Below are positions 1 to 64,000 of a stretch of 64,000 bases of DNA, in pieces. Both the position numbers and the translations under genes were made by a program. The first letter of the stretch is position 1. Each line of letters opens with the position of its first letter. The notes beneath the pieces are model-generated. The model worked only from the letters and a program-made list of their open reading frames with translations. It was not told where the DNA came from and made no database searches. Source of the stretch: Nitrospiraceae bacterium (GTDB lineage: Bacteria > Nitrospirota > Nitrospiria > Nitrospirales > Nitrospiraceae); the NCBI GenBank assembly GCA_009692155.1, contig SHZW01000004.1, positions 1 through 64,000 on the forward strand, written 5' to 3'.

Positions 1-1
1 G

Positions 2-130
2 GCGGCCAAGTTGCTGCAGCTGGATGCGCGGTCGTTCCGCTATCGCCTGAGCAAATTTGCAATCACGAGAGGCCACGACGAGGACGAAGATGGTGGGAGC
101 GATGGGAAGCGAACGAACGGTCCGCATTAA
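2..130 (+). CDS. C-terminal fragment of a Fis-type HTH (NtrC-like sigma-54 response regulator), truncated at the window edge
   Basis: Reading from base 2 gives AAKLLQLDARSFRYRLSKFAITRG...NGPH*, resembling the C-terminal Fis HTH of NtrC-type regulators. Confidence 0.6.
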   Translation, partial: AAKLLQLDARSFRYRLSKFAITRGHDEDEDGGSDGKRTNGPH

Positions 131-1040
131 CGCGCCGGCCAAGGTCAATCTGGTGCTCCGCGTGCTGGATCGCCGGCCGGACGGGTACCATAATCTGTGG
201 TCCGTGATGCAGACGGTGGGCCTGGAAGACGAATTATATGTCAGGCTGTCCGCGCGTCCGGGCGTTCGGCTGCAGTGCGACGAAGCGGACATGCCGACCG
301 ACGGGCGCAATCTGGTCGTGCGCGCCGCCTTGGCGGTGATGACGCGTGCAGGGCATGCGGAAAGCCGGCCTCCCGGCGTGGAGATTCATCTGATCAAACG
401 GATTCCGGTGTCGGCCGGCCTGGGCGGCGGCAGCAGCGATGCGGCTGCCACGATCGTCGCCTTGAATGCGCTGCTGGGGCTGGGCTGGTCGCGTGAGGCG
501 ATGGGGAGTGTCGGCGCGCCGCTGGGGAGCGACGTGCCGTTTTTCCTGTTCTCGCCCAGCGCGCTGGTGCGGGGCCGGGGCGAAGACGTGACGGCGCTCG
601 CGGTGACGGGCACGCGCTGGATCGTGCTGGTCAATCCGGGGTTTCCGATCGAAACACGGTGGGCCTACGAGCAATTGTCGGCGGGACGGACGGCGGTGCA
701 ACCGCTTGCGGAGGCTTTGCACCGGATCGACCGCGGTGGCGTGGTCTCCTGGGAGCAGGCAGTGGGACTGATGGAAAACGACTTCGAGGCGGCGCTGGTG
801 CCGACGCATGGCGTGCTGGGGAAGATCAAGCAGCAGTTGCTGGCGGCTGGCGCGGAAGCGGCACTGCTGTCCGGGAGCGGCGCCACGGTGTTCGGGGTGT
901 TTCGCGACAAGACCGCTGCGGTCCGTGCGCAGCAGGCGTGCAGCCGCACCGAAGGCTGGCGTGTCTTTGCCGTTCCAGCCGGGACTGCCCCGCTTTCGTG
1001 CGAGACCGGCGGCACGCCGCGCCCGACATCGGTTGGTTGA
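90..1040 (+). CDS. ispE: 4-diphosphocytidyl-2-C-methyl-D-erythritol kinase
   Basis: GHMP kinase motif PVSAGLGGGSSDAAA; N-term APAKVNLVLRVLDRRPDGYHNL; start could be 90 or 102. Confidence 0.95.
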   Translation: MVGAMGSERTVRINAPAKVNLVLRVLDRRPDGYHNLWSVMQTVGLEDELYVRLSARPGVRLQCDEADMPTDGRNLVVRAALAVMTRAGHAESRPPGVEIHLIKRIPVSAGLGGGSSDAAATIVALNALLGLGWSREAMGSVGAPLGSDVPFFLFSPSALVRGRGEDVTALAVTGTRWIVLVNPGFPIETRWAYEQLSAGRTAVQPLAEALHRIDRGGVVSWEQAVGLMENDFEAALVPTHGVLGKIKQQLLAAGAEAALLSGSGATVFGVFRDKTAAVRAQQACSRTEGWRVFAVPAGTAPLSCETGGTPRPTSVG

Positions 1041-1106
1041 CAAGTTCTCGGATTTTCCGTTACATTTCAATGTTCACCGGCTAGGCGGTTGCTCTCGGAG
1101 GGGAGT

Positions 1107-2057
1107 ATGGAGAAGACGCTCAAGCTCTTTTCGGGAAACGCGAATCCGGCCTTGGCCAAGGAAATTTGCGGGTGCCTCGGCATCGGGATAGGTGCGGCTG
1201 CGATCTCGTCATTCAGCGACGGGGAAATCCGCATTAAAATCGATGAAAACGTCCGTGGCGCGGACGTGTTCGTGGTGCAGTCGTGCTGTACGCCGGTCAA
1301 CAATTCGATCATGGAATTGCTCATCATGATCGATGCGCTCAAGCGCTCGTCGGCCTACCGCATTACGGCCGTGATTCCGTATTTCGGTTACGGGAGGCAG
1401 GATCGCAAGGACCAGCCGCGGGTGCCGATCACCGCCAAGCTGGTCGCGGATCTGGTGACGACCGCCGGCGCCGACCGGGTGCTCACGATGGATCTGCACG
1501 CCGGACAGATCCAGGGATTTTTCAACATCCCGGTCGATCATTTGTATGCGCTGCCGGTGTTGCTGGGCTACATCAACAAGCGGTTTGCGAAGGATCTCAA
1601 GGATGTGGTGATCGTTTCGCCGGATGCGGGCGGTGTCGAGCGGGCGCGGGCCTTTGCCAAGCGGTTGCAGGCGAACCTGGCGATCATCGACAAACGGCGC
1701 GAGGGACCGAACAACGCGCAGGTCATGAATATTATCGGCGATGTCGAGGGAAAGCATGCGATTCTTCTGGACGACATGATCGATACGGCTGGCACCATTG
1801 TGCAGGGCGCGCAGGCCTGTTCCGACAAGGGTGCGAAGTCGGTCTGGGCCGGTTGCGTGCATCCGGTGCTGTCGGGGCCGGCGCTCGAACGGCTGCAAGG
1901 GTCACGGTTGACCGAGGTCGTCGTGACCAATACGATTCCGCTGAACGGCAAGGACCAACAGTGCCCCAAGCTGCGCGTGCTGTCCGTCGCGCCGCTGTTG
2001 GGCGAGGCCATTAAACGGATTCACGAGGAAAAATCGGTCAGTTCACTATTTGAGTAG
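1107..2057 (+). CDS. prs: Ribose-phosphate pyrophosphokinase
   Basis: [60 protein letters not shown] ggaggggag upstream of ATG 1107. Confidence 0.97.
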
Positions 2058-2068
2058 TTGAAACCAAA

Positions 2069-2141
2069 GCCAATAGCGAGTAGCTCGCAGCCGCTGCTCA
2101 ACGTATCGAACGGAAGGCTGCCCGCTATTCGCTATTGTCAT
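2069..2141. repeat. Heptad-phased inverted-arm array (prs-rplY junction)
   Basis: Left aatagcg/agtagct/cgcagcc; right gctgccc/gctattc/gctattg. Confidence 0.55.
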
Positions 2142-2160
2142 GTTCAGGTAAGGAGATGTC

Positions 2161-2985
2161 ATGAAATTGGATCTTGCAGCAGAAACCAGAACCGGCTTGG
2201 GCAAGGGCGCCGCCCGTCAGTTGCGGCGCAATGGCCGGGTGCCGGCAGTCCTCTACGGGCAGGGCGAGTGCGTGCTCCTGACGCTGGAACCGGAAGACCT
2301 GCGGGAAATTATCCGCGCGCATGCCGGCCGCACGGCGCTGATCACCGTGAAGATCGCGGACGCCGCATCCAAGGGCACTAGGATCGCCCTGCTCCGGGAC
2401 TATCAACTCGATCCCGTCAGCGGCGACGTGCTTCATGCCGACCTGTTCGAGATCCTGATGGACAAGGCCATCCGCGTGAAAGTGCCGGTGAGCGTGATCG
2501 GCGGCCAGCCGGCCGGAGTGAAGGAAGGCGGCATCCTGCAGCACAATATGCGTGAGATTCACGTCGAGTGCCTGCCGTCGGCGCTGCCGGATTCGATTCC
2601 CGTGGATGCTTCGGCCCTGGTGATCGGGCAGGGTATCCATGTGAAGGAATTGCAGCCGGTGGCCGGTGTGCGGTTTCTGGACGATCTGGAGCAGATGGTC
2701 GTCAGCGTGGCAATCCCGATGTCCGAAGCCAAACTGGAGGCTTTGCTGACCAGCGCGGCGACGACCGGCGAGGGCAAGGAGCCGGAAGTCATTGCGAAGG
2801 GCAAGGAAGCGGCGGCGGCTGCGGAAGTGGCGGCCGGCGGCACGCCTGCAGGTGAGGTGAAGCCCGGCGTGGCCGGGGCGACGGCCACGGCTGAGAAGGG
2901 TAAGGAAGGCGCCAAGGAAGCGGCTCCCAAGGCTGAAAAGAAGACTGAAAAGAAGGCTGAGAAGAAGGAAGAGAAGAAGAAATAG
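2161..2985 (+). CDS. rplY: 50S ribosomal protein L25/general stress protein Ctc, with long Ala/Lys/Glu-rich C-terminal tail
   Basis: KLDLAAETRTGLGKGAARQLRRNGRVPAVLYGQ; low-complexity tail ending EKKTEKKAEKKEEKKK. Confidence 0.95.
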   Translation: MKLDLAAETRTGLGKGAARQLRRNGRVPAVLYGQGECVLLTLEPEDLREIIRAHAGRTALITVKIADAASKGTRIALLRDYQLDPVSGDVLHADLFEILMDKAIRVKVPVSVIGGQPAGVKEGGILQHNMREIHVECLPSALPDSIPVDASALVIGQGIHVKELQPVAGVRFLDDLEQMVVSVAIPMSEAKLEALLTSAATTGEGKEPEVIAKGKEAAAAAEVAAGGTPAGEVKPGVAGATATAEKGKEGAKEAAPKAEKKTEKKAEKKEEKKK

Positions 2986-2987
2986 CC

Positions 2988-3578
2988 TTGCGAGTCATTG
3001 TCGGACTCGGCAATCCCGGCGACCGATACGCACGTACCCGCCACAATGCCGGCGCCCGTGTCATCGAGCGGGCGTCCGTGCAATGGTCCATCCCTCTCAA
3101 GACTGTCGGATCGGCCCGCATGGGCACCGGCCGGGTTGGTCCGTCCGACAGGCCGGTCGAGGTTGCACTCGCCATTCCGCTCACCTGGATGAATCAGTCG
3201 GGGACGGCCGTCGTGGAATTGCTCGCGCGGCTGGGATGTGCCCCTCAGGATCTGACGGTCGTCCATGACGACCTGGATATGGAGCCAGGCCGGTTGCGTC
3301 TCAAGCGGAGCGGAGGAGCAGGCGGACATAACGGCGTCTCTTCCATCATTGCCGAGCTGAATACCGATCAATTTTACCGATTGAAACTCGGCATCGGGCG
3401 TTCGGTGCCTGGCATGGATGCCGCAGACTATGTCCTGGAGCCGTTTACACAGGATGAAACAGCCGTGATCGACAGCAGCGTGGAGCAGGCGGTGTTGGCG
3501 CTGGAATGTCTGATGGTGGAAGGACCGGATGCCGCGATGAATAAATTCCATATCAGAGGGCAGGAGGCGCAGGAATAG
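2988..3578 (+). CDS. pth: Peptidyl-tRNA hydrolase
   Basis: RVIVGLGNPGDRYARTRHNAG; HDDLDMEPGRLRLKRSGGAGGHNG. Confidence 0.96.
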   Translation: MRVIVGLGNPGDRYARTRHNAGARVIERASVQWSIPLKTVGSARMGTGRVGPSDRPVEVALAIPLTWMNQSGTAVVELLARLGCAPQDLTVVHDDLDMEPGRLRLKRSGGAGGHNGVSSIIAELNTDQFYRLKLGIGRSVPGMDAADYVLEPFTQDETAVIDSSVEQAVLALECLMVEGPDAAMNKFHIRGQEAQE

Positions 3579-3579
3579 T

Positions 3580-4671
3580 ATGGGCTTGTGTTGCGGCATG
3601 ATCGGTTTGCCGAACGTTGGGAAGACCACCGTGTTCAACGCCTTGACCGGCGGCGGCGCGCTGGCGGCCAATTATCCTTTTGCGACCGTGGATCCCAATA
3701 CCGGCATTGCGCTGGTGCCCGATCCGCGCCTGACGAAGCTGACCGACCTCTTCAAATCCAAAAAAACCACGCCGGCTACCCTGGAAGTCCGCGACATTGC
3801 CGGGCTGGTCGAAGGGGCCAGCAAGGGCGAAGGGCTCGGTAACCAGTTTCTCGGTCACATCCGTGAAGTGGACGCTCTGCTGCACGTCGTCCGGTGTTTC
3901 CAGGGCACCGATGTCGTGCACGTGAGTGGAAGCGTGAATCCGCTTCGTGACATCGGTGTCATCGAAACCGAGCTGATGCTGGCCGATCTGGAAACCCTCG
4001 AGCGGCGCAAACAGAAGGTCGAGAAAAAAGTGCGCGCCGGCGACAAAAAGGCGGCGTTCGAGATGGCCTTGCTTCAGCGGCTGATAGAGCTGCTCGACAA
4101 AGGCGAATGGCTGGGCAACCTGCCCTACACGCCGGAGGAGCGGGCCATTCTCGATGAATGCCAGTTGCTGGCGGCCAAGCCGGTCCTCTTCGTGGCCAAC
4201 GTTTCGGAAGGGCCGAACGCTGATGAAGCGATGGTCAAGCTGGTTCGGGAGTTTGCCGAAAAACGGGGGGCGAGGGTCGTGACGATTTGCGGCCAGCTCG
4301 AAGCGGAACTGTCCACGCTTCCGGAAGAGGAACGGACGGATTTTCTCAAGGGCATGGGCCTGACCGAATCCGGTCTCGTCCGCCTGACACGCGAAGCCTA
4401 TCAGCTTCTCAGGATCATGACCTTCTTCACTGCCGGCGAACAGGAGTCGCGGGCCTGGCCGCTCTTGGAAGGCACTAAAGCGCCGCAGGCGGCGGGCAAG
4501 ATCCACTCAGACATGGAACGCGGATTCATCCGCGCTGAGGTCTATCATTATAATGATCTTCTCGCCTGCGGGTCGGAAGCGAAGGTGAAGGAGAAGGGAT
4601 TGTTCCGGCTGGAAGGCAAAGACTATGTCATGAAGGAAGCCGACATCGTCTTTTTCAGATTCAACGTCTAA
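3580..4671 (+). CDS. ychF: Redox-regulated ATPase YchF (Obg-like GTPase)
   Basis: CGMIGLPNVGKTTVFNALTGG; C-term TGS-like AEVYHYNDLLACGSEAKVKEKGLFRLEGKDYVMKEADIVFFRFNV. Confidence 0.97.
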   Translation: MGLCCGMIGLPNVGKTTVFNALTGGGALAANYPFATVDPNTGIALVPDPRLTKLTDLFKSKKTTPATLEVRDIAGLVEGASKGEGLGNQFLGHIREVDALLHVVRCFQGTDVVHVSGSVNPLRDIGVIETELMLADLETLERRKQKVEKKVRAGDKKAAFEMALLQRLIELLDKGEWLGNLPYTPEERAILDECQLLAAKPVLFVANVSEGPNADEAMVKLVREFAEKRGARVVTICGQLEAELSTLPEEERTDFLKGMGLTESGLVRLTREAYQLLRIMTFFTAGEQESRAWPLLEGTKAPQAAGKIHSDMERGFIRAEVYHYNDLLACGSEAKVKEKGLFRLEGKDYVMKEADIVFFRFNV

Positions 4672-4750
4672 GGATATCTCGGCTGATGAAGGGCGAACTG
4701 CTCCGGCGAAAGTATGAAGCAGGGTGACGAGGCCCTCGCGTCCGCGCCTC

Positions 4751-4884
4751 CCGAAGCGACCCTTCCGGGCTTTAGCGTGGGGAAGCCTTCTGGAATTCCC
4801 GCGGCCGCGGTCGTTGACCGCGGTGCCTTGGTCAGTTCCAGCTTTCCTCCCCGCTAAAGCCTCGGTGGGTACCCCGCTTCTCCG
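4751..4884. repeat. Composite palindrome downstream of ychF
   Basis: gaagcg...gctttagcgtgggga pairs with tcctccccgctaaagc...cgcttc; inner ccgcggtcgttgaccgcgg palindrome. Confidence 0.6.
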
Positions 4885-4923
4885 GCAATGTCCGCTCAAC
4901 CTCGCCACCCCACTTTTAGAGAG

Positions 4924-4972
4924 TGAAAGGCGACAAGCCGCTTGCAAGCCTGTCGCCTTTAACGCTTCGCCA
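4924..4972. repeat. Left member of inverted-repeat pair flanking the RCC1 gene
   Basis: Reverse complement ggcgaagcgttaaaggcgacaggcttgcaagcggcttgtcgcctttcac; matches right copy at 6221-6269 with about 2 internal mismatches. Confidence 0.85.
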
Positions 4973-5129
4973 AGCTCAACGGGCCACTCCAGTCAGTAGT
5001 GATAGCCTTCCAATCCTGGTTGCCTCCTCTGAAATATTGACGCTCTTCTTAGGAAAGCGTAGCCTGCATCCAGCCGAAATGGTGAATGTCCACGTTTTTC
5101 TTCCTATCCTCCAACCCAAGGAAAGAGTG

Positions 5130-6144
5130 ATGAGCCAACGCGCGCAATGCGCAAAGAAGTGTGCCAGCATTACGCTGGTCAGCCTAGTGCTGGTTGTGCT
5201 CGGCTACTTCAGTACTGGAGAGGGAAGCAGTTCCCTGACCATTCTATCCCTTGCTGCTGGGGGAGGGCATACCTGTGCACTGCTGAGCGATGGCACCGTG
5301 CGATGTTGGGGAGGCAATGTAGACGGTCGCCTTGGTAATGGGACCACAACTGACTCGTTCATTCCTGTCCAAGTAGTCACGATCTCCTCCGCTCGCGAGA
5401 CTACTGCAGGGCTGAGTTATGGCTGTGCGCTTTTAGGAAACAGCACTGTCCAGTGCTGGGGAGATAACAGTTTCGGTCAATTAGGCAACGGGACGAAAGA
5501 CAACTCTTCAGTTCCCGTCATAGTGACAGGGATTAGCGCTGCTGTGGTCATTGCATCTGGAGAGTTCCATGCCTGTGTGGTGTTGCAAGACGGTACTGTG
5601 CGTTGTTGGGGACGAAACAAGGAAGGCCAACTCGGCGACGGGACGACGACAGATTCTTCGGTTGCTGTGACGGTGCCGATGATCACCTCGGCAGTGGCGA
5701 TCGCGGTTGGCTCTGACCATACGTGTGCGTTACTTCGAGATAGCATGGTGATGTGTTGGGGGGCCAATGGGAGTGGTCAACTAGGTAATGGGACGATGAC
5801 AAATTCGCTTGTTCCAATGGAGGTGAGAGGGCTCTCGTCGACGGTATCGATAGGGGCAGGCGCTGGTCATACCTGCGCGCTCTTGGCAGACGGGAGCGTG
5901 AAGTGTTGGGGGGGGGAATCAAATTGGTCAGCTCGGAAATGGGAATAGGGATGACTCTTTGGTTCCGGTGGCAGTGAAAGGTATTGCATCTGCGAAGGTC
6001 ATTACGACCCGTTTTTTCCATACCTGTGCTCTACTCCGTGATGGGAAGGTGAAGTGCTGGGGGAAAAACTTGCTCGCTGGGAAGTTTAAGAAAGATGCAG
6101 GGATTATTGTTGCAACGCCAGTGGAGGTGCAGGTGGTCCCTTAG
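5130..6144 (+). pseudogene. Secreted RCC1/BNR-repeat protein, frame broken at a G9 tract
   Basis: Repeats of GxxHTCALLxDGTVxCWGxNxxGQLGNGTTxxS; frame shifts at 5908-5916 and continues in another frame to 6144; RBS aaggaaag before ATG 5130; N-terminal hydrophobic segment. Confidence 0.85.
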
Positions 6145-6220
6145 GAGAAAAAGAATGGTGAAGAAAACAGGGACATTCAAGGTTTGCAGGGCAACCACTA
6201 CTGGCACAGCCCACTGAACG

Positions 6221-6278
6221 TGGCGAAGCGTTAAAGGCGACAGGCTTTCAAGCGGCCTGTCGCCTTTCTATTTTTTTA
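6221..6278 (+). terminator. Hairpin plus T-tract after RCC1 gene; also the right inverted-repeat copy
   Basis: aaaggcgacaggc-tttcaagcg-gcctgtcgccttt followed by ctattttttta. Confidence 0.8.
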
Positions 6279-6306
6279 TTTGTTGGAGACGCTATCTTCC
6301 GATAGA

Positions 6307-6396
6307 GCGCAGCCCGGTCTCCCTTCAACTGCGCGCGTCCAACGAGGGCCTTCCGAGGCCGCGCGTTGCGCGAGCACGAAGGGGGACCGGGCTGCC
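6307..6396. repeat. Composite palindrome with ~52-nt conserved core (copy 1)
   Basis: Outer arms agcccggtctccctt / aagggggaccgggct; core is the reverse complement of the core at 15355-15406. Confidence 0.8.
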
Positions 6397-6534
6397 AGCT
6401 CGTTTCCTCCGTGTCACGTTTGACAGTCCGTTCGGCGCTGTGTTAGCGTGCCTTCCGTTCAGAGATAGTCGGGTTCAAAACTTATCCCTCGCTCCAAGCC
6501 ATGACTTGGGGCCGTTGACCAGGAGGATGACTGC

Positions 6535-6903
6535 ATGCAGCTCTACGAGTCCATCTTTATCATTCGTCCGTCGCTCTCCGACGACGACACCAATAAACTG
6601 ATCGAAAAAATGAAGGGCATGATCGAGAAGGCAGGCGCCACGCTGCTCATTCTCGAGAACTGGGGCAAGAAAAAACTGGCCTACGAGATCAAGCGGGAGC
6701 GCCGCGGGACCTTCGTATATCTGCATTTCAAGGCGTTGGGAAATGTTGTCGGCGAGTTGGAGCATGCCTACCGGCTCGAAGACTCCGTGCTGAAGTTTCT
6801 GACAGTCCGTCTCGAGCATCCACCGGCTCCCAAGCCGGAGGTGCCGACGGCGATGGTGGGACAGGCACCACCGCCCAGGGAGTTCGAGCGTGACCGGGTT
6901 TAA
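6535..6903 (+). CDS. rpsF: 30S ribosomal protein S6
   Basis: MQLYESIFIIRPSLSDDD; WGKKKLAYEIKRERRGTFVYLHFKA. Confidence 0.96.
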   Translation: MQLYESIFIIRPSLSDDDTNKLIEKMKGMIEKAGATLLILENWGKKKLAYEIKRERRGTFVYLHFKALGNVVGELEHAYRLEDSVLKFLTVRLEHPPAPKPEVPTAMVGQAPPPREFERDRV

Positions 6904-7288
6904 TAAAGTCATTCTGATCGGCAACCTGACGAAGAATCCGGAGCTGCGCTATACGCCGAACGGCACGCCGGTGGCCAGTTTCGGGCTGGCGGTGAATCGA
7001 AAGTATCGTCAGGCCGAAGAGCTGAAGGAAGAGGTGTGCTTCGTGGATATTGTGGTGTTCGGCAAGCAGGCCGAACATTGCGGGCAGTATCTCAGCAAGG
7101 GGAACGGCGTCGTCGTGGACGGCCGGCTGCAGCAGCGGCGCTGGGAAACGGAAGACGGGCAGAAACGCAGCAAGCACGAGGTGGTGGCGCAGATGGTCAC
7201 CTTCCTGCCGAAACGCCAGGAAGCGGGCGGGGGCGAGCAGGGCGCGGCGGATGAAGCCGCTGGTCTCGAAGAAGAACCGCAGGGCTAG
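6890..7288 (+). CDS. ssb: Single-stranded DNA-binding protein
   Basis: FNKVILIGNLTKNPELRYTPNGTPVASFGLAVNRKY. Confidence 0.95.
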   Translation: MTGFNKVILIGNLTKNPELRYTPNGTPVASFGLAVNRKYRQAEELKEEVCFVDIVVFGKQAEHCGQYLSKGNGVVVDGRLQQRRWETEDGQKRSKHEVVAQMVTFLPKRQEAGGGEQGAADEAAGLEEEPQG

Positions 7289-7318
7289 TTCAGAATCATC
7301 GGATCAGGAGGGACGAGC

Positions 7319-7543
7319 GTGGAACGAGGAGGCGGAAGATTATTTCAGCGGCGGCGGCAATGCTGTTTTTGCATGGACAAGACGCCGATCGACTTCAAGG
7401 ACATCGGTCTCTTGCGGAATTTCCTGACGGAGCGTGGCCGGATTGTCCCGCGCCGGGTGTCCGGCAACTGCATGGGGCACCAGCGTGATCTGACGGTCGC
7501 GATCAAGCGGGCGCGCACGATCGCGATGCTGTCGTTTGCGTAA
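7319..7543 (+). CDS. rpsR: 30S ribosomal protein S18
   Basis: [62 protein letters not shown] start. Confidence 0.95.
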
Positions 7544-7578
7544 GAGTACTGAGCCTGTCCGGCCCCGCTCGGTTTGAC

Positions 7579-8226
7579 TTGGTGAGCGGTTCCATGTATA
7601 TCGGTCGCACCACAGCAACTGGCCTCGCGGTGACATTCATGGCCTTGCCGGTCCTCCACCTCCACGAGATTCCGAACGATGGGCTGAGTCTTTCCTGCGA
7701 CGTGCAGGTGGACGACCTGGCCCTGGGTCCGGAGGATGTCCGGATCCCCGGTGGGCTGGCCATGTCGGTCAACGCCGTCAAAGCCGTGACCACGGTGCAC
7801 GTGACCGGGACGCTCAGCGGGACCGCGCGCCGGCAATGCGTCCGGTGCCTGAAAGAGTATGACGATGCGCTGTGGATTCCGGTTGTCGGGGAGTATCTCA
7901 GCGACGCGGATCTCAAATCCAAGCCGGCCGGCCGGGAGTCGCCGGAGCGGTCTGGCGAGGATGAAGACACGGACGATGAGAGCTATGTCTATACGGGCGA
8001 GGAGATCGAATTAGCCGACATGCTGCGGGAGCACGTGATTCTGGCGGCGCCGATGCAGGCGCTCTGTCACGACGAGTGCCGTGGGCTTTGCCCGGTCTGC
8101 GGGCAGGATTTGAATGTGCGCCGGTGCGAATGCCGGGAAGAACAGATTCAGTCGCCGTTTGCCGTCTTGAAGCAACTGCGTGAGACCGTGAAGGGACAAG
8201 CGAAGCGAACCACGAAGATGAAGTGA
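7579..8226 (+). CDS. YceD/DUF177 family protein
   Basis: Position upstream of rpmF; CLKEYDDALWIPVVGEYL, CRGLCPVCGQDLNVRRCEC motif. Confidence 0.88.
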   Translation: MVSGSMYIGRTTATGLAVTFMALPVLHLHEIPNDGLSLSCDVQVDDLALGPEDVRIPGGLAMSVNAVKAVTTVHVTGTLSGTARRQCVRCLKEYDDALWIPVVGEYLSDADLKSKPAGRESPERSGEDEDTDDESYVYTGEEIELADMLREHVILAAPMQALCHDECRGLCPVCGQDLNVRRCECREEQIQSPFAVLKQLRETVKGQAKRTTKMK

Positions 8227-8235
8227 GGATCGACC

Positions 8236-8427
8236 ATGCCGAATCCAAAACATAAACACTCAAAGGCGCGCCGCGACAAGCGGCGGGCCCAGTGGCGGAG
8301 AAAGAAATCCGCGGGGCCCAACCTGTCTGCGTGCCCGCAATGTCACGAACTGAGGCCTCCCCATCAAGTCTGCATGAATTGCGGGACCTATAAGGGCACC
8401 GCAGTCATCGCCGTCGAAGAGTCCTAA
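8236..8427 (+). CDS. rpmF: 50S ribosomal protein L32
   Basis: MPNPKHKHSKARRDKRRAQWRRK..CPQCHELRPPHQVCMNCGTYKG. Confidence 0.97.
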   Translation: MPNPKHKHSKARRDKRRAQWRRKKSAGPNLSACPQCHELRPPHQVCMNCGTYKGTAVIAVEES

Positions 8428-8473
8428 ACGGTCGCCGGCAGGACGTCGTTTGGAGCGCGGCGCGGTACCCACA

Positions 8474-9502
8474 ATGAAAATCGCTGTTGATGCGATGGGT
8501 GGTGACCACGGGCCTGCTCCTGCGGTCGAAGGCGCCATCCAGGCGGCGCAGGAATTCGACGTCGGCGTCATTCTGGTGGGCGACGAAACCAAGCTTCGAG
8601 ACCAGCTCGCACGCACGCGCTGCACTGATCCCCGCATCACCGTTCATCACGCCCCGCAAGTCGTCGGCATGCACGAATCGCCGGCGCAGATCGCCAGGAA
8701 AAAACGGGACTCCTCAATTTGGATTGCGACCGAGCTGGTCCAGGCAGGCACCGCGCAGGCCGTCGTCAGCTCCGGCAATACCGGCGCCAGCGTCGTGTCG
8801 GCGATTTTTCTGCTTGATCGAATCAAAGGCGTGGAGCGGCCGGCGATCGCCACGACGCTGCCGACGCTGACCGGAACCGCCGTGATGCTGGATGTGGGCG
8901 CCAATGTCGACTGCACGGCGAACCAGTTGCTCCAATTCGGCATCATGGGGCACGAATATGCCAAGGACCTCTACGCCAAGTCCGCGCCACGGGTCGGGCT
9001 GCTGAGCATCGGCGAAGAGGACAGCAAGGGGAATGAAGTCACGAAAGAAGCGCTCAAACTCCTGAAGGGCAGCGCCATCAATTTCATGGGCAACGTCGAA
9101 GGACGGGACGTCTACAGCGGGGCGGCCGACGTGATCGTGTGCGACGGGTTCATCGGCAACGTGGCGCTGAAGATTTCCGAGGGGCTGGCGGAAACGATCA
9201 AGAAGCTGCTGATGAAGGAAATTGCCGGGACGTTTCTGGGCCGGCTCTCGTATCCATTCATTGCGGCTCCGCTGCTTGCGCTCAAGCGCAAAACCGACTA
9301 TGCCGAATTCGGCGGCGCGCCCCTGCTGGGGGTGAACGGTGTCAGCGTCATCGCCCACGGCCGGTCCTCGGCCAAGGCCATCAAGAACGCGATCCGGCAG
9401 GCCAAGTTGATGGTGGACGGGCGCGTGATCGAAAACATCCGCCGCGACATCGAAGAGAGCATAGCGGGGAACCGCCCGGCTGCGAAGGGAGACTCGGCGT
9501 GA
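8474..9502 (+). CDS. plsX: Phosphate acyltransferase PlsX
   Basis: MKIAVDAMGGDHGPAPAVEGA; SSGNTGASVVSAIF. Confidence 0.97.
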   Translation: MKIAVDAMGGDHGPAPAVEGAIQAAQEFDVGVILVGDETKLRDQLARTRCTDPRITVHHAPQVVGMHESPAQIARKKRDSSIWIATELVQAGTAQAVVSSGNTGASVVSAIFLLDRIKGVERPAIATTLPTLTGTAVMLDVGANVDCTANQLLQFGIMGHEYAKDLYAKSAPRVGLLSIGEEDSKGNEVTKEALKLLKGSAINFMGNVEGRDVYSGAADVIVCDGFIGNVALKISEGLAETIKKLLMKEIAGTFLGRLSYPFIAAPLLALKRKTDYAEFGGAPLLGVNGVSVIAHGRSSAKAIKNAIRQAKLMVDGRVIENIRRDIEESIAGNRPAAKGDSA

Positions 9503-10473
9503 GGGCGAGAATCACCGGGACCGGCTCCTATGCGCCGGAGCGCGTGTTGACCAATGCCGACCTTGAACGGATGGTCGAGACGTCGGACGAATGGATCGTC
9601 GAGCGCACCGGCATCCGCGAGCGCCATCTCGCCGCGCCGGGCGAAGCCTGCTCCGATCTCGGGACCAAGGCCGCCGCGCGAGCGCTGGAAGCCGCCGGCG
9701 TCGCGGCATCCGATCTGGACATGATTTTGGTTGCGACGTGCACGGGCGATGCGCCGCTGCCGTCCACGGCCTGCCTGATTCAGCATCGCCTCGGGGCGAC
9801 GAAGGCGGCGGCCTGCGATATCGGCGCGGCCTGTTGCGGGTTTGTCTATGCGCTCGCCGTCGGCGATGCCTACGTGAAAACCGGCTTTCGTCACGTGCTG
9901 GTAATCGGCTCCGAAGTCATGTCCACGATCACCAATTGGAAGGACCGCAACACCTGCGTGTTGTTCGGCGACGGGGCCGGCGCAGCCGTGCTCAGCGCCA
10001 CGACGGAGGACCGGGGCATTCTGTCGTCGCACCTGCATTCCGATGGGTCGCTCTGGAACCTGATCTGCGTACCGGGCGGCGGATCGCGGATGCCGCCGAC
10101 CGACAAAATGCTGGCCGACGAGCTGCAGTACATCAAGATGAAGGGCAATGAAACCTTCAAGGTGGCGGTCAAAACGCTCGAGGAGTCGGCTCGCGAGGCC
10201 TTGAAGGCGAATGGACTGACGGTCGGGGATCTCGACGTCTATGTGCCGCACCAGGCCAATGCGCGGATCATCAAGGCCGTGGCGACCCGCCTCGAGCTGC
10301 CGATGGAGAAAGTGGTGCTGAACATGGACCGGTACGGGAACACCTCGGCGGCCTCGATTCCCATCGCCCTGGATGAAGCCGTCCGCGCGGGGCGGATCAA
10401 GAAGGGTCACGTGGTGATGATGGCGGCATTCGGGAGCGGGCTGACCTGGGCCACGTCTCTGGTGCGATGGTAG
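9499..10473 (+). CDS. fabH: 3-oxoacyl-ACP synthase III
   Basis: GTG start overlaps plsX stop; ITGTGSYAPERVLTNADLERMVETSDEWIVERTGIRERH; active-site DIGAACCGFVYAL. Confidence 0.97.
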   Translation: MRARITGTGSYAPERVLTNADLERMVETSDEWIVERTGIRERHLAAPGEACSDLGTKAAARALEAAGVAASDLDMILVATCTGDAPLPSTACLIQHRLGATKAAACDIGAACCGFVYALAVGDAYVKTGFRHVLVIGSEVMSTITNWKDRNTCVLFGDGAGAAVLSATTEDRGILSSHLHSDGSLWNLICVPGGGSRMPPTDKMLADELQYIKMKGNETFKVAVKTLEESAREALKANGLTVGDLDVYVPHQANARIIKAVATRLELPMEKVVLNMDRYGNTSAASIPIALDEAVRAGRIKKGHVVMMAAFGSGLTWATSLVRW

Positions 10474-10561
10474 AACGTGAAGCGTATCTCGTAAGACTCC
10501 TACGAACGACGTTTTTTCCGGTTGACATTGTGGCGATAATTCCCCCATATCATACGGCGTT

Positions 10562-11500
10562 ATGGGCTCTGGAATAGGGCTGGTATTTCCCGGCCAGGGG
10601 TCGCAATCGGTCGGGATGGGACGCGCATTGTACGATGCGTATCCCGCGGCTCAGACCATTTATAAGGAAGCGTCGGCAGTACTCGGCTACGATGTAGCCG
10701 AGTTGTGTTTTAACGGACCTGCCGAGCGCTTGAATTCGACGGAGTACACGCAGCCTGCCTTGCTGACCGCCAGCATCGCGGCTCTGCGGGCGTTGGCGCC
10801 GGCCGGTCTCAAGCCGGTGGCGGTGGCCGGGCACAGTCTCGGCGAATATTCCGCATTGGTGGCGGCCGGCGGGCTGACGTTCGCAGCGGCAGCTGCGCTG
10901 GTTCAGAAACGGGGCCGGTACATGGCCGAAGCGGTCCCGCCGGGCAGCGGGTTGGTTGCGGCGATCCTGGGCCTGGCTCCCGATGCCGTACGCGACGCGT
11001 GCCGCGAAGCCTCGTCGGTCGGGGTGGTGGCGGCGGCGAACTTCAATTCTCCCGGTCAGGTCGTGATTGCGGGAGAAAAGGCGGCGGTCGAAAAGGCGAT
11101 CGAAGTTGCCAAGGCCAGAGGGGCCCAAAAGGCCATTCCGCTTCCGGTGAGCGTGCCGGTGCATACGCCGCTGATGCAATCCGCGGCGGACCGGCTGGCG
11201 AAGGATGTGGAAGCGACCGCCTGGTCGGATTTGACGGCGCCGCTGATCAACAATGCCGAGGCCAAAGCCTTGCGGACGGTGGCGGAGGTGAAGGCTTCTT
11301 TGATCAGACAACTGCCGTCGCCGGTGTTATGGGAAGATTCGATCAAGGCGATGCACGGCATGGGCGTGACGACTTTTATAGAAGTGGGGCCCGGCACCGT
11401 GTTAAGCGGATTGATCAAACGCATCGTGCCGGACGTGAAGACGATGAACGTGCAGGACCCGGCGTCGCTCGAGGCGACGTTGAAGGCGTTGCAGGGATAA
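10562..11500 (+). CDS. fabD: Malonyl-CoA:ACP transacylase
   Basis: LVFPGQGSQSVGMG; VAGHSLGEYSALVAAG. Confidence 0.97.
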   Translation: MGSGIGLVFPGQGSQSVGMGRALYDAYPAAQTIYKEASAVLGYDVAELCFNGPAERLNSTEYTQPALLTASIAALRALAPAGLKPVAVAGHSLGEYSALVAAGGLTFAAAAALVQKRGRYMAEAVPPGSGLVAAILGLAPDAVRDACREASSVGVVAAANFNSPGQVVIAGEKAAVEKAIEVAKARGAQKAIPLPVSVPVHTPLMQSAADRLAKDVEATAWSDLTAPLINNAEAKALRTVAEVKASLIRQLPSPVLWEDSIKAMHGMGVTTFIEVGPGTVLSGLIKRIVPDVKTMNVQDPASLEATLKALQG

Positions 11501-11510
11501 TGGAGTGTCC

Positions 11511-12254
11511 ATGTCGTTAGCGGGTAAAACGGCGATTGTCACGGGCGCGGCGCAGGGAATTGGCCGGGCCATCGCCGAAGCACTGGCTCGCGCCGGCGCC
11601 GATGTCGCGGTCGCCGATCTGGATCCGGGCCGGTCGCAGGACACGGTCACGGCTGTCACCAAGATGGGACGGCGGGCCATGAACATCAAGGTCAACGTCG
11701 CGAACTGGGACGACGCCAAGGCAATGGTGGATCAGGTCGTGAAGGAATGGGGCAAGGTCGATATTCTGGTCAACAACGCCGGCATTACGCGGGACGGCCT
11801 GCTGCTCCGCATGAAGGAAGAGGACTGGAACCTTGTCCTTCAAGTGAATTTGAACGGGACGTTCAACTGCACGAAGGCGGCGCTCCAGCCGATGAGCAAG
11901 CAGCGGTCCGGGCGGATCGTCAACATCGCCTCGATCGTGGGCGCGATCGGCAACGCCGGCCAGGCCAATTATGCGGCGTCCAAGGCTGCCGTGATCGGCT
12001 TCACGAAGTCGGTGGCGCGGGAGTATGCCAGCCGGGCGGTGACGGTCAACGCCGTGGCGCCAGGCTTCATCGATACGGCGATGACGCAGCAATTGTCGGC
12101 CGAAGTCAAAGAGGCATTGTCCAAGCAAATTCCGTTGGGACGGTTGGGGCAGCCGTCCGACGTGGCGGAGGCGGTGAAATTTCTGGCCTCGGACGAGGCG
12201 GGGTATATTACGGGTCACGTGTTGCATGTCAATGGCGGTATGCACATGGCATAG
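11511..12254 (+). CDS. fabG: 3-oxoacyl-ACP reductase
   Basis: SDR motifs [50 protein letters not shown]. Confidence 0.97.
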
Positions 12255-12276
12255 TACGAGGGGAGGTGCAGGACGT

Positions 12277-12519
12277 ATGGCAGCAGACGGCAAAGTAGAA
12301 GAAAAAGTCAAAAAGATCGTCGCGGAAAATCTCGGCGTGGAGGAGGACGAAGTCATTCTGGACGCCAAGTTTGTGGACGATCTCGGTGCGGATTCCCTGG
12401 ACACGGTCGAATTGGTCATGGCCTTCGAGGAAGCGTTCGATATCGAAATCCCCGATGAAGATGCCGAAAAAATTCTCACGGTCGGCAAGGCCATCGACTA
12501 CATCAAGGAAAAGATGTAA
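12277..12519 (+). CDS. acpP: Acyl carrier protein
   Basis: [32 protein letters not shown]. Confidence 0.98.
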
Positions 12520-12537
12520 CTCGGGCCGGTGCGGTCT

Positions 12538-13794
12538 ATGACGGAGCACGGCAGACGTCGGGTGGTCATTACGGGGCTGGGGCTGATCACGCCTCTCGGG
12601 ATCGGCGTGAGCCCCACCTGGAAGGCGCTCTGCGAAGGACAGTCCGGCATCGGCCGCATCACGCGTTTCGATCCCACCCGGTATGCCTCCCAAATCGCGG
12701 GAGAGGTGAAGGGCTTCGATCCCGCCGCCTTCATCGAGAAAAAAGAAATCAAGAAGATGGATACCTTCATTCACTACGCCGTCGGCGCGAGCCTGATGGC
12801 GGTGGATGATGCGGGTCTGAAAGTTGCCCCGGAGGAGGCCACGCGGGTCGGCGTCTATATCGGCTCCGGCATCGGCGGGCTGGGCTCGATCGAGCATTAC
12901 GGGAAGGTGCTGCAGGAAAAAGGCCCTGACCGTGTCTCGCCGTTCTTTATCCCCATGACCATCATCAACCTGGCGTCCGGCCAGGTGGCGATCCGGCTCG
13001 GTGCCAAGGGGCCGAACTCCTGCGCCGTGACAGCCTGCGCCACCGGCAACCACTGCATCGGGGACGCGTTCCGCCTGATCCAGCTGGACGAGGCGGATGT
13101 CATGGTCGCGGGTGGAGCCGAAGCGGCGATCACCCCCTTGGGCGTGGCCGGATTTGCGGCATCACGCGCCCTCTCCACGCGGAATGATGAGCCGACCAAA
13201 GCCAGCCGGCCGTTCGACAAGGATCGGGACGGGTTCGTACTCGGCGAAGGGGCGGGCATCGTCGTGCTGGAAGAACTGGAGCGGGCCAAGCGGCGCGGCA
13301 CCAGGATCTATGCCGAGCTGGTCGGCTACGGCATGAACAGCGACGCCTATCACATCACGGCGCCGTCGGAAAACGGCGAGGGCGCGGTCCGCTGCATGGA
13401 GCTGGCGATCAAGGACGCGAAGATTTCCAAGGACGAGGTCGGCTACATCAATGCCCACGGGACGTCCACGATGGCCGATGCGATCGAGACCAGCGCGGTC
13501 AAGCAGGTGTTCGGCGAGCGAGCCCGACGCATTCCGGTCAGTTCGACCAAGTCCATGACCGGCCATCTGCTCGGGGCCGCCGGTGGGATTGAAGCGGTGT
13601 TCAGCGTACTGGCGATCTACCACAAGCTGTTGCCGCCGACGATCAATCTCGATCATCCTGATCCGGCGTGCGACCTTGATTACATTCCGTGGAAGGCGCG
13701 TCCGGCATCGGTCACGGTGGCGCTCTCCAATTCATTCGGGTTCGGCGGCGTCAACGCCTGCCTGTTGTTCAAGCGAATAGCAAACAGCGAATAG
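12538..13794 (+). CDS. fabF: 3-oxoacyl-ACP synthase II
   Basis: RRVVITGLGLITPLGIG; TACATGNHCIGDAFR; SNSFGFGGVNACLLF. Confidence 0.97.
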   Translation: MTEHGRRRVVITGLGLITPLGIGVSPTWKALCEGQSGIGRITRFDPTRYASQIAGEVKGFDPAAFIEKKEIKKMDTFIHYAVGASLMAVDDAGLKVAPEEATRVGVYIGSGIGGLGSIEHYGKVLQEKGPDRVSPFFIPMTIINLASGQVAIRLGAKGPNSCAVTACATGNHCIGDAFRLIQLDEADVMVAGGAEAAITPLGVAGFAASRALSTRNDEPTKASRPFDKDRDGFVLGEGAGIVVLEELERAKRRGTRIYAELVGYGMNSDAYHITAPSENGEGAVRCMELAIKDAKISKDEVGYINAHGTSTMADAIETSAVKQVFGERARRIPVSSTKSMTGHLLGAAGGIEAVFSVLAIYHKLLPPTINLDHPDPACDLDYIPWKARPASVTVALSNSFGFGGVNACLLFKRIANSE

Positions 13795-13884
13795 CATGTA
13801 GCCCGAACGGGATTTCCCTCAACATTGATCGAAAGCGGAGCTTCCTTATCCAGCTATCCGCTACTCGCTACCAGCTATTTTCTA
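13773..13884. repeat. Heptad-phased inverted-arm array (fabF-rnc junction, overlaps fabF 3' end)
   Basis: gcgaata/gcaaaca/gcgaata/gcatgta versus cagctat/ccgctac/tcgctac/cagctat. Confidence 0.8.
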
Positions 13885-13890
13885 GATTAT

Positions 13891-14604
13891 ATGGCGCGTA
13901 CTCCACTCGATGAGGCTCAACAGGCGATCGGGTACACGTTTCGCAATTCCCGGCTGCTCGACGAAGCGCTGACGCACACATCCTATGCCAATGAGTTCAA
14001 GGACCAGGGCTCGACGGACAACGAGCGGTTGGAGTTTCTTGGCGACGCGGTCCTGGCGCTGATCATCAGCGAGCATGTGGCCTCGGCCTGTCCCGATTTG
14101 GCGGAAGGCGCGCTGTCGAAGCTGCGGTCTCATCTGGTGAGCGAAGTGTCATTGTCCCGCGCAGCCCGCCGGCTGGATCTCGGGAAACTGCTCCGGCTGG
14201 GTCGCGGCGAGGAACGCACCCAGGGGCGCGACAAAGAGTCCATTCTCGCCAATACGCTGGAGGCCGTCCTGGCGGCGGTCTATCTGGACGGGGGGCTGGA
14301 TGCGGCGCGAAGTTTTGCCCTCAAGGCTTTTGCTCAGGAGTTGCGCGAAGCCACGAGCCGTGAAGCGGGCGAAACGCTTTCAGGCGATTACAAGACGCTG
14401 CTTCAGGAATGGTGCCAGCAACGGCATGACTGCGTGCCGCAGTACGTGACGACGAACGAAGCGGGCCCGGATCATCAGAAGACGTTCGAAGTGCAGGTGA
14501 CGGTGCAGGGCAAGGCGCTGGGCCGGGGCGAGGGGCGAAGCAAAAAAGAGGCGGAACAGGCGGCGGCGCAGCAGGCGTTGGAAGCAGTGAGACGTGAAAA
14601 GTAA
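13891..14604 (+). CDS. rnc: Ribonuclease III
   Basis: DNERLEFLGDAVLALIISEH; C-terminal dsRBD GRGEGRSKKEAEQAAAQQALE. Confidence 0.96.
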   Translation: MARTPLDEAQQAIGYTFRNSRLLDEALTHTSYANEFKDQGSTDNERLEFLGDAVLALIISEHVASACPDLAEGALSKLRSHLVSEVSLSRAARRLDLGKLLRLGRGEERTQGRDKESILANTLEAVLAAVYLDGGLDAARSFALKAFAQELREATSREAGETLSGDYKTLLQEWCQQRHDCVPQYVTTNEAGPDHQKTFEVQVTVQGKALGRGEGRSKKEAEQAAAQQALEAVRREK

Positions 14605-14616
14605 AAAGTGAAAAGC
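14587..14616. repeat. Single-arm heptad array overlapping the rnc stop codon
   Basis: agacgtg/aaaagta/aaaagtg/aaaagca. Confidence 0.5.
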
Positions 14617-14637
14617 ATGGAGGGAGGAGGAAGGACG

Positions 14638-15228
14638 ATGATGAGAGGATATTTCAAAACGGCGATGCATGCGGCTTTGGTGACGGCCGTTCTGTGCTTC
14701 ACGGCGGGAGCGAGTCTGGCGGCGGACAAGGACAAGGCTCCGGCCAAGGGGCCCAAGGCGATCATCAATACCAAGTTCGGTGAGATTGAAATCGAGTTTT
14801 TCACGGACAAGGCGCCCAACCATGTGGCGAATTTCATCAAGCTGACCAAGTCCGGCTTCTACAATGGCACTATTTTCCACCGTGTCATCCCCGGCTTTAT
14901 GATCCAGGGCGGGGATCCCAATACGAAGGATCAGTCGAACAAAGCGGCCTATGGCATGGGCGGGCCCGGCTATAACGTGAACGCGGAGTTCAGCGACATC
15001 CAGCACAAGCGCGGTATCCTGTCCATGGCACGGGCCGAAGATCCGAACAGCGCCGGCTCGCAGTTCTACATTGTGGTGGAGAATTCATTTTTCCTCGACC
15101 TCAAGTACACGGTATTCGGTCAGGTGGTCAAAGGGATGGGCGTGGCGGACAAGATCGTCAACCAGCCGCGTGATAATAGGGATCTGCCGGTGCAGCGAGT
15201 GGAGATGACGGTAACCATTGTAGAGTAG
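14638..15228 (+). CDS. Secreted cyclophilin-type peptidyl-prolyl cis-trans isomerase
   Basis: IINTKFGEIEIEFFTDKAPNHVANFIKL, FHRVIPGFMIQGGD; N-terminal signal peptide. Confidence 0.95.
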   Translation: MMRGYFKTAMHAALVTAVLCFTAGASLAADKDKAPAKGPKAIINTKFGEIEIEFFTDKAPNHVANFIKLTKSGFYNGTIFHRVIPGFMIQGGDPNTKDQSNKAAYGMGGPGYNVNAEFSDIQHKRGILSMARAEDPNSAGSQFYIVVENSFFLDLKYTVFGQVVKGMGVADKIVNQPRDNRDLPVQRVEMTVTIVE

Positions 15229-15338
15229 CCGGTGCAGCCGAGTTGCCTCCGTGATTGCAGAACGCGAAGGCGAGGACGTGCTGGCGGTCAGCCTCCCTTC
15301 CGTGCTCGCAGAGGGCGCACGATGAGGAAGAATGAGCG

Positions 15339-15428
15339 TGGCGGTCGGTCTGCCTTCCGTGCTCGCGCAACGCGCGGCCTCAGAAGGCCCTCGTTGGACG
15401 CGCGCAGTCAAAGGCAGACCGTCCGCCG
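15339..15428. repeat. Composite palindrome with ~52-nt conserved core (copy 2)
   Basis: gcggtcggtctgcctt...aaggcagaccgtccgc outer arms; core ccgtgctcgcgcaacgcgcggcctcagaaggccctcgttggacgcgcgcag. Confidence 0.85.
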
Positions 15429-15448
15429 CTCTAATTAAAAGCGTGGGC

Positions 15449-15485
15449 GGGGACAGACCGCTGATGGGCCTGTCCCCGCTCGGAA
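15449..15485. repeat. Dispersed hairpin repeat, copy 1
   Basis: ggcggggacagaccgctgatgggcctgtccccgctcgg; recurs at 33507-33545. Confidence 0.85.
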
Positions 15486-15539
15486 TGGAAAGTGCAGTCG
15501 AAGGGAACCTGACTGCTGCTCGATGAGAGGGGAGAGTGT

Positions 15540-15587
15540 GGGCGGGAGTCGTAGGTTTGCCTAAACGGCAAGAAAGACTCCCGCCCA
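15540..15587. repeat. Perfect 11-bp stem hairpin
   Basis: gggcgggagtc ... gactcccgccc. Confidence 0.8.
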
Positions 15588-15738
15588 GTTTGTGCCGGGA
15601 AGTGTCATTCGGCACCAGGGTGGCACCAACCAGCACTGCTTTTCTTTGGAAGACCAACCCTCATAGACGGTCTGACCCGGTTTATGAGGAGCTACGCGAG
15701 CGAGAAGGCTTGAGACCAGTTTAAAGGGGGCAGGTCAT

Positions 15739-16103
15739 TCATGGGGTCGCCATCGCTCCACCGCGCCTGCGGGCACGTTCTAAAGCACCGCTAAATACTT
15801 CATGCCCTGCCACTGAGTCACCATTAAACACACTCTTTATTTTTATCTCCTCCCCTGATCGTAAGGTGACTTCCACTATTTGAAGGGTTGTTTCCCTTCC
15901 GGTTCTCTCTGTCATATTAATTTTGACAATATCCTCGTACCTGACTTGCCGGGCTCGCATAAAATAATGGATCCGGATTCCGTCCTCTCAAGAGTAATTT
16001 TCCGAACTAATCTAAACCACATTACCCAAACCCACCCAGTGAATAAAAGGAAGCCAAGCCAGAGGAGCGTTTCACCTTCTGGGATGGGGTTTGTCACCAA
16101 CAT
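15739..16103 (-). pseudogene. Small membrane protein, frameshifted
   Basis: N-terminal TM frame (MLVTNPIPEGETLLWLGFLLFTGWVWVMWF...ERTESGSIIL) appears to continue in the other frame (RARQVRYEDIVKINMTERTGRETTLQIVEVTLRSGEEIKIKSVFNGD). Confidence 0.5.
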
Positions 16104-16602
16104 AAAAGTAAAAAACTAGGCATAAATAGAATACCCATGTAATACCATGAAGCGGTTGTAAGGGTTGTTTGGGGAATTCTGCGCTCCAGATTCTTCGCAT
16201 TCATCTCAACCAGCGATACAAGATTTTGATACTTATCAAGCCAATGATAAAACTGCATCACCTTCTTGTCGGCGGGACCATAAATCAACAACTTTGGAGA
16301 GAAACTGGTCATTTCAACGCGTGAAATATCCGACCTGCTAATAAAAACGCGAGGCTGGCCAGGATAGAAGCACGCCAACCCCAAATCAGTTGCTACGAAA
16401 TAGTGCCTGGAAGTATGGATAAACCAGAAACCGAATAACAGAGTGAGCAAAAAAAGATATACACGATTACTTCGTCCTTTTCGGTTTCCGGAGGGCTGGC
16501 AAATAAAACAAAAAAAACAAGCAAAACAAAAGCGCATACCAACAAGCTGAATGATATGGGGTATCGGAAAGTTTCTTCTTTGGTGGTGGAAACTGGGCTC
16601 AT
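16094..16602 (-). pseudogene. Membrane protein, frameshifted at an A7/T7 tract
   Basis: Frame 16393-16602 (MSPVSTTKEETFRYPISFSLLVCAFVLLVFFVLFASPPETEKDEVIVY) joins frame 16094-16537 (LFLLTLLFGFWFIHTSRHYFVATDLGL...) across A7 at ~16450-16456. Confidence 0.5.
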
Positions 16603-16877
16603 AAGCCTTCCCGGGGGCTGGTCATCGTCTCATACCCCGAACGAGCAATCCAAGATCTGAGACAATCTGTCTAAAATATTGCAGACACATAGAGTGCCCT
16701 CGGTGATCGCAGGTGCATTGATTGGGGATTGATGACAAGCCTAGGACAGCGAGGGGAAGGTGTCAAGGGTGGCGTTGGTCAATCGAGAAAAGGCGTGGAA
16801 ATATCTTTAACCAGAGCACTGGACCGGTTTCCAAGGGCAAGCACGGGTGTTTCTGGCCGCTGATTGCTGGTCAAAGG

Positions 16878-17576
16878 TCAGTGGTGATGGCCGCAGTCGT
16901 GGCCGTGGGTGTGTTGCGTTGGTGGGGAGGGTGTGGGTGTGAACTGGCCGGGGAGGACGATGCGGCCGCTATCGTGCTGCTTGGCCAGATGTTCGGCGAC
17001 CTGCGGGTGGTACGTCCGGATGTAGCCGACGAGGCCGTTAAGAAACCGGGACGATTGCAGCCCGCCGCCTGAGAATTCCGTCACAAATTTCAAGGCACGG
17101 TCCAGCACCTCGGTCGCCAGTGTCGTGTCCGGAAGCGGCTGGTCCTTCTGCTTGCTGAATACCTCGTACTGTTTTTTCAGGTGTTCAGCGAAGATCGGCG
17201 CCATGGCTGTCGGGATGTGCAGCGGGCTGAGATTCCTCCGGAGCGACTGAATGCCGGTGATGACTTCCGCGTCCTGCCCGTCCAGCCGGTTGCAGAAATA
17301 CCCGAACGTAATCGTCTCGATGAAGTTGAAGAGCCCGGCGGCCTTGTCGTCACCCAGCGTGAAGAGGTCCTTGTAGAAATCCTTGCGGGCTTGCGCGAAC
17401 CGTTCGCCGGAGCGCTTCTGCTGGTAGTCGCTGCTGGAGTCCAGGTATTGGCAGTCGGCAGGGCAGGCGATGCGCGTCATGCGGTGTTCGCCGCAGCACT
17501 GGCTGCAGATAATCCCGTTCAGCGCGGGGCAGGATCTTTTTCCTTTTCGTTCGTGACAATAGACGCACTTGCTCAT
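16878..17576 (-). CDS. Cysteine-rich N-terminal Zn-cluster protein with His-rich C-terminus
   Basis: MSKCVYCHERKGKRSCPALNGIICSQCCGEHRMTRIACPADCQYL ... HTHGHDCGHHH. Confidence 0.75.
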   Translation of the reverse strand: MSKCVYCHERKGKRSCPALNGIICSQCCGEHRMTRIACPADCQYLDSSSDYQQKRSGERFAQARKDFYKDLFTLGDDKAAGLFNFIETITFGYFCNRLDGQDAEVITGIQSLRRNLSPLHIPTAMAPIFAEHLKKQYEVFSKQKDQPLPDTTLATEVLDRALKFVTEFSGGGLQSSRFLNGLVGYIRTYHPQVAEHLAKQHDSGRIVLPGQFTPTPSPPTQHTHGHDCGHHH

Positions 17577-18598
17577 TTCGGAGTGGCACCTTCCTGAGGT
17601 GGCCTGGAACCAGTGAATCCGTAATCCGCCAGGGTTCGTTTCTGTTTGTCGGATTTGAACGGCGACTCAAGCCCGTTGATCTCGGCGGCGTTCCCGTAGA
17701 GATAGGGGACAAGAATAAGATTCTTCGCGCGGTCCACGCTGATATCGGCCGGGGTCGGCAGATATTCCGCGATCACGTTGAAGTGACGGTCGGGACGCAT
17801 CCGCCAGATCTTGCCGGCGGTGAAGTCCGAGACGTACATGTTCCCCCAGGTGTCGAAGTCCACGCCGTCGAGATTTTTGAATCGTGCCGAGAAAAATCCG
17901 TTCGAGACCAACTCGGTGATCATGCCGTTCTCGGCGATCTCGACAATGCTGCCCTTGTGCCAACTGACGGCAATCAGCCGCCCGGTCTTCGGATGCACAG
18001 CCAGTCCGCGCGGACCGGCCAGCGCGGCGTCGCGTACCAGCACGGAGACGGCATGTTGCTTCGCGGGGTCAATCCGGTAAATGACGTTGGCATCCATGTC
18101 GGACGCATAGAGGAGGCCCTGCTGATTCGCGGCCACATCCACCAGCGAGACCGCGCCCGGCTGTCCGGCAAACGAAACTGCGACCACGGGCTTCCCGGTC
18201 TTGACGTCGAAGGCGCGGAGCGCATCCAGATCGGCAACGTACAGGAGTTGGTTGATGACGGCCATGCCTTTGGGCGCGTGGAGCGTGGTGCCTCCGTCCC
18301 CGCCGCGAATAAATTGCGACGCGATGACTTTGCCGTCCCGGTCCAGCTTCGTGATGAAGCCGTTGTTGTCTTTTGCGGCCGGCTCGCCGTTGACGTTGGA
18401 GATGAAGTAGCACTCGCAGGTCTGGTCTGACAGGAAGCTCTGGGGAGCCTGCAAGCCGGTGACTTGCAGCGCCGGCGCGGGCGCGGGCAGTCCCAGCAGC
18501 AGGAGGATAGCCAGCGCGACCGGTCCGGAACGGAGTGGCAGGCGGTGTGTCAACGTTGTGCTTTCTGGTTTGTGCCGGATGTCATCTGAAGCAGGCAT
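17573..18598 (-). CDS. Secreted NHL/SMP-30-like beta-propeller protein
   Basis: Signal-like LALAILLLLGLPAPAPALQ; NHL/SGL-like GVDFDTWGNMYVSDFTAGKIWRM; start re-assigned to ATG at 18598. Confidence 0.75.
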   Translation of the reverse strand: MPASDDIRHKPESTTLTHRLPLRSGPVALAILLLLGLPAPAPALQVTGLQAPQSFLSDQTCECYFISNVNGEPAAKDNNGFITKLDRDGKVIASQFIRGGDGGTTLHAPKGMAVINQLLYVADLDALRAFDVKTGKPVVAVSFAGQPGAVSLVDVAANQQGLLYASDMDANVIYRIDPAKQHAVSVLVRDAALAGPRGLAVHPKTGRLIAVSWHKGSIVEIAENGMITELVSNGFFSARFKNLDGVDFDTWGNMYVSDFTAGKIWRMRPDRHFNVIAEYLPTPADISVDRAKNLILVPYLYGNAAEINGLESPFKSDKQKRTLADYGFTGSRPPQEGATPK

Positions 18599-18696
18599 GC
18601 AAAGATTCGTGGATGGTACGGGACACTTGAAAGGCGTGTCAAGGAACGTTGACACCGATTTCAAGGCCCTGCTATTGTGCAACGGTTTTTCAGCAA

Positions 18697-18790
18697 GTAT
18701 GAAGTATGACTGATGAACGCTGAACGGAGAGAGGTTCAGTTGTTTCTTCAGTTCATCGTTCACAGTTCATAGTTCATTGTTCATCGTTTC
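18697..18790. repeat. Heptad-phased inverted-arm array upstream of folD
   Basis: Right arm gttcatc/gttcaca/gttcata/gttcatt/gttcatc; left arm tgaacgc/tgaacgg with preceding atgaagt/atgac words. Confidence 0.85.
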
Positions 18791-18801
18791 GGGAGGAGAA
18801 C

Positions 18802-19665
18802 GTGGCGGCGAAATTAATTGACGGCAAAGTCCTGGCGCAGTCGATCCGGGAGCGGATCGCCAAGGACGTTGCCGAGTTGCACGCCAAAACCGGCGTGAGG
18901 CCTGGTTTGGCGGCAATACTGGTCGGAGACGACCCGGCCTCTCATTTATATGTAAAGAACAAGCAGAAGGCCTGCGATGCCGCGGGCATCTACGTGGACG
19001 AACACAAGCTGCCGGCTTCGATGAGCCAGGCCGACTTGCTGGCGCTCATCGAGAAAAAGAACGCCGACCCGAAGGTCCACGGCATTCTCGTCCAGCTCCC
19101 GCTGCCCAAACACATCGACAGTAAGGTGATTCTGGACGCCGTGTCGCCTTCGAAAGACGCCGATGGATTCCATCCCTACAACCTGGGCCGCCTGGTGGAA
19201 GGCAATCCGGTCTTCGAGGCGTGTACGCCCAAGGGCGTCATCAAGATGATCGAATCCACCGGGGTTGGTATCGAGGGCAAGCGAGCGGTCGTCGTTGGCC
19301 GCAGCAACATCGTGGGCAAGCCGGTGGCCTTGATGCTGCTGCATCGTCATGCCACGATCACGATCTGCCATTCGAAGACGAAGGACTTGCCGGCTGTCTG
19401 CAGGGAGGCGGAGATCCTGGTCGTGGCGATCGGCAAGGCAAAATTTGTGACGGCTGACATGGTTCGCGAAGGCGCCGTGGTGATTGACGTCGGGGTGAAC
19501 CGGCTGAGCGATGGGACCTTCGTCGGGGATGTGGATTTCGGGCCCGTCAGCCAGAAAGCCGGCTGGATTTCGCCGGTGCCGGGTGGCGTCGGGCCGATGA
19601 CGATTACAATGTTGCTTTACAATACGGTCGAAGCCGCAAAGCGTTTCGCTGCCGCAAAGAAATAG
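18802..19665 (+). CDS. folD: Bifunctional methylene-THF dehydrogenase/methenyl-THF cyclohydrolase
   Basis: VGDDPASHLYVKNKQKAC; VVVGRSNIVGKPVALMLL; PVPGGVGPMTITMLLYNT; GTG start. Confidence 0.97.
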   Translation: MAAKLIDGKVLAQSIRERIAKDVAELHAKTGVRPGLAAILVGDDPASHLYVKNKQKACDAAGIYVDEHKLPASMSQADLLALIEKKNADPKVHGILVQLPLPKHIDSKVILDAVSPSKDADGFHPYNLGRLVEGNPVFEACTPKGVIKMIESTGVGIEGKRAVVVGRSNIVGKPVALMLLHRHATITICHSKTKDLPAVCREAEILVVAIGKAKFVTADMVREGAVVIDVGVNRLSDGTFVGDVDFGPVSQKAGWISPVPGGVGPMTITMLLYNTVEAAKRFAAAKK

Positions 19666-19671
19666 GACACG

Positions 19672-20565
19672 ATGAGCACCGGCCTCAAACGGCGCCTGAA
19701 GGAAATTCTCGAACGCGGCGAGTTCGCCGTCACGGTGGAGTACAACCCGCCGAAGGGCACCAACGCCTCCACGATCCTGGAGAACGCCAAGTCGCTCATC
19801 GGGCGCGTGAGCGGCGTGAACGTCACGGACAACACCGCGGCGATCATGCGGGCCAGCTCGCTGTCGATCTGCCGCCTGCTCTACGAGATGGGGCATGACC
19901 CCGTCATGCAGATGACCTGCCGCGACCGTAACCGGCTCGCGATCCAGTCCGATCTGCTGGGCGCGCATCTGCTGGGGATCCGGAACATTCTCTGTTTGAC
20001 CGGCGACTACCCGACGGTCGGCGATCATAAGGACGCCAAGCCGGTGTATGACCTCGATTCCGTGCAGATCATGCAATTGGTGCAGGGATTCAACCAGGGG
20101 CGGGATCTGGCCGGCAACAAGCTCGACGGCCCAGCCGACTTTATGATCGGCGCGGCCGTCACACCCGAGATGGATCCCCAGGGCCCGATGCTGGCGAAAT
20201 TCGAGGCCAAGGTGAATGCCGGCGCGCGGTTCTTCCAAACCCAGGCCATCTACCATGCCGACCAGTTCAACGCGTTCATGCAGAAGGTCCGGCCGTTCAA
20301 GGTCAAGGTGCTGGCGGGCATCTTATTGTTGCGTTCCGCCAAAATGGCGGAGTTCCTGAACGCGAACATCCCCGGCATCGCGGTGCCGGCCGAAATGATC
20401 GCGGAGTTGCGGGCCGCCGGCCCCACACGCGAGCAGGAGGTCGGAATTGACATTGCGGTGCGAACGATCAAGGCCGTCCGTTCGCACTGTGATGGCGTGC
20501 ATCTGATGGTTCTCAAAGCGATCGATCGGCTTCCCGAGGTTCTCACCAAATCCCAGCTGGGCTAA
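19672..20565 (+). CDS. metF: Methylenetetrahydrofolate reductase
   Basis: FAVTVEYNPPKGTNASTILENAKSL; CRDRNRLAIQSDLLGAHLLGIRNILCLTGDYPTVGDH. Confidence 0.9.
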   Translation: MSTGLKRRLKEILERGEFAVTVEYNPPKGTNASTILENAKSLIGRVSGVNVTDNTAAIMRASSLSICRLLYEMGHDPVMQMTCRDRNRLAIQSDLLGAHLLGIRNILCLTGDYPTVGDHKDAKPVYDLDSVQIMQLVQGFNQGRDLAGNKLDGPADFMIGAAVTPEMDPQGPMLAKFEAKVNAGARFFQTQAIYHADQFNAFMQKVRPFKVKVLAGILLLRSAKMAEFLNANIPGIAVPAEMIAELRAAGPTREQEVGIDIAVRTIKAVRSHCDGVHLMVLKAIDRLPEVLTKSQLG

Positions 20566-20614
20566 ATCGGCTTCCAGTTCACGCTTCGCGGTTCTCTATG
20601 GTAGGATTTTCCTC

Positions 20615-21412
20615 ATGGCACGGATGACGGTTCCCGCATTCCAACAGTATAAGCGCGAGGGGAAGAAGCTCATCCTTGTGACGGCCTACGACGCCCTGTT
20701 CACGAAGATTGCGGAGCAGGCCGGCATCGAGACCATTCTTGTCGGTGATTCGCTCGGTGTCGTCGTGCAGGGGAAACCGGACACGCTGTCGGTCACGATG
20801 GAGGACATGCTCTATCACACCAGGCTGGTGGCCGGAGCGGCACAGCGGGCGCTGGTAATTGCGGATATGCCGTTTCTTTCCTATCAAGTGAGCGTGGAAG
20901 AGGCGGTGCGTAACGCCGGACGATTGCTGCAGGCCGGTGCGGCGGCGGTGAAGCTCGAAGGCGGCGCCGCGGTCGTGGATCGGGTGCAGGCGATGACCCG
21001 ATTCGGCATTCCGGTCGTGGGGCACCTCGGCATGACGCCACAATCCGTGCATCAATACGGCGGCTACAAGGTGCAGGGGAAGCAGCCGGAGCAGGCTGAT
21101 GCGCTGCTGGCCGACGCCAAGGCATTAGAAGCAGCCGGGGCCTTTGCCCTGGTACTGGAGGCGATCCCGGCCACGCTGGCTAAAACCGTGACCGAGTCGC
21201 TCGCGATTCCCACAATCGGCATCGGCGCCGGCGCGCACTGCGACGGGCAGGTGCTGGTGCTCTACGATCTGCTGGGCCTGTTCGACGACATCGCGCCGAA
21301 ATTCCTCAAGCCCTACGCGCATCTCAAAGCCGACGCACTCCAGGCGCTCCGCCGGTATAAAGAAGAAGTCGAGCAGGGGAAGTATCCGACTGATGCCGAG
21401 AGTTATCACTAG
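20615..21412 (+). CDS. panB: 3-methyl-2-oxobutanoate hydroxymethyltransferase
   Basis: LVTAYDALFTKIAEQAGIETILVGDSLGVVVQG; GIGAGAHCDGQVLV. Confidence 0.97.
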   Translation: MARMTVPAFQQYKREGKKLILVTAYDALFTKIAEQAGIETILVGDSLGVVVQGKPDTLSVTMEDMLYHTRLVAGAAQRALVIADMPFLSYQVSVEEAVRNAGRLLQAGAAAVKLEGGAAVVDRVQAMTRFGIPVVGHLGMTPQSVHQYGGYKVQGKQPEQADALLADAKALEAAGAFALVLEAIPATLAKTVTESLAIPTIGIGAGAHCDGQVLVLYDLLGLFDDIAPKFLKPYAHLKADALQALRRYKEEVEQGKYPTDAESYH

Positions 21413-21558
21413 CCGACTGCCGAAATAGCCTTCAGCGCGCATTTCGTACGATCACGTCTCCGAGTTCCATTACATCTTCGGGCATATTTACCCGCGTGTT
21501 GGTTTGTGGTACCGTTGCGCCTCGTTTCGGACGAATTCGATAGTACGGAGGACCTGTC

Positions 21559-22640
21559 ATGGCCAAGATTGATGCGCTGTTTAAGATCATGTTCGATCAT
21601 GGAGCGTCGGATCTCCACCTGCCATCAGGGCAGAAGCCGGTCCTCCGTGTCCGGGGCGAGATGGAACGAATCGAGGCCGAACCGGTGCTGGAGCACGAGA
21701 CGCTTCGCGCGATGCTCTATGAAATCGCCCCCGAGTCAAAGATCAAGCAGTTCGAAGAGACCGGCGACGTGGATTTCGGCTACGAGATCGCGGGCCTGGC
21801 GAGGTTCCGGTGCAATTTTTTCAATCAAAAATACGGCTGCGCGGCGGTCTTCCGGCAGATTCCCACCAAGGTATTGACGGCGGAGCAGCTCGGGCTGCCG
21901 CCGATTCTGCTCAAATCCGCCATGCTGAAGAAGGGATTGGTCCTGGTCACAGGGCCGACCGGCAGCGGCAAGTCCACGACGCTGGCCGGCATCATCGATC
22001 ACGCCAACAAGAACCGCAAGGACCATATCATCACCGTCGAGGATCCGATCGAATTCGTGCACCAAAGCCAGGGCTGCGTCGTCAACCACCGTGAGGTGGG
22101 GCTGCATACGAAGTCATTCGGGTCGGCGCTTCGCGGCGCGCTCCGGGAGGATCCCGACATCATCCTGGTCGGTGAGATGCGGGACCTGAAACCATTCGCC
22201 TCGCGGTCGAAGCGGCGGCGACCGGCCACCTGGTGTTCGGCACGCTCCATACGATCAACGCGCCGAAAACCATCGATCGCATCATCGAGGTGTTTCCAGC
22301 CGAGGAATAGCCGCAGATTCGCAATACGCTGTCGACCAGTCTGCGTGTGATCATCGCGCAGAATCTGTTCAAGCGTGCGGATGTCAAGGGGCGGTGCGCG
22401 GCGCTGGAAATCCTGGTCTGCAATAATGCCATCGGCAACCTGATCCGCGACGGGAAAATCTTCCAGATTCCGTCGGCCATGCAGACGGGCAAGAAACTCG
22501 GGATGCAGACCCTGGATGACGCGATTCTGGAGTTGCTTACCAAAAAGTGGATTAGTCCGGAAGAAGCGTTCGAAAGGGCGGTTGATAAGTCCCGGTTCGC
22601 GGCGCTACTGAAGACGCCGCCGGACGACCTGGCGTTCTAG
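21559..22640 (+). pseudogene. pilT: PilT-like twitching-motility ATPase with frameshift and nonsense lesion
   Basis: Walker A GPTGSGKSTTLAGIIDHAN; frame lost near 22188; in the restored frame an in-frame TAG occurs at 22308-22310; downstream ORF IRNTLS..LRVIIAQNLFKRADVKGRCAALEI. Confidence 0.85.
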
Positions 22641-22660
22641 CTTATTCGGGGAAGACAAAG

Positions 22661-22693
22661 AGGGGCGGCATGGATTGCCGCCCCCCTTTTTTT
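22661..22693 (+). terminator. Rho-independent terminator after pilT
   Basis: ggggcggcatggattgccgcccccctttttttg. Confidence 0.85.
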
Positions 22694-22722
22694 GTTTGGA
22701 ACCCGTTCAACGACGGGAGGAA

Positions 22723-23094
22723 TCATTGGAAGGAGAAGCTTTGAATGACCCAGCGGTCGTTTTCCTTGATGAGGACATAGTGGGCCTTGATTTGCTTGGT
22801 GTCGAGGGACTCAATGGTGCCGGAGATGGTCGCGACGTCGTCCTCGATCGATCGGGACCAGAATTGGCTCTTGGCACGGCCCATGACGACGGCGTTCTTT
22901 TCGACACGCTCCTGAAAATTTTCTGGCGACATGGCGGCCTTGGTCTTTGTCGCGAGATGATCGTAGGCTGCGGCGAACTCCCGTTTCTCAAGGGCCTGCA
23001 GCTGGGCCTCGATCACCTTCACGGCCCCGTCGGTTATTCCCCAGAACCACCAGTAGGACCCTAAGATGAGGACGACGATGAGCAGTCCCTTCAT
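22723..23094 (-). CDS. Small membrane-anchored hypothetical protein (NTF2/DUF4864-like)
   Basis: N-terminal TM MKGLLIVVLILGSYWWFWG; IKENDRWVIQSFSF. Confidence 0.6.
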   Translation of the reverse strand: MKGLLIVVLILGSYWWFWGITDGAVKVIEAQLQALEKREFAAAYDHLATKTKAAMSPENFQERVEKNAVVMGRAKSQFWSRSIEDDVATISGTIESLDTKQIKAHYVLIKENDRWVIQSFSFQ

Positions 23095-23101
23095 GGCCGT
23101 C

Positions 23102-23515
23102 TCACGGATACTTCGTTTCGATCGCGGAGGAGAGCCCTCCGCGGGCGGTGAATTCTCCGGTCACGACGGCCCAGACGGGACGGCAGGAGGCGGCGACGTC
23201 CTGCAGGATGCGATTCACGGCATTCTCGTAAAAGATGCCGAGGTTCCGGTAGGCGTGGATGTACATCTTCAGGGACTTCAATTCCAGGCAGGCCTTGTCC
23301 GGCATATAGCGCAACCGGATCGTCCCGAAGTCGGGGAGTCCGGTCTTGGGGCAGATGGCGGTGTACTCCGGGATCTCGATGGTAATTTCGTAGCCCTTAT
23401 ACTGATTGGGAAACGTCTCGATGCCCGGCAGTTTCGCGGAAATGCCGCTTTTTGCATGGCGCTCAGAGTAGCCCGTGTGTGTTGCTGATCCGCCTTTCTT
23501 TCCCTTACGCTTCAT
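23102..23515 (-). CDS. queF: 7-cyano-7-deazaguanine reductase
   Basis: EYTAICPKTGLPDFGTIRLRYMPDKACLELKSLKMYIHAYRNLGIFYENAVNRI. Confidence 0.95.
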   Translation of the reverse strand: MKRKGKKGGSATHTGYSERHAKSGISAKLPGIETFPNQYKGYEITIEIPEYTAICPKTGLPDFGTIRLRYMPDKACLELKSLKMYIHAYRNLGIFYENAVNRILQDVAASCRPVWAVVTGEFTARGGLSSAIETKYP

Positions 23516-23545
23516 TCTTCATCCTTCACGTCTTTGATCGCTCGG

Positions 23546-23617
23546 GTTTGTCTTGTTTATCTGGTTTGTTTGGTTAAACGAGATAAACCAGACAAACAAA
23601 ACAAACCAAAGAAACGA
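23546..23617. repeat. Nonamer-phased inverted array, eight contiguous 9-nt words
   Basis: gtttgtctt/gtttatctg/gtttgtttg/gttaaacga/gataaacca/gacaaacaa/aacaaacca/aagaaacga. Confidence 0.85.
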
Positions 23618-23626
23618 GCGTCTTCG

Positions 23627-23875
23627 CTAAACCTTTTTCATCCACTCCACTTGCCCGATTTTTTCCAGCTCGAAGTAGAGCGTCACCCAGGGGCACATCA
23701 TCTCCGGGTAGACCTCGCAGAAGCCGCCTTTCCGCACGCCGCCGCAGGGGCCGTGGCTCATAAACTTGGGGCACTCGGCTTTGGCGGAGCCGTCGGGAAC
23801 CGGCGGGCGGTTGTGCACGCCGCCGGCATGGTTCGCCCCGTTTTCCTCGCCCGGTATGAGTACGCGTAATGGCAT
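23627..23875 (-). CDS. Methylene-THF reductase C-terminal-like (MetV-type) Cys-rich protein
   Basis: CPKFMSHGPCGGVRKGGFCEVYPEMMCPWVTLYFELEKI. Confidence 0.75.
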   Translation of the reverse strand: MPLRVLIPGEENGANHAGGVHNRPPVPDGSAKAECPKFMSHGPCGGVRKGGFCEVYPEMMCPWVTLYFELEKIGQVEWMKKV

Positions 23876-23880
23876 GGGTA

Positions 23881-24059
23881 AGCCAGGATTATTCAGGAAT
23901 GCCGTCGCGAGGCAACGGAGACCGAAGGCCGCCGTGGCTGCTCGCAAGCGAGGGCGACGCAGACGTACTCGTGCAGTACGTCGAGGAGACCGAGCGAGAA
24001 CAGCCGCGCCGGTCGAGAGAATCGGTTGCCGCAGTAGGTATTCATGAATATTCCTGGCT
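23881..24059. repeat. ~180-bp composite palindrome
   Basis: Ends agccaggattattca / tgaatattcctggct; inner gacgtactcgtgcagtacgtc hairpin. Confidence 0.75.
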
Positions 24060-24063
24060 CAGT

Positions 24064-25626
24064 TTATACCGCTTCCATGAATTGAGCAATTTCCGTGAGC
24101 TGCAGCTCGCGGACGGCGATCTCGGGGGCGTAGATCACCTCGTCGGCGCCCCAGCCGATGAGCGGGGTGGCGCGTTTCGTGACTCCGGCGACGTGACGAA
24201 GCAGGGACTTGATGTTGCCGGTGATGCGGATCGTATTGGGCTGCAGCGGCGCGGCAAGCTTGCCGTTCCGGATCAGATAGGAATCGCCCACGACCGTGCA
24301 CGTAAAATCGCCGGCGCGCAGGCCATTCATCGGGTAGGTGTACCAGATGCGGCCGATGTAGACGCCGTCCCCGACGAGGCGCAGCAGGCTGTCGGTCGTG
24401 TGCGGATCGGCGCCTTCGATGCAGACGTTCGTGGCGGCGATGGACGGGGGCACGTCGAACTGCCGGCCGCCTCGACTGGAAAGACGGAACCCGTTGCGCG
24501 GCGTCAGCGTTTCCGGATGATCCCTGGGACTGATCCCGAGTTTCTGCCGCGCCTGGGGGTCGCGCGTGAGGCGCTCGGTTTCGTAATGGTTCGAGAGCAG
24601 TCCTTCCAGCATGCCCCGCTTGATGAGGTCCGTGCGGCCGGTCGGAAATCCTTCGCAGGTGAAGGCCCGTGTGCCGACAAGGCCCTTTGCAGCGCCGTGG
24701 TCGTAGATGCTCAGGAGGCTTGCGGCGACCGGGCGCCCGAGCTCGCCCAAAAAAGCCGATCGGCTGCTGAAAAATGCATCGGCGCTCAAACTGGGGAGGA
24801 TGACGTTGGTCATGAGGTCGGCGACCGGTTGCGGGCCAAGCACGACGGGGTAGCTGCCACTGGCAAGCCGCTGCCCGCCGGTCGACTGGATGGCGCTGGC
24901 GGCGGCCAGGCTGCCGGTTTCGCCTTTGAATTGAGCTAGGTGCGTGGCGGTGGCGTAGCCGCTGCCCTTCGCCTGCTTGCGCTCGACCATGGCCGTGATC
25001 GACGAGGTGACGAAGGTCGATTCGTCAGTGCGAACCTTGGGCGCGAGGGTCGACGCGAGCGCCATGCGTTGCCGGACGAGACTGACATCGCCGCCGACGA
25101 TCAGCCCGAGCGCCGCCAGTTTCTCCTTCGAGCCGGCCAGCTTCGCCAGCGCGTCGGACGACGCAAACGTTTTCAGGGCTTCGTTCACGACCTGCCAGCC
25201 GGTATCCACCAACGCCGAGTCGGTAATCTCCATGATGCGGCGATCGTGGTAGGCCTGAATTTTCTTCCCGGCGGCGATGGGATCGGGCGAGGGCAGCGAG
25301 ACGAAATCGGGGTCCGGCACGGCATTGGCCCGGGCCTTCTCGATGGCGCGCTGGATGCCCTTCAGCGACAGATCCCGGGCTTCGCTGCCGAGTCCGATGC
25401 GGGGCTTGCCGGTTCCGTTGAACACGGCCCGGACGCTGACGCCGAAATGCTCCGAGGACTTGGGCTCCTCGACGCCGTTACAGGGAATCTGCGACGTGTA
25501 ATTGAGCCGGCAAATGAGTTGTCCGGTGCTGGAGGCGTAGACCTCGGCCTCCCGCACGTCTTTCGTGCGGGCGATCAGCCGGAGTGCGCGCTGCACGGTG
25601 GATTTGAGTTCTGTCAGCGAGAGCAT
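24064..25626 (-). CDS. pmbA: TldE/PmbA family metalloprotease-like protein
   Basis: VRAVFNGTGKPRIGLGSEARDLS, TRAFTCEGFPTGRTDLIKRGMLEGLLSNHYETERL; paired with tldD. Confidence 0.85.
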   Translation of the reverse strand: MLSLTELKSTVQRALRLIARTKDVREAEVYASSTGQLICRLNYTSQIPCNGVEEPKSSEHFGVSVRAVFNGTGKPRIGLGSEARDLSLKGIQRAIEKARANAVPDPDFVSLPSPDPIAAGKKIQAYHDRRIMEITDSALVDTGWQVVNEALKTFASSDALAKLAGSKEKLAALGLIVGGDVSLVRQRMALASTLAPKVRTDESTFVTSSITAMVERKQAKGSGYATATHLAQFKGETGSLAAASAIQSTGGQRLASGSYPVVLGPQPVADLMTNVILPSLSADAFFSSRSAFLGELGRPVAASLLSIYDHGAAKGLVGTRAFTCEGFPTGRTDLIKRGMLEGLLSNHYETERLTRDPQARQKLGISPRDHPETLTPRNGFRLSSRGGRQFDVPPSIAATNVCIEGADPHTTDSLLRLVGDGVYIGRIWYTYPMNGLRAGDFTCTVVGDSYLIRNGKLAAPLQPNTIRITGNIKSLLRHVAGVTKRATPLIGWGADEVIYAPEIAVRELQLTEIAQFMEAV

Positions 25627-25630
25627 GGGA

Positions 25631-27211
25631 TCAACTTCCTGTGAGCCGGGCCCGGCTTCTCATTGTCGGCGCACCATTTCCTAACCGCTTAATCTGCATC
25701 GGCTGACCCTTGCCGCAATTGGGGATGGGACCAAGGCGAAAGTCTTTCCCGACCGCATCGACTTTGGTGAGATAGTCCCTGGTGTCGGCGGTCATCCCGC
25801 CGTCCCGATACAACTGGCCGAGCTGGCCGTTGCGGATTTCGTAGACTTTCTGCGCGGAGATGCTGAAGTTCTCACGGGATTCCGCGATCGACGGCGTGCG
25901 ATGGCCGACCAGATAATACCCGTGATCCACGTCGGCGATGATCTGCTCCGGATCGTGAGAGCCGGCGTCGAACACGGTGTTCGACATGCGGATGAGCGGA
26001 ACCAGCGAGGCCTCCGTCGCCTTGAAGGAACCGTTGGGTTCCACGCCCAGGATCGCCGCGGTCTGCCGGCTGTTCATGAAGCCCTTGAAGATGCCCTTGT
26101 CGATGTGCACGACTTTACTGGCCGGTGTGCCTTCGTGGTCGTAGGCGTAATGGCCGAGCCCCGGCAGGGCGGGGTCCGAATAGGCGGTCACGAGCGGCGA
26201 CGCGATCTGTTTGCCGATCTGGTGATCGGTGAGGGTGCGGAGCAGCCAGCTGCGGCCTGCGTAACCTGTTTCCATCTTGAGCGCGCGGTCCAGCTCGGTC
26301 GGGTGGCCGAGGATTTCATGCGATTTGAGCACGTTGTAATGCGGATCCGTGACGACCGTGACCTCCTTGTCGGTTGCGCGTAACGCGGGCGCGTCGATCA
26401 ATTGCAGGCAATCCCGGCCCAGGCTGGTCGCGAAGGTGAGGAGATCGAGATGGCGGATGGAGTCGCTCCGGGTGCCTTCCGTCACCGTTTCCCAGCCGCG
26501 CTGGTGGCCGATGTAATCGGTCAGCGATTGATCGGCCTTGTCGTTTTCAGCCACCACCGAGCACCAGCCCAGCGTGTTGGCGAACGTTTGGTCGATGACG
26601 GTGCCCTCCGAGCTGACGAAGAGTTCACGGGACAGGCCGGTGGACGTGGCGATTGTGTTAAAGCGAATCCGCGATCCCAGTCCCATCACGGCGCGGGAGA
26701 CCTCGGACGTATAGCGGGAGATTTCCGCGAGCGGCACGGAGCGCGGGTCAACGGCGTATTCCGCTTTAATCGTGTCCTGATGGGTTTCGATCGGCGCCAA
26801 CGACAAGCCGGCGAGGCTGTCCCCCAGCCCCTTGAACCGGGTACGCGCCTGGTCCTTGTGCCGGGCGTTGGCGATGGCCCGGTCGTACGCGTGCCGGAAT
26901 CCGTTTCGCAGGATCGTGGCTAAGCGGGAGAAATCGGCGTTGCCCAGGCGGTGGCCGTAGTAACCGGGAGCCGACAAGGGATGGCCGGCGAGCACGCGGA
27001 TGCCGAACCCGAACGTATAATCGTCCTGCGCGGACTTGCCGGCGCCGTTCTCGGCGTGGGCGGATTTGATTTCCTCGATTTCGATGCGGAGATCGGCATA
27101 CCGGCAATGCCGGTACCGCTTGCGTGCCGTGCGGGCCAGCTCGGCGGCCATGCGTTTGATGCGATCGAGCGATTCGATCGTGAGCGGCTTTGCGCTGAGC
27201 GTGCGAGCCAT
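25631..27211 (-). CDS. tldD: TldD family metalloprotease
   Basis: HEILGHPTELDRALKMETGYAGRSWL (HEIxGH); YAYDHEGTPASKVVHIDKGIFKGFMNSRQTA. Confidence 0.9.
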   Translation of the reverse strand: MARTLSAKPLTIESLDRIKRMAAELARTARKRYRHCRYADLRIEIEEIKSAHAENGAGKSAQDDYTFGFGIRVLAGHPLSAPGYYGHRLGNADFSRLATILRNGFRHAYDRAIANARHKDQARTRFKGLGDSLAGLSLAPIETHQDTIKAEYAVDPRSVPLAEISRYTSEVSRAVMGLGSRIRFNTIATSTGLSRELFVSSEGTVIDQTFANTLGWCSVVAENDKADQSLTDYIGHQRGWETVTEGTRSDSIRHLDLLTFATSLGRDCLQLIDAPALRATDKEVTVVTDPHYNVLKSHEILGHPTELDRALKMETGYAGRSWLLRTLTDHQIGKQIASPLVTAYSDPALPGLGHYAYDHEGTPASKVVHIDKGIFKGFMNSRQTAAILGVEPNGSFKATEASLVPLIRMSNTVFDAGSHDPEQIIADVDHGYYLVGHRTPSIAESRENFSISAQKVYEIRNGQLGQLYRDGGMTADTRDYLTKVDAVGKDFRLGPIPNCGKGQPMQIKRLGNGAPTMRSRARLTGS

Positions 27212-27464
27212 GAAAATCTGCCTTTCACGACGGCGAATTGTCCAAAAGTTTCGCCATTATAGAAAATAGCCGGCGAAACCGCAAGGTAAGGCTGAGAAGG
27301 GGTTAGGGCCAATGGCCCTAGTTGGGAAGGCCCTGCTAGGCCTTCTTTTACCGGGGGTGGGCCTTCTGTTAAGTTGCATTGATATCCGGGACGTTATACG
27401 ATCCGCACGCTAGGAATGAGTGGGAGGACCTTCAGCCCTTTTAGCTCTTACCCGACCTTTGGAG

Positions 27465-27494
27465 TTGACATGATTTCGAGCAGTTTGTTAAACT
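27465..27494 (+). promoter_or_regulatory. Candidate sigma70-like promoter for the oxidoreductase operon
   Basis: ttgaca (27465-27470), 18-nt spacer, taaact (27489-27494). Confidence 0.4.
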
Positions 27495-27607
27495 TCGCTC
27501 TTGAGTATGCTCGAAAACGGTAGAAGAATCAGCAATTTCTGCAAGTTCTCAGATGTGCGACAACGTAGAATCTTATAAGCCAGGCAACGCTTGGTAGGAG
27601 GCCGCCA

Positions 27608-28510
27608 ATGAGTCTCGATTACGTCAAATTCACCCCTGGTTTTGAAAAGTTCATGCCCAAGGAATATCGGGACATGGTTGACCATGGTCCCTTCGGTAAG
27701 AAGACGACCGTCTCGCAGATGGGGAGTTTCAAGGAAGTCATGGAAGAGCATCCCATGTGCGCCGGTTGCGCCATGACCCTGTTCATCCGTCTCGCCGTGA
27801 TCGCATTCCCAAATCCCGAAGATACCATCACCGTCGGCACCGCAGGCTGCGGACGTCTGGCGATTTCCCAGGCGGCGATCCCGTTCGTGTATGGCAACTA
27901 CGGAGACCAGAACGGCGTGGCGAGCGGCCTGTCCCGCGGCCTGCGGCTCCGCTTCGGCGACAAGCCCAAGGACGTGGTCGTGATGGCGGGCGACGGCGGC
28001 ACGGCCGATATCGGCTTCCAGCAGGTGGTCCATTCCTGGTTTCGCCACGAGCGGTTCACGACGATCATGCTCGATAACGAAGTGTACGGGAACACTGGCG
28101 GGCAGGAGAGCGGCATGACCAGCCGCGGGGCGGTGTTGAAGATGGCCCCGCTCGGCAAGAAGTTCGACAAGATGGACATGGTCGGCCTGGCCAAGCTGGC
28201 GGGCTGCGCCTATGTCGCCACCGTCGTGCCGAACAATCCGCGGCGTGTGGAGAGCGTCATCAAGAAAGCGGTGCTGGTCGCCCGTGAAGTCGGCTCCAGC
28301 TACATCCAGGCCTACACGTCCTGCAACATTGAGTACGCGATTCCCACCGACAAGGTCATGGAAGACGCCAAAACCGTCGAAAACGACCGGTACGCGTTCT
28401 CCGAGTACATCTCCGACGAAGCGAAGGAATACCTGGCGGAACGCTACGGCTACAAGGAGTATCTCCCCAAGCCGGCGGCGGCCGTTGCGGCGCTTGCGGA
28501 CAAGGCCTGA
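27608..28510 (+). CDS. 2-oxoacid (pyruvate-type):ferredoxin oxidoreductase, beta (TPP) subunit
   Basis: HPMCAGCAMTLFIRLAV; MAGDGGTADIGFQQVVHSWFRHERFTTIMLDNEVYGNTGGQESGMTSRGAV. Confidence 0.92.
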   Translation: MSLDYVKFTPGFEKFMPKEYRDMVDHGPFGKKTTVSQMGSFKEVMEEHPMCAGCAMTLFIRLAVIAFPNPEDTITVGTAGCGRLAISQAAIPFVYGNYGDQNGVASGLSRGLRLRFGDKPKDVVVMAGDGGTADIGFQQVVHSWFRHERFTTIMLDNEVYGNTGGQESGMTSRGAVLKMAPLGKKFDKMDMVGLAKLAGCAYVATVVPNNPRRVESVIKKAVLVAREVGSSYIQAYTSCNIEYAIPTDKVMEDAKTVENDRYAFSEYISDEAKEYLAERYGYKEYLPKPAAAVAALADKA

Positions 28511-28546
28511 GCACCGTAACCGAAGGACCTCTCAAGGGGGGAACCC

Positions 28547-29266
28547 ATGGCAAAGCGCTTTAACATTCGCATGGCGGGCGTGGGCGGACAGGGTGTCGTC
28601 ACCGGGTCGCACATTCTCAGCACGGCCGTCATCAACGCGGGCGGCGAAAGCACCATCGTCCCGTTCTACGGGTCTGAAAAGCGGATGGCGCCGGTCGAAA
28701 GCTACGTGCGCGTGTCGGACGAGGCGATTTACGAGATCGGCGAAATCACCTTCCCTCACATCATCATCATCTTCCACCCGCAGGTCATCACGCACGGCAA
28801 GTCCTACACGATGCCGTTCTACTTCGGGTTGAAGGAGGATGGGGTCGCGCTGATCAACAACGACGGGCCCATGAAGCTGCACCCGCTCCAGGCCCGCGAG
28901 CTGGAGGAGCGGCGCGTGAAGCTCTATTACCTGCCGGCGACGAAACTGTCCCTGGAAGTGGCGGGCATGGACCTGTGCACGAACATGGCGCTGATGGGGG
29001 CCATCGGATGCATCACCGGTCTGGCGACGCTCGATGCGCTGGGCCAGGCGGTGAAGGACCGGTTTCTTGGCAAGGGGTTCGTGGTGTCCGGCGGTACGGC
29101 GGCACTTGACAGCGTCGTGGAGCGGAAATTCAAAAAGAAGCAGGAATTGATTGATAAGAATATGGCCGTCATCAAAGCCGGCTGGGACTACGCGGCTGAG
29201 CACGGCTGGGACGAAATCAGCAAGGCGGCGAAAAAGGCAGAAACCGACGCTGTCGCGAAAGCGTAA
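28547..29266 (+). CDS. 2-oxoacid:ferredoxin oxidoreductase, gamma subunit
   Basis: NIRMAGVGGQGVVTGSHILSTAVINAGGESTIVPFYGSEKRMAPVESYVRVSD. Confidence 0.92.
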   Translation: MAKRFNIRMAGVGGQGVVTGSHILSTAVINAGGESTIVPFYGSEKRMAPVESYVRVSDEAIYEIGEITFPHIIIIFHPQVITHGKSYTMPFYFGLKEDGVALINNDGPMKLHPLQARELEERRVKLYYLPATKLSLEVAGMDLCTNMALMGAIGCITGLATLDALGQAVKDRFLGKGFVVSGGTAALDSVVERKFKKKQELIDKNMAVIKAGWDYAAEHGWDEISKAAKKAETDAVAKA

Positions 29267-29287
29267 CCAGGGGGAAAAGAGGCATCC

Positions 29288-29611
29288 ATGTATCTTGTAG
29301 CGGATATCAACGTTGAGATTTGCGCGGCGAAGAGCTGCAAACTCTGCACGCAGTATTGTCCGGAAGCCAACACGATCCTGTACAGCGACGAGATGGGCAA
29401 GGACAAGGGCTTCAAGTACGGCTCGGCCTACGTGGCGGTGGACCGGTGCAAGGGCTGTGCGCAGTGCGTCTGGGTCTGTGACAACATGGCCAAGAACAAT
29501 GCGATCAAGATGATCATGATCGACCAGCTTCCCAACGCGGCGCTGACGGATAACATCATCTATGGCGAGAAGAGCACGACGGTGGCGCTGGCCGCCCCGG
29601 TGGTCGGGTAG
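29288..29611 (+). CDS. 2-oxoacid:ferredoxin oxidoreductase, delta (ferredoxin-like) subunit
   Basis: Two Cys clusters: CAAKSCKLCTQYCPEANT and CKGCAQCVWVCDNMAKNNAI. Confidence 0.88.
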   Translation: MYLVADINVEICAAKSCKLCTQYCPEANTILYSDEMGKDKGFKYGSAYVAVDRCKGCAQCVWVCDNMAKNNAIKMIMIDQLPNAALTDNIIYGEKSTTVALAAPVVG

Positions 29612-29614
29612 TTC

Positions 29615-30379
29615 ATGGGCGCCAAGACGTCGCAGGAACAAGAGCGCATTATCGTTCCGGGGCCGGCCGGGTTCCATCCGCCATCCGCGGCCCAACTCGG
29701 CGTCATGTTGCCGGATCCCGGCCAGGGACTCTTCTACGGCATCCTCGAGCCGAACGAAGAGAAAGTCATGGAAGAGGTTGCGCGGAAAATGCTGACGAGC
29801 CCTAACGCGACGATCTTCCCGGGCCCGCTCGTGCTCTGGAACTGGAATGAGCATGCGGCCGAGAAGGCCAAGGCGGTGCTGGAGATCGCCTCGCAGATTC
29901 CCGAAGTGCTGATCATCCCCATGCCGGACTACCGGCCGAAGTATCCCAAGATCGATCCCGAAGAAGTCATCAACCCCAACCATCCGAATCTGACCATCTG
30001 GGGCAACAAGATCGAAGCCTGTATCTTCATTGGCGTGCACTGCCATTACGCGAATTTGACCCTCAAGATGATTCGCGCGGGGACGAACTGCTGCACGGCT
30101 GCGCTCTGCGCCGAGCAGGGGCACGAGGATGCGATGTTGACGGTCCGCGATTGCGACGCCGCCAAGCTTCGGCGTATCGCGCAAGTGTTCAAACGGGTGC
30201 GCGAGGAAATGAAGATCAAGCTGTCAGACAGCGGCGAGAACGTGCGGTTCACCGGCACGCAGTCGAAGGTGCATGACGGCAAGACCCACACGAATCCGAT
30301 GACGTTCATGCCGGGCGGTGGCACGGCCGGTGCGGCGGCGTTCGGCCACAAGGCCGAGCACATGAAGAGTGAAGCGTAA
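29615..30379 (+). CDS. 2-oxoacid:ferredoxin oxidoreductase, epsilon subunit
   Basis: Position inside the operon; HPNLTIWGNKIEACIFIGVHCHYANLTLKMIRAGTNCCTAALCAEQGHEDAMLTVRD. Confidence 0.75.
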   Translation: MGAKTSQEQERIIVPGPAGFHPPSAAQLGVMLPDPGQGLFYGILEPNEEKVMEEVARKMLTSPNATIFPGPLVLWNWNEHAAEKAKAVLEIASQIPEVLIIPMPDYRPKYPKIDPEEVINPNHPNLTIWGNKIEACIFIGVHCHYANLTLKMIRAGTNCCTAALCAEQGHEDAMLTVRDCDAAKLRRIAQVFKRVREEMKIKLSDSGENVRFTGTQSKVHDGKTHTNPMTFMPGGGTAGAAAFGHKAEHMKSEA

Positions 30380-30398
30380 GTTAAGGTGAGGTGACACG

Positions 30399-31772
30399 AT
30401 GAGCGAAACCAAAACAAATCCGCAAGGCGATCCGGTCACCAGCATGGAACCGGAGCAAAAGACAAACCCGCAGGGCGATCCGATCACCAGCGTCGCGGTC
30501 CCCAAGGCGGACGTCAAAAAAGATCCGCATGAGGATGCCAAAAAGCAGCGCGTGGTCACGCTCGAGTACCTGCTCCAGGAGGCGCCGCGGACCAAGGAGT
30601 TCATCACGGGCAGTGAAGCGGCCAAGGAAGCCATCCGCCGGTCGAACGTTGATATGGCGATCGCCTATCCCATTACGCCGCAGAGCGAAACCATGCAGCT
30701 CGTTGGCGTGCTGTACGGCGAAGGCTACGTCAAGGAATATTACCGGGGCGAGGAGGAAGTCGGCGTCATGGCGGCGATCGCAGGCGGCTCGCGGGCGGGC
30801 GTCCGGTGCTTTACGGCAACAGCCGGGCCGGGCACGCTGCGCGGCCTCGAAGGGATCGCATCCTGGCCCGGCCATCGGCTGCCGGCGGTGGCGATGTTTA
30901 CGTGCCGGGTCGTCAATGCACCGCTCGCCATCCAGCCGGACAACATTGAAATTGCCTACCTGCTGAACTGCGGGATGATCGTCTTTCACGCGGAGAATCA
31001 GCAGGACATGTTCGATTTTATCATGGCCGGGTTCATCATCAGCGAGATGAACGATGTGACGCTGCCGGTCGGGGTCTGCTGTGACGGGTTCTTCGTCACC
31101 CATGCCCGCGGATACGTGCGCATGCAGGATAAGAGCATGAAGCTGCCGCCACGGGAAGCGTGGCGTGGTGCGGTGCCGGTACTGGACGCGGAAAACCCGC
31201 CGGCGCGGTTGTCGCGAGACGCCCCGGTGCAGAAGTCGAACTTCATGGCCTACAACATCCACGCCGTGTGGCAGCAGGAAGTGTGGGCGGCGGTCGAGCG
31301 TTCCCGCAAGTACATCACGAAGTACATGGGCGGGCTGTGCACCGCGGAGAACATGGACAAGGCGGACGTCGTCATTGTCGCGTCCGGCAGCGCCGCGGCC
31401 CAGTCCCGCGAAGCGGCGCGGCTGTGTAAGGAGAAAGGCATCAAAGTTGGCTTGGTCAAGGTCCGGTCGTTGCGCCCGTTTCCCACGAAGGAGCTGCGCG
31501 AACTCTGCAAGGATGTAAAGCTGATCGTGGTACCCGAGTTCAATTACGTCGGCTGGCTGGCGAAGGAAGTGGCGACGGCGATCTACGGCCATTCCAAGGC
31601 CAAGATCATCGCGGGACCGCACGTCTATGGCGGGCAGTCCATGCCGGTGGAGCTGATCCTGGACGAAGTGGAGTCCGGGTTGACCGGCAAGAAGTCGACC
31701 AACGTGCCGTTGTCGGCCATTATGGGCGTCGACGATCCGGCGGCGATGGCGCACTTCATGCGCAGCATCTAA
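30399..31772 (+). CDS. 2-oxoacid:ferredoxin oxidoreductase, alpha subunit
   Basis: FITGSEAAKEAIRRSNVDMAIAYPITPQSETMQLVG; GSRAGVRCFTATAGPGTLRGLEGIASWPGHRLPAV. Confidence 0.92.
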   Translation: MSETKTNPQGDPVTSMEPEQKTNPQGDPITSVAVPKADVKKDPHEDAKKQRVVTLEYLLQEAPRTKEFITGSEAAKEAIRRSNVDMAIAYPITPQSETMQLVGVLYGEGYVKEYYRGEEEVGVMAAIAGGSRAGVRCFTATAGPGTLRGLEGIASWPGHRLPAVAMFTCRVVNAPLAIQPDNIEIAYLLNCGMIVFHAENQQDMFDFIMAGFIISEMNDVTLPVGVCCDGFFVTHARGYVRMQDKSMKLPPREAWRGAVPVLDAENPPARLSRDAPVQKSNFMAYNIHAVWQQEVWAAVERSRKYITKYMGGLCTAENMDKADVVIVASGSAAAQSREAARLCKEKGIKVGLVKVRSLRPFPTKELRELCKDVKLIVVPEFNYVGWLAKEVATAIYGHSKAKIIAGPHVYGGQSMPVELILDEVESGLTGKKSTNVPLSAIMGVDDPAAMAHFMRSI

Positions 31773-31798
31773 GCGCGCAGAGCGTTGAAAAACAAAGA

Positions 31799-31829
31799 GC
31801 CTGTCCGGAATTCCGGACAGGCTTTTTTG
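31799..31829 (+). terminator. Rho-independent terminator of the oxidoreductase operon
   Basis: Perfect palindrome agcctgtccggaattccggacaggct followed by T-tract. Confidence 0.9.
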
Positions 31830-31836
31830 TTTCAGG

Positions 31837-31907
31837 GTTTATCTGGTTTGTCGGGTTTTTCTGGTTACCCAAACAAACCAAGTGAACCAGGCAAACTAGA
31901 CAAACCA
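31837..31907. repeat. Nonamer-phased inverted array
   Basis: gtttatctg/gtttgtcgg/gtttttctg then aacaaacca/agtgaacca/ggcaaacta/gacaaacca. Confidence 0.85.
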
Positions 31908-31908
31908 G

Positions 31909-32157
31909 CTAGCCTTGCAGGTCGTCATCGATCGTCTCTTCATTTTCAGGCATCCCGTACGCGATGAACTTGGCGTAGGAGAGATAGATCCCGCTACTGT
32001 CCCGCATGGCCTTGGTGCCCTGGGCGAGGCGGACGACTTTATCCGGGTCTTCTTTCTCGGATTCCCGCAAGACATCCAAATGGGCGAGGAGCGCTTTGTT
32101 AAACTCTTCCATTGCCTGCTCGACGGCTGTATACGTTTGCATGATCGCGTCAGTCAT
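31909..32157 (-). CDS. Conserved-looking small hypothetical protein (82 aa)
   Basis: Complete ORF, RBS-like ggagttacc upstream on the minus strand. Confidence 0.55.
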   Translation of the reverse strand: MTDAIMQTYTAVEQAMEEFNKALLAHLDVLRESEKEDPDKVVRLAQGTKAMRDSSGIYLSYAKFIAYGMPENEETIDDDLQG

Positions 32158-32169
32158 AGGTAACTCCCT

Positions 32170-32257
32170 GGCAATAGGCTATGGGCAATGGGTCAGCGGC
32201 AATGGGTTGGAGCACGGCTCTTCCCTATAGCCTATAGCCCCTTGCCTATCGCCTGTT
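32170..32257. repeat. Heptad-phased inverted-arm array
   Basis: ggcaata/ggctatg/ggcaatg/ggtcagc/ggcaatg versus ctatagc/ctatagc/cccttgc/ctatcgc. Confidence 0.85.
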
Positions 32258-32299
32258 GTATCGAGCATACACGAGGATCTTTCTGAGGGTCAAACGGAC

Positions 32300-33502
32300 A
32301 TGAACCGGATGCTGTCTCCCATGCTGCAGCGCACGCTCACGGATTGGCTCGGCCTTGAAGGTCTGCCCGAGCGCGATCCGGTCCGCTACCAGATGCTCTG
32401 CCAGAGCGTGACGGAACTCTCACGCCTGTTTACAAAAGATCGAGCCGGACGACAGCGCAGCTACCTGGACGAGGCATCGCTTCGCGCCGGCTATCTGGCC
32501 TATTTTCTTCCCGTCAATCTGGCCAAGGTGCAGGCGCTCATGGACGAATTGCCGGCTCTGGAGCCAGGCGAACGGCCGGTGACGGTGCTGGATGTCGGGA
32601 GCGGACCGGGCACGGCGGCGCTGGGAATGCTGGATTGGCTGCAGCAGCAGCCGGGAGCCAGGCCAAGGGCGGTGGACGCCGTCGTGCTGGATCAGTCCGC
32701 GCACGCACTACGCGAGGCGGAGCAATTCTGGATGGTCTATACGCGCGCGGCAGGAATTGCCGACGCGACCCTGGCTCCGCTCCGTGCGGATGTGGCGAAG
32801 GGGCGGTGGCTGGATGAGCTGCGTGAGCAGCGGTCCGGCGGGTTCGATATCATTATTGCCGCGAATGTATTGAGCGAAGTCGGGAATGGAATGAAGGATG
32901 CGATCGAGCGCCGGACCGCGCTGGCAGCGGGTCTGCTCAGCCTGCTGGCGCCGCAGGGATCGTTGATGATCATGGAGCCGGCACTACGTGACACGTCCCG
33001 GAGCCTGCACCAGGTCCGGGATGCCCTCTTGGCGAAGCAGGCCTGCACGGTCTATAGCCCCTGCCTGCATGATGCGCCGTGCCCTGCGCTTATCAAAGAA
33101 GGCGATTGGTGCCATGAGGAGCGACCCTGGACGCCGCCAGCAATCGTATCGGAGATCGATCAGGTTGTCGGGTTTATCAAAGACGCGCTGAAGTTTTCCT
33201 ATGTGATCCTGCGCAAGGACGGCCGGACGATCGTGCCGAGGCGGCCGGATATCTTTCGGGTCGTCAGCGAGCTACGGGAAATGAAAGGCGAAAAGCGGAC
33301 CTGGCTGTGCAATGAGACAGGGCGGCCCGAAATAGGCAGGCAGGACAGGCTGCGGTCCGAGGCGAATGCGGCGGTGGATGGGTGGCACAGGGGGGCGATT
33401 GTGCGGATCAGCGAGATTGTGAGAAAAACGAAAGACGGTCAGCAGAGTACGCTGGGAAGAATCGGGAAGGAATCGTCGGTTGAAATGATAAGACCGGTCT
33501 GA
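32300..33502 (+). CDS. Rsm22-like SAM-dependent methyltransferase
   Basis: VLDVGSGPGTAALGML; ANVLSEVG; CLHDAPCPALIKEGDWCHEERPW Cys motif typical of Rsm22 family. Confidence 0.8.
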   Translation: MNRMLSPMLQRTLTDWLGLEGLPERDPVRYQMLCQSVTELSRLFTKDRAGRQRSYLDEASLRAGYLAYFLPVNLAKVQALMDELPALEPGERPVTVLDVGSGPGTAALGMLDWLQQQPGARPRAVDAVVLDQSAHALREAEQFWMVYTRAAGIADATLAPLRADVAKGRWLDELREQRSGGFDIIIAANVLSEVGNGMKDAIERRTALAAGLLSLLAPQGSLMIMEPALRDTSRSLHQVRDALLAKQACTVYSPCLHDAPCPALIKEGDWCHEERPWTPPAIVSEIDQVVGFIKDALKFSYVILRKDGRTIVPRRPDIFRVVSELREMKGEKRTWLCNETGRPEIGRQDRLRSEANAAVDGWHRGAIVRISEIVRKTKDGQQSTLGRIGKESSVEMIRPV

Positions 33503-33506
33503 GCGA

Positions 33507-33545
33507 GCGGGGACAGACCGCTGATGGGCCTGTCCCCGCTCGGAA
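33507..33545. repeat. Dispersed hairpin repeat, copy 2
   Basis: gcggggacagaccgctgatgggcctgtccccgctcggaa; same as 15449-15485. Confidence 0.85.
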
Positions 33546-33623
33546 AAGGCACGCACAGCCCGCTTGCTCCGCCTTGAAGAAACGCTTAGGATTTGCCTTA
33601 ATCAATTGTCAAAGGAGCCGCTC

Positions 33624-34076
33624 ATGAAACTGTCGTGTTCACTGCTCGCTGCTCTCCTCGTTTCGCTTGTCTCGCTTGCATCAGCTGCGGACGGCCTCAT
33701 CGCCGTCAAGAGTCCGCGCAGCGCAACTGATACGATGAACCGGTTCGAAGAGCTGGCAAAGCAGCGCGGCCTCATTGTATTCGCTCGCATTGATCATGCG
33801 GCTGGAGCAGCCAAGGTGGGTAAAACACTACGCCCAACGGAAGTGCTCATCTTCGGCAACCCGAAAGGCGGGACACCGTTCATGGAGTGCGCCCAGTCCG
33901 TAGGTATTGACCTTCCGATGAAGGCTCTTGTTTGGGAGGACGCTTCAACTCAAGTGTGGCTCGGCTTCAACGATCCTGCGTTTATGGCTCAGCGCCACGG
34001 CGTCGCACAGTGTCCGGTCGTCGAGAATCTTCACAAGGTCTTGTCCGGCCTCGCGGAGGCCACAGTTGCGCCATGA
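33624..34076 (+). CDS. Secreted DUF302 family protein
   Basis: Signal peptide; GLIVFARIDHAAGAAKVGKTLRPTEVLIFGNPKGGTPFMECAQSVGIDLPMKALVWED. Confidence 0.85.
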   Translation: MKLSCSLLAALLVSLVSLASAADGLIAVKSPRSATDTMNRFEELAKQRGLIVFARIDHAAGAAKVGKTLRPTEVLIFGNPKGGTPFMECAQSVGIDLPMKALVWEDASTQVWLGFNDPAFMAQRHGVAQCPVVENLHKVLSGLAEATVAP

Positions 34077-34146
34077 AGGGCTCCCTGGCTGACTCGTTGC
34101 GCGCGCACAGCGGTAAGAAAAAGGTGTGAGGAAACTTTTATTTCGG

Positions 34147-34351
34147 CAGGCTGACCGTTCCTGATCGTGAATCGCGTAGGCGAGGGCACCGCACTTGCCG
34201 AACAGATGTGGTCCGCCGAAGCGGAGGGCGAGGACTGTTTGAAGTTCCTTTCAAACGAAGCTAGGGAAGGAACGAGTTCCGCAGCCGAGCAGATGAGAGG
34301 CTTAGTGCGGTCGAGCCGCAGCGTCTGAGCAGGCGGGAACGGTCAGCCCGG
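34147..34351. repeat. ~200-bp composite palindrome
   Basis: caggctgaccgttcctg ... cgggaacggtcagcccg outer arms. Confidence 0.65.
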
Positions 34352-34359
34352 CCAGAGAG

Positions 34360-34551
34360 TTAATCCGCTTCGGGTTCGGTCCCGCCGTGCTGGTGAGTAA
34401 CCTTATCTTCGTCGAACAGGTCGGCCATTTCCTCTGCGATCATATCGCGGTCGTTCGGGACAGAGACAAGTGGAATCTCCTTGCGAGGCTTGGGCGGACA
34501 GGCAGGGGCGTCGGGCTCAGGGGAGTGCTTGGGTTTCTTCGGATCACTCAT
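34360..34551 (-). CDS. Small Pro-rich hypothetical protein
   Basis: MSDPKKPKHSPEPDAPACPPKPRKEIPLVSVPNDRDMIAEEMADLFDEDKVTHQHGGTEPEAD. Confidence 0.45.
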   Translation of the reverse strand: MSDPKKPKHSPEPDAPACPPKPRKEIPLVSVPNDRDMIAEEMADLFDEDKVTHQHGGTEPEAD

Positions 34552-34573
34552 GGTCTCAGTATACCCTATTCTA

Positions 34574-34933
34574 TCATTCAAATGATTCCAGCGTGGATTT
34601 CTCCGGGAACTGGTGCCCGCAGGCCTTGCAGGTGACGAAGTAGTAGGCTTCCCGCACCGAGAGCATGATCCGGAAATCCAGGCTCACGCCGGGTTTCTCA
34701 CATTTCTGGCAGGGGATGGTTTTCATCAGATAGGGAATATCCGGTTGAGTGCGCTGGTAGAACTCCATGTCGGCGTGGACCGGAAAGCTGTAGAAGCATT
34801 TCTTGCAGACGCCCTTCCATTCGCCGTCCGGAGTGACACTGCGTGAATCGATGAAGAAGTCGCTGGTCTTACAGATGGCGCAGCGGACGCCACTCAGGCG
34901 AGTTTGAACTTGTTCGACGGAAGGACCGGCCAT
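34574..34933 (-). CDS. Zinc-ribbon-rich hypothetical protein
   Basis: CXXC pairs: CAIC, CKKC, CQKC, CKAC. Confidence 0.65.
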   Translation of the reverse strand: MAGPSVEQVQTRLSGVRCAICKTSDFFIDSRSVTPDGEWKGVCKKCFYSFPVHADMEFYQRTQPDIPYLMKTIPCQKCEKPGVSLDFRIMLSVREAYYFVTCKACGHQFPEKSTLESFE

Positions 34934-35112
34934 GAGGAACTCCCTGCGCCAGTATAGTGCCCCTCTCTTCCAATCCGCAACCGGCGATCGCCTTCGCCAA
35001 CCGTGCGGAGGCTACGGCGGATACCCGTTTTAGATTCAGGCAGGAGTCAGCTCTAGTGGGGCGGGTAAAATCAGTCGCGCCGGCAATCGAAACCTCGCTA
35101 TAATAGTTTCCC

Positions 35113-35544
35113 ATGCATCATGTAACGGAATCGTTGTTGGTCGGTAATCTTGAGGACGCCAGGAAACCGCCTTCATTTGTTGAAGGCGTGCTGTTTGTCG
35201 CCGCTGAGCACGAGATCCCTCCACCGGACGGTATTCTTTTCAACAAGATTCCACTGATTGAATTCGGCCAGGCGACTCCGCAGCAGGTCTATGAGGCGGT
35301 CGCCTGGCTGGAGCAGCATGCGCTAAAAAAGAAAATCATGGTCTGCTGCCGGGCGGGCATGGGCCGCTCCGTGTCGATGGTCATTGCCTATCTCTGTTGC
35401 GTCCAGGGAATGGAATATAGTGAAGCTACACAGTTGCTCAAGGCTCGACGGCCGGGAGCAATGCCGCTGCCGAACCTGGACACCACGATTCAATCTGTCC
35501 TGGAGATGCGGCAGGCTGCAAGTAATGATCCGCCTAGAGCATGA
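35113..35544 (+). CDS. Dual-specificity protein phosphatase family
   Basis: VCCRAGMGRSVSMVIAYL (CX5R). Confidence 0.9.
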   Translation: MHHVTESLLVGNLEDARKPPSFVEGVLFVAAEHEIPPPDGILFNKIPLIEFGQATPQQVYEAVAWLEQHALKKKIMVCCRAGMGRSVSMVIAYLCCVQGMEYSEATQLLKARRPGAMPLPNLDTTIQSVLEMRQAASNDPPRA

Positions 35545-35560
35545 TCCCGCTCTGCGCATT

Positions 35561-35602
35561 GCGTCATCACGCGTCACCTGTCACGCATCACGGGTCACGG
35601 TG
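35561..35602. repeat. Single-arm heptad array immediately upstream of mutM
   Basis: gcgtcat/cacgcgt/cacctgt/cacgcat/cacgggt/cacggtg. Confidence 0.75.
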
Positions 35603-35606
35603 AGCT

Positions 35607-36440
35607 ATGCCTGAGCTGCCTGAAGCGGAAGTCGTCGCCCAGCAACTGCGGGAACGCATCCTCGGCGCCATCATTAAAGAGAGCTGGCTGGGCCGTGAGG
35701 ATATTGTCCGGCAGGGACTGTCCTCGCTGCCGTGGTACCGCGGCGCGCGCATTACCGGCGTCGAGCGGCATGGAAAAAGCGTGGCGCTGGCCTGCGAGCG
35801 CGACGGCGACACGCGCTATCTCGTTGCCGAGCTGGGCATGACCGGACTGTTACTGTTCGGACCCTTGCATGAACGCTATCAGAAACACACGCATCTCATC
35901 CTCACATTGGATGGCGGGCAGGTTTCCGATCTCCGTTACTGGAATCCGCGCCGCTTCGGGCGCCTCTACTTGCTGGACAAGCCCGGCCTCGAGCAGTTCG
36001 TGTCGCGTCGCTTCGGCTGCGATCCGATAACCGTGTCGCGGGAGGAATTCTGCGCGCTCGTCCGCACGCGGCGCGGGCGCCTCAAGCCCCTGCTCATGCA
36101 CCAACAAGTCATTGCCGGCATCGGCAATATCTACGCGAACGAGATTCTGTTCCGCGCCCGGCTGCATCCTGCCCGCCAAGCCCACCGCGTGAACGAACCG
36201 GCGCTGCGGCGGCTCTACCGCATCATGCAACAGGTGCTGGCGCAGGCCATCAAGGACGGCGGTTCCAGCGTGCGGGATTTCTTCGCGCCTGACGGAAGCG
36301 AAGGGCGCTACAAGCGCCGGCACCTGGTCTATGGCAAAGAGGGGCGACGCTGTCCATCCGGCTGTGGCGGCACCATCAGGCGACTGCGCGGTTCCGATCA
36401 GCGCAGCTCGTTCTACTGTCCCGTCTGCCAGCGAAAGTAA
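35607..36440 (+). CDS. mutM: Formamidopyrimidine-DNA glycosylase
   Basis: MPELPEAEVVAQQLRERI; C-term zinc finger CPSGCGGTIRRLRGSDQRSSFYCPVCQ. Confidence 0.96.
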   Translation: MPELPEAEVVAQQLRERILGAIIKESWLGREDIVRQGLSSLPWYRGARITGVERHGKSVALACERDGDTRYLVAELGMTGLLLFGPLHERYQKHTHLILTLDGGQVSDLRYWNPRRFGRLYLLDKPGLEQFVSRRFGCDPITVSREEFCALVRTRRGRLKPLLMHQQVIAGIGNIYANEILFRARLHPARQAHRVNEPALRRLYRIMQQVLAQAIKDGGSSVRDFFAPDGSEGRYKRRHLVYGKEGRRCPSGCGGTIRRLRGSDQRSSFYCPVCQRK

Positions 36441-36454
36441 GCCACTTTTCTCTC

Positions 36455-36484
36455 TTGACTGGCTCCCGTCAAATCGCCTAGACT
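36455..36484 (+). promoter_or_regulatory. Candidate sigma70-like promoter upstream of aclB
   Basis: ttgact, 18-nt spacer, tagact. Confidence 0.4.
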
Positions 36485-36656
36485 TTGACTTCTTCTTTTG
36501 TTTTCAGTCACTTAGAATTGCGGAAGGGTTGAATCGATAGGCCTTTTGTTAAGGACAAGTAGTCCGTTTGGTGGATTGAGTCGGCTCTCGATTTCCGCTA
36601 CACTGCCCCCTCTTTCGACCGCGGATTTCATTCAAAAAATCAAGAGGTAGACAGCA

Positions 36657-37856
36657 ATGGCTAAAGTGCTCGAAGGCCCCGGGATGGGGCTGATGAAAAA
36701 ATGGGGGATTGCGGTCCCCAATTATGTGGTCGTGACTTCGACAGACGAGCTGGCGAAGCTCGGCGAGGCCAACGAGTGGATGAAGAAATCCAAGCTGGTC
36801 GCCAAGGCGCACGAGGCGATGGGTTCCCGCTTCAAGCTGGGCCTCGTGAAGGTCGGGCTGGATCTGAAGGGCGCGGTGGCGGCGGCGAAGGAGATGCTCG
36901 GACGTCAGGTCGGCAGCATCACCATCACGCAAGTCATCGTCTCCGAGATGGTCCCGCACAAGGAAGAGTATTACGTCGCCGTCAAGTCCACGCGTGATGG
37001 CTCCGAGGTGCTGGTCGCCAATTGCGGCGGAATCGAAGTGGAATCGAACTGGGATCGCGTCAAGAAGTTACAGGTGGACGTCGGCGAGAAGCCGTCCGAA
37101 GCCGCGCTGGAGAAGCTGGCGAAGGAGGCGGGATTCTCCGGCGGGCTGGTGAAGAAAGTGGCGGAGTTCGCCGGGAAAATGTTCACGTGCTTCGACAGCG
37201 AAGATGCGCAGTATCTGGAAGTGAACCCGGTTGTCGTCCGCGAGAGCGACGGGGAATTGATCGCGCTGGACGCCGTGACGCTGCTGGACGGCGATGCCAA
37301 GTTCCGGCATCCGGATTGGAATTTTGCCTTCGCCGCCGAGTTCGGGCGTGCCTACACCAAGGACGAACTCGACGTCATGGCGGTGGATTCCAAGATCAAG
37401 GGCTCGGTCAAGTTCATCCAGATTCTGGGCGGCAACATCGCGATGCTGCCGGCGGGCGGCGGCGCCAGCGTCTATTATTCCGACGCGGTCGTGGCACGGG
37501 GCGGGCAGCTTGCCAACTACGCCGAATATTCCGGCGATCCGCCTGACTGGGCCGTCGAAGTTCTTACCGAGAAAGTGGCCTCGTTGCCGGACATCAAGCA
37601 CATCATTGTCGGCGGCGCGATCGCCAATTTCACCGACGTGAAGAAAACATTCGGCGGCATCATCGCCGGATTCCGCAAGGCCAAGGGCGAAGGCAAGCTC
37701 AAGGGCGTGAAAATCTGGGTCCGCCGAGGCGGCCCCAACGAGAAGGAAGGCCTGGAGCTGATGCGGAAGCTGAAAGACGAAGGGTTCGATATCCATGTCT
37801 ATGACCGCAAGACGCCGTTGACGGACATCGTCGACATGGCGCTTGAGAAAAAATAA
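36657..37856 (+). CDS. aclB: ATP-citrate lyase beta subunit
   Basis: ATP-grasp/SucC-like protein directly followed by aclA; NPVVVRESDGELIALDAV; IIVGGAIANFTDVKKTFGGII. Confidence 0.9.
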   Translation: MAKVLEGPGMGLMKKWGIAVPNYVVVTSTDELAKLGEANEWMKKSKLVAKAHEAMGSRFKLGLVKVGLDLKGAVAAAKEMLGRQVGSITITQVIVSEMVPHKEEYYVAVKSTRDGSEVLVANCGGIEVESNWDRVKKLQVDVGEKPSEAALEKLAKEAGFSGGLVKKVAEFAGKMFTCFDSEDAQYLEVNPVVVRESDGELIALDAVTLLDGDAKFRHPDWNFAFAAEFGRAYTKDELDVMAVDSKIKGSVKFIQILGGNIAMLPAGGGASVYYSDAVVARGGQLANYAEYSGDPPDWAVEVLTEKVASLPDIKHIIVGGAIANFTDVKKTFGGIIAGFRKAKGEGKLKGVKIWVRRGGPNEKEGLELMRKLKDEGFDIHVYDRKTPLTDIVDMALEKK

Positions 37857-37858
37857 CG

Positions 37859-37936
37859 CTGAACGATGAAGTATGAACGATGAACGGCGGAATCATCCCC
37901 AGTTCTGAGTTCATCGTTCTAAATTCATAGTTTCGA
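37859..37936. repeat. Heptad-phased inverted-arm array (aclB-aclA junction)
   Basis: tgaacga/tgaagta/tgaacga/tgaacgg versus gttctga/gttcatc/gttctaa/attcata. Confidence 0.88.
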
Positions 37937-37951
37937 GAAGGGGAGATCCCG

Positions 37952-39778
37952 ATGAGCATTCTCGCGAATAAAGACACACACGTGGTGATCCAGGGTGGGG
38001 TGGCCGGTCAGAACGCCGCGCGACGCATGGCCGAGTTCTGCTACCTCAACAAGAAATCGCTGTATGTGGACGCCTTCGTCTATCCGCCCGACGCGGGCAA
38101 GACCAACGAGATCGCCTACGGTAGCGGTTTAATCATGATTCCGGTCTACAAGACCGTGGCTGAAGCCACGAAGAACCACCCGCAGATCAACACCAGTCTC
38201 GTCTATATCGGCGCGGACCGGGCCAGCGCCGGCGGCATGGAGGCGCTGAACGATCCTAACATCAAAGTCGTCTCCATGATCACGGAAGGCGTGCCCGAAA
38301 AGGACGCCAAGCTGCTCGGCGCCCATGCCCGCAAGCTCGGCAAGGTCTTCAACGGGCCGTCATCGATCGGCATCATTTCCTCGGGCTCCTGCCGGCTGGG
38401 CGTGATCGGCGGCGCCTACGACAACCTCGTGTCCTGCAAGCTCTACCGCGAAGGGTCGTTCGGGGTCATCACGAAATCGGGCGGCCTCTCCAATGAGATC
38501 ATCTGGATCTGCTCGCAGTTCGCCGACGGCATCACGACGGCCATCGGCATCGGCGGCGATGCGTATCCAGGCACGGACTATGTCAGCTACCTGGAAATGT
38601 TCGAGCAGGACCCGCAGACCAAGGCGGTCGTCATCGTCGGCGAGATGGGCGGCGATCTGGAAGAGCGGGCGGCCGAATGGTACGGCGCCAAGAAGCGACG
38701 GATTAAATTGCTCGCGGTCGTGTCCGGATTCTGCCAGGAGAGCCTGCCGAAGGGCATGAAATTCGGCCATGCCGGCGCGAAGGAAGGCATGAAGGGCGAG
38801 GGCTCGGCCCGGTCCAAATCGGACGCGCTCAAGAAAGCCGGCGCGATCGTGCCGGCCACGTTCGGAGCATTAGGGCCGGCGATCAAGGAAACCTACGAGG
38901 AGCTGGTCAAGAGCGGGCAGGTGAAACCGGTGGCCGACGTGGCCCCGGTCGATGTCCCCAAGCTGCCCAAGTCGGTCGAGCAGGCGATGAAGGACAACGA
39001 AGTCACCGTCGTGCCGTTGATCCGCACCACCATCAGCGACGACCGCGGCGACGAGCCCTGCTACGACGGTTATCCCGCCTCTGAATTGATCAACAAAGGC
39101 TATGAGATTCCCCACATCATCGGATTGCTCTGGGACAAACGGCTCATCAGCAAGCAGGATGCCGAAATCGTCAAGCGCATCCTGATGCTGTCGGCCGACC
39201 ACGGCCCCTGCGTCAGCGGCGCCTACGCGACGATCCTTGCGGCCTGCGCCGGCATCGGACTTTCGCAAGCGGTGGCAGCGGGCATGATCATGATCGGGCC
39301 GCGGTTCGGCGGCGCGGTGACCGATGCCGGCCGGTTCTTCAAGTATGCCGTCGATCACAAGATGTCCGTCGACGAGTTCCTGACCTATATGAAGAAGAAC
39401 CATGGACCGGTGCCGGGGATCGGCCATCGCGTGAAGAGCCTGCGCAACCCGGACAAGCGCGTGAAGGAACTGGTCGGCTACGTGAAGAGCTTGAACACCA
39501 AGACGCCCTGCCTCGACTTCGCGCTTTCCGTTGAGCAGGTGACGGCGGCGAAGAAGGACAACCTGATCCTGAACGTGGACGGCACGATGGCTGCCGTATT
39601 GGTGGACATCGGCTTCCCGGTGGACAGTTTGAACGGGTTCTTCATCCTGGCCAGGACGATCGGCCTGATTGGCCACTGGGTGGACCAGAAGCGGCAGGAG
39701 AGCCGCCTGATCCGCCTGTTTGATTTCCTAGTCAACTACGCGGCACCGAAACGAAGAGAAGTGCCGCCTTTAAAATAG
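37952..39778 (+). CDS. aclA: ATP-citrate lyase alpha subunit
   Basis: CoA-ligase-like N-term plus citrate-synthase-like C-term GPCVSGAYATILAACAGIGLSQAVAAGMIMIGPRFGGAVTDAGRFF, GPVPGIGHRVKSLRNPDKRV. Confidence 0.93.
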   Translation: MSILANKDTHVVIQGGVAGQNAARRMAEFCYLNKKSLYVDAFVYPPDAGKTNEIAYGSGLIMIPVYKTVAEATKNHPQINTSLVYIGADRASAGGMEALNDPNIKVVSMITEGVPEKDAKLLGAHARKLGKVFNGPSSIGIISSGSCRLGVIGGAYDNLVSCKLYREGSFGVITKSGGLSNEIIWICSQFADGITTAIGIGGDAYPGTDYVSYLEMFEQDPQTKAVVIVGEMGGDLEERAAEWYGAKKRRIKLLAVVSGFCQESLPKGMKFGHAGAKEGMKGEGSARSKSDALKKAGAIVPATFGALGPAIKETYEELVKSGQVKPVADVAPVDVPKLPKSVEQAMKDNEVTVVPLIRTTISDDRGDEPCYDGYPASELINKGYEIPHIIGLLWDKRLISKQDAEIVKRILMLSADHGPCVSGAYATILAACAGIGLSQAVAAGMIMIGPRFGGAVTDAGRFFKYAVDHKMSVDEFLTYMKKNHGPVPGIGHRVKSLRNPDKRVKELVGYVKSLNTKTPCLDFALSVEQVTAAKKDNLILNVDGTMAAVLVDIGFPVDSLNGFFILARTIGLIGHWVDQKRQESRLIRLFDFLVNYAAPKRREVPPLK

Positions 39779-39780
39779 GC

Positions 39781-39847
39781 GAGAGCTTCGAGCCGCGAGG
39801 CTCGAGGCGGAATCTGTCTCGCGGCCCGTGTCCCGTGGCTCGAGGCA
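39781..39847. repeat. Heptad-phased inverted-arm array (aclA-aconitase junction)
   Basis: cgagccg/cgaggct/cgaggcg versus tgtctcg/cggcccg/tgtcccg/tggctcg. Confidence 0.7.
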
Positions 39848-39868
39848 GTTGAACGAAGAGGAGATGTT

Positions 39869-42115
39869 ATGTCAGTCGAAATGGTGAAGGCACTCTACGC
39901 GAAGATGCCTGCGGTGAACGAGAAGGCGCGCAAGAAACTCGGCCGCGCGCTGACGCTCTCGGAAAAAATTCTCGTGGCCCACGCAGACAACTTCGACACG
40001 CAAACGTGGGACCGGGGCAAGGCCATGCTGGCGCTGCGGCCCGACCGGGTGGCCATGCAGGACGCGACGGCCCAGATGGCCGTGCTGCAGTTCATGCAGG
40101 CCAACAAGGCGAAGGCGGCGGTGCCGAGCACGATCCACTGCGACCATCTGATCCGCGCGGAAGTCGGCTCGCAAAAGGATCTGCTGCGCGCCATGGACGA
40201 GAACAAGGAGGTCTATAACTTCCTCTCGTCTTCGGCCAGAAAGTACGGCATCGGATTCTGGAAGCCGGGCGCCGGGATCATCCACCAGGTGGTGCTCGAG
40301 AACTACGCGTTTCCAGGCGGACTGATCATCGGGACCGACTCGCACACGCCGAACGGCGGCGGCCTGGGCATGCTGGCGATCGGCGTCGGCGGCGCGGACG
40401 CGGGCGAAGTCATGGCCGGATTGCCCTGGGAAGTGTTGCATCCGAAACTGATCGGCGTGCATCTCAAGGGCAAGTTGAGCGGCTGGGCCTCGTCGAAGGA
40501 CGTTATTCTCTATCTGTGCGGCCTGCTGACCGTGAAGGGCGGCACGAACAAGATCGTCGAATACTTCGGTCCTGGCGCCGAGACGATCAGCGCCACCGGC
40601 AAGGGCACGATCACGAACATGGGCGCCGAATTGGGCGCGACCACGTCGGTATTCCCCTTCGACCAGAAGATGGTGGCCTATCTCAACATCACGGACCGGA
40701 CGGACATCGCCAACCTGGCCCAGGCACATAAGGAACTGCTCGTGGCCGATCCCGAGGTCTACAAGTCGCCGGAAAAACATTTCGATCAGGTTGTTGAAAT
40801 CGATCTCTCCAAGCTCGAGCCGTATGTCGTGGGTCCGCACACGCCCGATCTGGCGCGGCCCGTGTCCAAGATGGCGGCGGAGGCGAAGGAGAAGGGCTAT
40901 CCGGTTCAATTGAAAGCGGCCCTGATCGGCAGTTGCACTAATTCGTCCTACGAGGACATCGGCCGCGCGGCGCACATCGCCAAACAGGGCCTGAATGCCG
41001 GCCTCAAGGCGAAAACGCCCTTTCTGATTTCGCCTGGCTCGGAGCGCATCTACCATACGATGAAGCGCGACGGTTTCCTGGAAATCTTCGAACAGATGGG
41101 TGGGACGGTGTTGGCGAACGCCTGCGGTCCCTGCATCGGCCAGTGGAAGAGGGCGGACGCGGTGAAGGGCAAGGCCGAGTCGATCGTCAGCTCCTTCAAC
41201 CGGAACTTCCCCGGTCGCAACGACGGCGTCAATGAGACACTCTCGTTTTTGGCCAGCCCTGAAATCGTCACGGCCTACGCCTTGTCTGGCGATCTCAATT
41301 TCGATCCGGTGCATCAGGCGATCAAGGGCGCCGACGGCAAGGAATTCAAGTTCCAGCCGCCGCAGGGTGAAGAATTGCCTGCCAAGGGCTTTGCGAAGGG
41401 CGAGGAGGGGTATATCGCGCCGGCGGAAGACGGCTCCAAGCTGACCGTGGACATTCCTCCGACCAGCGAGCGACTCCAGTTGCTGCAACCGTTCCCGCGA
41501 TGGGACGGCAAGGATATGGAAAAATTGCCGCTGCTGCTCAAGACCAAGGGCAAAACGACCACCGATCATATCTCGCCGGCCGGACCCTGGTTGAAATTCC
41601 GCGGCCACCTGGACAAGATCAGCGACAACATGTTCCTCGGCGCGACCAACGCGTTTGCGAGCGAGCCGGGGAAGGGCACCGACGTGATGGCGAACGAAGG
41701 CAATCTCACGATTGCCGCGATCGCGCGCCGGTACAAGGCCAATGGCATCGTCTCAATCGTCGTGGGCGACGAGAACTACGGCGAGGGCAGCAGCCGCGAG
41801 CATGCCGCCATGTCGCCGCGGTTCCTGAACGTCCGAGTCGTCATTACGAAGAGCTTTGCGCGCATTCACGAGACGAATTTGAAGAAGCAGGGGATCTTGG
41901 CGTTGACCTTCGCGGACCTGAAGGATTACGAGAAGATCGAGCAGCAGGACCGCATCAGCGTGACGGGGCTGAATGGTTTGGCTCCGGGCAAGCCGGTGCA
42001 GGTCACTATACACAAGGCGGATGGTACAGCGCTCACCATCCAGACAAACCACAGCATGACGGAGCCGCAGCTTGCGTGGTTCAAGGCCGGTTCGGCGCTG
42101 AATGCGCTGAATTAA
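39869..42115 (+). CDS. Aconitate hydratase (mitochondrial-type)
   Basis: IIGTDSHTPNGGGLGMLAIGVGGADAGEVMAG; IGSCTNSSYEDIGRAA; NACGPCIGQWKR; GDENYGEGSSREHAAMSPRFL. Confidence 0.96.
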   Translation: MSVEMVKALYAKMPAVNEKARKKLGRALTLSEKILVAHADNFDTQTWDRGKAMLALRPDRVAMQDATAQMAVLQFMQANKAKAAVPSTIHCDHLIRAEVGSQKDLLRAMDENKEVYNFLSSSARKYGIGFWKPGAGIIHQVVLENYAFPGGLIIGTDSHTPNGGGLGMLAIGVGGADAGEVMAGLPWEVLHPKLIGVHLKGKLSGWASSKDVILYLCGLLTVKGGTNKIVEYFGPGAETISATGKGTITNMGAELGATTSVFPFDQKMVAYLNITDRTDIANLAQAHKELLVADPEVYKSPEKHFDQVVEIDLSKLEPYVVGPHTPDLARPVSKMAAEAKEKGYPVQLKAALIGSCTNSSYEDIGRAAHIAKQGLNAGLKAKTPFLISPGSERIYHTMKRDGFLEIFEQMGGTVLANACGPCIGQWKRADAVKGKAESIVSSFNRNFPGRNDGVNETLSFLASPEIVTAYALSGDLNFDPVHQAIKGADGKEFKFQPPQGEELPAKGFAKGEEGYIAPAEDGSKLTVDIPPTSERLQLLQPFPRWDGKDMEKLPLLLKTKGKTTTDHISPAGPWLKFRGHLDKISDNMFLGATNAFASEPGKGTDVMANEGNLTIAAIARRYKANGIVSIVVGDENYGEGSSREHAAMSPRFLNVRVVITKSFARIHETNLKKQGILALTFADLKDYEKIEQQDRISVTGLNGLAPGKPVQVTIHKADGTALTIQTNHSMTEPQLAWFKAGSALNALN

Positions 42116-42131
42116 ATACGATGCGGAATGA

Positions 42132-44372
<2,241 letters not shown>

Positions 44373-44460
44373 GAGAAGGCTCCAAAGAAGGTATGAAAAG
44401 CGGAGAGTGCGGGGGTATGATATCTCGCTCGCTTCTTGCGCGTTCCTGAAGGCAGTATTT

Positions 44461-45174
44461 ATGGCTGAGATCGACAAAGAAAACGTCATCGATCAGGAGG
44501 AAGTCCTCCGGCCGAAGATGGTCACGGTGGAGATCGCCGGCAAGAAGTACGACGTGCCGGAGGGCGTCACCGTTATCAAAGCCCTGTGGTACGCGGGGCA
44601 GGAAGTCATCCGCGGCATCGGCTGCCTGGGAGGATTCTGCGGAGCCTGCGCGACCTACTACCGCACAAAAGATGATCCCAAGGTCCGCACCTGCCTGGCC
44701 TGCCAGACGGCGGTACAGGACGGCATGACGTTTACCATGGTGCCGCCCTTCCCGGCGCGCAAGGCCATCTACAACATGGCCGAATTAAAGGATCCCAAGC
44801 AGGATCTTTTCACGCTCTATCCGGAAGCGCCGCTCTGCCGCAATTGCAACGCCTGCACGGAAGCCTGCCCGCAGAAGATCGACGTGCGCGAGGGCGTCTG
44901 GAAGGCCGTCTTCGGCGACTTCAAGAGCGTGTCCGAGATGTTCATGGACTGCGTCATGTGCGGGCTGTGCGTGCCGGTCTGTATCGCGGACATCGCGCCC
45001 AACCTCGTCGCGCTCTACGCAAGCCGCGCCCAGGGCGCGCACTTCACGGAGAAGCCGGAACGGCTGGAGCATCGCATCAAGGAAATCGCCGACGGCAAGT
45101 ACAAGGACGAGTGGAGCCGCGTCATGAAGATGAGCGAGCCGGAACTGGCGAAAGTCTGCGCTGAGCTGAAATGA
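44461..45174 (+). CDS. frdB: Fumarate reductase/succinate dehydrogenase iron-sulfur subunit
   Basis: CLGGFCGACATYYRTKDDPKVRTCLAC; CRNCNACTEACPQKI; CVMCGLCVPVC. Confidence 0.87.
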   Translation: MAEIDKENVIDQEEVLRPKMVTVEIAGKKYDVPEGVTVIKALWYAGQEVIRGIGCLGGFCGACATYYRTKDDPKVRTCLACQTAVQDGMTFTMVPPFPARKAIYNMAELKDPKQDLFTLYPEAPLCRNCNACTEACPQKIDVREGVWKAVFGDFKSVSEMFMDCVMCGLCVPVCIADIAPNLVALYASRAQGAHFTEKPERLEHRIKEIADGKYKDEWSRVMKMSEPELAKVCAELK

Positions 45175-45178
45175 TGCA

Positions 45179-45282
45179 GTCTGAAAGTCAAAAAGTCATC
45201 AAGTCGTCAAGTCGGGACCTCAATCATTGTTCGTTTCTCTGACTGCAGACTTTATGACTTTAAGACTTTACGACTTTTCGAC
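45179..45282. repeat. Octamer-phased inverted-arm array (frdB-frdA junction)
   Basis: aagtcaaa/aagtcatc/aagtcgtc/aagtcggg versus gactttat/gactttaa/gactttac/gacttttc. Confidence 0.9.
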
Positions 45283-45288
45283 GTAATC

Positions 45289-46869
45289 ATGGACATCCAC
45301 GTCTTACAGCAAATCGTCCACAAGACCCGCGACGCCCGCCGCAAGCAGACGCTGCCGAAGTACGCGCCGGCCGAGCGCGACACGCTGATCAAGAAGTACC
45401 ATCCCGATTTTCGCGAGAGCGCCTACCGTCCCATCACGTTCGGTCCGAACGCCGGAGAAAAGACCGTCCGCGAACTGGCTGCCTTGCTCGAAGGCAACAG
45501 CGTTGTGCCGATGGACCTGGACCTGACTCCGCAGTACACCTGCGATGTGCTGGTGGTCGGCGGAGGCGGAGCCGGCTGCGCGGCCTCGCTGCACGCCCAT
45601 GCGCAGGGTGCCCAGGTGATCCTGGCCACCAAGCTGCGGCTCGGCGATTCCAACACCGTCATGGCGCAGGGCGGCATGCAGATCGCGGTCACGAACGAGG
45701 ATTCCCCGGTCACGCATTTCCTCGACACCCTCAAGGGCGGCCACATGAAGAACGACCACGACCTGCTCAAGGTCATGGTCGAGGAGGGCCCCTCCATTGC
45801 CAAGTGGCTGCTGAGTCTGGGCGTGCTGTTCGACCGGGATGCGGACGGCAACCTGCATGTGAAGAAGGGCGGCGGCAGCTCCAAGCCGCGGCTGCTCACG
45901 GCCTCGGACTATACCGGCCTTGAAATCATGCGGGTGTTGAAGGACGAGGTGCTGAACCAGAAGATTCAATTGCTCGAGTTTTCCGCCGCAGTCGAACTGC
46001 TGAGCGACGGCAAGGGCACGTGCACCGGTGCGGTGCTGCGCGACCTCGACAACAAGCGGTTCCTTGTCGTGGCTGCCAGGACGGTGATTCTGGCCACGGG
46101 CGGCATCGGCCGGCTCCACATCCAGGGATTTCCGACCAGCAACCATTTCGGCGCCACTGGCGACGGCCTGGCCATGTCCTACCGCATGGGCGCGAAACTC
46201 ATGCACATTGATACGTTTCAATACCATCCGTCAGGGGCAGTCTATCCCGAACAATTGATCGGCGCGCTGGTCACGGAAGGCATCCGCTCGGAGGGCGGCC
46301 ATCTCGTCAATGCCAAAGGCGAGCGGTTCGTGAATGAGCTGGACACGCGTGACGTCGTCTCGTCCTCGATCATCCGTGAGTGCGAAGAGGGCCGCGGCAT
46401 CCGAACCATGTCGGGCCGGATCGGCGTGTGGCTCGATACGCCGCTCCTGGAAGCGGAGCAGGGCGAGGGCACGGTGAACAAGCATTTCCCCGCGATGGTG
46501 CGCCAGTACGAGCGTTTCGGAATCGACATCGCCAAGGACCCGGTGTTGATTTATCCAACGCTGCACTACCAGAACGGCGGCGTGAAGATCGACGTCAACG
46601 GCGAGTCCGGCGTGAAAAATCTCTTCGTCGCCGGCGAAGCGTCGGGCGGCCTGCACGGGCGCAACCGGTTGATGGGTAACTCGCTGCTCGATTTGATGGT
46701 GTACGGCAAGCGATCGGGTCTCGCCGCGGCCGCGCGGGCCAAATCCGGTTCGCAAGGCAAACTGACATTGGAGCACGTGAAGAAGTTCAAGGACGAAGCC
46801 AAAAAGCACCACGTGTCCGCCGACGTCATCTCGCCGATGCTGTTTCCGGCATACGCAAAGAAAGAATAA
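45289..46869 (+). CDS. frdA: Fumarate reductase/succinate dehydrogenase flavoprotein subunit
   Basis: CDVLVVGGGGAGCAASLHAHAQGAQVILATK; DTFQYHPSGAVYPEQLIGALVTEGIRSEGGHLVNAKGERF; GEASGGLHGRNRLMGNSLLDLMVYGKRSG. Confidence 0.9.
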   Translation: MDIHVLQQIVHKTRDARRKQTLPKYAPAERDTLIKKYHPDFRESAYRPITFGPNAGEKTVRELAALLEGNSVVPMDLDLTPQYTCDVLVVGGGGAGCAASLHAHAQGAQVILATKLRLGDSNTVMAQGGMQIAVTNEDSPVTHFLDTLKGGHMKNDHDLLKVMVEEGPSIAKWLLSLGVLFDRDADGNLHVKKGGGSSKPRLLTASDYTGLEIMRVLKDEVLNQKIQLLEFSAAVELLSDGKGTCTGAVLRDLDNKRFLVVAARTVILATGGIGRLHIQGFPTSNHFGATGDGLAMSYRMGAKLMHIDTFQYHPSGAVYPEQLIGALVTEGIRSEGGHLVNAKGERFVNELDTRDVVSSSIIRECEEGRGIRTMSGRIGVWLDTPLLEAEQGEGTVNKHFPAMVRQYERFGIDIAKDPVLIYPTLHYQNGGVKIDVNGESGVKNLFVAGEASGGLHGRNRLMGNSLLDLMVYGKRSGLAAAARAKSGSQGKLTLEHVKKFKDEAKKHHVSADVISPMLFPAYAKKE

Positions 46870-46871
46870 GA

Positions 46872-46961
46872 GCATATGGCTTATAGCTGATGGCGTATGG
46901 CAAGAAGCCGGAAGCTGTCAGCTCGAGCCATAAGCTATACGCCATAAGCCATTAGCTCTTA
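46872..46961. repeat. Heptad-phased inverted-arm array (frdA-sucC junction)
   Basis: atggctt/atagctg/atggcgt/atggcaa versus gccataa/gctatac/gccataa/gccatta. Confidence 0.88.
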
Positions 46962-46970
46962 GAGGTTCCA

Positions 46971-48178
46971 ATGAATGTTCATGAATTTCAGGCCAAGTCG
47001 TTGTTTGCGCAGTTCGGCGTGTCGGTGCCGAAGGGAAAAGAGGTCAAGACGCCGCTGCAGGCTGAAAAATGGGCCAGGGAACTGAACAGCCCCGTCTTCG
47101 TCGTGAAAGCACAGATCCATGCGGGCGGGCGCGGCAAGGCGGGCGGGGTCAAAATCACCAAGAACCAGGCCGACGTGCCCGGATTAGTCAAGGAACTGAT
47201 CGGTAAGACGCTCGTCACGCACCAGACGGGGCCAAAGGGCCGCAAGGTCCGCCGCCTCCTGATCGAGGAAGGCGCGGGGATTGCCAAGGAGCTGTACCTG
47301 AGCCTGCTCGTGGATCGCGATACCGGCTGGCCGGTCGTCATTGCCAGCACGGAAGGCGGCATGGAAATCGAAGAAGTGGCCGCGCACACGCCGGAAAAAA
47401 TCATCAAGGAGCTGATCGATCCGGCGGTCGGGTTCCAGAGCTACAACGGCCACAACGTCGCCTTTGCGCTGGGCCTGAACACCATCGAACCGGCGGTCAT
47501 CAATCCCTTCGTGCAGATGCTGGGCAATCTCTACAAGCTGTTCATGGACAAGAACGCCGCGATGGTCGAGATCAACCCGCTGGTCATCACGACGGACAAG
47601 AAGCTGATCGCGCTGGACGGCAAGGTCTCTTTCGACGACAACAGCCTCTACAAACATCCTGATGTCCAGGCCATGCGCGACTTGAATGAGGAGGAGCCGC
47701 TCGAGATTGAAGCGACGGCGAGCAATCTCAATTACGTCAAGCTGGATGGCAACATCGGCTGCATGGTGAACGGCGCGGGTCTTGCCATGGCGACGATGGA
47801 CGTCATCAAGCTGGCGGGCAGCGAGCCGGCCAACTTCCTGGACGTGGGCGGCGGCGCGACAAAAGAAACCGTGGCCGCGGGTTTCCGCATCCTGCTCAAG
47901 GACAAGAATGTGAAGGGCATCTTCATCAACATCTTCGGCGGCATCGTCCGCTGCGAGCGCATCGCGCACGGCGTGATCGAGGCGGCCAAGGAAGTGAAGA
48001 TTACCGTGCCGCTGGTCGTGCGGCTGCAGGGCACCAATGCGAAAGATGGCCGCAAGTTGCTCAAGGATTCCGGTCTCAAGCTGGAGGTGGCGGATGATCT
48101 CTGGGAAGCAGCCCAAAAAATCGTAGGCATGACCGGGAAAAAGCGATCGAAACCCGCTGCTGCTGCAGGAGGCCACTG

Positions 48179-48179
<1 letters not shown>
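46971..48179 (+). CDS. sucC: Succinyl-CoA ligase beta subunit
   Basis: [59 protein letters not shown]. Confidence 0.97.
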
Positions 48180-49051
<872 letters not shown>

Positions 49052-49073
49052 CATCCATCAAGCAAAGTCCCTA

Positions 49074-49778
49074 GTGTTTGTACGAGACTTCCACCTCATC
49101 ACAGTTGTTCTGATGGGCGCCCTCATCGGCGCGTCCGTCGGCATGGCGGCCGATGAGGGGATGGAGCGCACCCTGGAAATCCAGGTGCTGCATCAACAGG
49201 CGGCGGCCGAGTCCATGCACACGCAGGAAGCAACCGATCTCCACGTCAAATGGACGGCTCGCCGGAAGCCCGTCCCGGATGATGAAGAGCGGGCGGCGCA
49301 GGTGGCGCAGACGCTCAAGCAGGCCATCGAGAAGTACAAAGACTATCGGGTGGCGCTCAATAAGGGCTTCCAGCCGTTCCTGCCGAACGTGCCACAGCCG
49401 TACTACTACTTCATGAAAAAGCTCAACGGCTTCAAAGTCGCGCTCACGTTCGACCCCGCGCAGCCTTCCGCAGTGCTGTATCGGAGAACCGAGAGGGACT
49501 ACGAGCTGATCGGCGCCCTGTATATCGCGCCGAAGGACGCAAGCGAGCGTGAGCTCAATTCACGCGTGCCGTTGAGCGTGGCGCAGTGGCACGCGCACGT
49601 CAATGTGTGCATCCCGCCCAAAGGGACGACCGATTGGACCCGATTCGGCGTGAGGGGCTCGATTGCGACCGAGAAGGACTGCGCGAAAGCCGGAGGCCGG
49701 TTCGTTCCTCAGTTGTTCGGCTGGATGCTGCCTGTCTATCCTTTCGAAGACGCGCCCGAGAAAATCTGGGCGCGATAG
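49074..49778 (+). CDS. Secreted hypothetical protein
   Basis: N-terminal hydrophobic segment; VAQWHAHVNVCIPPKG. Confidence 0.6.
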   Translation: MFVRDFHLITVVLMGALIGASVGMAADEGMERTLEIQVLHQQAAAESMHTQEATDLHVKWTARRKPVPDDEERAAQVAQTLKQAIEKYKDYRVALNKGFQPFLPNVPQPYYYFMKKLNGFKVALTFDPAQPSAVLYRRTERDYELIGALYIAPKDASERELNSRVPLSVAQWHAHVNVCIPPKGTTDWTRFGVRGSIATEKDCAKAGGRFVPQLFGWMLPVYPFEDAPEKIWAR

Positions 49779-49902
49779 AGGACGCTGAAAAACAACCTCC
49801 GACTTTGTTCTCGGTCGCTCATTCCCCTCAACGTACTGAAAAAGTACGTCTCGGGGCCCTCACTCCCTGCGGCCTCGTCGGAAGGTTTTTTTGAGCGTCC
49901 TC
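49778..49902. repeat. ~125-bp composite palindrome, terminator-like
   Basis: gaggacgctgaaaaacaacctccgac ... gtcggaaggtttttttgagcgtcctc; inner cgtactgaaaaagtacg hairpin. Confidence 0.85.
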
Positions 49903-49927
49903 GACCGGAACACTCGTAATCGATTTG

Positions 49928-50893
49928 TCAGACCGACACGCCCCAGAGCTGCTTGGCGAGGATGCCGATCGCGTAGGTCACGCCGACGGCGATCGTGATG
50001 ATCACGAGGTTGAGCGCGATCCGCTTCGTGACGTCCATGCCGGAGAGAAACGCGAGCAGAGTGGAGGCCAGGATGGTCATGGCGCCGGCGGTGAGCAGCG
50101 ATACGGCCGCCGTCTTCGCGCCGAGCAGGACCGGCAGCACCGGCACCAGCGCCCCCAGGAAGTAGCTGCAGCCCACCACCACGGCCGATCCGAAGGGCTG
50201 GTCTTCCATTTGCGTGTCTGTCTGCTCCCCCAAAAACTGTTTCCTCAGAAACTCCGTCGTTTTGACTTCCTTCTCGGAGTTCAGCGCGGCGTAGGCGCCG
50301 GCGGCCATGGAGATCGAGCCGGCCACGGCGGTGGTCGAGGCGGCGATCAGCACCGTCATCGCGTCGCCGAACGCAGCGAAGAAGCCGCTCACGGCGCCCA
50401 GAATCTCCACCAACCCGTCATTCAATCCCAGGAAGATGTTCCGGATCCGCTCCGGGTTGATTTTCCGTTCCGTCAATTGCGAAACCAGCACGTCCTCGTG
50501 CTTGAACTCGTCCATCAGGATGCCTTTGAGGGCGTTTCCAAGCGGCTGATCCTTGTAGATGTTCCAGAGCGTGAGGTACTTTCGCACGCCGTGGACTTCG
50601 ATCGCTTCGAGGACGAGGTGAATGCCCCTGGTGCCGAAGAGCCGGCAGGCCAGGACCATGAACTGCAACTTCAGCCGGCGGCCTGCGTCGATGGCGGTGA
50701 GGCGGGAATCGAAGAACTTCTGCCAGAAGGCCAGGTGCTGTGTCTCGACGACGATCAGTTCATCGAGGACCTTCTGCGATTCCGTATCGTTGGAAATATT
50801 CCGGAGGGCCTTGTACAGCGAGAGATCGAACAGCTCCTCCAGGATGAGCATCCGCGCCAGCGCGGGGTCATGGGGGAGAGCTGTGGTGGCCAT
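49928..50893 (-). CDS. Ferritin-like/VIT1-CCC1 fused membrane protein (MbfA-like)
   Basis: N-terminal helical E/H-rich domain plus VIT1 segment NIFLGLNDGLVEILGAVSGFFAAFGDAMTVLIAASTTAVAGSISMAAGAYAALNSEKEV. Confidence 0.8.
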   Translation of the reverse strand: MATTALPHDPALARMLILEELFDLSLYKALRNISNDTESQKVLDELIVVETQHLAFWQKFFDSRLTAIDAGRRLKLQFMVLACRLFGTRGIHLVLEAIEVHGVRKYLTLWNIYKDQPLGNALKGILMDEFKHEDVLVSQLTERKINPERIRNIFLGLNDGLVEILGAVSGFFAAFGDAMTVLIAASTTAVAGSISMAAGAYAALNSEKEVKTTEFLRKQFLGEQTDTQMEDQPFGSAVVVGCSYFLGALVPVLPVLLGAKTAAVSLLTAGAMTILASTLLAFLSGMDVTKRIALNLVIITIAVGVTYAIGILAKQLWGVSV

Positions 50894-50903
50894 CAGGCGG
50901 GAC

Positions 50904-51683
50904 TCATTCTGGAGAAAATAGAGAACCTAAGATGTGGTATCCGCCATCCACGTAAATGACTTCTCCGGTGATGCCGCGGCCCAGCGAGCTGAGCAGAAAG
51001 AGGGCGGTATCGCCGCACTCCGACTGTTCCGTCGCATGGCGCAAGGGCGCAAACTCGCGGTGATGGTCCACCATCTTGCTGATGCCAGCCACGCCGCGCG
51101 CGGCCAGGGTGCGGATCGGGCCGGCGGAAATCGCATTCACGCGGATGTTCCTGGGGCCCAGGTCATGGGCCAGATAGCGGACGGAGGATTCGAGCGCCGC
51201 CTTGGCCACGCCCATCACGTTGTAGTGCGGCACCACGCGCTCGCTGCCCAGATAGGTGAGCGTGACGACGGAGCCGCCCCCGGTCATGAGCGGGGCAGCT
51301 GCACGCGTGACGGCGATCAGCGAATAGGCGCTGACGTCGAGCGCGGTCGCGAAGCCCTTCCGCGTCGTGTTGACGAACTGGCCGGTTAATTCTTCGCGCG
51401 GGGCGAAGGCGACCGAATGGACGAGAAAATCGAGCCGGCCGAATTCCTTCTCCACCTGCTTCAGCAGCGCGTCAATCTGAACATCGTCACTGACATCGCA
51501 AGGAAAGGTCTTGGAACCAGGGACCGTCCTGGCCAGCTCATCCACGTTTTCCTTCAGCCGCTCGCCCTGGTAGTTGAAAAAGAGCTGCGCCCCTTCACGG
51601 GCCGTGGCTTCCGCGATCGCCCAGGCGATGCTGTGCTTGTTGGCGACCCCGACGATCAGTCCCTTCTTGCCGTCCATCAGCAT
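50904..51683 (-). CDS. fabI: Enoyl-ACP reductase (NADH)
   Basis: GKKGLIVGVANKHSIAWAIAEATAREGAQL; YLGSERVVPHYNVMGVAKAALESSVRYLAHDLGPRNIRVNAISAGPIRTLAARGV. Confidence 0.96.
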   Translation of the reverse strand: MLMDGKKGLIVGVANKHSIAWAIAEATAREGAQLFFNYQGERLKENVDELARTVPGSKTFPCDVSDDVQIDALLKQVEKEFGRLDFLVHSVAFAPREELTGQFVNTTRKGFATALDVSAYSLIAVTRAAAPLMTGGGSVVTLTYLGSERVVPHYNVMGVAKAALESSVRYLAHDLGPRNIRVNAISAGPIRTLAARGVAGISKMVDHHREFAPLRHATEQSECGDTALFLLSSLGRGITGEVIYVDGGYHILGSLFSPE

Positions 51684-51828
51684 GATGCGCGCGTCTCCTT
51701 GGTTGAGGAGGTTCTACGACCGGGCGTCAAGATACCACGATTCACGGCCCAAGTGAACCGGCTTGCTGCGCCGGCCATTGCGGGGATTCCGGCAGGAACG
51801 TAGAATGGCCCAGGTTGTGGCTATTGCT

Positions 51829-52188
51829 ATGAGGTACGGGATGCGGATCGTGATGATACTGAGCGCGGCGATGCTCGCCGGTACGCTGGCGGGGTGCGCG
51901 GAGTTTAAGGACGATGCGCTGTATTACGAAACCTATGAGATCAAGCACCTGACGGTGATTATTCTTGACGACAAGGCCCTGCAGCGGCGCTGGCAGTATG
52001 TCTCCGGCAGGCCGGCGAGCAAGACCATCAAATTCACGGTTGCCGGCAGCCAGATGAGCATGGCGGACACGGTGAAGGGCTTCTTCGATTACAAAACGAA
52101 TACGATCTACTGCAGCAAGGCGAATTTTGACGTCTGCGGGCACGAGCTGTTCCACGCCATCATGGGCCGCTTCCACGAGGAGCGGTGA
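51829..52188 (+). CDS. Small lipoprotein with HExxH motif
   Basis: Lipobox LAGTLAGC; C-terminal GHELFHAIMGRFHEER. Confidence 0.65.
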   Translation: MRYGMRIVMILSAAMLAGTLAGCAEFKDDALYYETYEIKHLTVIILDDKALQRRWQYVSGRPASKTIKFTVAGSQMSMADTVKGFFDYKTNTIYCSKANFDVCGHELFHAIMGRFHEER

Positions 52189-52191
52189 GGG

Positions 52192-52317
52192 TCAGCTGAG
52201 GAACAGGTAGGCGCCTGCACCCGCAGCCAGGAGCACGGCGATCCCGAGCATCGCCTTTTCGTGCCCGCACATACCCGACTGAGCCTTGCAGACCTGCAGT
52301 GTGCACATCAGTGACAT
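52192..52317 (-). CDS. 41-aa Cys/His + single-TM microprotein
   Basis: MSLMCTLQVCKAQSGMCGHEKAMLGIAVLLAAGAGAYLFLS*; RBS ggagga upstream; below the ORF-track cutoff. Confidence 0.55.
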   Translation of the reverse strand: MSLMCTLQVCKAQSGMCGHEKAMLGIAVLLAAGAGAYLFLS

Positions 52318-52339
52318 GGTCTTCCTCCGTGCTGGAACG

Positions 52340-52549
52340 TCAGGACCGGGGCTTGTGCTGCGCGATTGCCGCGTCCACGAGCGCGAACAGCGAAACCAGC
52401 GTCAGGAGCGCGCCGCTCGTAAACCATCCGAACGGCCAGAGCTTCCACGCATGGTCCGTCAGGCCGGCAACGAGGCCGATGACTCCGCAGGCAAAACCCA
52501 GCACCGCGCCGATCCGGCCGATCAAGATACGCTTGCATCCGACAGGCAT
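52340..52549 (-). CDS. Small membrane protein (two TM segments)
   Basis: MPVGCKRILIGRIGAVLGFACGVIGLVAGLTDHAWKLWPFGWFTSGALLTLVSLFALVDAAIAQHKPRS; RBS aaaggaggtg. Confidence 0.7.
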   Translation of the reverse strand: MPVGCKRILIGRIGAVLGFACGVIGLVAGLTDHAWKLWPFGWFTSGALLTLVSLFALVDAAIAQHKPRS

Positions 52550-52845
52550 AGGGCACCTCCTTTGGCTGGAAACCAGGGCAGAGTACCGCACGAAACGGAA
52601 GATGAAAGCGGAGAATAATGGAGGATGAAGTCGGAAACGCGGCTACTGTGTCAGATGGACATGGTTCTGTCAATCCATTGAGCCGGCATGGGCGTGTGGG
52701 GGGATCGTGCCGGGTAGCGGGAGCCATCGGCCGGTCTGAACCTGTGACGGGAGGAAGCGGAAATGGTGCCTGGCACCTGTTTCCTCCCCAGCATAAGATG
52801 ATAATCTACGATCGTATCGGTTCACCACAATCCAAGGAGGAACCC

Positions 52846-53322
52846 ATGTTCATCGAGCAGTTCAAAAAACTCTCACTCGTCGGCGTGCTCGCAGTGGTCG
52901 CTGTGCTGTTCGGGTCGTTTGGCGCAGGCGACGTGTATGCGGCTGACGGTCAGGCCAAAGAGAAGGTCAAAGTCCTTTACCACGTGGATGGGAAGGACCC
53001 CGAAGTCGCCAAATATGCCCTGGCGCTCATCAACAAGCACATTGATGCAGAGGGCGGCCCGGAGAACATCGATGTCGAGTTGGTGGTCCATGGGCCAGCG
53101 CTGGAGCTCTTCGAACGGGACAAGATGGATCCGGAGATGACCAAGCGGTTTAACGCGATCATCGAGAAGGGCGTGCACGCCGAAATGTGCCAGGTCTCCA
53201 TGAAGGCGTTCGGCAAGTCGCTGGATCAGTTGGCGAAGGGGTTCGTTGCGACGCTCCATCCAGTGGCCGTGAAGCGCATCGCGGATCTGCAGAAAGAAGG
53301 GTACTTGTACATCAAGCCGTGA
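52846..53322 (+). CDS. Periplasmic DsrE/DsrF-like protein
   Basis: Signal peptide; KVLYHVDGKDPEVAKYALALINKHIDAEGGPENIDVELVVHGPALELFE; ggagg RBS. Confidence 0.8.
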   Translation: MFIEQFKKLSLVGVLAVVAVLFGSFGAGDVYAADGQAKEKVKVLYHVDGKDPEVAKYALALINKHIDAEGGPENIDVELVVHGPALELFERDKMDPEMTKRFNAIIEKGVHAEMCQVSMKAFGKSLDQLAKGFVATLHPVAVKRIADLQKEGYLYIKP

Positions 53323-53691
53323 CGAAGCAGTGGAATGCCATGCCCCCTGTCAATACAAGGGGCCGTGCAACGGGATTTCTGTGCCCTCGTCCTCGTTACA
53401 AGGCTGGGCCATCCCCTGGGCATGGCGGCGGCTGAGGCTGCGAATCAGGCGATTCCGAAAAAGTCCCCATTAAAGCCCTCCTATATAATAGTTGAATGCA
53501 GGCCCCTGGGGACGTGGTATGCTGCCCCATGACGTATAGGCCCCGCTGACTGTCCTATCTCTTCGCGCGTCCTGATTTCTTCCCAGCGCGACCGATTCTC
53601 CAGTCTCAGCCGCTTTGACGCCAGAGTTGCTCCGCAGCGTAGTAGGCATGGGTGTGGTCCGCCGACTGCAATTGCTTCGAGAGGGGGACGG

Positions 53692-53922
53692 GTGAACTGC
53701 TCGCGTTGTCGTGGCCTGATGGTGGGCACCGTGTTGTTGGACACGGGAAGCTCCACCGACAGCTTCTCCGGCTGGCAGTGCCTGCAGTGCGGGGAGGTTA
53801 TCGACCCAGGCATTACCGCCAACCGGAAGCATCACCTCGAACCGAGACGGAACGGGGCGCGCCCGCCCGGTTCATTACCGGCGAAGGCCGGCGGCGCCAA
53901 GCGCAAAAACATGAACATCTGA
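53692..53922 (+). CDS. Small zinc-ribbon protein
   Basis: MNCSRCRGLMVGT...GWQCLQCGEVIDPGI (two CXXC). Confidence 0.6.
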   Translation: MNCSRCRGLMVGTVLLDTGSSTDSFSGWQCLQCGEVIDPGITANRKHHLEPRRNGARPPGSLPAKAGGAKRKNMNI

Positions 53923-53938
53923 TGGAGGCATGACGATT

Positions 53939-54274
53939 ATGAAGGACGAAAAAGCGGCACAGGCAGTGGCGCCCTGGATTAGAATTCCAAACGGCACCAG
54001 GGTCCGGCATCGGCCGGAGGGGAAGGACGGTGTCGTGGACGGCCTGACGGAGATCGTCACCGGGCCGGGCCGGAATCCCGACGGGCGGTCGCAGTATCGC
54101 ATCGATGTGGCGGGAGAGCCCGCCATGCAACTCGCGGCTGAGGATGAACTGCTGCTCCTCACGGATAAGAGCGGGCTGGTCCTCATTCTCAGGCAACAAG
54201 AGGGGTACCGCCGCCAAATCACGGATCGGCTCCATGCCACCTTCACCGCCGACCGGTTTGTTGTTGCGAAGTGA
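53939..54274 (+). CDS. Hypothetical protein
   Basis: IPNGTRVRHRPEGKDGVVDGLTEIVTGPGRNPDGRSQYRIDVAG; follows zinc-ribbon ORF. Confidence 0.55.
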   Translation: MKDEKAAQAVAPWIRIPNGTRVRHRPEGKDGVVDGLTEIVTGPGRNPDGRSQYRIDVAGEPAMQLAAEDELLLLTDKSGLVLILRQQEGYRRQITDRLHATFTADRFVVAK

Positions 54275-54381
54275 ACGCGCCATGAACTGGAGCGACCATT
54301 GCAGCAGTGGAATGTCCCCATGCCTCATTCGGGAGTGGGTATGTTTACGAAAACAAGAGAACGCGAAAAAGGAGACACGCA

Positions 54382-54525
54382 ATGACAACCGAAGAGCAAA
54401 TCGCGAAGATGACGACAGCGATCAAGCAGGCCATCAAGGTGATGGGGGACCGGTTCGGATCGACGGAGGAAGAGGTCGCGAGGGTTATTCTGGAGTTGAA
54501 GGCGTCGCTGCAAACTGCTTCATGA
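54382..54525 (+). CDS. Hypothetical small protein (47 aa)
   Basis: MTTEEQIAKMTTAIKQAIKVMGDRFGSTEEEVARVILELKASLQTAS; ggag RBS upstream. Confidence 0.45.
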   Translation: MTTEEQIAKMTTAIKQAIKVMGDRFGSTEEEVARVILELKASLQTAS

Positions 54526-54586
54526 GCATGCTGAAGCATGCGAAGGCGCAGTGGGCTTCTGTATCAATAGAAGGAACGCGAAGACC

Positions 54587-54748
54587 GTGAAGAAAGACAA
54601 GATCAAGTTCTCGAATGAGCACAACGACCGGAAATCCGACCCAGTGCGCAAACGGGGCAGCGCACGCGCGCCGCAACGCGCCGGCGACGGCCTGACCTGC
54701 AACGAAGCCCAGGTGGAGGCCCTTCTGTCTGAGGGCGAGTCAACCTAA
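54587..54748 (+). CDS. Hypothetical small basic protein
   Basis: GTG start candidate; KKDKIKFSNEHNDRKSDPVRKRG...; weak support. Confidence 0.25.
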   Translation: MKKDKIKFSNEHNDRKSDPVRKRGSARAPQRAGDGLTCNEAQVEALLSEGEST

Positions 54749-55011
54749 GCCTCTGCGCGCGTCCTGAAAAAGCAGCCTCTCGCCTTATACGCACCCAGCA
54801 TCAGCCCCGCGCGAGCGCGGGACCGCGTTGGATGGCGGTCTCCGTCGGCCGGCTTCCAAATTATGAGTGTCCCTAATTTTCTTCTCCCGTATTTCCTTTC
54901 ATCCTGAAAGAGGGCCGTGATAAGCTGTCCCTACCCTGAAGAGAATCCTTCACTGGCTGCTCGTTCCTGCTTCCGTAGATAAGTACCAGGCGGTCCGCAG
55001 AGAGAGGTCCC

Positions 55012-56643
55012 ATGCTGGTGTTCCTGGTACATGTCCGCGACCCCCAGTTCTACGCGCTTCCCGTGAAGACGCGCGCCAAGAACGGGCGCATCCGGGTCAT
55101 GGGCTTTCCTCCCATCGGCATCATGTCCCTCTCGTCCGTGCTCAAGCAGGCGGGGCACGAATGCGTGATGTTCGACCAGGCCAATCCGGACACGCCCGAC
55201 GAAGTCATCATCGAGGCGATCAACCGGCGTCAGCCGGCGCTGGTCGGCCTGAGCTTTCTCAGCACCACCAGCTATCCCTACGCCAAGATTCTGGCCCGCC
55301 GGATACGGGCCGCCAATCAGAAGGTGAAACTGGCGTTCGGCGGAGTCTTTGCGACCCTCAGTGCCCAGCTTGTCAAACTCCAATGCCCCGAGGTTGATTT
55401 CGTCTGCCGCGGTGACGGCGAGCAGTTGATCCTGGACCTGCTCGAGCACCTGGACAATCCGGAGCCCGTGGCCGGGTTGACCTGGGCCAGGGACGGACAG
55501 GTCAGGCAGAACGCCAACCGGACGATGGAACGCAACCTGGACCAATGGCCGTTCCCGGACCGGGAGAGCCTCGAACTGGATTTCATCGAATCCATGCCGC
55601 TGGATGTGCCGGCCGTGCTCTCCATGGAGCGGTTCACCACCATGCAGACGTCGCGCGGCTGTCCCTGGCCCTGCGTGTTCTGCGACATTCCGATTTTCAA
55701 CGAGGGCAAATGGCGGGCCCGGAGTCCGCAGCACGTCACGGACGAATTCAAGCATCTCCAGGAACTTGGCTATGGGTCGGTCTACTTCGTGGACGACCAT
55801 TTCCTCTTGCAGCCCAAACGCATCGAGGCCATCTGCAAGGGAGTGGTCGACAACGGCATCACGATCCAGTGGGGCTGCGAGGGGCGCGTGGACTCGGTGG
55901 CCCAGCACCTGTTTCCGGCCATGGCCAAGGCCCATTGCCGGACCATCATGTTCGGGATCGAGAGCGGCAGCCAGAAGATCCTGGATCGGCTGCAAAAGGA
56001 ACAGACGCTGGCAGAAGTAGAACACGCCGTCGGCAACGCCAAGCGGGCCGGCATCGAGATCGTCCACGGATTTTTCACCGTCGGCAACCCCGATGAAACG
56101 GTGGAGGACATGGAGGCCACCTTCGACCTGGCCTCCCGGCTGCCCCTCGACACGTTCGGGTTCAACCGGCTCTGCGTGTATCGGGGAACGCCCCTGTGGC
56201 AGGAATACGTGAAGCGCGGGCTGGTGAGCGAGACGACGGATTGGTACAAGTACTTCAAGTGTTCCGCGATCGATCCGACCTGTCTGCCGGGAGAAACGAT
56301 CAACGATGTGCGGCAGGCCGGGCTGCGGCGACTCTTTCTCTACAAGCTGCTGCATTATCCGGTGCAGACGTTCCGTCTGCTGCGACGCTTCCTCCGCTAC
56401 ATGCCCGTCCGTGACGTCGTCTATCTCATCATCAAGCCGTTCCTGGGGAAGGGAAAGGGCGCGACCAAAGCCGAGGTGCTTTCCCGCGCCGTCGAACACG
56501 GGGTTCTGAAAGATGAGGCCGCCAGCCTCACCCAGGTGACGGACGACATGCTGGAGCACGTCTTCCGGGAATCTCGCTCCGAGCGCCTCCGCATTCAGCA
56601 GGAAGCCGAGGGTCGCCGCGAGCTGCCCATGGTCGCCTCCTGA
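55012..56643 (+). CDS. B12-binding-domain radical SAM protein
   Basis: N-term cobalamin-binding-like domain; TSRGCPWPCVFCDIPIF (CX3CX2C). Confidence 0.9.
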   Translation: MLVFLVHVRDPQFYALPVKTRAKNGRIRVMGFPPIGIMSLSSVLKQAGHECVMFDQANPDTPDEVIIEAINRRQPALVGLSFLSTTSYPYAKILARRIRAANQKVKLAFGGVFATLSAQLVKLQCPEVDFVCRGDGEQLILDLLEHLDNPEPVAGLTWARDGQVRQNANRTMERNLDQWPFPDRESLELDFIESMPLDVPAVLSMERFTTMQTSRGCPWPCVFCDIPIFNEGKWRARSPQHVTDEFKHLQELGYGSVYFVDDHFLLQPKRIEAICKGVVDNGITIQWGCEGRVDSVAQHLFPAMAKAHCRTIMFGIESGSQKILDRLQKEQTLAEVEHAVGNAKRAGIEIVHGFFTVGNPDETVEDMEATFDLASRLPLDTFGFNRLCVYRGTPLWQEYVKRGLVSETTDWYKYFKCSAIDPTCLPGETINDVRQAGLRRLFLYKLLHYPVQTFRLLRRFLRYMPVRDVVYLIIKPFLGKGKGATKAEVLSRAVEHGVLKDEAASLTQVTDDMLEHVFRESRSERLRIQQEAEGRRELPMVAS

Positions 56644-56787
56644 GCCGTCTCCATTGGCAGGCCTTTTGGCCCCTTCGACAAGCTCAGGATAAACCGTCAG
56701 GATTCAGCGGAAACGATTCCTGGTGCCTTTTCTCACCCTCTCGAATCCTTTTCTGCGGCTGTGTCTCTCAAATAAAAGGGTGATAGT

Positions 56788-58638
56788 ATGGTGAGCGATA
56801 CACGCGATGGTGTATCACCGGCACATTATTTTACTCTGATCAGTGAGCTCCGGCCGAAGAGCATCGGCATGTTCATGAATAGATATTCACCAGTTCACGT
56901 CCCACACACCTCCGTCCGGCGAAGGGCTCAATCCATCGCAATGTTCCTTGGTGTGCCGCTTGTGGCGGCGTTGACGATGGGTTCCCTGTCGTTCGCGGAG
57001 GACTCACAGGTGCTTTCAGAGGAGAAAGCAGTCGAACGCGCGAAAGGTGCATGGGAGAGCGGCGCGACAAGCAACGCACTGGAGATCATTGACCAGGGAA
57101 TTCAAAACCATCCCCACTCGCTCAGGCTGCACAAATTACGCGGGGATATTTTCACGACAATCCGACGCCACCGGGAAGCGGTTGCGGCCTATGAGACGGT
57201 GCTCGCCAGCCAGCCAGCCGCGCTGGATGTCCGATGGGCGAAGTGGAGTGTGTTGATTCGCTCGGGACGTGGAGAGGAATCACTCGCCGAGTTGCAACGC
57301 ATTGCACAGGTCGATTCCAGGAATCCCCTGGTTCATTTGCGGTTGGCGCAAGAACTCCGAAATCTAGATCACCTCGATGAATCGCTGGAACCGTACAAGA
57401 AGGCCGTGGAACTCGCTCCGGATTTGCTCGGCTGGCGGCTGGGGATGGCCCGGGCGCGATTTGATCTCCTGGACTATCCGGGCGCGGAGCAGGAAGTCCA
57501 ATACGTGCTGCAACGGGTGCCACCCGGGTCCCCGCTGGAGCTCCCTGCCAAAAATCTCCTGTCAATGATCTCCGGATCCATGGCGCAGAGCCGGCGCTTT
57601 GAATCCATTCCTCCTGCAGCAGTGGCACCGGCACAGCGTAAGGAATGGGCTATGATTCGCGCCGACGCATGGAGATTGTCCGTGGCGGGCCGTTATGAGG
57701 AGGCCGAGCCGATCTTCCGACGACTGCTGATCCTCAACCCGGGGGATCCCACGGCCACCCATCAATTAGGGGTGATCTTGATGCAGCTTGACCGGTGCCA
57801 GGAGGCGCTGGACATTCTCGGACGCATGTTCAATCTTGATCCAAACGAAGAAGACTATGCGGATACGGTCTTTCGCATGGGCCAATGCCTGGTGAAATTG
57901 GAACGGTGGGAGGAAGCGTACGTTCATTTTCAAACACTGTATGATTCGGCCGTCGAGTTTGAAAAGGCCAACAAGGGCGTGGCGCTCCCGCCTGACACCC
58001 GTGTGTTGGATAAGGAGAAGCTGGCCCTGTGGCTGGACAAGGTTCGCCCCCATGTTCCCGAGATGGAGAAAATGAAGGCTGCGGAGGCCGCGCACAGCAG
58101 CCCACCTGGCGATACCTCCGGCGCCTCAGTCCCGTCGGAGGAAGAACGGTACCGGCAGGCCATCGATCGGCTGAAACCACAGAAACCACTGGATGCGCGG
58201 GTGTCGCTCATGGGCCGGGACGCCGATTTCAGCTTGTTTCGATTTGTCATCCCGGCGAACCACGTCATGCGGGATGACTTTCCAACCGGTGAGCATGATT
58301 TTATTCCCATTCACCCGGGGGACAGCTTTCCCACGGCACAGAAAGAGATCTACCTGGTGTTTGGATTGGTGACGGCCTCGTATGATGCGATAACCCTCTC
58401 GGCACAATGTGTGCTTGAAACATCCGAGGCGACGGGAGAGCAACGCATCCTGGCACAGGACCGGGTCGTCCTGTCCATGAGCGATCTGTCCGGCTATTTT
58501 ATGCTACCCCCTCCCAAAACCGGATGGACGCCGGGCCTCTACCGCTGCGGGTTGTTCGAGGGAGAGCGGGCCTCCGCCTACACGCTGGTGGATGAAGTCC
58601 GGTTCCGTATCATCGATCCAAAGGACAGGAAAGCCTGA
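56788..58638 (+). CDS. TPR-repeat protein, exported
   Basis: Internal hydrophobic signal segment; repeated TPR-like helices (LHKLRGDIFTTIRRHREAVAAYETVLASQPAAL). Confidence 0.75.
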   Translation: MVSDTRDGVSPAHYFTLISELRPKSIGMFMNRYSPVHVPHTSVRRRAQSIAMFLGVPLVAALTMGSLSFAEDSQVLSEEKAVERAKGAWESGATSNALEIIDQGIQNHPHSLRLHKLRGDIFTTIRRHREAVAAYETVLASQPAALDVRWAKWSVLIRSGRGEESLAELQRIAQVDSRNPLVHLRLAQELRNLDHLDESLEPYKKAVELAPDLLGWRLGMARARFDLLDYPGAEQEVQYVLQRVPPGSPLELPAKNLLSMISGSMAQSRRFESIPPAAVAPAQRKEWAMIRADAWRLSVAGRYEEAEPIFRRLLILNPGDPTATHQLGVILMQLDRCQEALDILGRMFNLDPNEEDYADTVFRMGQCLVKLERWEEAYVHFQTLYDSAVEFEKANKGVALPPDTRVLDKEKLALWLDKVRPHVPEMEKMKAAEAAHSSPPGDTSGASVPSEEERYRQAIDRLKPQKPLDARVSLMGRDADFSLFRFVIPANHVMRDDFPTGEHDFIPIHPGDSFPTAQKEIYLVFGLVTASYDAITLSAQCVLETSEATGEQRILAQDRVVLSMSDLSGYFMLPPPKTGWTPGLYRCGLFEGERASAYTLVDEVRFRIIDPKDRKA

Positions 58639-58772
58639 CCCCGGATAGACTCGCCCGTCGCCATCGGCGGGCGTCTCACAAAATTCTGAATGTTCCCATT
58701 TCCTTTCCCTCATGCTGCTTGACGAAGTATGGAAAGGATACGATAATGTCTCACTGAGAGAGGGAAACCACC

Positions 58773-58997
58773 ATGAGTCCCAAGCTTCAAGAAGAGCTGA
58801 TTCAGCAAATGGCTCGGCTGCCCGAAGAAGAGCAGAAGCGAGTCCTGGCCTTTGTGAAAGGTCTGACGCCTGCTGCCGGAGGGATGTCCGGCAAGGACTT
58901 GCTGAAGTTCTCGGGCGCTATCGGCCACGCTGATTTGCAAGCGATGACCAAGGCTATTGAGGAGGGATGCGAGAGGATAGATCGGGGTGAGTGGTAG
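58773..58997 (+). CDS. Probable VapB-type antitoxin
   Basis: 74-aa ORF overlapping the PIN-domain gene start; SPKLQEELIQQMARLPEEEQKRVLAFVKGL. Confidence 0.65.
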   Translation: MSPKLQEELIQQMARLPEEEQKRVLAFVKGLTPAAGGMSGKDLLKFSGAIGHADLQAMTKAIEEGCERIDRGEW

Positions 58998-59376
58998 CGT
59001 TCTCCTCGACACCAACATCGTTATTGGCCTGTTCGCCAGTGACCAAGCCGTTTTAGCCCGCCTTTCCAAAACAGACCATATCTTCATTCCCAGTATCGTC
59101 CTCGGCGAACTGTATTTCGGGGCCTACAAGTCCGCCCATTCAGATCAAAACGTTCGCCGCATCGAGGAATTGATTGCGACGAGTGCCGTCCTCGTCTGCG
59201 ACGCAGCGACGGCCGCACACTATGGCCGCATCAAGAAGGCCTTGCGGGAGAAAGGCAGGCCGTTACCGGAGAACGACATCTGGATTGCCGCTCTGGCTCA
59301 ACAGCACAATCTGACAGTGGTTTCACGAGATCAGCACTTCAAAGAGATTGAAAACCTTCCGGTCGAAGCCTGGTAA
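58987..59376 (+). CDS. PIN-domain toxin (VapC family)
   Basis: LLDTNIVIGLFASD; SIVLGELYFGAYKS; ENDIWIAALAQQHNLTVVSRDQHFKEI. Confidence 0.92.
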   Translation: MSGSVLLDTNIVIGLFASDQAVLARLSKTDHIFIPSIVLGELYFGAYKSAHSDQNVRRIEELIATSAVLVCDAATAAHYGRIKKALREKGRPLPENDIWIAALAQQHNLTVVSRDQHFKEIENLPVEAW

Positions 59377-59398
59377 ACAGCGTCAGACTTCCAGCCAC

Positions 59399-59529
59399 AT
59401 CGGACGCGCGGGGGTGGGGAGGGGCTCAGAAGAGCATATGGCTGATGGCGTATGGCTTATGGTTTCGGAGGGGAATCGGAAATGCGAATCGCCGTCGCCA
59501 TCGGCGGGCCGTCAGGCGTCAGCGGAAAT
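59399..59529. repeat. Left direct repeat with heptad words
   Basis: cggacgcgcgggggtggggaggggctcagaagagc...atatggc/tgatggc/gtatggc/ttatggt...ggcgggccgtcaggcgtcagcg. Confidence 0.7.
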
Positions 59530-59544
59530 GGTTCCTGTCTGGCC

Positions 59545-60593
59545 TCAAGGTCCTAGTGCAACACCGGTATCCTGGTCAATCCAGGAACCAAGGAGTTGCA
59601 CATGGAACGGTATCGACGATTGAGTCTGATGGAGCGTGAGGAGTTGAGTCGCCTGTTGGCTGTGGGGGCGAGCCTGCGGGCTGCCGGCCAGGCGTTGACC
59701 CGAGCCCCGAGTACGCTGTCGCGTGAGTTGGCGCGTCAGCACGCCTCGCCCGTGACCTATCGAGCGGTGCTGGCCCATCACCGGGCGCAGTGCCAGGCCC
59801 ACCACCCGCGCAAACCACGGACGCTGGCGGTCCAGCCCCGCTTGCGCACGGCGGTCTTCACGCTCCTCGCGCAGCGCTGGTCCCCCGAACAGATTGCGCG
59901 CGGGTTGCCGCAGCGGTATCCTCACGAACCGACCATGCGGATCTCTCACGACGCGCTCTACACCTATCTCTATGTACTGCCCCGGGGCGCGTTCAAGCGG
60001 GAACTGGTCCGGTATCTCCGCCGCCGGCACCGCTTTCGTCGTCCCCGCAAGGTGCGGCTCAGCTCTCGGCCCATCCAGGAGCTGATCAGTATCGACGAGC
60101 GGCCAGCGGAGGTGGCGGATCGCACGGTGCCGGGGCATTGGGAGGGGGACTTGCTCGTCGGCCATGCCAATGCCTCTGCCCTCGGAACCCTGGTCGAGCG
60201 GACCACACGATTTACGCTGCTGGTGCCGTTGAAGGCAAAGGACGCGACCACCGTGCGGCAGGCCTTCGCGCGCGAAGTGCGCCCGCTGCCCGCCCAACTC
60301 CGCCGCGCGCTCACGTACGACCACGGGCCCGACCTGCGCGAGCACCGCCTGTTCACGAAGCAGACGAAGATGCGCGTCTACTTTGCCCATCCGCATTGTC
60401 CTTGGGAGCGGGGCACGAACGAGAACATCAAGGGTGTGTTGCGCCAGTTCTTTCCCAAAGGGACGCGGTTCCATCAGCTCTCGCGCCGCGAGATCAAGCG
60501 GGTGCAGGTGCTGTTCAACGATCGGCCCCGGAAAATCTTGAACTGGCACAGCCCTGCTCATGCCTTCAATCAACTGTTGCGCTAGGACCTTGA
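59545..60593 (+). mobile_element. IS30-family insertion sequence
   Basis: Terminal inverted repeats tcaaggtcctagtgcaac / gttgcgctaggaccttga; encodes IS30 transposase; ~1.05 kb. Confidence 0.9.
59602..60585 (+). CDS. IS30-family transposase
   Basis: YRRLSLMEREELSRLLAVGASLRAAGQALTRAPSTLSREL; VPGHWEGDLLVG; HPHCPWERGTNENIKGVLRQFFPKGT. Confidence 0.95.
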   Translation: MERYRRLSLMEREELSRLLAVGASLRAAGQALTRAPSTLSRELARQHASPVTYRAVLAHHRAQCQAHHPRKPRTLAVQPRLRTAVFTLLAQRWSPEQIARGLPQRYPHEPTMRISHDALYTYLYVLPRGAFKRELVRYLRRRHRFRRPRKVRLSSRPIQELISIDERPAEVADRTVPGHWEGDLLVGHANASALGTLVERTTRFTLLVPLKAKDATTVRQAFAREVRPLPAQLRRALTYDHGPDLREHRLFTKQTKMRVYFAHPHCPWERGTNENIKGVLRQFFPKGTRFHQLSRREIKRVQVLFNDRPRKILNWHSPAHAFNQLLR

Positions 60594-60693
60594 ATGCACA
60601 CTGCCACCTTCCGGCCCTCAGCGTGACTTTAGATTCGCTCAGTGCTACCATCTCCTCGTGCGTGATGGGTGAATTGTTCCGGGCAGGTAAATC

Positions 60694-61002
60694 ATGGCAG
60701 TACAAGAAAAAGTAAGCATCCCCAAAGAAGAGATCGCCTCCTTTTGCCGTCGAAATCGGATTAAGGAGCTGGCACTCTTCGGTTCCGTGCTGCGCAATGA
60801 CTTTCGCCAAGGCAGCGATGTGGATGTATTGGTGGATTTTGAGCCGAATGCCGGGCACTCACTGTTTGACTTTGTCAGAATGCAGGAGGAGCTCAGCAAC
60901 CTGCTCGAAAGAAAAATTGATCTGGTCGAGAAATCCGGGTTGCATAATCCCTTTCGACGCTACGATATTCTCCGCACGCGACAGGTGATCTTTGCGTCCT
61001 GA
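60694..61002 (+). CDS. MNT-type nucleotidyltransferase (antitoxin of HepT/MNT)
   Basis: LALFGSVLRNDFRQGSDVDVLVDFEPNAGHSLFDFVRMQEEL. Confidence 0.92.
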   Translation: MAVQEKVSIPKEEIASFCRRNRIKELALFGSVLRNDFRQGSDVDVLVDFEPNAGHSLFDFVRMQEELSNLLERKIDLVEKSGLHNPFRRYDILRTRQVIFAS

Positions 61003-61351
61003 GGGGCGTGATCCCGCCTACCTGTGGGACATGCTGGAAGCGGCGCGGCACATCCAGAAATATGTGGCTGGTCTGACGCTGGATCGCTACCTTAAGGACA
61101 GCATGGTCCAGTCAGCGGTCGAACGAAAGCTGGAAATACTCGGCGAAACCGCCCGGCGCGTTTCAGAGCCGTTCAGACAAGCCCACCCTGAGATTCCCTG
61201 GCGACAGGTTATCGCTCAACGAAACGTCCTAGCCCATGAATATGGCGATATTGTTCCAACTCTGGTGTGGAAGACTGTCATCACCTACATTCCGGAGCTT
61301 GTGGCGAAACTAGAACCCCTCATCCCTCCTCTCCCGCCAGAAACACCATAA
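60992..61351 (+). CDS. HepT-like (DUF86) RNase toxin
   Basis: RDPAYLWDMLEAARHIQKYVAGLTLDRYLKD; QRNVLAHEY motif. Confidence 0.92.
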   Translation: MRPEGRDPAYLWDMLEAARHIQKYVAGLTLDRYLKDSMVQSAVERKLEILGETARRVSEPFRQAHPEIPWRQVIAQRNVLAHEYGDIVPTLVWKTVITYIPELVAKLEPLIPPLPPETP

Positions 61352-61380
61352 GGCACGCTGAGTAGCGACACATATAAAAT

Positions 61381-61490
61381 CGCGGACGCGCGGGGGTGGG
61401 GCGGGCCTGAGAAGAGCCTATGGCGTATGGCTTATAGCTCGGAATGGGGGAGCAGCGGAGCGGCGGGCCGTCAGGTATCAGCGAAAAAGT
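61381..61490. repeat. Right direct repeat with heptad words
   Basis: cggacgcgcgggggtggggcgggcctgagaagagc...ctatggc/gtatggc/ttatagc...ggcgggccgtcaggtatcagcg. Confidence 0.7.
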
Positions 61491-61633
61491 AGGTCGCCCA
61501 TTTTTCTGCTATCACAATGGAGTCGTTGCTCTGCTATAGTGCGCATGCAGGGTCATGGCATTGGCCTGGTGCAGGCGAGTCATTATCAAGACGGTTCAAT
61601 CGTAAGTGATTTTGCGCGTGGAGCGAAGCGGTT

Positions 61634-61688
61634 GAGGCGTTCCGTTCGAGCTACGCTCCGGAGGGAACGCCTCACTCTCTCTTTTTTT
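61634..61688 (+). terminator. Terminator-like hairpin with T-tract
   Basis: gaggcgttcc ... ggaacgcctc then tctctcttttttt. Confidence 0.7.
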
Positions 61689-61692
61689 GATT

Positions 61693-61885
61693 GAGAAGGA
61701 GCCGGGCGTTATTCCCGGAAGCGACATTGCCGGAGGAGTGGGGGACCGACCGAGCCTTTGTCAGGAAGGAAAGCGGAAACTGACCGAGTCTGCGATGGAA
61801 TTTCCGAAGGCTTCCGCCTGACAAAGGCCGGAAGGGTCACTCCGGGAGGCGCAGGAGCGGAGGGAACAACGCCCGAATCCGGTTC

Positions 61886-61887
<2 letters not shown>
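61693..61887. repeat. ~195-bp composite palindrome abutting ahcY stop
   Basis: gggcgttattccc / gggaacaacgccc outer; gcctttgtcagg / cctgacaaaggc inner. Confidence 0.75.
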
Positions 61888-63271
<1,384 letters not shown>

Positions 63272-64000
63272 TTAAAGGCCTGCTTCCTTGGCCAGGATTT
63301 TTGCCTTGTCGGTCTTTTCCCAGGTGAAGCCCGGCTCGTTGCGGCCGAAGTGCCCGTAGGCTGCGGTCGCCCGGTAGATGGGCCGGCGCAGCTTGAGATA
63401 TTCGATGATGCCGCGCGGGGTCATGGGGAAGTGTTTGCGGACGAGCTTGTCGATCAGTTCAATCTCGACGTTTTCGGTATCCTTCGTATGGATCAGGATC
63501 GAGACCGGGTCGGCCACGCCGATGGCGTAGGCGAGCTGGATCTCGCACTTGTCGGACAATCCTGCCGCGACGATGTTCTTGGCGATGTAGCGGGCCATGT
63601 AGGAGGCCGAGCGGTCCACCTTGCTGGGGTCCTTCCCTGAAAACGCCCCGCCGCCGTGGCTGCCCACGCCGCCGTAGGTGTCCACGATGATCTTGCGTCC
63701 GGTGAGGCCCGTGTCGCCCATCGGCCCGCCGACGACGAACCGGCCGGTCGGATTGATATGGTACTTCACGCTGACCGGATCGAAGATGCCCTTGGGCATG
63801 ACCGGCTTGATGACCTTCTCGATGATGTCCTTCTCGATCTTCTTGTTGGTCACGTTGTCCATGTGCTGGGTGGAGACGACGATGGTGTCCACGCGGGCCG
63901 GCCTGCCGTCGCGGTATTCGATGGTGACTTGCGACTTGCCGTCCGGCAGGACCCAGGGCAGGATTTTTTTCTTCCGCACTTCCGCCAGCCGGCGGGTCAA
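63272..64000 (-). CDS. metK: S-adenosylmethionine synthetase (N-terminus beyond window)
   Basis: [56 protein letters not shown]. Confidence 0.97.

Follow-up and report, generated by a model that had tools for sequence, protein, structure and literature searches.

An array of 8-nt words, set in two complementary arms between an frdB-like and an frdA-like gene, raises the question of what such a structure is and what maintains it: its fold, its words, or a process that writes and moves them. The array lies in a window of 64,000 nucleotides (the whole stretch of DNA analysed) from a Nitrospirota MAG (here G000; 1.93 Mb, 89.6% complete, sharing its genus with RIFCSPLOWO2_02_FULL_62_14). The surrounding cluster, which we take to be of reductive TCA type, comprises citryl-CoA lyase-type, aconitase, monomeric isocitrate dehydrogenase, frdB/frdA-like, sucC and sucD genes. 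The analysis draws on this one draft genome and on samples of its relatives.

At the frdB-frdA junction, four AAGTCNNN units are followed by a loop and four NNNGACTT units (Table 1), with AAGTC starting at 45185, 45193, 45201 and 45209 and GACTT at 45248, 45256, 45264 and 45272, both in exact 8-nt register. The lag-8 score of 21 lies above the maximum of 2000 shuffles (11) and the best ungapped stem score of 19 above that of 300 shuffles (13), so that the periodic, complementary-arm array of the preliminary description is real; it also fills the whole gap, as described there, from the stop codon (45172-45174) to the ATG at 45289. A single strand would fold, the computed RNA folding energy of the frd array being -32.8 kcal/mol (z = -3.4). 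Tested as an intrinsic terminator, the frd stem has no T-run after it, the right arm continuing into GACGTAATCATGG, and an Rfam search of the window returned no match, assigning the array to no known RNA family. The six nucleotides between array and frdA start codon (45283-45288) hold no recognisable Shine-Dalgarno sequence.

Table 1. Coordinates, within the 64,000-nt window, of the frdB-frdA array, its flanking genes and its sibling arrays.
Feature	Start	End	Strand
Gene for an frdB-like Fe-S subunit (255 aa), its TfrB/dhsB matches weak and under the cut-offs	44407	45174	+
frdB-frdA intergenic region	45175	45288	
Left arm: AAGTCAAA AAGTCATC AAGTCGTC AAGTCGGG, 8-nt register	45185	45216	+
Loop between the frd arms	45217	45247	
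Right arm: GACTTTAT GACTTTAA GACTTTAC GACTTTTC GAC	45248	45282	+
frdA-like flavoprotein gene, 526 aa	45289	46869	+
frdA-sucC sibling, 7-nt NNATRGC / GCYATNN, two arms	46870	46970	
Weaker sibling upstream of the aconitase gene, GAGGC-type 7-mer	39779	39868	
Sibling, 7-nt TGAACNN, two arms; ATAGC-word array there in G001	37857	37951	
Sibling, single-arm TCACGCN 7-mer; G001 counterpart a two-arm 9-mer array	35545	35606	
Sibling, GGCTATRG-type 7-mer, two arms	32158	32299	
Sibling, 9-nt GGTTTNTCT, two arms	31773	31908	
Sibling, 9-nt GGTTTNTCT, two arms	23516	23626	
Region with sibling array, 7-nt TGAACNN / GTTCATN; other word in G001	18554	18801	
Sibling, 7-nt NNATAGC	13771	13881	

Every sibling site that had been named alongside the frd array likewise proved to be a real array of the same design. 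Two of them have further features at their borders: a conventional G+C-rich terminator-like hairpin (GCCTGTCCGGAATTCCGGACAGGC plus a T-run) directly adjoins the 9-mer array at 31773-31908, which lies between convergent genes, and the NNATAGC array begins within the 3' end of its upstream gene (13771-13794), providing the TAG stop codon.

Beyond the window, we scanned 464 kb of G000 using a simple home-made codon-model gene finder and a lag-7/-8/-9 run score of at least 12. Arrays occupy 59 of 304 intergenic regions, about 20% of the gaps, where dinucleotide shuffles predict 0.45; other lags stay near background apart from the multiples 14, 16 and 18. Shuffled sequence, the control that the preliminary description had called for, thus yields a far lower lag signal here as it does at the frd junction. 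Most of the arrays are two-armed: 82% of the 56 examined reach a stem score of 10 or more, versus 21% of other regions, which bears out the idea of one family with one architecture. The suggestion of a slippable hairpin also holds insofar as complementarity persists when the register slips: shifted by one period, the stem still scores 11.2, whereas the remaining nearby diagonals give 2.5. Arrays are found mostly between co-directional genes, with some between convergent and divergent ones. Among relatives, array rates are 24% in G001, 22% in G013 and 19% in G012; none were seen in small samples of G003, G004, G015 and three order-level genomes, or in the E. coli K-12 control (0/48 regions). 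Chance or composition is ruled out by the genome-wide excess, the frd shuffles and the E. coli control, and an assembly artefact is unlikely, because independent assemblies carry arrays at orthologous positions, as does the closed N. moscoviensis genome. In G013 (L182, 11254-11534), a long array of GAATGGG/GAATGAG heptamers (lag score 44) has more in common with a classical heptamer SSR than with the two-armed design.

The words themselves turned out not to be locus-specific, contrary to what had been supposed; each is a dialect that recurs across many loci and is shared with other genera. There are 27 other matches in G000, and triples of AAGTC are present in 26 of the 396 Nitrospirota genomes, clustered in a few genera (79 in G000, 111 in G001). 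About ten dialects coexist within one genome, recurrent units including TGAACNN, NNATRGC, CGTGANN and GTGAANN at 7 nt, AAGTCNNN at 8 nt and GGTTTNTCT at 9 nt, joined in G001 by the 9-nt GTTNNGCCN and GCGNGANNN. Each dialect serves many loci with a fixed polarity of its arms (44:0 for AAGTC, and 29:0, 20:0 and 19:3 for others), and dialects appear and vanish between sister species: triples of GTTNNGCCN number 86 in G001 and 0 in G000, G002, G007, G012, G013, G020 and G021.

Comparison of the same junctions in relatives, also proposed in the preliminary description, reveals that sister genomes do carry arrays and that their words turn over. Among 107 orthologous regions of G000 and G001, arrays are present in both at 22, in G000 only at 10 and in G001 only at 8. 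Judged by eye, G000 arrays have kept their word in G001 in 14 cases, have another word in 12 and are lost or unclear in five; with word classes so called, 12/17 versus 8/75 gives p = 1.3e-6, and a strict automatic rule yields five swaps (p = 0.04). An array at one junction is thus often replaced by an array of another dialect, and remnants of old words stand beside new arrays, as with TGAACGCTG next to a GCGNGA array in G001 (C10:4094 in G000). All eight AAGTC arrays retained their word in G001, where the frd array has identical arms and both between-arm differences fall in the loop. Among 77 named contigs, no fewer than six words are used at the frdB-frdA junction; about 22-25 of these contigs have a two-arm array there, including that of the cultured relative N. 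moscoviensis.

Within arrays, conservation is sharply divided. In eight orthologous G000/G001 arrays of the AAGTC dialect alone (few orthologous arrays being available per dialect), the core differs at 7 of 530 positions (1.3%) and the first, second and third spacer bases at 35% (23/66), 18% and 9%, compared with 18% in outer intergenic DNA and 17% in gene flanks, where each array pair was scored in both directions and the counts are not fully independent (Fisher: core versus outer, p = 4e-27; first spacer base N versus outer, p = 0.002). The core is therefore almost unchanged, and the free spacer base outpaces neighbouring DNA. The earlier proposal that structure or period is maintained, and not sequence, is right in one respect, as the architecture often outlasts the word at a junction; within an array it is the core sequence that is kept (1.3% versus about 18%), and pairing has left no detectable trace.

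This last point bears on a transcribed RNA hairpin, an mRNA stabiliser or a processing or attenuation element like the cyanobacterial P6b stem discussed below, in which any word would serve and core-core pairing would be selected. The fold of the frd array, the strong stems of most arrays, the persistence of architecture through word change and the preponderance of co-directional gene pairs are all in keeping with such an element. However, the variable three nucleotides of facing units pair at chance only (10/40 versus 28% expected), which corrects the earlier description of the arms as reverse complementary; G.U mismatches in the sense orientation show no excess over A.C (76 versus 87, p = 0.43); and the unit numbers of the two arms are uncorrelated. 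As a functional RNA stem, then, the arms display neither covariation nor a G.U preference, and selection on base pairing is not visible. Arrays between convergent and divergent genes also fit a transcribed stem poorly, and pairing selection alone does not predict words that recur genome-wide. We consider this explanation unlikely.

A second possibility is a multi-site regulatory array, in which a DNA- or RNA-binding protein would occupy the periodic core at each locus and the units would be selected individually. The units do resemble independent draws from a weight matrix, with graded core conservation, free spacers and K (T/G) and M (A/C) positions; the AAGTC dialect follows the rule AAGTC-N-(T/G)-(A/C), and we speculate that its K/M pattern would suit a protein reading keto and amino groups in the major groove. 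Nevertheless, about ten dialects per genome would demand about ten proteins, words are swapped at housekeeping junctions, and a dialect private to one species (66 chains in the part of G001 that was sampled) would need selection locus by locus, making individual regulation of this kind quite unlikely. A role of the spacer as stop codon or coding element was rejected, as no consistent pattern emerged.

The spacers of neighbouring units bear on how the units multiply. Adjacent spacers are no more similar than spacers from different arrays, and identical neighbours number 18 of 577 versus 41 expected (p = 6e-5; AAGTC, GTTNNGCCN and GTTTNTCTN pooled, omitting ATNGCNN, whose pattern is too loose, with opposite sign and coding repeats possibly included, and GCGNGANNN, which has 0/139 identical neighbours with 1.7 expected). 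Since neighbouring spacers are not alike, the units have not recently been multiplied by slippage. Neutral microsatellite slippage on a palindromic seed would account for orthologs that differ by unit-sized lengths, and many bacteria have an excess of heptamers (PMC4692102, PMC4679880); yet it is strongly disfavoured by the 27-fold difference between core and spacer divergence and by identical neighbours being rarer than expected for random units, and it sits badly with fixed polarity and with words common to many loci, which together render it very improbable.

Alternatively, the arrays could be actively written, by degenerate-template synthesis or spacer-directed mutation, with a fixed core and random filler from birth. 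The GTTNNGCCN dialect seen only in G001 lends itself to such an account: across 66 chains and 310 units in the sampled part of that genome, GTT is about 100% and GCC 87-94% conserved (somewhat overstated, as units with more than one core mismatch were kept out of the chains), and spacers are already near-random (1.7-1.9 bits) when flanks have diverged by only about 17% since the split from G000; the lack of autocorrelation between neighbouring spacers points the same way. Against this, G001 may have acquired the dialect from elsewhere in an already diverse state, and some arrays have spacer strings in common. Three consecutive spacers are common to eight pairs of GTTNNGCCN arrays versus 0.33 expected, and therefore some copying between loci has occurred. 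No reverse transcriptase (PF00078, RVT_1) was found in G000, G001, G012 or G020, which further counts against writing in G000 and G001 and led us to reject a reverse-transcriptase or DGR origin; we regard the account as improbable. A broader formulation, in which a Nitrospirota process would write or rewrite arrays as independent degenerate 7-9-nt draws, launch a new word within a species and overwrite older arrays in place, all with neither a Y1 transposase nor a reverse transcriptase that could be recognised, strikes us as conceivable, if doubtful.

Among mobile elements, the arrays do resemble MITEs or foldback elements in having terminal inverted repeats made of short repeats with fixed polarity (the arm ratios given above). 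A Y1/RAYT transposase (PF01797) was not found by profile search in G000 (at 89.6% completeness), G001 or G020, and a RAYT-driven REP is accordingly rejected for G000 and G001. Classical transposition was rejected as well, target-site duplication not being detected in 91 elements (flank match 4.13 versus 4.03 +/- 0.10 for shuffled pairing), and viral carriage was set aside after three IMG/VR pattern matches proved AT-rich and unrelated by eye. No mobilising enzyme or core-binding protein was identified for the array family.

Other repeats also occur in these genomes. A dispersed, non-periodic repeat of about 170-190 bp (L130 6335-6530 on C10 of G000; window 61730-61865 and 4736-4910), with 71-85% identity in the window and more copies in G001, is possibly MITE-like. 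Two short, highly similar repeats of about 60 bp (L127 19080-19190 and L121 18890-19000) have several copies in G001, and the former resembles a long palindrome with ends CAAAGGACAACGGGCCTAG / CTAGGCCCGCCGTCCTTTG.

Our leading reading, which we hold tentatively, is that the arrays belong to a lineage-wide family of two-armed repeats spreading through intergenic DNA, in which a trans-acting factor recognises the core and arrays are copied and replaced. Each unit of 7, 8 or 9 nt consists of a fixed core and a nearly free spacer, arranged head to tail in two convergent arms, and a sequence-specific factor would recognise the periodic core at the DNA level, as its conservation suggests. Copies from other parts of the genome would give rise to new arrays and take the place of old ones, and the loss of perfect neighbours would leave diverse spacers behind. 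On this view the arrays may be short, semi-autonomous repeats with a role like that of REP/BIME, tolerated mainly downstream of stop codons, with any effect on operon expression probably secondary. Weighing against this reading, loops differ by eye and most arrays share no spacers, so that copying of whole arrays is at best partial.

A literature search found no papers on Nitrospira repeats, and precedents come from other bacteria. Beggiatoaceae TAACTGA repeats are likewise intergenic heptamer arrays with a patchy set of lineages (PMC4679880), but consist of one exact word that sits at start codons and, save for one inverted case, is repeated directly. REP/BIME/REPIN elements are similarly dispersed short intergenic palindromes of obscure benefit; unlike them, the arrays have an internal 7-9-nt periodicity, in genomes (G000, G001) lacking the Y1/RAYT transposase. 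Near-random spacers, depleted identical neighbours and units of 7, 8 and 9 nt also set the arrays apart from heptameric, STRR-type SSRs, in which almost perfect copies of a single heptamer follow one another head to tail.

The preliminary description knew of no named family with two arms, yet such precedents exist. The intergenic Xanthomonas heptamer GGGAATC occurs in X. campestris in about 70 pairs that are inverted and convergent, and the Nostoc heptamer GGGGA(T/C)T forms inverted pairs rarely (PMC4692102). These resemble the present arrays in being intergenic, with conserved location and with length and sequence that vary between relatives (PMC4692102), but each genome uses a single G-rich word, for which a quadruplex has been proposed, whereas many non-G-rich words replace one another here. 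Closest in design is the P6b stem-loop of the cyanobacterial trnL (UAA) intron, with Class I TDNGATT and Class II NNTGAGT heptamers, whose word classes in Nostoc replaced one another repeatedly, a whole class in place (PMC4476775, PMC3488679). In both systems, degenerate 7-nt units made of a fixed core and N positions build two arms, very different words give the same fold, and word classes are replaced in place; the 7-nt dialects match P6b in architecture, the frd array itself having 8-nt units. P6b, however, occupies one group I intron site with two word classes, while the arrays here, including that at frd, lie between protein genes and not in a tRNA-Leu group I intron, fill about 20% of gaps in about ten dialects with periods of 7, 8 and 9, and bear no sign of pairing selection.

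What is new relative to these precedents is the coexistence of many dialects, the periods of 7, 8 and 9, the genome-wide exchange of dialects in place and the contrast between core and spacer. Heptamer-type repeats in several bacterial phyla are usually attributed to polymerase slippage; here slippage is testable and fails, because core and spacer evolve very differently, adjacent units did not arise by copying one another, and one whole word gives way to another at a fixed position. Together these findings suggest that something recognises the array words, and a genome-wide system that includes the cultured N. moscoviensis offers a route to study the long-unexplained class replacement in the Nostoc trnL P6b.
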